Shown: one piece after another, positions 1 through 33,477 of the stretch
Layout of the letters: each line of letters begins with the position of its first letter
Numbering within the stretch: position 1 is the first letter of the stretch
Made by a program: the position numbers and the translations under genes
Assembly (NCBI GenBank): GCA_030611085.1
Contig: JAUWQI010000016.1
Location: forward strand, 1-33,477
Length of the DNA stretch: 33,477 nucleotides
Source: Dehalococcoidia bacterium
Lineage (GTDB): Bacteria; Chloroflexota; Dehalococcoidia; GIF9; AB-539-J10
Reading direction: 5' to 3'
Notes under the pieces: generated by a model
What the model was told of the DNA's origin: nothing
Seen by the model: only the letters and a program-made list of their open reading frames with translations
Database searches by the model: none

Positions 1-89
1 GACTTACCCTTCCTGGTCTCGGCAGCAAAGTACCTCTCCCTTATTACCTTTAGATATTCATCCCTCGCGTGCATGTCCATTCTCTCCAT
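1..89 (-). CDS. Transposase, N-terminal fragment cut by window edge
   Basis: Reading the minus strand from an ATG at base 89 gives an open frame to the window edge starting MERMDMHARDEYLKVIRERY and continuing with basic residues (AETRKGKS). An AGGAGG lies 12 bases upstream (102-107). The wording resembles the N-terminus of DDE/integrase-core transposases common in Dehalococcoidia and archaeal genomes, where a helical MDMHAR.EYLKV.RERY segment precedes a helix-turn-helix. Only 29 codons are visible, so the catalytic domain cannot be checked. It was absent from the ORF track because it has no stop inside the window. It lies next to a truncated PgsA remnant, so an insertion or deletion event here is plausible. 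The family call is from memory of similar sequences. Confidence 0.55.
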   Translation of the reverse strand, partial: MERMDMHARDEYLKVIRERYFAAETRKGK

Positions 90-142
90 AGTCTGGCTTA
101 ACCTCCTTTATAGTGGTAGCCAGAGCATATCTTAAATACCCT

Positions 143-199
143 CGGTTTGATTTTATGTGATTTAACAGCCTCCCCTTCGGTTTGATTTTAGATGATTCA
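143..199 (+). repeat. Pair of 22-base imperfect direct repeats
   Basis: CGGTTTGATTTTA followed by TGTGATTTA at 143-164 recurs as CGGTTTGATTTTA plus GATGATTCA at 178-199, 35 bases apart. The first 13 bases are identical. The pair lies between the transposase start and the PgsA remnant and could be an insertion-sequence end or duplicated regulatory DNA. Two copies are too few to call an array. Confidence 0.5.
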
Positions 200-322
200 A
201 TTCGTAGTATTGACAGGTATCTACCCGCCGTGCTAGTTTGCTCTACAAAAAAACGTGGAGAAGTATCTCATGCCATGGGTTTGAAACAGATGAATAACCC
301 GAAGGAGCAAAAGGTATTGGCG

Positions 323-415
323 TTGAGCTTTAATGTTCCCAATGCCATAACCGCGGTGCGCATCATTCTAGTTGTACCTAAAAACGCTTGTGGTAGCTAT
401 ATGGGTTGGGAATGA
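323..415 (+). pseudogene. Truncated PgsA-like CDP-alcohol phosphatidyltransferase remnant
   Basis: From a TTG at 323, with AAAGG about 8 bases upstream, the frame reads MSFNVPNAITAVRIILVV and then ends after a dozen unrelated residues. N-(I/V/L)-P-N-x-(I/L)-T-x-x-R is the hallmark start of phosphatidylglycerophosphate synthase, whose full length is about 180-200 residues with several membrane helices and a D-G-x2-A-R motif. None of that follows here, so only the first helix edge survives in 30 codons. The tracked ORF begins at 182, but the upstream residues look like non-coding sequence. The intact lipid kinase starts 24 bases downstream; a lipid-enzyme pair would be a sensible ancestral arrangement. 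The match is short, so this is moderate evidence. Confidence 0.5.
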
Positions 416-438
416 ATTGTCATGAGTGAGGATAGATA

Positions 439-1362
439 ATGTCGGTACCGTATGCCAAGGTAATTGTTAATCCAGCGGCGGGAGGTTGCTCAATCCACAG
501 GGAGTGGCCACGGATTAGCAAGCAGTTGCGCGATATTGGTCTATCATTTGACTATGAATATACTGAGCGCGTAGGTCACGCCATAGAGCTAGCCAGGATG
601 GCTGTTGACACCGGTTATCGCTACCTTATTGCTGTTGGTGGCGATGGAACGGTGAATGAGGTAGCCAATGGTATACTTTGTTCAACTGGTTCCGGTAGCA
701 CAATTCTTGGTATAGTGAGCGCTGGAACCGCATGTAGTTTTGCCCGTTCGGTAGGTATTCCTCAAGATTATACCGGCGCTTGCTCTCTCTTGACTGGCCA
801 GGGAAGATTATTAATTGATGTTGGCGTTGTTGAATATAAGAGTGAAGGGCAATCTTCACAGCGCTTTTTTGTAAATGAGGCTGGTGTGGGCTTTGATGCT
901 GCAGTGGTAGAAGCTTCGAAACGTTTACCCAAGCACTTTGGTCCTACCATCAAGTATTATGCTTGTGTGGTGAGAGGTCTTAGGTCTCTATTCAGCTATC
1001 GAAACAAACGTATTGCTCTGTGTACGGAAAATAAGATTGAGGCTATGTGTGCTTTTACGGTAGTGGTGGCTAATGGACGCTACACTGGGGGTGGGATGTA
1101 TATAGCACCTCATGCTGAGCTTGACGACGGCTTACTAGATATGGTGATTGTTGGTGATGCAGGAAAATTCGAGTTGTTGAAAATATGGCCAACATTATAT
1201 AGCGGAAGCCATATTACACACCCTAAAATCAGAGTGGCAAGGGTAACAAGTATTACAATTCAATCCTCTGAGCGAGTTCTCATAGAGGCTGATGGAGAAC
1301 TCCTTGGAGAATGCCCAGCGTCTTTCTGGGTATTGCCATCCGCTTTGACCATTGTGGTGTAG
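439..1362 (+). CDS. YegS/DgkB-type lipid (diacylglycerol) kinase
   Basis: This 307-residue protein has the diacylglycerol-kinase catalytic fold. NPAAG at 11-15 opens the nucleotide-binding domain and GGDGTVNEV at 67-75 is the signature glycine-rich loop. The following VSAGTACSFAR segment corresponds to the usual G-T-x-N-D-F-A region, with the Asn-Asp replaced by Ala-Cys. The C-terminal half carries the beta-rich domain with G-G-G-M-Y-I-A-P and D-D-G-L-L-D motifs and ends with I-E-A-D-G-E. Members phosphorylate diacylglycerol or related lipids at the inner membrane face and recycle it into phospholipid synthesis. Length is normal for the family. The gene follows a broken PgsA-like remnant, so it may have lost its operon partner. 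Exact lipid substrate cannot be told from sequence. Confidence 0.85.
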   Translation: MSVPYAKVIVNPAAGGCSIHREWPRISKQLRDIGLSFDYEYTERVGHAIELARMAVDTGYRYLIAVGGDGTVNEVANGILCSTGSGSTILGIVSAGTACSFARSVGIPQDYTGACSLLTGQGRLLIDVGVVEYKSEGQSSQRFFVNEAGVGFDAAVVEASKRLPKHFGPTIKYYACVVRGLRSLFSYRNKRIALCTENKIEAMCAFTVVVANGRYTGGGMYIAPHAELDDGLLDMVIVGDAGKFELLKIWPTLYSGSHITHPKIRVARVTSITIQSSERVLIEADGELLGECPASFWVLPSALTIVV

Positions 1363-1632
1363 AATAAGAGCGCTATACATTTTCTCTTTGGTAAGCTCCT
1401 TGGTAGCCCTTGGCCTTAATTCTACCCTGAGTTACCTTCAGCATACGCCTTCCTTTAGATTTGGACAATTAGTTAAGTCATAATCGCCTTGGGCTTGGTT
1501 ATCAAGCCAGACCAAAATTATAAACCCCCTCCTATTCGAATAACAAAGAGGTAACATTTTTGTCGTTTTGTGACGTTCACAGCGACCTCTACCTCGAAAT
1601 GCTCAATGACTTGTTAGTCCCGTGCAGCCAAC

Positions 1633-2190
1633 CTAACTTTCCTTGCTTGTTATCTCTTGCAAGGCGGAGCAGTAGCTTTCATAGGTTCTGGAATCGAAAA
1701 GAACAAACACCACCTCTTTAAGAGAAGTAGCTGTCTCTTTTAGAAATGAAACCACTGTGCCTTCTGCTATTTTTGCTGCTTCACTTACAGGGTAGCCGTA
1801 AGCACCTGTGCTTATGGAGGGAAAGGAGATATTAGCTAATTTATTCTCAGCGGCTAACTTCAGACATTCTGAGTAGGCGCTCTGTAATAGTTCGGCTTCA
1901 TTTCTATTGCCTCCGTGCCAGATAGGACCAACGGTGTGTATCACATGTTTTGCTTTGAGCTTTCCTCCTGTAGTGATTACAGCTTTGCCTGTGGGCAATC
2001 TCCCTTGTTTGGCAACAATATCCTTACATTCTTCCAGAATGGCTGAACCTCCGGCTCGATGTATTGCCCCATCTACTCCACCACCTCCCATTAAACTAGA
2101 GTTGGCGGCGTTGACTATGGCATCGGTAGCTTGTCTGGTAATATCCTCCTGAATTATGGATAGCTTTGCGCCATTGATAATTGTTTCCAC
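1633..2190 (-). CDS. Macro-domain protein, ADP-ribose / O-acetyl-ADP-ribose hydrolase type
   Basis: The 185-residue protein is a single macro domain. Visible motifs are Q-E-D-I-T near 15-18, V-N-A-A-N at 26-30, the G-G-G-G-V-D-G-A-I-H loop at 35-44 and S-I-S-T-G-A-Y-G-Y-P at 125-134, all lining the ADP-ribose pocket in MacroD/YmdB-like enzymes. These proteins remove ADP-ribose from proteins or nucleic acids or deacetylate O-acetyl-ADP-ribose. The start is GTG at 2190 with GAGAGGAAAG directly upstream. The gene stands alone, facing the lipid kinase, and its upstream region is occupied by a palindromic repeat. No antitoxin-like or ADP-ribosyltransferase neighbour is visible, so its target is unknown. 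Confidence 0.88.
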   Translation of the reverse strand: METIINGAKLSIIQEDITRQATDAIVNAANSSLMGGGGVDGAIHRAGGSAILEECKDIVAKQGRLPTGKAVITTGGKLKAKHVIHTVGPIWHGGNRNEAELLQSAYSECLKLAAENKLANISFPSISTGAYGYPVSEAAKIAEGTVVSFLKETATSLKEVVFVLFDSRTYESYCSALQEITSKES

Positions 2191-2204
2191 CTTTCCTCTC
2201 CTGT

Positions 2205-2257
2205 TGTAGTTGCCTGATTCATCAGGCTCTTATGGCCCAATAAATTGGGCAACTACA
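2205..2257. repeat. Composite palindromic element with two inner hairpins
   Basis: TGTAGTTGCC at 2205-2214 pairs with GGCAACTACA at 2248-2257. Inside lie two perfect hairpins, GCCTGATTCATCAGGC (2212-2227) and GCCCAATAAATTGGGC (2235-2250). As RNA or single-stranded DNA it could form a three-way junction. The left arm and first hairpin recur at 4991-5012 inside the TreT-like gene, so it is a dispersed family and not a local terminator, although a run of T follows it. Confidence 0.8.
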
Positions 2258-2372
2258 TTTTTAAACGGCCTCTAAAAGAGCATCTAGAAATTACCACAAA
2301 TCTGGCCATTTTAGCAAGGCACACAACTGAAACCATCATGGCCTAAGGCTACAACCAAACTGTGAAAATAGG

Positions 2373-2456
2373 TTGTCATTCTGAGTGAGTAAAACGAACG
2401 AAGAATCTCCTCACGCAGGTATATGTCGATTCTTCGCCTTCGGCTCAGAATGACAC
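2373..2456. repeat. Inverted-repeat element of the GTCATTCTGAG...CTCAGAATGAC type
   Basis: GTCATTCTGAG at 2375-2385 is the exact inverse of CTCAGAATGAC at 2444-2454, with inner GAAGAATC and GATTCTTC arms continuing the pairing around a central spacer. This type of extragenic palindrome is widespread in environmental bacterial genomes. A degenerate half copy lies in frame within purH at 23096-23130. Position between genes suggests a non-autonomous mobile or structural repeat. Confidence 0.8.
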
Positions 2457-2589
2457 AACATCACATTTCATTTTCATGCCAAAAGTTTCATGTGTACGCC
2501 TTCGCCACTGCAAAAGGTGAGAGCCTTCACGCCGCTTTGTAACTCGTTTGGATATTCCTCAGGTCTGTGATAAGGTTAGCTTAGTACTT

Positions 2590-2595
2590 TATAAA
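2590..2595 (+). promoter_or_regulatory. Candidate -10 box for otsA, near-leaderless
   Basis: TATAAA lies nine bases before the ATG at 2605 and no Shine-Dalgarno sequence is present between them. A convincing -35 box is not visible at standard spacing. If used, the transcript would start within a few bases of the start codon. Confidence 0.35.
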
Positions 2596-2604
2596 TAACT
2601 ACGT

Positions 2605-4092
2605 ATGCAAGTAAGGCAAGTTTGGGGAAAGGGAAGCTTGTGCCAATTTGCGAAAGCAAGATTGTCTGATTATCTTTTTATAGTCGTCTCCAATCGCGAG
2701 CCTTATATTCATAGCTACCAGGGCGATGAAATTAAGTGTGAAGTTGCAGTTGGAGGTTTGACTACAGCCCTAGACCCGGTGTTGTCTGCTACAGGTAGCA
2801 TGTGGATAGCTCACGGTAGTGGTGATGCTGATAGAGCTACAGTGGATTCCCAGAACAAAGTGTTGGTACCACCAGAAAAGCCACTTTATACCTTGAAGCG
2901 GATTTGGTTAAGCGAGGAGGAGATAGAAGGTTATTATCATGGCTTTGCCAATCAGGCTCTTTGGCCTCTATGTCATACTGCTGACATCGAGCCTGTGTTT
3001 GACGAATCTCAATGGGATACTTACAAAAGGGTAAACGAAATCTTTGCTCAAAGTGTTTTAGAGGAGGTAAGAGAGAGAAAAGCGCTGGTCTTCATTCAAG
3101 ATTATCATCTTGCCTTGCTGCCGCGCTTAATAAAGAAAGCTAATCCAGAGCTTACTGTGGCACAATTTTGGCATATTCCCTGGCCAAGGCAAAAAGTCTT
3201 TCAAGCCTGCCCTTGGCGAGAAGAAATATTGGATGGTCTCTTAGGAAATGACCTTTTAGGCTTTCAGACAGTGCGTCACTGCCGCAACTTTCTCACCACT
3301 GTAAATAGAACCATCGCTGAATCTAAAGTTAACTATGAGAAAGCTGAGGTCACCCTGGGAGAAAAGAAAACAAAAATACACCCTTTCCCTATAAGCGTAG
3401 ACTTCGAGCAGCTCTCTGAAGAATCTCAAAGTGTGGAGGTAAAGGAAGAAACACAGAGATTGAGAAAGGAGCTAAATCTGAATGATAAATTTGTTGGGCT
3501 TAGTATCGACCGTCTGGATTATACTAAAGGGATTCCCCAAAAGCTGCTGGCTATAGACCGCTTTTTCCAGGAGCGTCCAGATTACAAGGGGAGGGTGACC
3601 TTTATACAAGTGGTAACACCCAGCCGTACACAAATCCCAAGCTATAGAAAGTTAAGAGAAGATGTAGATACATTAGCGGAAAATATAAACCTAAAACATG
3701 GCTCTGGGGATTGGAAGCCCGTAATTACTATGGTCGGACCTTTGTCTACAACCACACTGGCAGCTCTGAGAAACATGGCAGACCTATTTATAGTAAGTTC
3801 CTTGCACAATGGAATGAATCTAGTAGCCAAGGAATTTATCGCTAGCCAATGTGATAGTGAGGGCATTTTACTCCTAAGCCATTTTGCTGGAGCCGCTAAG
3901 GAACTTAATGATGCCCTGCTGATAAACCCCCATGCTATTGACCACTTCGCAGTCTCTTTCGAAAAGGCCCTGGAGATGCCCAGGATAGAGAGATATAAAC
4001 GGATGCGAAGGAAAAGAAGCATAGTTAAAGAGAATAATATCTATAAATGGGCCGCAGATATAATCGCAGAGTTAACAAAAAATGAAATGTGA
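2605..4092 (+). CDS. otsA: GT20 trehalose-6-phosphate synthase-like glycosyltransferase
   Basis: The 495-residue protein is a GT20 retaining glycosyltransferase, expected to join a nucleotide-activated glucose to glucose-6-phosphate giving trehalose-6-phosphate. S-N-R-E-P at 29-33, G-G-L at 50-52, W67, Y110/Y111, W120, Q-D-Y-H-L at 165-169, H-I-P-W-P at 190-194, D-R-L-D-Y-T-K-G-I at 302-310 and H-N-G-M-N-L-V-A-K-E at 401-410 follow the OtsA order. Two differences stand out: the usual Asp in the D-G-M-N-L sugar-donor loop is Asn402, and the usual His before D-Y-H-L is Gln165. About 20 residues precede the first conserved strand, so the true start may be slightly downstream. It heads the otsA-otsB-treT-pyrophosphorylase run. 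A related GT20 activity such as glucosylglycerol-phosphate synthase is the main alternative. Confidence 0.82.
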   Translation: MQVRQVWGKGSLCQFAKARLSDYLFIVVSNREPYIHSYQGDEIKCEVAVGGLTTALDPVLSATGSMWIAHGSGDADRATVDSQNKVLVPPEKPLYTLKRIWLSEEEIEGYYHGFANQALWPLCHTADIEPVFDESQWDTYKRVNEIFAQSVLEEVRERKALVFIQDYHLALLPRLIKKANPELTVAQFWHIPWPRQKVFQACPWREEILDGLLGNDLLGFQTVRHCRNFLTTVNRTIAESKVNYEKAEVTLGEKKTKIHPFPISVDFEQLSEESQSVEVKEETQRLRKELNLNDKFVGLSIDRLDYTKGIPQKLLAIDRFFQERPDYKGRVTFIQVVTPSRTQIPSYRKLREDVDTLAENINLKHGSGDWKPVITMVGPLSTTTLAALRNMADLFIVSSLHNGMNLVAKEFIASQCDSEGILLLSHFAGAAKELNDALLINPHAIDHFAVSFEKALEMPRIERYKRMRRKRSIVKENNIYKWAADIIAELTKNEM

Positions 4093-4104
4093 AAAGCAAA
4101 AATT

Positions 4105-4959
4105 ATGATAAATCCTAAGCACGAAATCCTAAATTCTAAACAATATCGAATGAAAGACCTCCTCTCCTGTTGGGATGAACTCGCCGTGAGGGTTAAAAGA
4201 GCCAAACATATATTGCTGCTGATTGATTATGATGGTTCGCTAACTCCTATTGTAGAGAAGCCTGAACTGGCTAACTTATCGCCGCAAGTAAAGGAGTGCT
4301 TGCAAGAACTGGCGGGAAACCCCCACATAACTTTGGGAATTATAAGCGGCCGAGCTATGGAAGATTTGCGAGAAAGGGTAGGCATCAACGGCATTATCTA
4401 TGCTGGGAACCACGGTTTGGAGATAAAAGGACCTGACATTACCTATATCAATCCTGCAGCTAAAAAAGCTGAGCCTGTCTTGCATTCCTTGTGTCAGAAT
4501 ATTGAGGAAAATATCGGGGATATCAAAGGAGCTATAATAGAAGATAAGGGTTTAACGCTAAGCTTGCACTACCGACTCGTAGATGAAGCACAAATGAGGG
4601 AGCTAAATAGGATTTTCTGTGAAGCTACCAAGCCTCTTGCCACCTCGGGAAGGATAAAAGTCGGTAAGGGGAAAAAGGTATATGAGGTAAAGCCACCGGT
4701 AGATTGGGATAAAGGTAAAGCCATAGCCCTTATAGCTCAAAACCTTAAAGGGGAAGAGCAGCCATTAATGATATTTCTTGGTGATGATGTAACGGATTAT
4801 GATGGGTTCCACTTTGTCAATGATAGTGGTGGAATTTCCATTTACGTAGGCGAGGGGAGCACTGAGTCTGTAGCTCAATACTCCCTATACTCACCGAAGG
4901 AGACATATCAATTTCTTGATATGCTGCGGGAGACCCTCAAGCCACGAACTGGTAATTGA
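4105..4959 (+). CDS. otsB: Trehalose-6-phosphate phosphatase (HAD-IIB)
   Basis: HAD motif I is D-Y-D-G-S-L-T-P at 41-48, motif II I-S-G-R at 80-83, a conserved A-G-N-H-G-L-E stretch at 100-106, a lysine in D-K-G-K-A near 202-206 and motif IV G-D-D-V-T-D at 226-231. This is the OtsB pattern; it would dephosphorylate the product of the upstream gene to trehalose. The 12-base gap from otsA indicates co-transcription. The tracked start at 4105 runs through a dispersed AATCCTAAGCAC repeat that encodes INPKHEILNSK; the ATG at 4150 (MKDLLSCWDE) leaves a normal-length protein of 269 residues and may be the real start. Mannosyl-3-phosphoglycerate phosphatase belongs to the same HAD subclass, so dual use with MpgS nearby is possible but unproven. 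Confidence 0.82.
   Translation: MINPKHEILNSKQYRMKDLLSCWDELAVRVKRAKHILLLIDYDGSLTPIVEKPELANLSPQVKECLQELAGNPHITLGIISGRAMEDLRERVGINGIIYAGNHGLEIKGPDITYINPAAKKAEPVLHSLCQNIEENIGDIKGAIIEDKGLTLSLHYRLVDEAQMRELNRIFCEATKPLATSGRIKVGKGKKVYEVKPPVDWDKGKAIALIAQNLKGEEQPLMIFLGDDVTDYDGFHFVNDSGGISIYVGEGSTESVAQYSLYSPKETYQFLDMLRETLKPRTGN
4110..4143 (+). repeat. AATCCTAAGCAC short interspersed repeat at otsB 5' end
   Basis: AATCCTAAGCAC followed by GAAATCCTAAATTCTAAACA matches, over its first 12 bases exactly and loosely beyond, the minus-strand sequence at 16990-17046 after pnp. A third, weaker copy lies at 16136-16174. It overlaps the first 13 codons of the tracked otsB frame. Confidence 0.6.
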
Positions 4960-4976
4960 TAATCTGAGGCGAAGTT

Positions 4977-6398
4977 ATGAAAAGTGAAAGTAGTTGCCCG
5001 ATTTATCGGGCTGATAAAGGTGAGACCCAGAAGAATTTTCCTCTGGAGGATGGCACGGTATATAGCCGAAGGAAAGGATTTCAACCCTTTAGCGCACCTC
5101 CTATAGAGGATTATGTTCCTATAGTGGGTGAAGAAAAGATAGAGGAGCTACGGAAGCTTGCAGCAAAACTCAAAGGGGTAAAAATACTGGAGGTTAACTC
5201 GACAGCAATGGGTGGTGGTGTAGCCGAGATGCTTTATTCCCAGGTGCCGTTTGTAAACCAGTTGGGATTAGAGGATGAGTGGAAAGTTGTACGTGGTACG
5301 GAGCCATTTTATCAGGTGACTAAAACCATTCACAACCTGTTGCAAGGTAAGAAGGGCACTCTTACCCCCGACATGATAGAGGTTTACCATCATACTCAAA
5401 GGGAGACCGCGGACATCTACCTTGAGGATCACAATAGGTATAAGCCAGATATAGAAATTGTACACGACCCGCAGCCTCTCGGCCTGGCTCAGTACTTGAA
5501 AAGACCGAATGAGAAATGGCTGTGGAGGTGCCATATTGACATAGAGGGAGACACCCTGAAAGCCAATCCTGCGTTATGGGAATTCATCACCTTTTGGGCA
5601 GATTTTTATGATGCTGTCGTCTTCTCCGGTGCTCATTATGTGGTAGAGCAATGGCCTTTACAGAAATTTATCATTCCTCCCTTCATCGACCCTCTCTCAG
5701 CAAAGAACAAGGAGTTAAGCTCTGGTGAGATTGCCAAAGTACTAGACAAGTATGGAATAGACCATAATGTCCCTTTATTGGCTCAGATAGGCAGGTTTGA
5801 CCCCTGGAAGGGAATTGATACCACTATCAAGGCATATAGAATTGCCAGGAGAGAGGTAAATTGTCAACTGGTAATAGCTGGTGGCATGGCTTCGGACGAC
5901 CCTGAAGGAGGGGCAATCTTTAACCGAATTCTTGAGGATACGAAAGAGGATGCTGATATTCATGTTATTAGCCTTCCTGAAGATGTGCAAGTTAGTGCTT
6001 TAGAGGTCAATGCATTACAACGAGCGGCAAGAATAATCCTGCAGCCCTCTATTAAGGAAGGATTTGGATTGGTTATTACCGAAGCTATGTGGAAGGGTAA
6101 GCCGGTGATAACCAGGGAAGTAGGGGCAATTCCTATTCAAGTTAGGGGTGGTGAAACTGGCTTCTTTATCACCTCCGCCAAAAAAGCAGCAACAAGGATT
6201 ATTCGCTTGTTGGAAGACTCAGATATGGCAAAATCAGTAGGGGAAAAAGCACACAGCTATGTCAAGGAACATTTTCTCATGCCTGACAGGGTGGCCGATT
6301 ACTTGAGAACTTTCGACTATTTCATCAATGACGAATTGGACAAGAACTCTATAATCAGCTATCACCCCTGGTTCAAACTTAGCAAAAGGAAAGGTTAG
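4977..6398 (+). CDS. treT: TreT-type trehalose glycosyltransferring synthase (GT4)
   Basis: The 473-residue protein matches retaining GT4 enzymes that make trehalose directly from NDP-glucose and glucose. From residue 45 it shows E-D-Y-V-P-I-V-G, then L-E-V-N-S-T-A-M-G-G-G-V-A-E-M at 71-85, the donor-site segment G-R-F-D-P-W-K-G-I in the C-terminal Rossmann domain, and E-G-F-G-L-V-I-T-E-A-M with the expected acidic pair. TreT homologues usually begin close to E-D-Y-V-P, so about 40 residues are extra. Codons 6-12 (S-C-P-I-Y-R-A) are encoded by a hairpin repeat at 4991-5012. No in-frame ATG or TTG lies between the tracked start and the conserved core, and the first GTG would cut into it, so translation through the repeat is likely. 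It gives the cell a second trehalose route beside OtsAB. Confidence 0.82.
   Translation: MKSESSCPIYRADKGETQKNFPLEDGTVYSRRKGFQPFSAPPIEDYVPIVGEEKIEELRKLAAKLKGVKILEVNSTAMGGGVAEMLYSQVPFVNQLGLEDEWKVVRGTEPFYQVTKTIHNLLQGKKGTLTPDMIEVYHHTQRETADIYLEDHNRYKPDIEIVHDPQPLGLAQYLKRPNEKWLWRCHIDIEGDTLKANPALWEFITFWADFYDAVVFSGAHYVVEQWPLQKFIIPPFIDPLSAKNKELSSGEIAKVLDKYGIDHNVPLLAQIGRFDPWKGIDTTIKAYRIARREVNCQLVIAGGMASDDPEGGAIFNRILEDTKEDADIHVISLPEDVQVSALEVNALQRAARIILQPSIKEGFGLVITEAMWKGKPVITREVGAIPIQVRGGETGFFITSAKKAATRIIRLLEDSDMAKSVGEKAHSYVKEHFLMPDRVADYLRTFDYFINDELDKNSIISYHPWFKLSKRKG
4991..5012 (+). repeat. Half copy of the composite palindrome, inside treT
   Basis: TAGTTGCCCGATTTATCGGGC carries the left arm and first hairpin (GCCCGA-TTTA-TCGGGC) of the element at 2205-2257; the second hairpin and closing arm are absent. 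It lies in frame near the start of the TreT-like coding sequence. Confidence 0.75.
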
Positions 6399-6415
6399 TT
6401 TAGCCACCATCGGAA

Positions 6416-7498
6416 ATGAAAGCTATTATTCTAGCTGGTGGAAAGGGGACCAGGTTACGTCCTCTTAGCTGCAACACAAATAAGGTAATGGTGCCTTTAT
6501 TAAATCGCCCTTTCCTCGATCACATTATTTGTTACATCAGAAAACATAACATCTGCGAAATTATCCTCACACTGGGTTATCTGCCAGAGCAAATCCAAAG
6601 CTATTTTGGTGATGGTAGCAAGTTTGGTGTGAAGATAACTTACCTCGTGGAAGAGTTCCCTTTAGGATCTGCAGGAGCGGCTAAAAATGCTGAGGGGCTT
6701 TTGAATGACTCCTTTATTGTTCTCAACGGCGATATTTTTACAGACTTTAATTTAACCGACATGATGGCTCAGCACCGCGACGGAAACGCCATTGCAACCA
6801 TGGCATTGACCTCCGTGGATAATCCCACTATTTATGGAGTGGTGGAAACAGATAGTCAAGGCAAGGTTACATGCTTCAAAGAAAAACCAGGGTGGGATGA
6901 GATAACCACCAATATGATTAACGCTGGCATTTATATTCTGGAACCCGAAATCTTAAGCTACATTCCCTCTAACAAATTCTTTACCTTTGAACGCGATATC
7001 TTCCCTGCTTTCATGGGAAAGGGACAAGTTATTTATGGCTATCCATTTGAGGCTTATTGGACTGACGTAGGTACTCCAGAGTTATACTTAAAATTACATC
7101 ACGACTTGCTCAACCGTCTTGATAAGAGCATAAAATTCGAGGGTGAAAGTTCTGTTCATCCTTCAGCCCAAATCGAAGGACCCGCGGTATTTGGTAAAAA
7201 TTGCTTTATAGGCAAAAACGTTGTGATAAAAGGTCCTGCTGCTCTAGGTCCAGAATGTCGCATAGAAGAAGGTGCTAGCATAGAAGGAGCAATCTTGTGG
7301 CAAAAGAGCAAAGTTGGTAGAGGAGCTAAGCTTAAAAACTGCATAGTTGCCTCTAATTGTTATATTGCTGAGAAAAGCGAAGTTTTAGATGACTGCGTTT
7401 TAGGCAATGGTGTTGTAATCGAGGAGGGAAATACACTAGCTCAAGGTATCAGGATTTGGCCAGGTAAATCTATCGGGGCCAATGCGGTTTCATTCTGA
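6416..7498 (+). CDS. Sugar-1-phosphate nucleotidyltransferase with C-terminal left-handed beta-helix
   Basis: The first 230 or so residues form a nucleotidyltransferase domain: L-A-G-G-K-G-T-R-L-R-P-L at 6-17 binds the nucleotide, N-G-D-I-F holds a metal-binding Asp, and E-K-P followed by N-A-G-I-Y completes the pocket. From about residue 240 hexapeptide repeats (V-H-P-S-A-Q-I-E-G-P-A-V-F-G and further turns) form a left-handed beta-helix. It would make an NDP-sugar, most likely the glucose donor for the trehalose enzymes or GDP-mannose for MpgS, which faces it 17 bases away. Sequence alone does not separate glucose from mannose or the base used. The 17-base gap from treT places it last in the trehalose run. 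Confidence 0.82.
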   Translation: MKAIILAGGKGTRLRPLSCNTNKVMVPLLNRPFLDHIICYIRKHNICEIILTLGYLPEQIQSYFGDGSKFGVKITYLVEEFPLGSAGAAKNAEGLLNDSFIVLNGDIFTDFNLTDMMAQHRDGNAIATMALTSVDNPTIYGVVETDSQGKVTCFKEKPGWDEITTNMINAGIYILEPEILSYIPSNKFFTFERDIFPAFMGKGQVIYGYPFEAYWTDVGTPELYLKLHHDLLNRLDKSIKFEGESSVHPSAQIEGPAVFGKNCFIGKNVVIKGPAALGPECRIEEGASIEGAILWQKSKVGRGAKLKNCIVASNCYIAEKSEVLDDCVLGNGVVIEEGNTLAQGIRIWPGKSIGANAVSF

Positions 7499-7515
7499 AG
7501 CATTCTCCTTGGAAT

Positions 7516-8703
7516 CTAGCGTAACACGTAATATTTATCCAAGTCCCTTTGTATGGCAGTTATAAACTTGCTGGCAATTACCTTCTTCGGCGGAGCATTA
7601 ATGTGAATCGGAGGAGGCGTCTCTTCTCCTTTGAGAGCCCCTTGATGGACTAATTCAGCTAAAATTGCTTGTTTTGCTTCCTCTCCACAAAGACGCGAGT
7701 GATAAATAGTGCCCAGTGCTGATAATAACATGGCCTGAAGGTGCTCATCCCCTTTTTCCTCATGCAGGTGAGGGTTTCTAGTCTCAACTTGGAATATATC
7801 TATCCCTTGCTCCATCACCTTTATATTCTTTGTGGGCAAGATGCCACCAAAATCTTCAAATATAGATACCAACTCCTGAGGTTCTACAGCATATCCTGAG
7901 GCGTAGGGTAAAATCTCCGCCAACTTCATACTCATGGCATGCTCTCCAGCATTACCCGTTCTTACAACTTCGGTTTCAAACCCTGTTTTGGAGGATATTA
8001 AGTTGTTCAAGTGCTTGTTGGTGATCTCCGACACCCTTCCCCATTTCCTAAAATATAGCCCGCCTGAAATTTTGGGCTTGTAATGCCATAGTATCCTCAC
8101 CATACTATAAGGAGATTGAGCCAGGCTAAAGCCGGCAGCGTAATTCCTCACATACTCCAGCACTGCGCCAGGAAAGTAATTATCAGCGTCAACGAAACCG
8201 ATATACTCCTTCCCCGCTGCCTTGGCCAGAAGCAACCCTATTACCATGGCTTCGCTCTTACCATCACGCACCAATCCATCTTCGCCTAAGAGGTCATCAT
8301 AACCAGCCTCCACCATAGCTTCAGCAATAGCAGGGTCTCTCTGGTGAGCAATCAACGCCTGGCGAAAGGTAAAACGGCAAAGTTGGTCTAAGGCATCTCC
8401 CTCCATTCTAAACCGGTCAACTTTTTCCCTTTGGCTATTGGAAACCACGATTACCAAACAGTCATGCGGCACGCCACTAACCACTCCTTCAAAAAGCTTG
8501 AGCTTCTCATCTTTAACCGGAATGACAATCGCCATCCTGTCCTCAAAGTACTTGATTGTCTCCTCATCTATTTTCACTACCCCCATGGCACCGTGAGGAG
8601 GCAGCTTGCTCTTTACTCCTGAATCTAGAGATATCACCCTCTGTACATGATTCATTCTGACGGAACCGAAACGTTCCGTATATCTGGGACTCTCAATAAA
8701 CAT
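7516..8703 (-). CDS. mpgS: Mannosyl-3-phosphoglycerate synthase (GT55)
   Basis: The 395-residue protein reads like MpgS throughout: I-V-I-P-V-K-D-E-K at the nucleotide-binding start, V-V-S-N-S-Q-R-E-K, the metal-binding D-A-D in G-F-V-D-A-D-N-Y-F-P-G-A, and a C-terminal H-S-R-L segment. It transfers mannose from GDP-mannose to 3-phosphoglycerate, the first step to mannosylglycerate, a compatible solute. In Dehalococcoides the synthase is fused to a C-terminal HAD phosphatase; this protein stops after the synthase and no MpgP-like gene is next to it. A clear AGGTGAG precedes the ATG, and a promoter lies upstream. It converges on the pyrophosphorylase gene, which may supply its donor. Confidence 0.88.
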   Translation of the reverse strand: MFIESPRYTERFGSVRMNHVQRVISLDSGVKSKLPPHGAMGVVKIDEETIKYFEDRMAIVIPVKDEKLKLFEGVVSGVPHDCLVIVVSNSQREKVDRFRMEGDALDQLCRFTFRQALIAHQRDPAIAEAMVEAGYDDLLGEDGLVRDGKSEAMVIGLLLAKAAGKEYIGFVDADNYFPGAVLEYVRNYAAGFSLAQSPYSMVRILWHYKPKISGGLYFRKWGRVSEITNKHLNNLISSKTGFETEVVRTGNAGEHAMSMKLAEILPYASGYAVEPQELVSIFEDFGGILPTKNIKVMEQGIDIFQVETRNPHLHEEKGDEHLQAMLLSALGTIYHSRLCGEEAKQAILAELVHQGALKGEETPPPIHINAPPKKVIASKFITAIQRDLDKYYVLR

Positions 8704-8735
8704 CTTCTCACCTCCACAAAGTACTAAACAAATTC

Positions 8736-8764
8736 ATAATATCAAGTATATCTATTAGCGACAA
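8736..8764 (-). promoter_or_regulatory. Candidate sigma-70 promoter for mpgS
   Basis: On the minus strand TTGTCG (8764-8759) and TATTAT (8741-8736) are separated by 17 bases. Transcription would start about 25 bases before the mpgS ATG, leaving room for its Shine-Dalgarno sequence. Confidence 0.45.
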
Positions 8765-8879
8765 GTTGCTTTTACCACAATAGTTGTCAAAGTCAAGTGG
8801 CTCTATATTCCTCACCAGTTATTTTAGATGTTCCAAGCACTAGTTAGTTACTAGGGATTAGTAACCATTTATTGGCCCA

Positions 8880-10121
8880 CTACATATAAGGCTCTAGCGC
8901 TTGGGGAATTAATATTGTGCCATCGGCTTGCTGATAATTCTCCAGCACAGCAATAAGAACACGTGGTAGAGCCAGTCCCGAACCATTGAGCGTATGAACA
9001 AAGCTTGGTTTAGCACCAGGCTCAGGACGATAACGGATATTGGCTCGCCTTGCTTGAAAGTCGTTGCAACTGCTGCAGGAGCTGACCTCAAGCCACTCAC
9101 CACAACCAGGAGCCCACATCTCAATATCATAGGTTTTACAGGCAGCAAAGCCGAGGTCACCAGTACACAATTGCACCACGCGATAAGGTATGGCTAACTT
9201 GCGGCCTATATCCTCAGCATCAGCTACTAGTTTTTCCATTTCTTCTTCAGAGTTTTCCGGCTTGGTTATCTTATAGAGCTCCACTTTATCAAATTGATGT
9301 CCCCTCTTAATACCTCTGGTATCCGTGCCAGCAGCCATTTTCTCGCGGCGGAAGCAAGCAGAATAGGCAACATAATAAAGGGACAAGTTTTTCTCATCTA
9401 ATATCTCATCACGGTGGAGGTTAGTTAGAGGCACTTCTGCTGTGGGTATAAACCAGAAGTCATCCTCGTCATCGTGATAGAGGTTATCTGCAAACTTGGG
9501 GAGATTTCCCGACCCTAGCATACATTCTTTCTTCACCATAAAAGGAGGGTAGATTTCACTATAGCCGTGCTCTTTTATATGCACATCAATCATAAAGGAG
9601 ATTAACGCCCGCTGAAGATGTGCCCCCAATCCTTTAAGAATATAGAAGCGGGTCCCTGAGAGCTTTACGCCCCGATGGAAATCTATAATGCCCAAATTTT
9701 CCCCTAACTCCCAGTGAGACAAGGGGGTGAAAGAAAATTGCCTCGGCTCACCCCAAGTACGCACTACGACATTAGCACTCTCGTCTTTTCCTAAAGGCAC
9801 GCTGGGATGGGGAATGTTGGGTAACTCTAACAGTAAGGATTCAAGGTTAGCTTTAGCCTGACTAGTCTCCTGCTGCAACAAGGATATTTTCTGTCCTAGT
9901 TGGCGCATCTCAGCAATAAGCTGGGGTGGTTTCTCTTTGGTTTTCCCCAGTTGTTTGCTTATCTTATTATGTTGACTACGGAACTCCTCCACCTGACGAA
10001 GCAAACCACGATAGTGAGCATCAATTTCGAGAATGCTATCTAAGGCGAAAGTATCGCCCCTTCTCTCTAATCCTTGGCGAACAATCTCAGGGTTTTCCCG
10101 AATAAGCCTAATATCTAGCAT
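8880..10121 (-). CDS. serS: Seryl-tRNA synthetase
   Basis: The 413-residue class II synthetase charges tRNA-Ser. The N-terminal 110 residues begin M-L-D-I-R-L-I-R-E-N-P-E-I-V and form the long antiparallel coiled coil that grips the long variable arm of tRNA-Ser. Motif 2 appears in C-F-R-R-E-K-M-A-A-G-T-D-T-R-G-I-K-R-G-H-Q-F, and motif 3 in G-S-G-L-A-L-P-R-V-L. T-A-E-V-P-L-T is the serine pocket segment. Length is typical. It follows lysS with a 15-base gap in the same run; a modest AAAAGG precedes the start. Confidence 0.96.
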   Translation of the reverse strand: MLDIRLIRENPEIVRQGLERRGDTFALDSILEIDAHYRGLLRQVEEFRSQHNKISKQLGKTKEKPPQLIAEMRQLGQKISLLQQETSQAKANLESLLLELPNIPHPSVPLGKDESANVVVRTWGEPRQFSFTPLSHWELGENLGIIDFHRGVKLSGTRFYILKGLGAHLQRALISFMIDVHIKEHGYSEIYPPFMVKKECMLGSGNLPKFADNLYHDDEDDFWFIPTAEVPLTNLHRDEILDEKNLSLYYVAYSACFRREKMAAGTDTRGIKRGHQFDKVELYKITKPENSEEEMEKLVADAEDIGRKLAIPYRVVQLCTGDLGFAACKTYDIEMWAPGCGEWLEVSSCSSCNDFQARRANIRYRPEPGAKPSFVHTLNGSGLALPRVLIAVLENYQQADGTILIPQALEPYM

Positions 10122-10136
10122 TTGCCTTTTGCATTT

Positions 10137-11609
10137 TTACTTTTGCTCTCTTGTCTTTAATTGGGGGAAAAGTATCACTTCGCGAACCGATTGCTGGCCA
10201 GTGAGCAGCATTATTAAACGGTCAATACCTATCCCCAAACCACCAGTAGGAGGCATACCATACTCTAAAGCTTGAAGAAAATCTTCATCGGCAATCTCAA
10301 CTTCCTCATCCCCAACTCGTTCACTTAATTGTTGACGAAAACGCTCCCTTTGGTCTATAGGGTCGTTGAGCTCAGTGAAAGCATTAGCAACCTCTATCCC
10401 ATTAATGAATGCCTCGAACCTTTCAACCAAACGGTCATTGCCTGGTTTCCTTTTAGCCAAAGGTGACATTTCTACAGGGTAGTCAAGAAGGAAAGTTGGC
10501 TGGATGAAATTTGGCTCAACGAAAGTGGAAGTCAGCTCGTCTATAAGCCTTCCCCTCCCTTTGCTCGGGTCAACCTCCATCCCCATTTCTAGCATTCGGG
10601 ATTGCAAGGAAGCAGTATCGGGATAATCCTCAAAGTCAATGCCACAGTAATCTTTGATTGCCTGTTGCAAATAAAGTTTTTGCCACGGAGAACTAATGTC
10701 TATAGCTTCGCCATTGCAAATAATCTTGGTATCACCTAGGACTTCTTGAGCAATATGAGAAACCATCTCCTCAACTAAATTCATCATGTCATTATAGTCG
10801 CTATAGGCTTGATAGCATTCAAGTAAGGTGAATTCGGGATTATGTTTGGTAGAAATGCCTTCATTTCGGAAAACTCGCCCTATCTCATAAACTTTGTCAA
10901 CCCCCCCCACTATCAATCTCTTAAGGTGAAGTTCCAGAGCAATGCGCAGGTAAAGGTCTTCGTCAAGGGCACGGTGATGGGTAATGAACGGGCGCGCTAA
11001 CGCGCCACCAGCCTGTGATTGAAGCACTGGCGTCTCCACTTCTATAAAGCCCTGCTTATTCAGAAAATTTCTTATGGCGGTGATGGTTTGACTGCGTAGC
11101 ATAAAGATGTTCTTAACCTCCTCACTGGAAACGAGGTCAAGATACCTCTGCCGATAGCGTTTTTCTGTATCCACTAGGCCATGCCACTTCTCCGGTAGTG
11201 GGCGGAGGGATTTACATAACATAGTAAAATCAGATACTTCCAGAGTAATCTCCCCTGTTTTCGTTCGAAAGAGCTTCCCTTCTGCCCCTATAATGTCGCC
11301 AATGTCTATCTCTCGGAGGAATTCATACTTCTCTCTACCGAGAAGATCATGGCGAAAACAAAGCTGTATTTTCCCTGAGCCATCGCGAATATTAAGGAAA
11401 GCCATTTTGCCCATGGGGCGATTAGCCATAACACGACCAGCAAGAGATATAATTTGAGCATCCTCCTCGTGTCGTTCAAAGAGAGCTATTGCCTCTTGAG
11501 TGGTTTGGCTAGGATGATAGGAATGGGGATACGGGTCTATACCACGAGCCCGAATCCTGTTCAGGCTCTCCAATCGTTGCTGAGTTATGCGCTCTAATCT
11601 AGAAGTCAT
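10137..11609 (-). CDS. lysS: Lysyl-tRNA synthetase, class II
   Basis: The enzyme has an OB-fold anticodon domain (residues about 55-150, with V-M-A-N-R-P-M-G-K-M-A-F) and a class II catalytic core: motif 2 F-R-N-E-G-I-S-T-K-H-N-P-E-F-T and motif 3 G-G-L-G-I-G-I-D-R-L. I set the start at the ATG at 11609 (MTSRLERITQQ), not the tracked 11651, because the extra 14 residues overlap the upstream DUF2007 gene and do not look like a synthetase N-terminus. This gives 490 residues, the normal size. The 11-base overlap with the upstream stop points to translational coupling. Confidence 0.95.
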   Translation of the reverse strand: MTSRLERITQQRLESLNRIRARGIDPYPHSYHPSQTTQEAIALFERHEEDAQIISLAGRVMANRPMGKMAFLNIRDGSGKIQLCFRHDLLGREKYEFLREIDIGDIIGAEGKLFRTKTGEITLEVSDFTMLCKSLRPLPEKWHGLVDTEKRYRQRYLDLVSSEEVKNIFMLRSQTITAIRNFLNKQGFIEVETPVLQSQAGGALARPFITHHRALDEDLYLRIALELHLKRLIVGGVDKVYEIGRVFRNEGISTKHNPEFTLLECYQAYSDYNDMMNLVEEMVSHIAQEVLGDTKIICNGEAIDISSPWQKLYLQQAIKDYCGIDFEDYPDTASLQSRMLEMGMEVDPSKGRGRLIDELTSTFVEPNFIQPTFLLDYPVEMSPLAKRKPGNDRLVERFEAFINGIEVANAFTELNDPIDQRERFRQQLSERVGDEEVEIADEDFLQALEYGMPPTGGLGIGIDRLIMLLTGQQSVREVILFPQLKTREQK

Positions 11610-11841
11610 AGCTTTTCCCACTAATTCCCAAAATCTCCTTAGCTTCCTCAACTAAATGCTCAGGCACCATTACTTTTACCTCACCTAGTCCATTAATAGT
11701 GAGTCCATAAACTAACCCAGCGCTCTCGTAGCTTAAAAGGGCAGGGATACCTTCACTCTCCAGCCGTCCCTTAATTATTTGCGCTTCCATTTGCCTCGCA
11801 ATGCAAACAGTAACTAATTGTTCCCTTACAGGCATGAACAT
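11599..11841 (-). CDS. DUF2007-type small protein
   Basis: This 80-residue protein has the ferredoxin-like DUF2007 pattern: L-V-T-V-C-I-A-R-Q-M-E-A-Q-I-I-K-G-R-L-E-S-E-G-I-P-A, then a variable loop, then V-K-V-M-V-P-E-H-L-V-E-E-A-K-E-I-L. The family is often called a putative signal-transducing protein; it has no proven role. It is first in the DUF2007-lysS-serS run and overlaps lysS by 11 bases, so it may set translation of lysS. No Shine-Dalgarno sequence precedes its ATG, but a -10-like box sits six bases upstream, suggesting a leaderless start. Confidence 0.8.
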   Translation of the reverse strand: MFMPVREQLVTVCIARQMEAQIIKGRLESEGIPALLSYESAGLVYGLTINGLGEVKVMVPEHLVEEAKEILGISGKSYDF

Positions 11842-11847
11842 GTCTAT

Positions 11848-11853
11848 ATTTTA
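11848..11853 (-). promoter_or_regulatory. Candidate extended -10 box for DUF2007-lysS-serS
   Basis: On the minus strand TGG-TAAAAT gives an extended -10 (TGn plus a 5/6 match to TATAAT) six bases before the ATG. No ribosome binding site fits between. The arms TTTTACCA (11850-11857) and TGGTAAAA further into the gap also form an inverted repeat. Confidence 0.4.
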
Positions 11854-11909
11854 CCAGAAACTCATAGATAAGGATTGGTAAAAAGGAGTAATATCATATA
11901 AAATTTGCC

Positions 11910-11937
11910 TTACCATTTTAAACGGTTTTCTTATAAA
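11910..11937 (+). promoter_or_regulatory. Candidate promoter for speD-speE
   Basis: TTACCA and TATAAA are separated by 16 bases. Transcription would begin near 11944, just before the AGGAGGG at 11951. The -35 match is only fair. Confidence 0.4.
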
Positions 11938-11965
11938 ATCAAAAGTCTAAAGGAGGGAAGGTGAT

Positions 11966-12343
11966 TTGTATGCACTCGGAAGACATTTGCTACTAGAATT
12001 AAAAGGTTGTGATAAGGAGGTGCTGAATGACCTAGATTTTCTCAAAGATTGTCTTAATGAAGCTGCTATCTGCTGCAATGCTACTGTGGTTGGTGAATCC
12101 TTTTACCAATTTTCTCCTCAGGGGGTAAGCGGGATGGTTAATATTGCTGAATCGCATATCTCCATTCATACTTGGCCAGAGTATAAGTACGCTGCTGTAG
12201 ATATTTTCACCTGTGGAGACAGTGTAGAACCGGAAAAGGCCGCCAACCTGATAAAGAAGAAATTAGAAGCTACCAGTTACTCTGTGATTGAGTTGCGAAG
12301 AGGCATTGTAGAGGATAGCCAAGTTGAGTGTGCCACAAAATGA
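11966..12343 (+). CDS. speD: S-adenosylmethionine decarboxylase proenzyme
   Basis: This 125-residue prokaryotic-type AdoMetDC decarboxylates S-adenosylmethionine to give the aminopropyl donor for spermidine. The self-cleavage site falls at Glu62-Ser63 in N-I-A-E-S-H-I-S-I-H-T-W-P-E, the same numbering as the well-studied Thermotoga enzyme; Ser63 becomes the pyruvoyl cofactor and His68 and a later Cys (F-T-C-G-D) complete the active site. The start is TTG at 11966, eight bases after AGGAGGG; the ATG at 11970 is out of frame. Residues A-L-G-R-H-L-L-L match the usual family N-terminus, supporting this start. The stop overlaps speE by four bases. Confidence 0.93.
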   Translation: MYALGRHLLLELKGCDKEVLNDLDFLKDCLNEAAICCNATVVGESFYQFSPQGVSGMVNIAESHISIHTWPEYKYAAVDIFTCGDSVEPEKAANLIKKKLEATSYSVIELRRGIVEDSQVECATK

Positions 12344-13263
12344 AAGACCAAGATCCTGATAAACATAGATGGTTTCATGACCATATCAGTCCTGGACTCA
12401 CTATGTTACATAGCATTAAAGAAGTGATATATTCAGGGCGAAGCAAGTTTCAATCCATAGACATTATCAACATCGGTAGCTTTGGTATCTGCCTCGTTCT
12501 CGATGGTAAGATTCAATCCAGCGAAGTGGATGAGTTTATTTACCACGAAGCCCTGGTACATCCAGTTATGCTTGCTCACCCCAAGCCCGAGAAGGTATTT
12601 ATCGCTGGTGGAGGTGAGGGTGCAACCTTAAGGGAAGTTCTAGCGCACAATTCAGTTAAAAAGGCAATCATGGTAGATATTGACAAGGAAGTAGTAGATG
12701 TCTGTCACCGCTTTTTGCCTTCCTTTCATCAAAACTCCTTTGATGACCCACGAGCCAAACTTCATTTCGTCGATGCGCGAAAATACCTGGAGGAAAGCAG
12801 CGAAAAGTTTGATGTTATCATTATTGACCTGGCTGACCCTCTGGCTCAAGGTCCAGCCCGCTTGCTATACACTCAAGAATTTTATGACATAGTTAAGCAA
12901 AGGCTGCAGCCTGATGGTATTATGTCTGTGCAGGCTGAATCCGCTGATTGGGTTGAGTTACAGAACTTTACCGCCATTGTCAGTACCCTAAACAGCGTCT
13001 TCTCTGTGGTTCGTCCTTACCAGGCACACATACCATCCTTCCTCGGTTTATGGGGATTTGTCTCCGCCTCTGAAAGCCTTGCCCCTACTAAATTAGCGCC
13101 TGAGGAAGTTGATGCTAGAATCTCAGCCAGATTATCGAAGGAATTGAAATCCTATGATGGACTCACCCATCAAGCTATGTTTACCATTCCCAAACATATT
13201 CGCCATCAACTAGCCACAACTAAGAAAGTCATTACAGATGAAGAACCAATTTCCGCCTACTGA
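12340..13263 (+). CDS. speE: Spermidine synthase (polyamine aminopropyltransferase)
   Basis: The protein transfers the aminopropyl group from decarboxylated AdoMet to putrescine. It begins with the small beta domain (L-T-M-L-H-S-I-K-E-V-I-Y-S-G-R-S-K-F-Q-S-I) and continues with the Rossmann methyltransferase-like domain: G-G-G-E-G-A-T-L-R-E-V-L, the acidic V-D-I-D-K-E, V-D-A-R-K-Y-L and the catalytic-loop Asp in I-I-D-L-A-D-P. The tracked start is GTG 12328, but the ATG at 12340 overlaps the speD stop as ATGA and leaves 307 residues; that coupling favours 12340. With speD it forms a two-gene polyamine unit; no ornithine or arginine decarboxylase is in view. Confidence 0.93.
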   Translation: MKDQDPDKHRWFHDHISPGLTMLHSIKEVIYSGRSKFQSIDIINIGSFGICLVLDGKIQSSEVDEFIYHEALVHPVMLAHPKPEKVFIAGGGEGATLREVLAHNSVKKAIMVDIDKEVVDVCHRFLPSFHQNSFDDPRAKLHFVDARKYLEESSEKFDVIIIDLADPLAQGPARLLYTQEFYDIVKQRLQPDGIMSVQAESADWVELQNFTAIVSTLNSVFSVVRPYQAHIPSFLGLWGFVSASESLAPTKLAPEEVDARISARLSKELKSYDGLTHQAMFTIPKHIRHQLATTKKVITDEEPISAY

Positions 13264-13281
13264 ATGCCCGCAGTAAATTAT

Positions 13282-14139
13282 TTATTTCTTGGTATAGTCG
13301 TAAACCCCTTTACCACTTTTCCGACCATAGCGACCAGCTTTCACTAATTTCACCAGAAGCGGAGCCGGCCTGTACTTATCTCCTAACTCCCTTTGGAAGT
13401 CTTCCACAACATGTACCATAGTATCAAGACCTAACATGTCAGCTAAAGCTAACGGTCCTATAGGGTGATTACAGCCGAGAACCATTCCTTTATCTATATC
13501 CTCAGCGCTGGCTATGCCTTCATCGAGGACATAGAATGCTTCGTTTATCAAGGGCACTAATATCCTGTTAACACAGAACCCGGGAGACTCTTTGACTACT
13601 ATGGTTTCCTTCCCCGCTTTCTTGCCCACTTCCTCAGCGACCTTTAAGGTCTCATCTGAGGTCTCGTATCCCCTAATGATCTCCAATAGACGCATTACCG
13701 GCACGGGGTTAAAAAAGTGCATACCAATGCACTTTTCAGACCTTTTAGTCACTGCCGCCATCTCTGTAACACTGAGGCTTGATGTGTTGCTGGCGAGTAT
13801 TGTATGTGGCGGGCAAATTTCGTCCAATTCTCTGAAAGTAGATTTTTTAAGGTCCATGATTTCAGGTATAGCCTCGATGACTAAGTCTGCATCTTTAGCT
13901 GCCTCCTTCAGGTCGAGAATAGGAGTAACTCTACTCAAAACGGCATCCATATCCCCTTGACTCACCTTCTGCTTCTCTACAGCACGCCCCAAGTTTTTCT
14001 TGATGCTATTCATACCACCATCGATGAATCTCGGCTCAATATCCCTCATGATCACAGTGTAGCCGGCTTGAGCAAAAACCTGAGCAATGCCATTTCCCAT
14101 CAATCCAGCCCCCAGTACACAAATTTTCTTAACTTCCAT
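13282..14139 (-). CDS. 3-hydroxybutyryl-CoA dehydrogenase
   Basis: The 285-residue protein has the NAD-binding [11 protein letters not shown] at 10-20, the central substrate motif [16 protein letters not shown] holding the catalytic His and its Glu partner, and a C-terminal helical dimerisation domain with [12 protein letters not shown]. It oxidises 3-hydroxyacyl-CoA or reduces acetoacetyl-CoA in the cytoplasm. Length fits the stand-alone bacterial type, not the fused beta-oxidation protein. GGAGGG precedes the ATG. It is last in the minus-strand run after dapA (52-base gap). A crotonase at 25.5 kb could belong to the same acyl-CoA pathway. Confidence 0.9.
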
Positions 14140-14191
14140 AAAACCCTCCTATTTTAATTATTCTGCATAGAGGCTATGCAAGCAGCTATTA

Positions 14192-15088
14192 TTATTTTAC
14201 TATAGGCAAGTCAATCTTATAATCCTTTAATGTTGTCCGAATAACCTCGGCTACCTTTTCGTCAGGCTCTACTAATGGCAGGCGCGGTTTGCCCACAGGA
14301 AAGCCCAGGTAATTCAGAGCCCATTTGACAGGCATAGGATTGGAAATAACAAAAAGGGAGTTTATTAAAGGTAATAAGTGGCGATGAATACTAGCCGCCT
14401 CCTGCGCTTTACCATTAACGAATTTCTCCATCATGTCCCTTATCTGAATTCCCACCAAATGTGAGGCAACGCTAATCACGCCATAACCTCCCAAAGCAAG
14501 TATAGGCAGGGTATCACCATCGTTTCCGCTATAAACTAAGAAATCATCCTTAGTTCCTTGTATAATCTTAGCTATCTGATCGAGATTACCGCTGGCTTCC
14601 TTTATGCCCACAATGTTATCAATTTGGCTTAGACTGATTACCGTATCAGCAGCGATATTAGTAACTGTGCGTGAAGGAACGTTATATAGAATGCAAGGCA
14701 AAGTGGTGCTTTGCGCAATGGCTTTAAAATGCTCCCACAAGCCTTGCTGGGTCGGTCGATTATAATAAGGAACTACTAAGAGGCAAGCATCAACACCGAT
14801 TTTCTCTGCTTCTTTGGTTAGTTGTTGGCTTTCTTTAGTGCTACAATTGCCCGTCCCAGCTACTACAGCGCCGTGAGTAGCCACTGCTGACTTGATTTCA
14901 GCGAAAAGTCGCAATTTTTCTTCAAAACTAAGGGCTGGAGATTCTCCGGTGGTCCCAGAAACTACCATTCCATCGCTGCCCGAATCCAGCAAAGCTTGGG
15001 CTAACTTTTTAGCTTGCTGATGGTTAACCGCACCATCAGCATCAAAAGGCGTAATCATAGCTGTTAGTAAGTGACCTAGTTTGCTCAC
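14192..15088 (-). CDS. dapA: 4-hydroxy-tetrahydrodipicolinate synthase
   Basis: The 298-residue TIM-barrel aldolase condenses pyruvate with aspartate semialdehyde. Visible catalytic parts are T-T-G-E-S at 46-50, Tyr135 in Y-N-V-P-S-R-T, and the Schiff-base Lys163 in G-I-K-E-A-S-G. P-Y-Y-N-R-P-T at 107-113 is also standard. The start is GTG one base after the asd stop, with AAGGAGG about 12 bases upstream inside the asd tail. It sits directly after asd and dapB, so three successive steps of the lysine/diaminopimelate branch are together, though dapL, dapF and lysA are not in the window. Confidence 0.95.
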   Translation of the reverse strand: MSKLGHLLTAMITPFDADGAVNHQQAKKLAQALLDSGSDGMVVSGTTGESPALSFEEKLRLFAEIKSAVATHGAVVAGTGNCSTKESQQLTKEAEKIGVDACLLVVPYYNRPTQQGLWEHFKAIAQSTTLPCILYNVPSRTVTNIAADTVISLSQIDNIVGIKEASGNLDQIAKIIQGTKDDFLVYSGNDGDTLPILALGGYGVISVASHLVGIQIRDMMEKFVNGKAQEAASIHRHLLPLINSLFVISNPMPVKWALNYLGFPVGKPRLPLVEPDEKVAEVIRTTLKDYKIDLPIVK

Positions 15089-15089
15089 T

Positions 15090-16127
15090 TTAAACCACCG
15101 ACCTCCTTTTGGAGCTTATCCAACCTTTCCGTACCCCCTCCTCAACAATCTGGACAGCGTTTAGCGCTCCTCCTTTGCGCAAATTATCAGCCACTATCCA
15201 CATAACTAGCCCATTCGGGTGAGAAATGTCTTTTCTGATTCGGCCTACAAATATGTGATCCGAGCCGCTAGCTGCCCACGGCTGAGGATAAAAACTAACA
15301 TTAGGATCATCTAAAATCTTAACCCCAGGTGCTTGAGCCAGGCTCTTTCTTGCCTCTTCAGGGGTAATAGGTGAAGTAAATTCCACATTCACCGCTTCAC
15401 TATGTCCGAAATAGACAGGGACTCGGACACAAGTTGCCGAAATGGCTATGTCCTCAGTATGCATTATTTTTTGCGTTTCTTCCACTATTTTCCGCTCTTC
15501 TCTGGTATAGCCATCATCCAGAAAGACATCAATCTCCGGCAGTACATTAAAAGCTATTTGATGAGAATAGACATGGGGGCAAATACGATGCCCCTCCAAA
15601 ATTAACTGCGCCTGATTTGTCAGTTCCTTCAAGGCAACAGCTCCACTGCCCGATACCGCTTGATAGGTACTCACCACAACCCGCTTTATGGGACTAATTT
15701 TATGCAAGGGGTAAAGAGCCACCACTAACTGAATTGTAGAGCAATTTGGGTTGGCGATTATCCCCTCATGCCACCTTATATCCTCGGGATTCACCTCAGG
15801 CACCACTAAAGGAACTGAAGATTCCATTGTAAAAGCAGCGCTATTATCAATAACCACCGCTCCAGCCTCAGTAGCTAGAGGAGATAACCTCCGAGTGATA
15901 TCAACACCTTCAGAGAAAAAAGCGATGTCGATATCACGAAATATCTTTGGCGTAGCTTTCTCAACTTCAATTTTATGGTGATTAAAGAAGAGATAGGTAC
16001 CTGAAGAACGCTCAGAAGCTAGCAATCGAATCGAAGCTACGGGGAAATTCCGCTGCTCAAGTACTTTAACAAATTCCTGCCCTACAAGCCCAGTAGCCCC
16101 AACAATAGCTACATTGAAAGTTTCCAT
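15090..16127 (-). CDS. asd: Aspartate-semialdehyde dehydrogenase
   Basis: The enzyme reduces aspartyl phosphate to aspartate semialdehyde with NADPH. The nucleotide loop is G-A-T-G-L-V-G-Q-E-F at 10-19 and the nucleophile is Cys129 in N-P-N-C-S-T-I-Q-L. Later motifs include V-S-T-Y-Q-A-V-S-G-S-G and V-R-V-P-V-Y-F-G-H-S-E, with the catalytic His in the last. At 345 residues it is the usual short bacterial form. It is placed between dapB and dapA; the dapA GTG follows its stop by one base, consistent with coupling. Confidence 0.95.
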   Translation of the reverse strand: METFNVAIVGATGLVGQEFVKVLEQRNFPVASIRLLASERSSGTYLFFNHHKIEVEKATPKIFRDIDIAFFSEGVDITRRLSPLATEAGAVVIDNSAAFTMESSVPLVVPEVNPEDIRWHEGIIANPNCSTIQLVVALYPLHKISPIKRVVVSTYQAVSGSGAVALKELTNQAQLILEGHRICPHVYSHQIAFNVLPEIDVFLDDGYTREERKIVEETQKIMHTEDIAISATCVRVPVYFGHSEAVNVEFTSPITPEEARKSLAQAPGVKILDDPNVSFYPQPWAASGSDHIFVGRIRKDISHPNGLVMWIVADNLRKGGALNAVQIVEEGVRKGWISSKRRSVV

Positions 16128-16135
16128 CTTTTCTT

Positions 16136-16174
16136 AAACTCTAAATTGAAAATCTTAATTTCTTAGGATTTAGT
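16136..16174 (-). repeat. Weak copy of the AATCCTAAG repeat at the dapB 3' end
   Basis: On the minus strand AAATCCTAAGAAATTAAG resembles the AATCCTAAGCAC repeats at 4110 and 17046. The dapB stop codon (TAA) falls inside AAATCCTAAG. Similarity is short and AT-rich, so chance is possible. Confidence 0.35.
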
Positions 16175-16978
16175 TGCTTCTCGCAAACTAAGTAATGCAT
16201 CCAACCCATAAATTAGCCCTTTGTGTTTTGTCACCTCCTTAATTGCCAGAATGACACCAGACATATAGCACTCTCGACTTATAGTTTCATAGCGTAAATT
16301 CAGAGTTTCCCCCTTCCCACTAAATATAACTTCTTGCCCTGCCATAAATCCCGGCAACCTCAGGCTATGAATAGCTATGCCGTCCATCTGCCCCCCTCTA
16401 ATGCTACTAAGGGCTTCCTTTTCAGTTTTAGAGTAAATAAACGATTTACCATGTGCTTGTGCCATAGCTTTTGCTGTAGCTATAGCGGTTCCTGAAGGAG
16501 CATCAACCTTTTTATCATGGTGCATTTCTACAATCTCAGCATGGTCAAAGAACCTAGCAGCAATCTCTGCCAGTCTTATCAAAATTACTGCCCCCAGAGA
16601 AAAATTAGGTGCCACTACTGCCCCAATTCCGTTGGCTTGACACAATTGCCCAATTTCCGCCAGATTCTCCTCAGAAAGACCCGTGGTGCCTATAACCAAA
16701 TTAACTTTCTCTTTAGCAGCTACGCGAGCTGCCGCTATAGAAGCCTCAGCATTGGTGAAATCTACTATTACATCAGGGTTGCAACTCTTCAAAAGTGAGG
16801 CTAAATCAGAAGAAAATAACACCAGATCTGGAACATTAACCACAGGGAGATATCGCTGAGTCACTTTTTCCTCCGCGGCACCAACTATTTTTAGCCCTGG
16901 CTCATGAGCTAGGGCACTAGCCACCTCCTGCCCCATCCTACCCAAAGCCCCATTAATCACTACCCTTATGGGTTCCAT
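16163..16978 (-). CDS. dapB: 4-hydroxy-tetrahydrodipicolinate reductase
   Basis: The 271-residue protein reduces the DapA product with NAD(P)H. The nucleotide loop is G-A-L-G-R-M-G-Q-E-V near 10-19, followed by V-I-G-T-T-G-L-S and A-P-N-F-S-L-G-A. The catalytic region H-H-D-K-K-V-D-A-P-S-G-T-A carries the proton-donor His pair and Lys and the substrate-binding G-T. GGAGAAG precedes the ATG. It lies between pnp and asd in the minus-strand run. The C-terminus (A-T-K-S then stop) runs into repeat-like sequence. Confidence 0.95.
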   Translation of the reverse strand: MEPIRVVINGALGRMGQEVASALAHEPGLKIVGAAEEKVTQRYLPVVNVPDLVLFSSDLASLLKSCNPDVIVDFTNAEASIAAARVAAKEKVNLVIGTTGLSEENLAEIGQLCQANGIGAVVAPNFSLGAVILIRLAEIAARFFDHAEIVEMHHDKKVDAPSGTAIATAKAMAQAHGKSFIYSKTEKEALSSIRGGQMDGIAIHSLRLPGFMAGQEVIFSGKGETLNLRYETISRECYMSGVILAIKEVTKHKGLIYGLDALLSLREATKS

Positions 16979-16989
16979 ATCTTCTCCTC

Positions 16990-17046
16990 AAATCCGAAAT
17001 TCTAGTTCGCTAATGTTTAGCATTCCGTGTTTAGTGCTTAGGATTC
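16990..17046 (-). repeat. AATCCTAAGCAC repeat forming the pnp 3' end
   Basis: Read on the minus strand, AATCCTAAGCACTAAACACG begins inside the last codons of pnp and continues with CTAAACATTAGCG and TTTCGGATTTG. The first 12 bases equal those at 4110-4121. The repeat encodes N-P-K-H followed by the pnp stop. Confidence 0.6.
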
Positions 17047-19238
17047 CTCCTGTCTGGATGTGTAAATTTTTGCCTCCGTGTTCCTTCGTTGCGATCAGGA
17101 GGACCTAAAGAATCTTTCTCCCTAGCACCAGGCAGGCGAGAAAGTCCTTCGAATACTGCTTTACGCGATAAGTTTATTCTGCCCATGTTGTCAACTCCAA
17201 TGACTTTTACCGTTACCTCGTCGCCAACTTTAACCACATCTTCAATCCTGACCACATGGTAATCAGCCAGTTCGCTGATATGAACTAAGCCTTCCTTCCC
17301 CGGCAAGATTTCCACCATTGCTCCAAAATTTAACAGCCTAGTTACCTTTCCTGTATAAATATCCCCTGACTTCGCCTCTTCGGTCAAGCCCTCTATCATT
17401 TTGATTGCTTTTTGGGCTGCTTCTTCACTTGAAGAGCCAATGAGCACAGTGCCATCATTCTTTATATCTATACTTGCTTTGGTTTCATCTATGATAGACC
17501 TTATAGTTCTACCTCCAGGGCCAATCACAATACCAATTTTGCTAGTATCAATAGTTATCTCATACATTCTGGGAGCGTAGGGACTAAGTTCAGGACGATT
17601 GACACTAATAGTTTGCCTCATCTTGTCCAATATCTCCAAGCGAGCCTGACGAGCTTGATTTAGTGACTCGCCCAAAATTTTATAATCTACGCCCTTAATT
17701 TTAATGTCCATCTGTAAAGCGGTAATTCCTTGAGCTGTGCCAGCAACCTTGAAATCCATGTCACCATAGGCATCTTCTATACCCTCGATGTCGGTTAAGA
17801 TGACATAGTCCCCATTTTCCCCAGTAACCAAACCCATAGCTATTCCTGCTACAGATGTCCTAATAGGTACACCAGCATCCATTAAGGAGAGCGTTGAACC
17901 GCAAACACTTGCCATAGATGTGCTTCCACTGGAACTAATGACCTCAGAGACTAAGCGAATAGTATAAGGAAAGTCCTCTTCCTTGGGTAATATTGGTGCG
18001 ATAGCTCGTTCCGCTAAAGCACCATGCCCAATTTCTCGCCTTCTTGGTGTTCCTATCCGCCTCACCTCCCCAGTAGAAAAAGGAGGAAAATTATAATGAT
18101 GCATAAAGCGTTTAGTTTCCTCTATCCCTATGCTATCCAGTAACTGTTCTTTACCTAGAGAGCCTAGAGTAGCAATAGTTAATACTTGAGTTTGCCCTCG
18201 AATAAACAGCCCTGAGCCATGGGTGTGAGGCAAAAGACCAACCTCACTACTAATAGGACGAATTTCTTTAGCTGGGCGACCGTCCAGATGCTGCTTTTTT
18301 TGCAAAATCTTTTTCCTCACGGCCGCTCTAAGTTGGCTTTCAAAAACAGAACGGATTTCAACTTCGGGAACTTCATCACCTAACCTTTCCACTACTTCTT
18401 TCTTGATTGATGCTAGTGCTTGTTCTCGCTCTGATTTTTCATGCTGCTCTAGTGCCTCATCAAGTTTATCCACAAATGCAGATGTCTGATTTATCAGGCT
18501 TTTGGAAATGACATCCGAAAGTTCAGGATTAACCCCACCAGTTCCTATTTCCATCTTAGATTTGCCATAATCCTGCCTTAACCTTTCTTGAAGCATAATA
18601 ATTTCCTGATTTGCCTCGTGTCCCAATTTAATCGCTTCTAGTATTAGTTCCTCAGAAGCTTCTTTGGCACCCGCTTCTACCATCACTATAGCTTGCTTTG
18701 TGCTAACAACAACTACATCAAGCAAGCTGTTTTCTATTTGAGGTAAGATAGGATTCAAAACGAAACTATCATTTATGTAACCAACATGCACTGCAGATAT
18801 AGGACCCAAAAACGGAATATCCGATAATGTTAAAGCCGTCGAAGCGCCAACAAGAGCACAAATATCGGGGTCGTTCTCCTGATCGGCAGAGAGCACTGTA
18901 GCCATAACTTGGATATCATGATTAAATCCCTTAGGAAAAAGGGGACGCAAAGATCGATCAATAAGCCGACTGGTTAGAATTGCTTCTTCGGTAGGACGTC
19001 CTTCTCGTCTAAAGAAGCTGCCCGGTATCTTGCCCGCAGCATAGAGCCTCTCTTCATAATCCACTGTTAGAGGCAGGAAATCTATTCCCTCTCGAGGCTC
19101 AGGGCTAGCGCAGGCAGTAACTAAAACCACTGTATCCCCATAATGGACAATAGCTGTACCATTGGCTTGCTGAGCAAGTTTTCCTATCTCAACACTAAGC
19201 ACCCTACCAGCTATTGAATGCTCAAAACCATCAGCCAT
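17031..19238 (-). CDS. pnp: Polynucleotide phosphorylase
   Basis: The 735-residue exoribonuclease degrades RNA 3' to 5' using phosphate. Two RNase PH-like domains are present: the first with S-F-F-R-R-E-G-R-P-T-E and the second, the catalytic one, with F-P-P-F-S-T-G-E-V and the S-S-S-T-S-M-A-type G-S-T-S-M-A-S-V-C-G-S. A KH domain (I-G-I-V-I-G-P-G-G-R-T-I-R-S-I-I) and an S1 domain (G-D-I-Y-T-G-K-V-T-R-L-L-N-F-G-A-M) follow. It starts one base after the rpsO stop, a classical gene pair in which pnp expression depends on the rpsO transcript. The last residues R-N-P-K-H are encoded by a dispersed repeat. Confidence 0.97.
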   Translation of the reverse strand: MADGFEHSIAGRVLSVEIGKLAQQANGTAIVHYGDTVVLVTACASPEPREGIDFLPLTVDYEERLYAAGKIPGSFFRREGRPTEEAILTSRLIDRSLRPLFPKGFNHDIQVMATVLSADQENDPDICALVGASTALTLSDIPFLGPISAVHVGYINDSFVLNPILPQIENSLLDVVVVSTKQAIVMVEAGAKEASEELILEAIKLGHEANQEIIMLQERLRQDYGKSKMEIGTGGVNPELSDVISKSLINQTSAFVDKLDEALEQHEKSEREQALASIKKEVVERLGDEVPEVEIRSVFESQLRAAVRKKILQKKQHLDGRPAKEIRPISSEVGLLPHTHGSGLFIRGQTQVLTIATLGSLGKEQLLDSIGIEETKRFMHHYNFPPFSTGEVRRIGTPRRREIGHGALAERAIAPILPKEEDFPYTIRLVSEVISSSGSTSMASVCGSTLSLMDAGVPIRTSVAGIAMGLVTGENGDYVILTDIEGIEDAYGDMDFKVAGTAQGITALQMDIKIKGVDYKILGESLNQARQARLEILDKMRQTISVNRPELSPYAPRMYEITIDTSKIGIVIGPGGRTIRSIIDETKASIDIKNDGTVLIGSSSEEAAQKAIKMIEGLTEEAKSGDIYTGKVTRLLNFGAMVEILPGKEGLVHISELADYHVVRIEDVVKVGDEVTVKVIGVDNMGRINLSRKAVFEGLSRLPGAREKDSLGPPDRNEGTRRQKFTHPDRRNPKH

Positions 19239-19239
19239 A

Positions 19240-19506
19240 TTATTTCCTCAAACCCAACCTAGCAACAAGGGGGTGCTGTCCCCCTGGCTTTCTCTTGTTT
19301 AGATAAGCCAGAAATCGCCTTTGCTTCCCTATCACTTTGAGAAGCGCATGTCGAGAGTGGCGATCCTGGGGATACAGTTTAAGGTGCTCGGTTAGTTGGT
19401 TTATCCTTTCGGTAAGTAATGCCACCTGAACCTCAGTAGAACCAGTATCATTTTCATTAAGTTTGAATTGAGCGATGATGTCTCTTTTTCTTTCTTTTTG
19501 CAACAT
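19240..19506 (-). CDS. rpsO: 30S ribosomal protein S15
   Basis: The 88-residue protein has standard S15 features: F-K-L-N-E-N-D-T-G-S-T-E-V-Q-V-A-L-L-T, the H-x-x-D-R-H-S-R-x-A-L-L loop and a basic C-terminus. It binds the central domain of 16S rRNA. The start ATG follows GGAGG with five bases between. It heads the minus-strand run and is divergent from purF across a 105-base gap. Confidence 0.97.
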   Translation of the reverse strand: MLQKERKRDIIAQFKLNENDTGSTEVQVALLTERINQLTEHLKLYPQDRHSRHALLKVIGKQRRFLAYLNKRKPGGQHPLVARLGLRK

Positions 19507-19564
19507 ATGCCTCCAAAGTCAACAGTGTCATATAATACCATGACGCAAAACTATTGTATACAAA

Positions 19565-19594
19565 TTGACCAAAAGGTTAAATATACTCTATAAT
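19565..19594 (+). promoter_or_regulatory. Strong sigma-70 promoter for the purF run
   Basis: TTGACC (19565-19570) and a perfect TATAAT (19589-19594) are separated by 18 bases. Transcription should begin near 19601, right at AGAAGG, so the leader is only about a dozen bases and leaves no room for a purine riboswitch. Confidence 0.75.
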
Positions 19595-19614
19595 TTCTTA
19601 AGAAGGCATCCTTG

Positions 19615-21027
19615 ATGCATGAAAGTTGCGGTGTTTTTGGAATTTACGCCCCCGGGGCAAATTTAGCTCAGCTTATTTTCTTTGCCCTCTTTGCCTTACA
19701 ACATCGTGGCCAAGAAAGCGCCGGCATCGCTGTCACCAATGGCTACGGGATAACGATGCGTGGCAATATGGGCCTGGTTTCTCAGGCATTCACAGAAGAT
19801 GACCTTGCCCTACTCAAAGGAAACATCGGCATAGGGCACAACCGCTACTCTACTACAGGTTCAAGTCGGTCAAGCAATATTCAACCTATTATAGTGAAAT
19901 CGGATGAACTGACCCTCGCCCTGGCACATAACGGTAACATCGTCAATGTCAAGCTACTCTATGACGAGCTTCAATCGCAAGGTTATAGCTTCCATACATC
20001 TGTCGATTCTGAAGTTATCGCCAACCTAATTTTATCCTCACCGGGAAAGAACTACGAGGAAAAAATAAGATATGCAATGCATCGTCTTCAGGGAGCTTAT
20101 TCACTAACAATCATGACTCAGGATAAGCTTATCGGTGTTCGTGACCCTATGGGTGTTCGCCCTCTTTGTCTTGGAGTTATTGATAGTGGCTGGGCGCTCG
20201 CTTCAGAAAGCTGCGCCTTAGACCATATAGGTGCACAATTCTTAAGGGAAATCGAGCCTGGGGAAATTATAACCATTGATAGAAATGGAGTTAAAAGCTC
20301 TAAGGAAGAAGCTAATAAAAAAGCCCTATGCATTTTCGAGTATATTTATTTTGCCCGCCCCGATAGCATCATCCAAGGCAGACTACTCTATCAAGCGAGA
20401 CAAGCTATGGGTGAGCTATTAGCCCAAGAATACCCCGTTGACGCTGATTTAGTCATGGGTGTTCCTGATTCAGCTACCGCTGCTGGCATCGGCTATTCTC
20501 ATGCCTCAGGCATCCCCTATTGTGAAGGCTTACTCAAAAATCGCTATGTGGGGCGCACCTTTATTGAACCTGACCAGAGGATAAGAGAGCTTGGCGTTCA
20601 ATTAAAGTTCAATCCCCTTTCGCGGATAATTAGTGGTAAACGCCTAATAGTTGTTGATGATAGCATTGTTCGTGGTACCACTACTCCTCATGTAGTTAGC
20701 TTGCTCAAAAAGGCTGGCGCTGCAGAGGTTCATCTGCGTATTTGCGCTCCACCCATCCGTTATCCCTGCTTCTTCGGTGTGGATATGGCAGCTAAACGGG
20801 AACTTATCGCTGCCCAGAAAAGTGTTCCCCAAATCAGGGATTATCTTGGCGCTGATTCGTTGGGTTACCTCAGCCTCGATGGTTTAATCCAAGCGGTGGG
20901 TCTGCCCAAAGATATTTTCTGCCTTGCTTGCCTCACTGGAGAGTACCCTATTCCAGTACAAATGGAGCTGGATAAGCTGGCTTTGGAAGCATCTCAACGG
21001 GAGGAGTTAAGTGCAATCAAAGGTTAA
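19615..21027 (+). CDS. purF: Amidophosphoribosyltransferase, iron-sulfur type
   Basis: This enzyme starts purine synthesis by joining PRPP and glutamine nitrogen. The N-terminal glutamine-hydrolysing domain begins at the Cys of C-G-V-F-G after a short propeptide (MHES). The PRPP site is I-V-V-D-D-S-I-V-R-G-T-T in the C-terminal domain. Cysteines in A-L-C-I-F-E-Y, I-R-Y-P-C-F-F and F-C-L-A-C-L match the four ligands of the Bacillus-type [4Fe-4S] cluster, so this is the oxygen-sensitive form. I prefer the ATG at 19615 to the tracked TTG at 19612, because AGAAGG is then eight bases upstream. It heads purF-purM-purH. Confidence 0.95.
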   Translation: MHESCGVFGIYAPGANLAQLIFFALFALQHRGQESAGIAVTNGYGITMRGNMGLVSQAFTEDDLALLKGNIGIGHNRYSTTGSSRSSNIQPIIVKSDELTLALAHNGNIVNVKLLYDELQSQGYSFHTSVDSEVIANLILSSPGKNYEEKIRYAMHRLQGAYSLTIMTQDKLIGVRDPMGVRPLCLGVIDSGWALASESCALDHIGAQFLREIEPGEIITIDRNGVKSSKEEANKKALCIFEYIYFARPDSIIQGRLLYQARQAMGELLAQEYPVDADLVMGVPDSATAAGIGYSHASGIPYCEGLLKNRYVGRTFIEPDQRIRELGVQLKFNPLSRIISGKRLIVVDDSIVRGTTTPHVVSLLKKAGAAEVHLRICAPPIRYPCFFGVDMAAKRELIAAQKSVPQIRDYLGADSLGYLSLDGLIQAVGLPKDIFCLACLTGEYPIPVQMELDKLALEASQREELSAIKG

Positions 21028-22033
21028 GGAAGCTTATGCCCTCGCTGGTGTTAATATCAAGGTAGCCAGCGACATAAAAAAATCGATCTCAAAAAAAGCC
21101 CAGTCCACTTTTTGCCCCCAAGTGCTAAATTTTGGCTCCTTCGGCAGCATGTTCCAGCTTAAGGGGTACGATGAGCCAGTTTTGGTTTCCAGTTGTGACG
21201 GTGTAGGTACCAAGCTCAAGATAGCTTCGCTCTTAGATAAAAATGATACTGTGGGTATTGATATTGTCAATCACTGTGTTAACGATATTTTTTGCTGTGG
21301 CGCTGAACCACTCTTTTTCCTCGACTATATCGCTATGGAAAAGCTTATGCCTCAACAAGTAGAAGCTATTGTTACAGGCATAGCTCAAGCTTGTAAGGAT
21401 CTCAGTTGCTCCCTCATCGGTGGCGAAACTGCTGAAATGCCCGGCATCTATTCCCCAGGGAATTATGACTTAGTCGGCTTTATCGTCGGGATGGTGGAAA
21501 AGAGAAATATTATCGATGGCGGTTCCATAACTGCCGCTGATGTAATCCTTGGCTTGCCATCCGCTGGTTTACATACTAATGGTTACTCATTAGTGCGAAG
21601 AATTTTTGGTGTAGATGATAACCCCTCTCGCCTAAATAGGTTTTATCCCGAGTTAGGGAAAACCTTAGGTGAGGAGTTACTGGTTCCTCATCGCTGCTAT
21701 TATCATGAACTTAAACCAGTTCTGCCCTTGATTAAAGGCTTAGCCCATATCACTGGCGGTGGGTTTATGGGGAATATACCCCGGATTTTACCCCAAGGAC
21801 TTGCTGCTCATATTCGCAAGGATTCCTGGGATATACTTCCTATTTTCAAGCTTATCCAGCAAAAAGGCGCTATAGAAGAGGCAGAAATGTATCAAGTATT
21901 CAATATGGGGATAGGTATGACAGTTATTTGCTCAAGCCAAGAGGCAACCAATCTCACCACCGCTTTACCTCAAACTAAAGTCATCGGCGAGATAGTCAAG
22001 GCAAAAGGTAAGGAAAGGGTAACTATAGATTGA
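21011..22033 (+). CDS. purM: Phosphoribosylformylglycinamidine cyclo-ligase
   Basis: The 340-residue ATP-dependent enzyme closes the imidazole ring to make AIR. It shows V-S-S-C-D-G-V-G-T-K-L, the conserved G-G-E-T-A-E-M-P-G and G-L-P-S-A-G-L-H-T-N-G-Y-S-L-V-R segments, and H-I-T-G-G-G-F-M-G-N-I-P-R. The start is GTG at 21011, about eight bases after GGGAGGAG, and overlaps the end of purF by 17 bases, so the two are likely translationally coupled. Confidence 0.96.
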   Translation: MQSKVKEAYALAGVNIKVASDIKKSISKKAQSTFCPQVLNFGSFGSMFQLKGYDEPVLVSSCDGVGTKLKIASLLDKNDTVGIDIVNHCVNDIFCCGAEPLFFLDYIAMEKLMPQQVEAIVTGIAQACKDLSCSLIGGETAEMPGIYSPGNYDLVGFIVGMVEKRNIIDGGSITAADVILGLPSAGLHTNGYSLVRRIFGVDDNPSRLNRFYPELGKTLGEELLVPHRCYYHELKPVLPLIKGLAHITGGGFMGNIPRILPQGLAAHIRKDSWDILPIFKLIQQKGAIEEAEMYQVFNMGIGMTVICSSQEATNLTTALPQTKVIGEIVKAKGKERVTID

Positions 22034-22043
22034 AGGGGGAATT

Positions 22044-23579
22044 ATGCGCACTATAATTAGTGTTTCAAATAAATCAGGCGTAGCTGATTTCGCTCACGGC
22101 TTGCAAGAGCTGGGCATTGAAGTATTTAGCACCGGGGGTACCAAGAAGTCGCTAGAGATTGCTGGAGCAAAAGTCCGTAGCATCTCAGAACTCACTGGCT
22201 TCCCCGAGATTCTCGATGGCAGAGTAAAGACCCTGCACCCTGCAGTCCACGGCGGCATTCTGGCGAGACGAGATTTGCCTCAGCATCTGGCCGAGCTAGC
22301 CCAAAATCATATTGAGACTATTGATATGGTTGTAGTGAACCTTTATCCCTTCGTTGAGACAGTAACCCGAGGCGATGTTTCCTTAGACAAGGCGTTAGAG
22401 AACATCGACATTGGTGGCCCAACTATGATTCGCTCAGCAGCTAAAAATTTTCCTTCCGTCCTGGTAATAGTCGACCCTGAGGATTATGACCTGATTTTGT
22501 CACAACTACGTCAGGGTGACATAGCTCTAAAAGAAAGAAAAAGGTTAGCTCAAAAGGCTTTTCAGCATGTGGCTATCTACGATACCGCCATTGCGCAGTA
22601 TCTTAACGAAGAAAGCTTTCCCGAAGAAATGACTATAGCTTTGAAGAAAAGCCACAGCCTTCGCTATGGAGAGAATCCTCATCAGCAAGCTGCCCTTTAC
22701 ATTGAACAAAATGTAAAACAAGCACAAAATGGCTTAACTTCGCTTAAGCATCTCAATGGTCCTGAGATTTCCTTTAACAACCTGCTTGATTTCGATGCCG
22801 CTCTAAATATGCTCGGTAATTTCACTGCTCCCACAGTGGCTATAATGAAGCATACTAACTCATGCGGGCTTGCCAGCCATGATAGTTTAGCCGAAGCTTA
22901 TCGAAGAGCTCTAACCGGAGACCCGCTGGCCTCTTTCGGCGGCGTGGTTGCCAGCAACCAGACTATTGATTTAGCCACGGCAGAGGAGATAAATAAGACC
23001 CATTATGATGCCATCATTGCCCCAAAATACGAAAAGGAGGCTCTAGAATTACTGAAGCGCAAGAAGAGTTTACGCCTGGTTGAAGTTCCCCTCCCTCGTC
23101 ATTCTGAACACGGTGAAGAATCCCACCTCGACTTCCGCCATGTCAAGGGATGCTTCTTAGCACAAACATTAGATTTCTTCACCGAATCGGAGCTTGCTCC
23201 TCGCACAGTCACCAATCGCCAGCCTACCCAAGCGGAGCTATCAAACTTACTCTTCGCCTGGAAGACAGTTAAAGGCATAAAATCCAATGCCATAGTTATC
23301 GTTAAGGACAAAACATTATTGGGTATGGGGGCAGGACAGCCCTCTCGCGTGGTAAGCGTAGAGCTAGCTTTGAAAAGAGCTGGAGATGAAGCTAAAGACA
23401 GTGTCCTTGCCTCAGACGCCTTCTTCCCCTTCACTGACGGCCCTGAATTAGCAATCAAAAACGGCGTTACCGCCATTATCCAGCCCGGCGGCTCTGTAAG
23501 AGATAAAGAGGTAATTGATATGGCAAATCAATATAATATAGCTATGGTATTTACTGGCGTGCGCCATTTCAGACACTGA
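22044..23579 (+). CDS. purH: Bifunctional AICAR transformylase / IMP cyclohydrolase
   Basis: The 511-residue protein carries the last two purine steps. Residues 1-about 130 form the IMP cyclohydrolase (MGS-like) domain with S-N-K-S-G, S-T-G-G-T and D-G-R-V-K-T-L-H-P. The AICAR transformylase part follows, with R-Y-G-E-N-P-H-Q and the catalytic K-H-T-N-S-C-G-L. Near residue 352-364, between L-R-L-V-E-V-P and D-F-R-H-V-K-G, lies an extra stretch (L-P-R-H-S-E-H-G-E-E-S-H-L) encoded by a repeat half-element at 23096-23130. It keeps the frame, so the protein should still be made. GGGGG precedes the ATG, ten bases after purM. Confidence 0.95.
   Translation: MRTIISVSNKSGVADFAHGLQELGIEVFSTGGTKKSLEIAGAKVRSISELTGFPEILDGRVKTLHPAVHGGILARRDLPQHLAELAQNHIETIDMVVVNLYPFVETVTRGDVSLDKALENIDIGGPTMIRSAAKNFPSVLVIVDPEDYDLILSQLRQGDIALKERKRLAQKAFQHVAIYDTAIAQYLNEESFPEEMTIALKKSHSLRYGENPHQQAALYIEQNVKQAQNGLTSLKHLNGPEISFNNLLDFDAALNMLGNFTAPTVAIMKHTNSCGLASHDSLAEAYRRALTGDPLASFGGVVASNQTIDLATAEEINKTHYDAIIAPKYEKEALELLKRKKSLRLVEVPLPRHSEHGEESHLDFRHVKGCFLAQTLDFFTESELAPRTVTNRQPTQAELSNLLFAWKTVKGIKSNAIVIVKDKTLLGMGAGQPSRVVSVELALKRAGDEAKDSVLASDAFFPFTDGPELAIKNGVTAIIQPGGSVRDKEVIDMANQYNIAMVFTGVRHFRH
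23096..23130 (+). repeat. In-frame half copy of the GTCATTCTGA element inside purH
   Basis: CGTCATTCTGA at about 23098-23108 followed by GTGAAGAATCCCACC matches the left half of the inverted-repeat element at 2373-2456 (GTCATTCTGA...GAAGAATCTCC). It adds about a dozen codons at a loop between conserved purH blocks. Confidence 0.7.
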
Positions 23580-23600
23580 ACTTTAACGGGAGAAAAGAAA

Positions 23601-23921
23601 ATGCTAATGATAAGTAGAGAAGTTATAGAAAGCGTTATTAGCACTAAAGAAAAATTAGTTAACCCAGCAAAGAAAGCGGAGTGCATTGCCGACATAGAGA
23701 ATATGATAGATATAAAGCAATCCCACCTACTCCGAGCTGAGTGGGGTTCTTGTTGCGGCAATATCTGTAATTTAGTGCCGGGAATAGAAACCGAAATTGA
23801 AATGCTTCAAGATACCCTAAATGCCATGAAAGAGGGCAGCGATGGCAAGGCAAATTCCTTGCTGGAAGATTATGTTGTCTTTCTAGGGAAAAACTACAAA
23901 ATAGAGCCTGACCACTGGTGA
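23601..23921 (+). CDS. Small unknown protein in the purine/NAD run
   Basis: I do not recognise this 106-residue protein. It reads as mostly helical and acidic (pI likely low), with four cysteines at 28, 51, 52 and 56; the last three form W-G-S-C-C-G-N-I-C, which could bind a metal or form a disulfide. There is no signal peptide or membrane segment. A GGGAG precedes the ATG at 23601, with a second in-frame ATG at 23607. It lies 21 bases after purH and four bases before the nicotinamidase/phosphoribosyltransferase gene, so it is probably co-transcribed with both. Codon use looks like that of its neighbours. Confidence 0.7.
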   Translation: MLMISREVIESVISTKEKLVNPAKKAECIADIENMIDIKQSHLLRAEWGSCCGNICNLVPGIETEIEMLQDTLNAMKEGSDGKANSLLEDYVVFLGKNYKIEPDHW

Positions 23922-23925
23922 TGCC

Positions 23926-25452
23926 ATGGCTAAAGTAATATTGGTAATAGATATGGTGCGTGGCTTCCTGGAGGAAGGCTATCCTCTCTATTGTGGTGCT
24001 AAAGCTCGCGGCATCATTCCCAATATTCAGAAACTATTAGAGCAAGAATCGAGACAAGGGGCAAAAATCTTTTATCTATGCGACTACCATACTCCCAATG
24101 ATCCAGAGTTCAAGCTGTTTCCTCCTCACTGTATCGAAGGCAGCCCCGAGACTGAGCTCATTCCCGAACTTTCCCAACATTTCGGTGAAATAATTCCCAA
24201 AAGACATTACAGTGCCTTTTACGATACTCCCTTAGAGGAAAAATTAAGGGAGCTTAATCCCGAAGCCATAGTTGTCTGTGGTGTATGTACTGACATTTGC
24301 GTTGTACACACAGTAGCCGATGCCAGAAATCGAGGTTACCAAGTTGAAGTGCCTATAAATTGTGTTACCTCCTTTGATGAGAAAGCTCATAGCTTTGCCC
24401 TGGACCATATGGAGAAGGTGCTCGGAGCCAAGCTAATTAGACCTACCATCAACTTACCAAAAACAAAGTTTGAACCCCCCGATTCCTGGCTAAGTGGGGA
24501 AACCGCCGATATTTACTTTCCCCGTACTGTGGAAATACTCAAGAAGGAGGGCATTAACCCTGTAGCCACTATGGAGGTATTCCCCAGGCGAGCCGGCATG
24601 CTCTGTGGCATAGAAGAAGTTAAAGCTTTGCTGGGAAAAGTACTTCCTGAAGATAATCGTGAGGTTTGGGCATTATCTGAAGGCGAATCCTTTGACAGGA
24701 AGGAGGTGGTTCTACGCATAAAAGCTCCTTACCAAAGCTATGGAACCTATGAGACTACCTATCTGGGTATTCTTTCCCACTGCAGTGGCTGGGCCAGCGC
24801 TGCTCGAGAATGTGTTGATGCTGCTCAGGGCATCCCTGTTATTAGTTTTGGCGCTCGCCATGTTCACCCTTCGGTAGTTGGCGTTATGGAATACTCTGCT
24901 ATTGTAGGAGGCTGCAGCGGCTGTGCCAGCACTGTTGGCGCTAACCTTGCCAGCATGAAACCTACAGGCACTATACCTCATGCTCTCATCATTATTATGG
25001 GCAGCACTGCTCAAGCTACGATTAGCTTTGACAAATATATGCCTCCTGAGGTGCCACGCATCGCCTTAGTGGATACCTTCGAGGATGAGGTTAGAGAAAG
25101 TGTAACTGTGGCTAAAGTAATGCAAGGAAGATTACAAGGTGTAAGATTAGATACTCCCTCAGAAAGAGGCAGAGTCACTACCGATTTAGTCAAAGAAACA
25201 AGAGCCTGGCTTGACCTTGAGGGATTTAAAGAGGTAAAGATTGTTGTCAGCGGCGGACTTGACCCGGAGCGCATCAGGTATTTCATCAGTGAAGGGGCGC
25301 CTATAGATATCTTTGCCCTTGGTAGCTATATCAGCGATACCAAACCCATTGACTTCACTGCCGACCTGCACGAGGTAGAAGGCAGGCCTATTGCCAAAAG
25401 GGGCAGAATGCCCGGCATCACCCCTAACCCCAGGCTAAAGCGGGTGATGTAA
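23926..25452 (+). CDS. Fused nicotinamidase and nicotinate phosphoribosyltransferase
   Basis: The 508-residue protein joins two NAD-salvage enzymes. Residues 1-about 180 are an isochorismatase-fold nicotinamidase: Asp9 in V-I-D-M-V, metal ligands D53 and H55 in D-Y-H and H68 in P-P-H-C-I-E-G, Lys92 in P-K-R-H-Y, and the nucleophile Cys125 in G-V-C-T-D-I-C-V. From about 190 to the end is a nicotinate phosphoribosyltransferase of the archaeal-like short type, with F-G-A-R-H-V-H-P, G-G-C-S-G-C-A-S-T, P-T-G-T-I-P-H-A and V-S-G-G-L-D-P near the phosphate site. Together they would turn nicotinamide to nicotinate and then to its mononucleotide using PRPP. All catalytic residues I know for the first domain are present. 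It closes the purF run; purine synthesis and this step share PRPP. Confidence 0.85.
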   Translation: MAKVILVIDMVRGFLEEGYPLYCGAKARGIIPNIQKLLEQESRQGAKIFYLCDYHTPNDPEFKLFPPHCIEGSPETELIPELSQHFGEIIPKRHYSAFYDTPLEEKLRELNPEAIVVCGVCTDICVVHTVADARNRGYQVEVPINCVTSFDEKAHSFALDHMEKVLGAKLIRPTINLPKTKFEPPDSWLSGETADIYFPRTVEILKKEGINPVATMEVFPRRAGMLCGIEEVKALLGKVLPEDNREVWALSEGESFDRKEVVLRIKAPYQSYGTYETTYLGILSHCSGWASAARECVDAAQGIPVISFGARHVHPSVVGVMEYSAIVGGCSGCASTVGANLASMKPTGTIPHALIIIMGSTAQATISFDKYMPPEVPRIALVDTFEDEVRESVTVAKVMQGRLQGVRLDTPSERGRVTTDLVKETRAWLDLEGFKEVKIVVSGGLDPERIRYFISEGAPIDIFALGSYISDTKPIDFTADLHEVEGRPIAKRGRMPGITPNPRLKRVM

Positions 25453-25528
25453 AAGGAGAATGCCTACACACATGGCACTAAGAGCTTGATAGCAAGAGAC
25501 AAAAGGAAATGAGACTGATTCTAATATT

Positions 25529-26314
25529 TTATCTGCCTTTAAAGATAGGCTCTCTTTTCTGAGTTCTAGCCGCTATACCTTCACGAACATCCTCTGATTG
25601 AAAGCATATACTGTCTGCATCCAAGTCAAATTCTAAGGCTGTCTCCAGATCGGTATTAAGCGCAGCATGTATTGCTCTCTTGGATAAACCAATAGCCATG
25701 GGTGCTCCCTTTGCAAATTTCTTTGCCAGGTCAAGGGCAGCCGCGTCTAAATCCTCAGCAGGCACCACCTTAGTCACCATGCCTATCCGCTGCGCCTCTT
25801 TAGCATCTATCGTATCACCGGTGAAAATAAGTTCCTTCGCTTTAGACATACCCACTAGCCTGGTTAGCCGCCAAGCTCCGCCAACTCCAGGCATCACACC
25901 CAACCGGGTATATGTCATCCCAAATCTTGCACTCTCCGAAGCTATGCGAAAGTCACAGGCTAAAGCGAGGTCGCAGCCATTACCCAAAGCATAACCATTT
26001 ACGGCTGCTATTATCGGTTTTTCCAATCTTTCCAACCTGAGCGCCTCTTGTATCTTACGCAGGCCTTGTTTGAATTCCAGTGGAGATAATTTGGTTAGCT
26101 TTTCAGCATACTTGAGATCCACACCGGCACAGAACGCCCTGTCAGTTCCCGTTATAATGACTGCTCGTATCTCAGGGTCGACTCTGATATCTTCAGTGGC
26201 TAACCACAATTCATCATAAGTCTTTTTATCCAGAGCGTTCCTAGCTTCAGGGCGTCTTAATGTTATCTTTGCCACCCCTTCCATTTTCTCAACTGCAATA
26301 TTTTCTAATTTCAT
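25529..26314 (-). CDS. Crotonase-fold enoyl-CoA hydratase/isomerase family protein
   Basis: The 261-residue protein has the crotonase layout: R-P-E-A-R-N-A-L at 21-28, the oxyanion-hole segments F-C-A-G-V-D-L at 61-67 and V-N-G-Y-A-L-G-N-G-C-D-L-A at 105-117, and G-V-M-P-G-V-G-G at 139-146. In typical enoyl-CoA hydratases two glutamates act as acid and base. The second is kept (Glu161 in A-K-E-L-I-F-T-G), but the first, in the P-E-I-x-L-G segment, is Tyr135 here (M-T-Y-T-R-L-G). Simple hydratase activity is therefore uncertain; isomerase, hydrolase or decarboxylase roles are alternatives. It stands alone with its own promoter and converges on the NAD-salvage gene. Confidence 0.85.
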   Translation of the reverse strand: MKLENIAVEKMEGVAKITLRRPEARNALDKKTYDELWLATEDIRVDPEIRAVIITGTDRAFCAGVDLKYAEKLTKLSPLEFKQGLRKIQEALRLERLEKPIIAAVNGYALGNGCDLALACDFRIASESARFGMTYTRLGVMPGVGGAWRLTRLVGMSKAKELIFTGDTIDAKEAQRIGMVTKVVPAEDLDAAALDLAKKFAKGAPMAIGLSKRAIHAALNTDLETALEFDLDADSICFQSEDVREGIAARTQKREPIFKGR

Positions 26315-26322
26315 AATGAACT

Positions 26323-26328
26323 ATTATA
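26323..26328 (-). promoter_or_regulatory. Candidate -10 box, leaderless start of crotonase gene
   Basis: A perfect TATAAT on the minus strand ends eight bases before the ATG at 26314. The bases between (AGTTCATT) contain no ribosome binding site, so the message would begin at or next to the start codon. A good -35 box is not seen. Confidence 0.5.
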
Positions 26329-26634
26329 ATAGAAGCATCAAAAGAATGCTATTGCCTTCATTGATGAATATCAGGCCACCCTATACTAGCTTTACACCAT
26401 GCCTCTTGACCGTTCTCTACCTATCGGGCTAAGTTTACTAAAGCCAACTGTTTTAGGAGAAGCCTGCTGGTGAGACAGGTTATACTTGCCTGTATGAAAA
26501 GGAAACTGGAATCATGAGATTCCACTCTGATCCTCAGCTCGTTGATTTTGACATGCATAATTGGAAAGATAAGTTGCCTTCCTGGTGGAAGATATTCGAG
26601 CCCAGCCTCGACGGTTCCATAATTGGCGGTTAAA
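26329..26634. other. Gap with decayed sequence upstream of the kinase remnant
   Basis: No intact gene is supported here. The tracked minus ORF 26421-26795 is antisense to the kinase remnant. On the plus strand the three frames are broken by stops (for example TAA at 26620) and may be the eroded middle of the same sensor kinase, but I cannot align it by eye. Confidence 0.5.
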
Positions 26635-26802
26635 CTGAGCATCCAAGATAATGGCGTCGGCTTTGATGCTGAAACCCCAATTGAGGGTGCATTTGGGCTC
26701 ATTAGTATGCGTGAGCGCACCCGCCTCCTGGGAGGAACACTTACAGTACAGAGCGAGAAAGGGGAAGGAACGCTGGTAGAGGTAAGCATGCCCATCAGTT
26801 AG
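26635..26802 (+). pseudogene. C-terminal remnant of a NarL-system sensor histidine kinase
   Basis: The plus frame reads L-S-I-Q-D-N-G-V-G-F-D, then F-G-L-I-S-M-R-E-R-T-R-L-L-G-G and Q-S-E-K-G-E-G-T-L-V-E-V-S-M-P before a TAG. These are the N, G1 and G2 boxes and tail of the HATPase domain in DegS/NarX-type histidine kinases (D-N-G-x-G-F, G-L-x-x-M-R-E-R, G-T-x-V-x-V-x-x-P). Only about 55 codons remain; an in-frame stop sits at 26620 and no dimerisation or sensor domain is readable upstream. It lies directly before the HAD gene, where its response-regulator partner would be expected. Confidence 0.75.
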
Positions 26803-26810
26803 TAAAGTGA

Positions 26811-27443
26811 ATGGCTAAAAAAGTTATAATCTTTGATTTTGATGGAACCATCGCCGATACACTAGATTCAATTGCGAATATCGTAAATTGTCTATCAGAT
26901 GAATTTGGCTGGGAAAAATTAAAACAGGAAGACATGGATAGATTAAGGAATAAAGAATCTAAAGAGGTCATTAAGGATTTGGGGATTCCAATGATTAAGC
27001 TACCTTCCGTTGGTAAAAAAATTAAAGCAGAATTAAATAAGAAAATTGAGTATGTACAACCAGTTTCAGGCATCGAGGAAGCTTTGTTAGAATTAAAGAA
27101 AACTGGGTATACATTGGGAATTCTCACATCTAATTCGAAAGACAATGTAAGTAAATTTCTAAAAAAGAATAATTTGGATTTTTTCGATTTCATCCATTCA
27201 GAGAATAGTATTTTTGGCAAAAGTAAATTAATAAAGGTCCTATTAAAGAACCTGAAGATAAGACCTGAAGAAGCAATTTATGTGGGAGATGAGGTAAGAG
27301 ATATAGAGGCTGCCAAAAAAACTAATATTAATGTAATTGCAGTGAGTTGGGGATTTAATTCAAAGCAGATATTGGAAAAACAAAACCCAGATTTTTTGAT
27401 AGATAAACCAGGACAACTGGTTGAAATCATAGAAAGCTTATGA
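26811..27443 (+). CDS. HAD-superfamily hydrolase, phosphoglycolate-phosphatase-like
   Basis: The 210-residue protein has all four HAD motifs: D9 and D11 in I-I-F-D-F-D-G-T, T106-S107 in I-L-T-S-N-S, Lys137 or Lys139 in F-G-K-S-K-L, and D160/D164 in Y-V-G-D-E-V-R-D-I-E-A-A. A helical cap sits between motifs I and II. It probably removes phosphate from a small metabolite; the substrate is not predictable. The coding sequence is visibly richer in A and T and in Lys and Asn than its neighbours, and it is bracketed by broken kinase and regulator fragments, which suggests insertion by transfer. Its start follows the kinase remnant stop by eight bases and lacks a good Shine-Dalgarno sequence. Confidence 0.88.
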   Translation: MAKKVIIFDFDGTIADTLDSIANIVNCLSDEFGWEKLKQEDMDRLRNKESKEVIKDLGIPMIKLPSVGKKIKAELNKKIEYVQPVSGIEEALLELKKTGYTLGILTSNSKDNVSKFLKKNNLDFFDFIHSENSIFGKSKLIKVLLKNLKIRPEEAIYVGDEVRDIEAAKKTNINVIAVSWGFNSKQILEKQNPDFLIDKPGQLVEIIESL

Positions 27444-27480
27444 AAACCTATATCATGACTACATATAACAGGAATTGCCT

Positions 27481-27573
27481 GAATCAGCAACCAGTATCTT
27501 TCAGAAATTGGGGGTAAATGACCGCACTGAAGTTGTAACTCAAGCCATTAAAAAAGGCATCGTCCGGCTTTAG
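27481..27573 (+). pseudogene. C-terminal remnant of a NarL/FixJ response regulator
   Basis: The plus frame reads I-F-Q-K-L-G-V-N-D-R-T-E-V-V-T-Q-A-I-K-K-G-I-V-R-L and stops at TAG 27571. This is the end of the LuxR-type helix-turn-helix (K-L-G-V-x-x-R-T-E-A-V-x-x-A). The receiver domain and recognition helix are missing. With the kinase fragment on the other side of the HAD gene it marks a destroyed two-component pair. Confidence 0.72.
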
Positions 27574-27602
27574 TCATACTTTAGTATAACCTTCCATCGG
27601 CC

Positions 27603-27633
27603 AAGAGGCTGACTCCAAAGTCAGCCTCTTTTC
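27603..27633 (+). terminator. Rho-independent terminator
   Basis: AAGAGGCTGACT (27603-27614) and AGTCAGCCTCTT (27619-27630) form a perfect 12-base stem with a CCAA loop, followed by a T-rich stretch. It would end transcription from the HAD/regulator-remnant segment. Confidence 0.85.
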
Positions 27634-27760
27634 TTTGGCAAAATCAGCCGTTTGCCTGATTACAAGCTGTAAATGCGGGAGTAAGCTTTAAAAGTACGGA
27701 CAAATGAAGGATAATGATAACTAAGGTGTTACACTAAATTATCAGAGGGGGAGGAAAAGC

Positions 27761-28345
27761 ATGTCGATTACACCAGTCTTTGAAATAGGTTTATGGAATG
27801 CCTGGATTTTCATGTTTTATCACCAATTATTACCTATTGCTTTAATGAGTCTAATTAATAAAGGAGCACTGGAGAAAAGCGATGCTGCTGCTCCATATAA
27901 AAAGGCCGGGGAGAAAGTCATACTCATGGTTTTTTTGGCGCTAATTTATTACCTCGCCTTGGCATACTCCGTTTTCCTGCCGTTACAATTAGAGACAATA
28001 TGGTTCTACATAGGTTTTCCTATTTGCCTGATAGGATTGATTATGTACACGATCGTTACTGTGAATTTTGCTACTACTCCACTTGCTGAACCTGTTACCA
28101 AAGGATTGTATCGTTATTCACGAAATCCTCAGTATCTCACTGAATTTTTGATGTTTATAGGTGTGGGTATAGCCTCGGCTTCATGGATTTTCTTATTGTT
28201 TTCGGTTGTTTATTCAATTTCCATGCTTAATTTTGCCAGTTCTGAGGAACGCTTCTGCCTTGAGAATTATGGTGATGCCTATCGTGAATATATGAATAAA
28301 ACGCCAAGATATATAGGAGTCCCAAAATCGGGGGAAAGTAACTAA
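27761..28345 (+). CDS. Membrane methyltransferase, isoprenylcysteine carboxyl methyltransferase-like
   Basis: The 194-residue protein is largely hydrophobic, with about five membrane segments. The C-terminal part has the family signature: A-E-P-V-T-K-G-L-Y-R-Y-S-R-N-P-Q-Y-L near 107-124, and E-E-R-F-C-L-E-N-Y-G-D-A-Y-R-E-Y near 166-181, which bind S-adenosylmethionine in ICMT and phospholipid N-methyltransferases. Bacterial members methylate unknown small molecules or lipids. GGGGGAGG precedes the ATG. Its last four bases overlap the end of the convergent rtcA gene. Confidence 0.8.
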   Translation: MSITPVFEIGLWNAWIFMFYHQLLPIALMSLINKGALEKSDAAAPYKKAGEKVILMVFLALIYYLALAYSVFLPLQLETIWFYIGFPICLIGLIMYTIVTVNFATTPLAEPVTKGLYRYSRNPQYLTEFLMFIGVGIASASWIFLLFSVVYSISMLNFASSEERFCLENYGDAYREYMNKTPRYIGVPKSGESN

Positions 28346-29451
28346 TACGCCTTTTCGTTCGCGCTATTGTCTAACAGCGGATAAAAGGCTTCGCTTCCCC
28401 AAATGCTGGATTTACCACTTTTAAAACCAAGCCCTTCCATCTCTACAAGATTGCCACTAATCTTTGTTTTAGCACTGAGAAGTTCCTCAATCAGCCATAG
28501 GTTTGTCTCTACATGTTCGGTAACTCTAGGAATCAGGTACCTGGTGGTCCCTTCAGCTAAGCCGGCATAGAGTATGAGATGGTCTGCAATATATCTATCG
28601 ACAGCAGCACCAGTTTTAATATCCTCTATAAGGCTTTGGGCCACATACCTTCCAATGGATTCTGAGCTTCTGCCCGGCCTTCCTGCCCTATCCGAGCCAA
28701 TTATGTTTCCTGAGCTTGTCACGGCATATATTGCCAGGGCAGCACCTTCCTGGAGCGAGCTTTCGTCATAAATTTCCTCGATTTCAGCTTTATACCCGTG
28801 AGAGCGTAATACCTTACGACATTCCTCCGCCATCCTGTGGCTTACCTTCTTTTCTTTCAGATGTGAGGAAAGAGCGATTCCTTTAATGCTGAGAATCTTT
28901 CCCTGCTCAGTGAGACTCAAAGGTTTTAACTCCTTTACTGGCTCAACCTCAATTTCGATAATCCCTCCACCCCGTGGCACATAGCCAGGACGCTTTATGT
29001 CAAGTTTAGCCTGGATGCCCATTTGCTTCAGAAGCGGAAGAAGAACGAATTTCATATGATAGGCAGAGGGGGCAAAGTCCTGGAATAATCCGCCTTCAAG
29101 CCTGAGTTTGGAGGGCTTTTCCGCAAAGCAAGCTAAAGGCAAAAGACTTTGAGCCAGCATAGTAGTTGAGCCTGCTGTTCCTATGTCCCAGCGATATTCC
29201 CCTCCCTTAAACCTCTGTTTGGGAATATAGGTAATTTCCTTGGAGCCTACCGAGGCATCTCCCACCATCCCGTGGCACATCTCCTGACAAGCCTGTATCA
29301 CTTTAAGATGCTGTGCCCTTAATCCTGGCTTATCCCTCCTCGCCCTGATATTCTGTATCTTAATTTCTTTGCCCAGCAGACTGGCCAGCGCCACAGAATA
29401 GCGAACTATAGTCCCACTCCCCGACCTCACCCCGCCATCTATGGTTAGCAT
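28342..29451 (-). CDS. RtcA-like RNA 3'-terminal phosphate cyclase
   Basis: The 369-residue protein follows the RtcA fold: I-D-G-G-V-R-S-G-S-G-T-I-V-R-Y at 3-17, R-A-R-R-D-K-P-G-L-R-A-Q-H-L near 37-50, a central insert domain, P-R-G-G-G-I-I-E-I near 160, and a C-terminal E-H-V-E-T-N where the catalytic His is expected. RtcA makes 2',3'-cyclic phosphate ends on RNA with ATP. The first loop differs from the usual D-G-S-x-G-E-G-G-G-Q: the Glu is Ser and the Gln is Thr, so activity or substrate may have changed. AAGGAAAG precedes the ATG. No rtcB ligase or RtcR regulator is in view. Confidence 0.8.
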   Translation of the reverse strand: MLTIDGGVRSGSGTIVRYSVALASLLGKEIKIQNIRARRDKPGLRAQHLKVIQACQEMCHGMVGDASVGSKEITYIPKQRFKGGEYRWDIGTAGSTTMLAQSLLPLACFAEKPSKLRLEGGLFQDFAPSAYHMKFVLLPLLKQMGIQAKLDIKRPGYVPRGGGIIEIEVEPVKELKPLSLTEQGKILSIKGIALSSHLKEKKVSHRMAEECRKVLRSHGYKAEIEEIYDESSLQEGAALAIYAVTSSGNIIGSDRAGRPGRSSESIGRYVAQSLIEDIKTGAAVDRYIADHLILYAGLAEGTTRYLIPRVTEHVETNLWLIEELLSAKTKISGNLVEMEGLGFKSGKSSIWGSEAFYPLLDNSANEKAY

Positions 29452-29841
29452 ATTATTCTTTCCTTGTTATTATATAGGTTAGGTAAAGTGAACTAGTAAA
29501 CTTATCACTAGAGGCGGAATACTGTAGCAGCTTAGGATAGGGGGAGTAAGTATTTAGGGGCACCATGAATACGTATATCCTCGCATTTTCCCCTGTCGAA
29601 AATCATCTGAATCAGTGGAGAGTTCCAAGTTTTTATTATCCCTATACCCAATACCCAATTTAGTATTTCTACTCATCGTCTCCTTCAAATTTATGTTTGC
29701 TCTCGCTATGAATTTACTTCCCTTTAAAACTTCTCACCTCAGAGCAATACTATATTCTTAGATAAAGTTTAGGCGAGTATCTTTGAGCATGAACTTTTAT
29801 CTTTTTTTATATGCAGGTGACGATTCCCCGACACTGTCAAA
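29452..29841. other. Gap between rtcA and the nuclease pseudogene
   Basis: No gene is supported in these 390 bases. On the minus strand TATAAT lies about 15 bases before the rtcA start and may be its -10 box. CCCTATACCCAATACCCAAT near 29640 is a low-complexity stretch. The tracked ORF from 29783 on the plus strand is antisense to the nuclease gene. Confidence 0.5.
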
Positions 29842-30922
29842 TCAATGCACCGCTATTCTTAACTCATTACTTGGATATCCAAATATAGCTAACATATCGA
29901 GGCAGATCTTAACGATATTGTTTACACTCAAATTAGTTTCCACGAATATACCTGTGTTACTAAGTTTCTGTGGAGATCTTAGCTCGTTAGCATTGCGAGA
30001 AAAATATGGGCGCTTTCTCCCTGCTATATTCAAAGTTTTATCAAATTCGCTTCCGTGTGAGATTTTGAGAATGTCGCATAATTTTATGAGCAACTCCTTC
30101 CATGACCGCACTTGATAGTTTGGACCTCTAAAGGAAAAAGACGATATAGATTTTCCTGCATAACTTCCTAGGATTGATGTAGGAGTTGGATGAGTGACTG
30201 AGCGACGGGTAGGTGAAGGTGTTCTCATTGGCGGCGTCGCAGAGATTATCAAATGGTCTTTGTGTCTTGATAAGAACTGCTCGACCAGTTCAGTAGCTGC
30301 TTTAAATCCACAAAGTTTCTCAGCAGTCTCGTTTATCAAGTCTATAAGCAAATCATCAGCTTCATCAATTATTTTGTTCCAAGCTTTTGGTAGAGTCTCT
30401 TTCAATATGTTTAACTTCTGTTGCCCTTCGTAAATTGCTTCTGCATTTTGAATTGCCTTTCCACTAGTAATATTATCCTTCGACAGGAAATTAACAAGTT
30501 TAGAAACTATATCTTTTGATTCTTGGTCGAGAATATCAATTGTGTAGAATTTTCTTTGCTCCCAACTTCCTTCATGCAAAGGGAGATAAAACCACCAAGT
30601 TACCCCGTTAGTTAGGGTGGCAAGCTTAACACCTTCTTGAAAAGAGTAGTTTAGTAACTGTTCCTGATGGTTTTCTAATTCTTCTCCTATTTTCTTCACC
30701 TCGATAAAAGCCTTATTAGCATTGCTGATTCTTAAATGAATAGTCGACCCTTCTTCCACCTACAGAATACTCAGGTGTCACCTCATCAATATTAAAGATG
30801 TCCCAGCCAAGGAGAGATAATAGTTTTACGATTATCGCTTGCTTTGTCGCTGCTTCATCAAAGGAAACAAGTCTCCTATCTGCTTTAAGACTCTCAATGA
30901 ACGATATTAACTGGTCTTGCAT
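29842..30922 (-). pseudogene. Restriction-type nuclease (HsdR N-terminal domain), frameshifted
   Basis: Two tracked ORFs are one gene. The first starts at ATG 30922 after GGAGGAGG (M-Q-D-Q-L-I-S-F) and carries I-V-K-L-L-S-L-L-G-W-D and P-E-Y-S-V-G-G-R-R-V-D-Y before a stop; the second continues in the next frame with N-A-N-K-A-F-I-E-V-K-K. Removing one T in the CTT at 30731-30733 joins them as V-D-Y-S-F-R-I-S-N-A-N-K. The D and E-x-K residues form a PD-(D/E)xK nuclease centre. After a linker, the C-terminal part (S-W-K-E-L-L-I-K-L-C, G-R-K-R-P-Y-F-S, V-E-T-N-L-S) resembles a domain often attached to such nucleases. Restored length is about 359 residues. No methylase or specificity gene is adjacent, so this is an orphan, possibly solitary type IV-like. 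The lesion could be real or an assembly error. Confidence 0.75.
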
Positions 30923-31137
30923 TTTCACCTCCTCCGTGATTTGCCAATGATGTTTATTATCATAAAGTTCCCTTTCCTAATGACCGATGTCATTTAACTT
31001 TAGTATATACGAAACTCGGTTTTTGTTCAGTGGTTTATCGCCATAGCTACTAGATTCTCTGACCCTTTTCAAGGTCAGTTACACCTTTTGCAATCCTCTG
31101 CGTCAAAAACGGCAATATCATCCGGGCAGTGCTGTTG

Positions 31138-31143
31138 TATAAT
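31138..31143 (+). promoter_or_regulatory. -10 box of the DUF763 remnant
   Basis: TATAAT lies 19 bases before the ATG at 31163, whose Shine-Dalgarno AGGGGA is at 31151-31156. The surrounding TGTATAATATCCCTTA recurs with one change at the fur promoter (31796-31811). Confidence 0.5.
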
Positions 31144-31162
31144 ATCCCTTAGGGGACAAGAG

Positions 31163-31602
31163 ATGCCTAGCTCAGGACAAAGGACTGGAATTGCTAACTT
31201 GCCGTTGCATTATGGCAAGGTGTCTCCGTGGCTGTTCTGGCGGATGTGCCAGCTAGCTCGGGAGATTACTATTGTCACCATCGAGGAATTTGGTCCTGAA
31301 GAGATGCTTCGCCGCCTTTCTGACCCTTTCTGGTTTCAAGCTTTTGGCTGCGTTCTGGGCTATGACTGGCATTCTAGTGGCGTTACCACTACCATCTGCG
31401 GCGCTTTGAAGGAAGAGATGAGGGGATTAGAAAAGGATTTGGGCTTGTTCATTGCTGGCGGTAAAGGTAGAACTTCACGAAAACCCCTTCGGAGATAGAG
31501 AACTTTGGACATCTACTAAAGGTAAATCCATCATCTTTAGTTTATGCCAGCCGCATGTCAGCCAAAGTAGATAATTCGGCTCTCCAGGATGGCTATCAGC
31601 TC
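31163..31602 (+). pseudogene. DUF763 protein, frameshifted and truncated
   Basis: From ATG 31163 the frame reads [32 protein letters not shown] and [10 protein letters not shown], all DUF763 signatures, then ends soon after G-G-K-G-R-T-S-R-K. Adding one A to the AAAA run at about 31480-31483 continues it as K-T-P-S-E-I-E and on to L-V-Y-A-S-R-M-S-A-K-V-D-N-S-A-L-Q-D-G-Y-Q-L. After 31602 the similarity stops, so the last half or more of a protein usually near 350-400 residues is missing. DUF763 has no proven function. The tracked ORF 31555-31854 beyond this point is probably not coding. Confidence 0.78.
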
Positions 31603-31764
31603 AAGGAAGAACTGCGCTTGGCTAAATTTTGCTTTTCCCAGAGTTCCACCAACAATTTTAGTTATAACGCAAATTCTCAGCTCAAGCAAATTGATTATAC
31701 TCCCTGGTGGAAAGAAGGCGTGATGGTTTCAATGTCAGCTATTTCACTGAAGACCGAGGCTGAT

Positions 31765-31779
31765 TGCAACATTGTTGCA
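31765..31779. promoter_or_regulatory. Perfect 7-1-7 palindrome, probable operator of the Fur-family gene
   Basis: TGCAACA-T-TGTTGCA is a perfect 15-base palindrome with the 7-1-7 geometry used by Fur, PerR and Zur. It overlaps the -35 position (TTGCAT, 31775-31780) of the promoter just before the Fur-family start codon, fitting autorepression. Confidence 0.6.
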
Positions 31780-31803
31780 TCTAGCTTTCTGTTCCTGTAT
31801 AAT
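31775..31803 (+). promoter_or_regulatory. Promoter of the Fur-family gene, leaderless
   Basis: TTGCAT and a perfect TATAAT (31798-31803) are 17 bases apart. The ATG at 31811 is only seven bases after the -10 box and has no Shine-Dalgarno sequence, so the transcript likely begins at the start codon. Confidence 0.6.
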
Positions 31804-31810
31804 ATCACTT

Positions 31811-32257
31811 ATGCTTCAAGCTGCAATACGGGTTTTGCAGGCTCAGGGGTATAAAATAACCGAGCCTCGGAAGCAGGTGCTCGAGGTTCTGGAGGGGGCA
31901 CAAAAGCCACTCTCGCCTTACGATATACAGAGCTTCCTAAAGCAAAAAGGTAAATATCTAAATCATGTTACTATCTACCGCATACTTGACTTGTTTTGTA
32001 GCCTCAATTTAGCTCACAAAGTGTTATCAATCGGTGGATTTGTGAAGTGTAGCTTAGGCACTGCAGAAGGTTGCCATCGATTTATGGTCTGCCACCAATG
32101 TGGGGCGATTCAAGAGTTTGCCGATAAGGAGTTATGCCAAGGGGAAGATGCGTTTACTCGGAATCTTGGCTTCCATACCAAATACCATCTTTCTGAGTCT
32201 TCAGGGCTTTGCGCTGATTGCTTTAGAAAACAGTTTGAAGAGCAAAAACTGGGATAA
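31811..32257 (+). CDS. Fur-family metal-responsive repressor
   Basis: From the ATG at 31811 the protein has 148 residues. The N-terminal winged helix reads G-Y-K-I-T-E-P-R-K-Q-V-L-E-V-L and H-V-T-I-Y-R-I-L-D-L-F; the C-terminal dimer domain has two C-x2-C pairs, C-H-Q-C-G and C-A-D-C-F, for a structural zinc, with H-R-F-M-V-C before the first. The tracked start at 31772 would place 13 residues inside the promoter. Whether it senses zinc, iron or peroxide cannot be decided; it lacks the His-rich H-H-H stretch typical of iron Fur. It probably controls itself through the palindrome upstream, and perhaps the membrane protein 22 bases downstream. Confidence 0.88.
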   Translation: MLQAAIRVLQAQGYKITEPRKQVLEVLEGAQKPLSPYDIQSFLKQKGKYLNHVTIYRILDLFCSLNLAHKVLSIGGFVKCSLGTAEGCHRFMVCHQCGAIQEFADKELCQGEDAFTRNLGFHTKYHLSESSGLCADCFRKQFEEQKLG

Positions 32258-32279
32258 CCCTTAAAAAGACAAGCTAAAA

Positions 32280-32912
32280 ATGTTCAGAAGAATAGCAAAG
32301 GAACTGGGAAGTCATGCTTCCTTTACCGCCTCAGGGGCACTCTCAGGAATTGTCATTATTCTCATAATAGTTTTCGGTAATTTCCTTCCCCAAGTTTACC
32401 CAATCTCTCAGAATATTTTTTATACCTTGCATCCAACTCATGTCGTATTGAGCGCACTTACAACCACTGCGATGTATATGAGATATGGGAAGAGGAACAT
32501 ATGGTTAGCAGTTTTGATTGGTTATACTGGCTCAATTGGCATAGCAACAATTAGTGATTCAGTTATTCCCTACCTGGGAGAGACTTTGCTTAACCTGCCC
32601 AATAAAGGGCTCCACATAGGTTTTATTGAGAAATGGTGGCTGGTGAATCCTGCAGCTTTGCTTGGTATTATGATTGGCTATTGGAAAGGAACAACCAAAT
32701 TCCCCCATTATGGACATGTGTTACTAAGCACATGGGCATCGTTGTTTCATATCATCATGGCACTAGGCGAAATGGTAACCTGGATTCAAATTATTGTTAT
32801 CCTATTGTTTTTATTCCTCGCCGTTTGGATTCCTTGCTGCACAAGCGATATAGTATATCCCCTTTTATTCATAAGGAAAAAGCAGGAGCTATCTTCGCAA
32901 AGCAGAGCTTAG
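32280..32912 (+). CDS. Unknown multi-pass membrane protein after the Fur-family gene
   Basis: I do not recognise this 210-residue protein. It has about five to six hydrophobic segments (roughly 18-38, 55-67, 74-92, 121-135, 148-165 and 168-188) and a basic end. Two H-x-x-H pairs, H-P-T-H at 51-54 and H-Y-G-H at 143-146, with His157 and Cys186-Cys187, lie at or near membrane segments and could bind metal ions. L-V-N-P-A-A-L-L-G-I is also noticeable. It follows the Fur-family gene by 22 bases with no promoter between, so a metal-transport or metal-tolerance role is an inference from context. Confidence 0.7.
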   Translation: MFRRIAKELGSHASFTASGALSGIVIILIIVFGNFLPQVYPISQNIFYTLHPTHVVLSALTTTAMYMRYGKRNIWLAVLIGYTGSIGIATISDSVIPYLGETLLNLPNKGLHIGFIEKWWLVNPAALLGIMIGYWKGTTKFPHYGHVLLSTWASLFHIIMALGEMVTWIQIIVILLFLFLAVWIPCCTSDIVYPLLFIRKKQELSSQSRA

Positions 32913-32989
32913 CCACAAGTGGGCTTATAAACTAAAAAGTCAGCTGCACTTGTGCTACTATATACTAGCAACCTTACGAGAAGATTAGG

Positions 32990-33477
32990 TTGTTCGATTG
33001 GCTGAAGAAAACCAAGTTAGGAGTGAAAAGAAGCAAGGGGCTGATTAGGGAGAAACTCCGGCTGCAAAGAGCGGGTCAAATATTGAAGGTGGTGGCAGTA
33101 TCCTGCTTCCTTATCATTATACTTCCATTGCTCTTTGCCACCATATTCGGCGTGTCTCCCTCACGGACTATGGAGTTGGTTGGCTCCACTTTTGTCTTGG
33201 AGTATCTTGCCATCCTGCTGGGCGTTGCCCTGAAATTGCCACCGGCATTTGTCTTCCTCACCGTAGTCTCCGTCGGTATAGGGGAATTCATTCTCATGCT
33301 CGGTGTATTCCGGCTTATAGGGGAAAAATCCAAAAAAGTTGTCAATTTCCTGCTCAAGTTAAAAGGTAGCGCACGACGATTGGAAAAGTATGGTATCTAT
33401 GGGCTGATACCTGGCGCAATTCTTCTTGGCATGGATGGTTGTGCAGCAACAGCTTGGGTTTTTGGCTGGGATATAAG
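32990..33477 (+). CDS. Membrane protein, small multidrug export family-like, cut by window end
   Basis: This frame is open to the window edge and so was not in the track. It likely starts at TTG 32990 (F-D-W-L-K-K-T-K) or at GTG 33023, after TTAGGA. Three or more hydrophobic segments are visible, including V-V-A-V-S-C-F-L-I-I-I and E-Y-L-A-I-L-L-G-V-A-L-K-L-P-P, followed by a basic K-K-V-V-N-F-L-L-K-L-K-G-S-A-R-R-L-E-K-Y-G-I-Y-G-L-I-P loop. The pattern recalls PF06695-type small multidrug export proteins, which carry G-L-P-x-G-x-x-x-G after a charged helix; here G-A-I-L-L-G-M-D-G-C-A-A-T follows. At least 162 codons are present. It is 77 bases after the previous membrane gene. Confidence 0.6.
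   Translation, partial: MFDWLKKTKLGVKRSKGLIREKLRLQRAGQILKVVAVSCFLIIILPLLFATIFGVSPSRTMELVGSTFVLEYLAILLGVALKLPPAFVFLTVVSVGIGEFILMLGVFRLIGEKSKKVVNFLLKLKGSARRLEKYGIYGLIPGAILLGMDGCAATAWVFGWDI

Follow-up and report, generated by a model that had tools for sequence, protein, structure and literature searches.

A TreT-like gene and its leader

The window analysed here (the whole stretch of 33,477 nt of contig JAUWQI010000016.1, from a Dehalococcoidia bacterium) contains a TreT-like trehalose synthase ORF with a short palindromic repeat among its first codons (Table 1). At 2605-8703, OtsA, OtsB and the TreT-like gene lie in a row, followed by a nucleotidyltransferase and a mannosyl-3-phosphoglycerate synthase, an arrangement in which several compatible-solute routes are adjacent. 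The TreT-like ORF matches the profiles PF21269 (E=1e-44) and PF00534 (E=5e-25), and so possesses both a TreT_GT1 and a GT1 C-terminal domain; its score against NCBIfam TreT_Thcocales is 375.8 bits, below the cut-off of 775, and we therefore call the gene TreT-like. The TreT_GT1 domain is held in common with the Thermococcales enzymes (PDB 2x6q, 6zj4), from which the window protein differs in two respects, a C-terminal tail and an N-terminal extension that is specific to its family and about 40 residues long. PDB 2x6q aligns from residue 42 of the query, and the alignment of the core spans about 400 residues.

Table 1 Positions of the features discussed in the text (window coordinates unless a locus is named)
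Feature	Position	Strand	Remarks
Intergenic head-to-head REP pair (the 53-base element of the first-pass annotation)	2206..2256	+	GTAG tags outside
TreT-like trehalose synthase ORF, 473 aa, REP in leader	4977..6398	+	GT4, Pfam TreT_GT1 PF21269
Start codon and MKSE, likely true start	4977..4988	+	Common to L059; GAGG motif a few nt upstream
Single REP unit within the treT-like ORF	4990..5011	+	GTAGTTGCCCGATTTATCGGGC; encodes residues 5-12 (SSCPIYRA)
Parts of this unit: GTAG tag, TT, stem GCCCGA/TCGGGC, loop TTTA	tag 4990-4993; stem 4996-5001 / 5006-5011		
Extension just 3' of the unit, TGATAAAG	5012..5019	+	Tail common to four single units
Family-conserved N-terminal extension, FPLEDGTVYSRRKGFQPFSAPPIEDYVPI	5037..5123	+	Protein-level constraint, confident fold
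RadA ORF with in-frame REP	L182:170-1618	-	G000:C20
TsaD ORF with in-frame REP	L164:1108-2124	+	G000:C27
SelB ORF with in-frame REP	L172:2771-4696	+	G000:C13

A first-pass annotation of this DNA supposed that TreT homologues begin near EDYVP, which is true of distant archaeal TreT such as 2x6q; members of the same family, however, start about 20 residues before PLxDGTVYSRRKG, close to where the window protein itself starts. In family homologues the leader is variable and roughly 20 residues long, and the conserved stretch PLxDGTVYSRRKG...EDYVP follows it. The leaders of the nearest sequences read MKSETKKLFEGEVRWELPLQDG (L059), MENEIKKLVKGKVKGKLPLENG (L064) and MVKEELKREFPLQNG (L032), and that of the window protein MKSESSCPIYRADKGETQKNFPLEDG. 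Compared with the nearest of these (L059), the window DNA has 12 additional nt; these fall within the palindrome, and the sequence to either side of it can still be aligned, the ATG and MKSE included. Within the variable leader about 15 nt are exchanged for 27 nt, i.e. about five codons for nine, a net gain of four residues. This reading of the pre-insertion leader draws on homologues about 75% identical, all of them from outside the genus, a point that weighs against the explanation favoured below. None of the family homologues inspected has the repeat or its residues in TreT, and three near genomes with TreT matches (G016, G018 and G020) hold 0, 0 and 1 copies of the repeat in total. Alignment with the TreT proteins of relatives, which the first-pass annotation had proposed as a check, finds close relatives lacking both residues and repeat at this site.

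A GTAG-tagged REP family

The TreT unit is 22 nt long and folds as DNA into a hairpin (stem 6 bp, loop 4 nt), the form taken by each unit of the family, which places it among the short palindromes (20-40 nt, stem of 5-13 bp) typical of GTAG REP elements; the z-score of the hairpin, as single-stranded DNA, is -4.2. It had been claimed that the 22 bases at 4991-5012 match an arm of the intergenic element, and they do: TAGTTGCCCGATTTATCGGGCT is identical to TAGTTGCCTGATTCATCAGGCT (2207-2228) at 19 of 22 positions, and of the three differences one lies in the loop while the other two compensate each other in the stem, turning a T-A pair into C-G. The term "half-element" used at that time is better replaced by single REP unit; in the 53-base element two such units are paired head to head, and this pair folds (as DNA) into two stem-loops on a common stem.

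Could the sequence at 4990-5011 owe its form to chance or convergence instead of copying? The leader is hypervariable and its sequence little constrained, which would leave some room for such an origin. However, four arm matches with up to 3 mismatches occur in the window (two being the arms of the 2206-2256 element, one at 4991-5011 and one at 18479 with 3 mismatches), against 0.01 expected from shuffles, and the match at the TreT site runs on through the GTAG and through the TNATAAAG tail common to three other copies. A search of the whole genome with the arm returned 135 matches (68 forward, 67 reverse), compared with 0 for a reversed-pattern control. Shuffles, copy number and genome counts together rule out a chance match, and we consider the probability of this origin to be practically nil.

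Reading of the stretches around the listed repeat copies, from which all our unit and pair counts derive, resolves the copies in this genome into about 130 units, arranged as 52 inverted head-to-head pairs and 26 singles. GTAG, unpaired, precedes the hairpin in 118 of the 130 units, the TreT copy included, and only 4 units lie within genuine genes. High copy number, a mostly intergenic location and inverted pairing are thus all present, and on sequence grounds the repeat is a GTAG-tagged REP family, with the defining features of such elements and of their head-to-head pairs. A search of a plasmid collection gave no match. A second dispersed family of repeats is represented in the window at 2372-2458 by an inverted-repeat element (TTGTCATTCTGAG ... 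CTCAGAATGACA), with about ten copies in the stretches read.

Protein similarity searches yielded relatives of which the named ones are Dehalococcoidia MAGs, and the REP family is present in 29 of 52 family genomes (the window's own included), being frequent in genera g1-g4 and sporadic in g13. The stem variant of the TreT unit (CCCGA/TCGGG) is unique in its own genome, which we count against the explanation favoured below, though the exact form occurs in the relatives G032 (twice) and G038 (once). The tail TTATAAAG (in TreT, TGATAAAG) follows four single units, namely those in TreT and radA, one upstream of secD and one at C8:16255; it occurs at no other unit of this genome, and at one place only in the rest of the family (allowing up to 2 mismatches). 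The TreT and RadA copies match over about 35 nt (AAGTAGTTGCCCRATTTATYGGGCTKATAAAGGTGAGA).

Several further candidates for units in genes were set aside. The matches at 18479 (in a pnp-like ORF), in SecD (L181:1369, GSYLVYQAD) and in L016 (3-4 mismatches) are taken as chance resemblances owing to their poor agreement with the consensus; the SecD region around this match is presumably conserved. A REP-derived TAG as the end of pdxS upstream of pdxT (L005) was also dropped, the upstream frame being only 54 codons long and unrecognisable.

RAYT transposases are the most likely movers of the family, as we infer from its relatives. RAYT-like genes lie beside the same REPs in G005 (L312, NF047646 E=4e-14, cut by the contig end) and in G032 (L311, frameshifted); the two are about 71% identical, and each is flanked by pairs of exactly this REP (a REPtron), while other RAYTs of the family adjoin other GTAG hairpins. 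In the window's own genome, which is 83% complete, searches with PF01797, NF047646 and the G005 protein found no intact RAYT: there is no PF01797 match, and the one weak NF047646 match contains stops and has no REP beside it. We count this, too, against the favoured explanation.

Probable translation through the repeat

The repeat lies in frame ahead of the conserved core, as the first-pass annotation had stated, and the frame through it reads MKSE-SSCPIYRA-DKGE.... Many N-terminal REPs may reflect misannotated starts, a warning given by Di Nocera et al. (PMC3733652), and the TreT unit might accordingly be an untranslated 5' hairpin, with the protein starting downstream at a non-standard codon and the long ORF misannotated. 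Closer inspection does often place N-terminal REPs outside the gene (PMC3733652); in addition, AAAGGTGAG at 5016-5024 looks like a ribosome-binding site, and the same AAAGGTGAGA lies downstream of the radA copy. Several observations argue the other way. The earlier claim that no downstream ATG or TTG could bypass the repeat stands and extends to GTG: no ATG, GTG or TTG is in frame between 4980 and 5123, the first after 4977 being a GTG at 5124, within the conserved core, and the only near-cognate codon between the REP and the conserved block is a CTG at 5043. Moreover, the upstream ATG and MKSE are kept in L059, which has no REP.

The block that follows the repeat shows constraint at the protein level. 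Compared with L059, residues 25-48 have a pS of 0.45 and a pN of 0.08, and pS is the higher of the two in each of the 11 comparisons. In a TreT-like structure model (28 sequences, mean pLDDT 87.7) pLDDT is 31-36 for residues 1-20 (stated as below 50 for residues 1-18), while residues 21-70, which include a strand at 27-30, have block means of 89-97. Since a constrained and confidently folded block follows the REP, and no standard start codon separates the two, translation must begin ahead of the REP or inside it. The one standard start in that stretch is the ATG at 4977, which follows a GAGG motif and is kept in relatives. Judged from the sequence, it is therefore very likely that the REP in TreT is translated, and a downstream start is improbable. 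The objection of a misannotated start appears largely excluded by sequence alone, making the TreT case stronger than is usual for N-terminal REPs. The idea that the N-terminus as a whole was built from repeat DNA has to be narrowed to residues 5-12: residues 21-48 are family-conserved and folded, and the ATG and MKSE are common to L059.

Probable origin of the insert and other in-frame copies

Single REP units lie in frame in four genes of this genome, those for TreT, RadA, TsaD and SelB, all with intact ORFs identified by Pfam/NCBIfam. The RadA protein starts LGLVNPSSCPIYWAYKGE, with an N-terminal REP-encoded SSCPIYWA in the same frame as in TreT. In TsaD the REP encodes CSCPIHWAN in a variable loop between HLEGHIYANW and FPCLCLIISGGH, and TsaD of the nearest relative, G001, has no such insert; in SelB it encodes VVAQFIG in a linker of the C-terminal region. 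Inserts are absent at the same sites in relatives for all four proteins, the SelB comparison being weaker, at about 55% identity. SelB also has a lineage-specific insert of about 27 residues (531-558) built from degenerate AGTCAGC repeats, and in the relative G001 (L277, G001:C50) an HdrD-like iron-sulfur protein ends in residues, GLINQATT, that a REP encodes.

Among ORFs of at least 120 residues, 4 of the 26 singles lie inside, as against none of the 52 pairs (Fisher p=0.010). The explanation that pairs are kept out of genes because their stop codons shut all frames proved too simple, since most pairs leave 2-3 of the 6 frames open; singles mostly leave 3-4.

An alternative to insertion is that an upstream start codon captured an intergenic REP, i.e. 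that the ORF grew into the repeat. This suits radA better, where many relatives use a TTG-initiated leader (e.g. LKSNERGKSK), the leader upstream of the unit is unlike that of relatives, and the copy is immediately preceded by a second, degenerate arm. In TreT, by contrast, the ATG and the first residues, which lie 5' of the REP, align with REP-less homologues, and the REP thus sits within a pre-existing leader; for this gene we hold growth of the ORF to be very improbable.

It is highly probable, in our assessment, that a GTAG REP unit, most likely mobilised by RAYT, landed in the disordered leader of TreT, kept the frame, was translated as SSCPIYRA from the ancestral ATG at 4977, and has been tolerated. 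Under this explanation the family would have spread through the Dehalococcoidia-like lineage, most likely moved by RAYT, and one unit would have reached the leader either through a single-strand event that depends on RAYT or by recombining with another copy. The insertion would have removed about 15 nt, with the frame kept by selection, and SSCPIYRA would have been translated from the ancestral ATG from then on. The insert may persist because the leader tolerates almost any sequence, the added residues being near-neutral; more generally, inserts would survive where they are harmless, as in the disordered tail of TreT, the leader of RadA, the variable loop of TsaD and the linker of SelB. Alternatively, one REP subfamily of single units, marked by the TTATAAAGGTGAG tail, may have given the near-identical SSCPIYxAxKGE to the N-termini of two unrelated proteins, TreT and RadA, and the insertions may have a function, for example as a translation-tuning mRNA hairpin or as an N-terminal tag common to both proteins, instead of merely being tolerated. 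We think this quite improbable. A regulatory role for an mRNA hairpin just past the TreT start is possible.

Systems of GTAG-tagged REP elements, BIMEs and REPINs with RAYT have been described previously (Nunvar 2010, PMC2817692; Di Nocera 2013, PMC3733652; PMC8266576). Ours resembles them in its GTAG tag, short stem-loop, high copy number and mostly intergenic location, in the predominance of head-to-head pairs, in RAYTs flanked by cognate REPs in relatives, and in occasional single units within ORFs; it differs in sequence (TTGCC[C/T][A/G]ATTTAT...), in host lineage, and in that no intact RAYT was found in its own genome. This GTAG REP family of uncultivated Dehalococcoidia-like Chloroflexota is apparently undescribed, an assessment that leaves aside the consensus sequences of the 24 published GTAG families.

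In-frame REPs are themselves already known from the Rickettsia RPEs (Di Nocera et al. 2013, PMC3733652), and the TreT case is a further example. As in Rickettsia, palindromic repeats lie in frame in protein-coding genes and are probably translated. However, RPE-4 and RPE-6 are CGTC-tagged, and over half of the surveyed intragenic inserts consist of paired or grouped repeats that encode 20-30 residues (PMC3733652), whereas here the tag is GTAG and the inserts are single units of about 7-9 residues, in 4 genes. Starts of the kind seen in TreT should not be trimmed automatically in genome annotation. The in-frame REPs of trehalose synthase, RadA, TsaD and SelB, all in one small genome, suggest that mobile hairpins can make short protein segments in flexible regions.

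Follow-up and report, generated by a model that had tools for sequence, protein, structure and literature searches.

An in-frame REP-like repeat unit in the purH gene of a Dehalococcoidia bacterium and the history of the PurH loop among its relatives

The purH gene and its repeat unit

The window analysed here is a stretch of 33,477 nucleotides from the draft genome of an uncultured Dehalococcoidia bacterium (contig JAUWQI010000016.1). The features of interest are collected in Table 1. The purH gene, which codes for an essential enzyme of purine synthesis, is an intact ORF of 511 codons, and its product scored 612 bits against the NCBIfam purH equivalog TIGR00355, for which the cut-off is 528. 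The repeat unit inside purH is GTCATTCTGAACACGGTGAAGAATC. Compared with the main 25-bp consensus of its family, it carries five substitutions, all in the middle of the unit. It has C before GTC and CCCACC as its tail. Folding of the purH copy gave a best structure that differs from the modular hairpin of the consensus units.

Structure modelling (AlphaFold, 31 sequences, mean pLDDT of 73) placed the nine repeat-read residues in a low-confidence coil (352-378), shortly past the strand 344-347. The sequence-only reading had raised the question of a surface loop. The predicted coil fits a loop, with surface exposure not proven because the neighbouring conserved residues are also poorly modelled.

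Table 1. Positions of purH, of the repeat copies and of related features in the window
Feature	Position	Strand	Basis
purH, bifunctional AICAR formyltransferase/IMP cyclohydrolase (host gene)	22044..23579	+	Intact ORF; NCBIfam purH and PRK00881 equivalogs; Pfam AICARFT_IMPCHas and MGS
Complete 25-bp unit of the dispersed CGTC/TGTC-tagged REP-like repeat, inside purH	23098..23122	+	One of 118 genomic copies; tag base C at 23097
Nine repeat-read codons, RHSEHGEES, PurH residues 352-360	23097..23123	+	Translation; alignment with the PurH of relatives
Left unit of intergenic facing pair, 33-bp class length	2375..2407	+	Pattern match; length class
Right unit of intergenic facing pair, 27-bp class	2428..2454	-	Pattern match; length class
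GTAG-tagged REP copy (GTAGTTGCCCAATTTATTGGGC and variants)	2206-2227	+	Pattern with up to 2 mismatches
GTAG-tagged REP copy (GTAGTTGCCCAATTTATTGGGC and variants)	2235-2256	-	Pattern with up to 2 mismatches
GTAG-tagged REP copy (GTAGTTGCCCAATTTATTGGGC and variants)	4990-5011	+	Pattern with up to 2 mismatches

Architecture of the repeat family

A search of the 1.16 Mb draft genome (83% complete) with the pattern GTCATTCTGA-N4-20-GAAGAATC returned 118 copies on both strands, and the reversed-pattern control returned none. About 0.0006 chance matches to the pattern would be expected in the whole genome. The purH segment was identified as a unit of a dispersed repeat because of these 118 copies against a control of 0. 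The proposal that a palindromic repeat lies in frame within purH was borne out.

For the copy census, 98 of the 118 genomic copies were taken as genome stretches. Their units fall into classes of 33 bp (39 copies), 25 bp (35), 29 bp (9), 27 bp (8), and a few others. The purH segment had been described as a fragment of an extragenic palindrome; it is instead a complete unit of the 25-bp class. All classes share the layout yGTC-ATTCT-GA-inner arm-loop-inner arm-GA-AGAAT-C. The inner arms vary by class and remain complementary (GC/GC, GCC/GGC, GCCC/GGGC, and GG..GC/GC..CC). In the 25-bp class, one inner-arm pair is always complementary, as G-C in 31 copies and as A-T in 4, a result matched by 0 of 500 shuffles. 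No independent evidence comes from the outer arms or the two outer GA dinucleotides, since the search pattern itself prescribes them. Folding showed that the consensus units form a modular hairpin, in which the stem opens with A and T pairs: ATTCT/AGAAT arms (preset by the search pattern), a GA/GA mismatch, an inner arm of 2-4 bp, and a loop of 3. Before GTC, 93 of the 98 copies have T, 4 have C, and 1 has G. Most units have the tail CTC, with any of the four bases after it.

Close pairs of units always face each other (9 of 9), with the tags outward. Two such complete units, facing each other, make up the inverted repeat at 2373-2456 (Table 1); they fold as a single long hairpin (z = -3.7). 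The purH copy therefore matches both halves of this inverted repeat; the match to the left half reported earlier is real, but it is not specific to that half.

The exact pattern was found in 58 of the 301 Chloroflexota genomes sampled, with a patchy distribution. The density in the host genome, about 102 copies per Mb, is the highest listed among them. Another of these genomes, G189, contains 465 copies in 6.6 Mb.

Repeat copies inside other genes

The best-known examples of in-frame palindromic repeats come from Rickettsia, and their consequences for the proteins there are not settled. In the studied genome, 21 of the 98 copies are located well within ORFs of at least 200 aa. Two N-terminal copies, which might be start-site artefacts (Gmk and a nucleoside hydrolase), and two copies in spurious-looking ORFs (L074 10146 and L096 1175) were set aside. 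This leaves 17 copies in 16 conserved genes, which answers the suggestion to count in-frame copies genome-wide. The host genes encode PolA, RecG, PcrA, HypF, PurH, a phosphohexomutase, a DnaC-like ATPase, a DUF2851 protein, MtaB (two copies), CarA, HisC, BirA, PyrK, PurC, TruA, and a radical SAM protein. Among the 17 copies, 12 are read as CHSERSEES / CHSEGAKRPKNL, 3 as DSSVASLPQND, and 2 as VILSEAKNL. The first of these frames is the most hydrophilic, with a GRAVY of about -2. Of positions drawn at random from the same DNA, 65% lie within ORFs of at least 200 aa, compared with 21 of 98 for the repeat; the copies are therefore underrepresented in genes overall, which would be expected if most genic insertions are lost.

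The presence or absence of the repeat in relatives was checked for two further host genes, MtaB and PurC. The MtaB of the studied genome (loci L109 and L136) carries two copies, and the second one (about residues 213-247, about 24-35 aa) is absent from all 14 aligned relatives. The repeat-like peptide LNEVKNL is found in the PurC of the studied genome, G006, G033, and G015. Other repeat-like inserts are present at this site in several more genomes, and G001 and G018 have short loops. The repeat-derived peptides of PurC at residues ~80-97 thus differ by genus, with LNEVKNL in four genomes and IARAESPKQSQ-like peptides elsewhere (loci L116-L131). The PurC matches in G013 and G014 (L123 and L129) contain in-frame TAG stops within the matched stretch. 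These could be pseudogenes or assembly errors, or the match could end beyond the gene.

The PurH loop across relatives

PurH was compared in 30 and then 44 sequences, with Dehalococcoidia MAGs as the nearest named relatives. The variable loop sits between KKSLRL and DFRHV and occurs in 10 or more different forms. Loops without a recognisable repeat have 13 aa in groups g4, g5, and g8, and 15-16 aa in g9. In the other families of the order the loop has 12-15 aa, also without a recognisable repeat. The alignment showed a shorter loop in the PurH of Mycobacterium tuberculosis, from which the repeat segment is absent. An ancestral segment shared with distant PurH proteins, the outcome that would have spoken against a repeat, was thus not found in these families or in M. 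tuberculosis.

The loop of the studied genome has 17 aa, VEVPLPRHSEHGEESHL. Loops of 17 aa are also present in G001, G015, and G025 (g2) and in G011 (g12), where they contain recognisable REP-like DNA in the identical place and frame. The G015 copy, TGTTATTCTGAGCGAAGCAAAGAGTC, matches the consensus at 22 of 25 positions. In G005 (g6) the loop reaches 25 aa and holds one unit nested in an older decayed one; the inner unit, GTCATTCTGAGCGTAGCGAAGAATC, matches a common variant at all 25 positions. G019 and G027, which are close relatives of G005, hold an unrelated palindrome, GCTATCAGCTGACAGCTATCAG, in the loop, and a few similar copies of it are present in those genomes. G014 (g15) has a 13-aa loop, but a reversed repeat (DSSVASLPQND) at PurH residue ~156 adds about 25 aa. 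The orientation, position, and frame of the loop copy are identical across all PurH carriers. The repeat-encoded residues themselves drift (HSEHGEES, HFEHGEEP, YSERSKES, and HSEKNEES). One gene thus offers a series of states, from no repeat through decayed, fresh and nested, and replaced by another repeat to a second-site hit, which is readable across about 40 related genomes and in a phylum other than that of Rickettsia.

In the PurH tree G005 pairs with G027, yet these closely related g6 genes hold different repeats at one loop; intragenic recombination or rapid replacement could account for this.

About nine residues of the loop are encoded by the repeat, and the net growth in the studied genome is about 4 residues over the shortest loops. 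The earlier estimate that the segment adds roughly a dozen residues was too high, the loop having 17 aa compared with 13-16 aa in relatives of the family that lack a recognisable repeat. So small a net gain means either that the event was more complex than a clean addition of the unit or that the loop lost residues as well. Moreover, the g9 loops end in SESHL or similar, so that the last few right-arm bases could predate the repeat. As a test case for repeat-driven protein growth, purH is a modest example. The second MtaB insert and the insert at residue ~156 of the G014 PurH are cleaner cases.

Origin of the repeat-derived residues

Taken together, these comparisons make it very probable that the purH segment is a complete REP-like unit, which entered the formyltransferase half in frame, at a loop that tolerates changes in length, and was then inherited as nine coding residues. 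The insertion would date to an ancestor of either the studied genus alone or a few related genera. Copies might arrive by some replicative or copy-transfer process. Selection would then eliminate any copy that closes the frame or disturbs the fold; this may be why the readings that survive at loops are hydrophilic and free of stops. The proposed likeness to the Rickettsia palindromic elements (RPEs), as an element placed in a housekeeping gene at a tolerant site, largely held, given the varying loop length and the 17 copies in conserved genes.

A fast-evolving PurH loop might also come to resemble the repeat by chance. The loop is free in length and sequence, and part of the right arm (the ES codons) is also present in the g9 loops. 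However, all 18 fixed bases of the pattern match exactly, and other genes show comparable in-frame copies. Repeat DNA is present at precisely this site in independent relatives, as a perfect unit in G005, and the copies in G005 and G015 refute a chance resemblance for practical purposes. We consider it extremely improbable.

The inserted residues might instead have been recruited, so that the peptide now serves PurH (e.g., in stability or partner contact) and is kept by selection. Such a role would suit the g2 genomes, which have only 0-1 exact genomic copies yet retain a recognisable repeat-derived peptide in PurH, and in the case of G015 also in PurC (LNEVKNL). On the other hand, the repeat occurs in unrelated host genes, in several frames and on both strands, the PurH residues drift among carriers, and two g6 relatives have replaced the peptide. 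The third-position identity to G011 is 0.55 over the repeat codons of purH, no higher than the 0.55 over the rest of the gene. Recruitment is therefore very unlikely, and the repeat-encoded residues most likely carry no function themselves. The same equality of third-position identities gives no support to gene conversion as a process keeping the PurH copy fresh.

Number of gains in PurH

A single ancestral insertion, as preferred above, is compatible with the PurH tree, which is poorly resolved at depth: a constraint uniting g1, g2, g6, and g12 was not rejected (AU p = 0.28). The unusual middle GAACAYGGTGAAGAA is common to the studied genome and G001, and points to a common ancestry of these two copies. 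The decayed unit retained in the PurH of the g2 genomes may be regarded as a fossil of the repeat. Later events also occurred in the loop, at least one in G005, together with one replacement in G019/G027 (or the reverse).

Such later events could also mean that the loop is a hot spot hit repeatedly, and that the copy of the studied genome is its own insertion rather than the product of one ancestral event. The nested second unit in G005 and the unrelated palindrome at the identical place in G019 and G027 fit repeated hits, and PurC has a comparable multi-repeat site. In addition, the unit middle in G001 (AC..GT type) differs from that of its close relatives G015 and G025 (GC..GC type), and the studied genome is not grouped with g2 and g12 in the PurH tree. 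The shared middle, the uniform orientation, position, and frame of all carriers, and the constraint result argue against it. We regard independent insertion as a serious possibility that falls somewhat short of an even chance.

Relationship to known repeats and search for a mover

The CGTC-tagged REP superfamily includes Rickettsia RPE-4 and RPE-6, has no dedicated transposase found, and was reported mostly from alpha-Proteobacteria (Di Nocera et al. 2013, PMC3733652). Its members were described as four families with an 8-9 bp stem starting with A-T pairs, a loop of 4-5, and a CCA-fitting tail (PMC3733652). The repeat studied here shares the short palindromic units, the unpaired CGTC/TGTC tag, the facing pairs, and some intragenic copies, and no dedicated transposase was found for it either. 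The first two pairs of its stem are A-T, in arms that the search pattern had preset. It differs in the conserved GA/GA mismatches that interrupt the stem, compared with the unbroken 8-9 bp stem described, in the CTC-like tail instead of CCA, and in its host, a member of the Dehalococcoidia. The repeat is near the CGTC-tagged REPs, compared by description and not by consensus letters, and is termed CGTC/TGTC-tagged and REP-like. It was not placed in one of the four families because the interrupted stem and the tail deviate from the description.

RPEs were about 150 bp as first reported (Ogata et al. 2000, 2002, as cited in PMC3733652 and PMC10969869). As far as they are described in these citing papers, the repeat resembles them as a dispersed palindromic element that lies in frame in unrelated conserved genes, in several frames and both orientations, and for which the same gene is found with and without the element among relatives (PurH, PurC, and MtaB alignments). 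It also shares a CGTC-type tag with RPE-4 and RPE-6 (theirs is CGTC), a likeness of layout. On the same descriptions, it differs from RPEs in a unit of 25-33 bp (longer with flanks) instead of about 150 bp, and in lying outside the Rickettsia lineage. An NCBIfam scan of PurH up to E = 1 returned no palindromic-element model.

The RAYT-type transposase domain Y1_Tnp (PF01797) had no match in the studied genome (83% complete), unlike the situation of RAYT-mobilised REPs and REPINs. Y1_Tnp is present in 11 of 52 family genomes, and its presence does not track the repeat copy number. In the two genomes where its surroundings were looked at, one repeat lies about 1 kb away in G005 and none is nearby in G027. 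With no Y1_Tnp match in a genome 83% complete and no correlation across the family, a RAYT was rejected as the mover.

In the open-access literature, no earlier report was found for the repeat sequence, for its peptide, or for palindromic repeats of Dehalococcoidia. The type of event is already known from intragenic REPs and RPEs; the lineage and the comparative series appear to be new within this literature.

GTAG-tagged and sister repeats in the same genome

The same genome contains a GTAG-tagged REP family, GTAGTTGCCCAATTTATTGGGC, with 136 genomic copies (up to 2 mismatches; control 0). It resembles the TGTC family in having a similar copy number and in forming facing pairs. The TGTC family differs from it in the tag and in its placement: only 1 of 53 GTAG copies lies inside ORFs of 200 aa or more, compared with 21 of 98 TGTC copies (Fisher p = 0.0006), in stretches that had been picked for their TGTC copies. 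Stop codons within the unit explain at most part of this contrast, since 4 of 6 frames are stop-free in the TGTC unit, and 4 of 6 and 3 of 6 in the two main GTAG variants. The remainder may reflect peptide chemistry or insertion preference. With two REP families side by side, the genome offers its own controlled comparison of why one repeat enters genes and another stays out.

A broader proposal can be made from these comparisons. Two REP super-families would behave in opposite ways in one genome, the TGTC-tagged one repeatedly entering genes and being kept as peptide, and the GTAG-tagged one being kept out. Loops of core enzymes (PurH ~350 and PurC 80-97) would serve as landing pads, which are filled, nested, and overwritten over evolutionary time, leaving repeat-derived peptides in lineages such as g2 that have lost nearly all genomic copies. 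Taken jointly, we hold these statements to be evenly balanced between true and false.

The GTAG copy at 4990 sits just inside the predicted start of ORF 4977-6398, and the true start of this ORF may lie downstream. A sister repeat with ATTGC stems, GTCATTGCGA..GCAATC, was also observed, with at least 15 copies in the stretches examined. It is likewise found inside conserved genes, such as those for HypF and PyrK, where it adjoins copies of the ATTCT family (L012 1254 and L004 1245).
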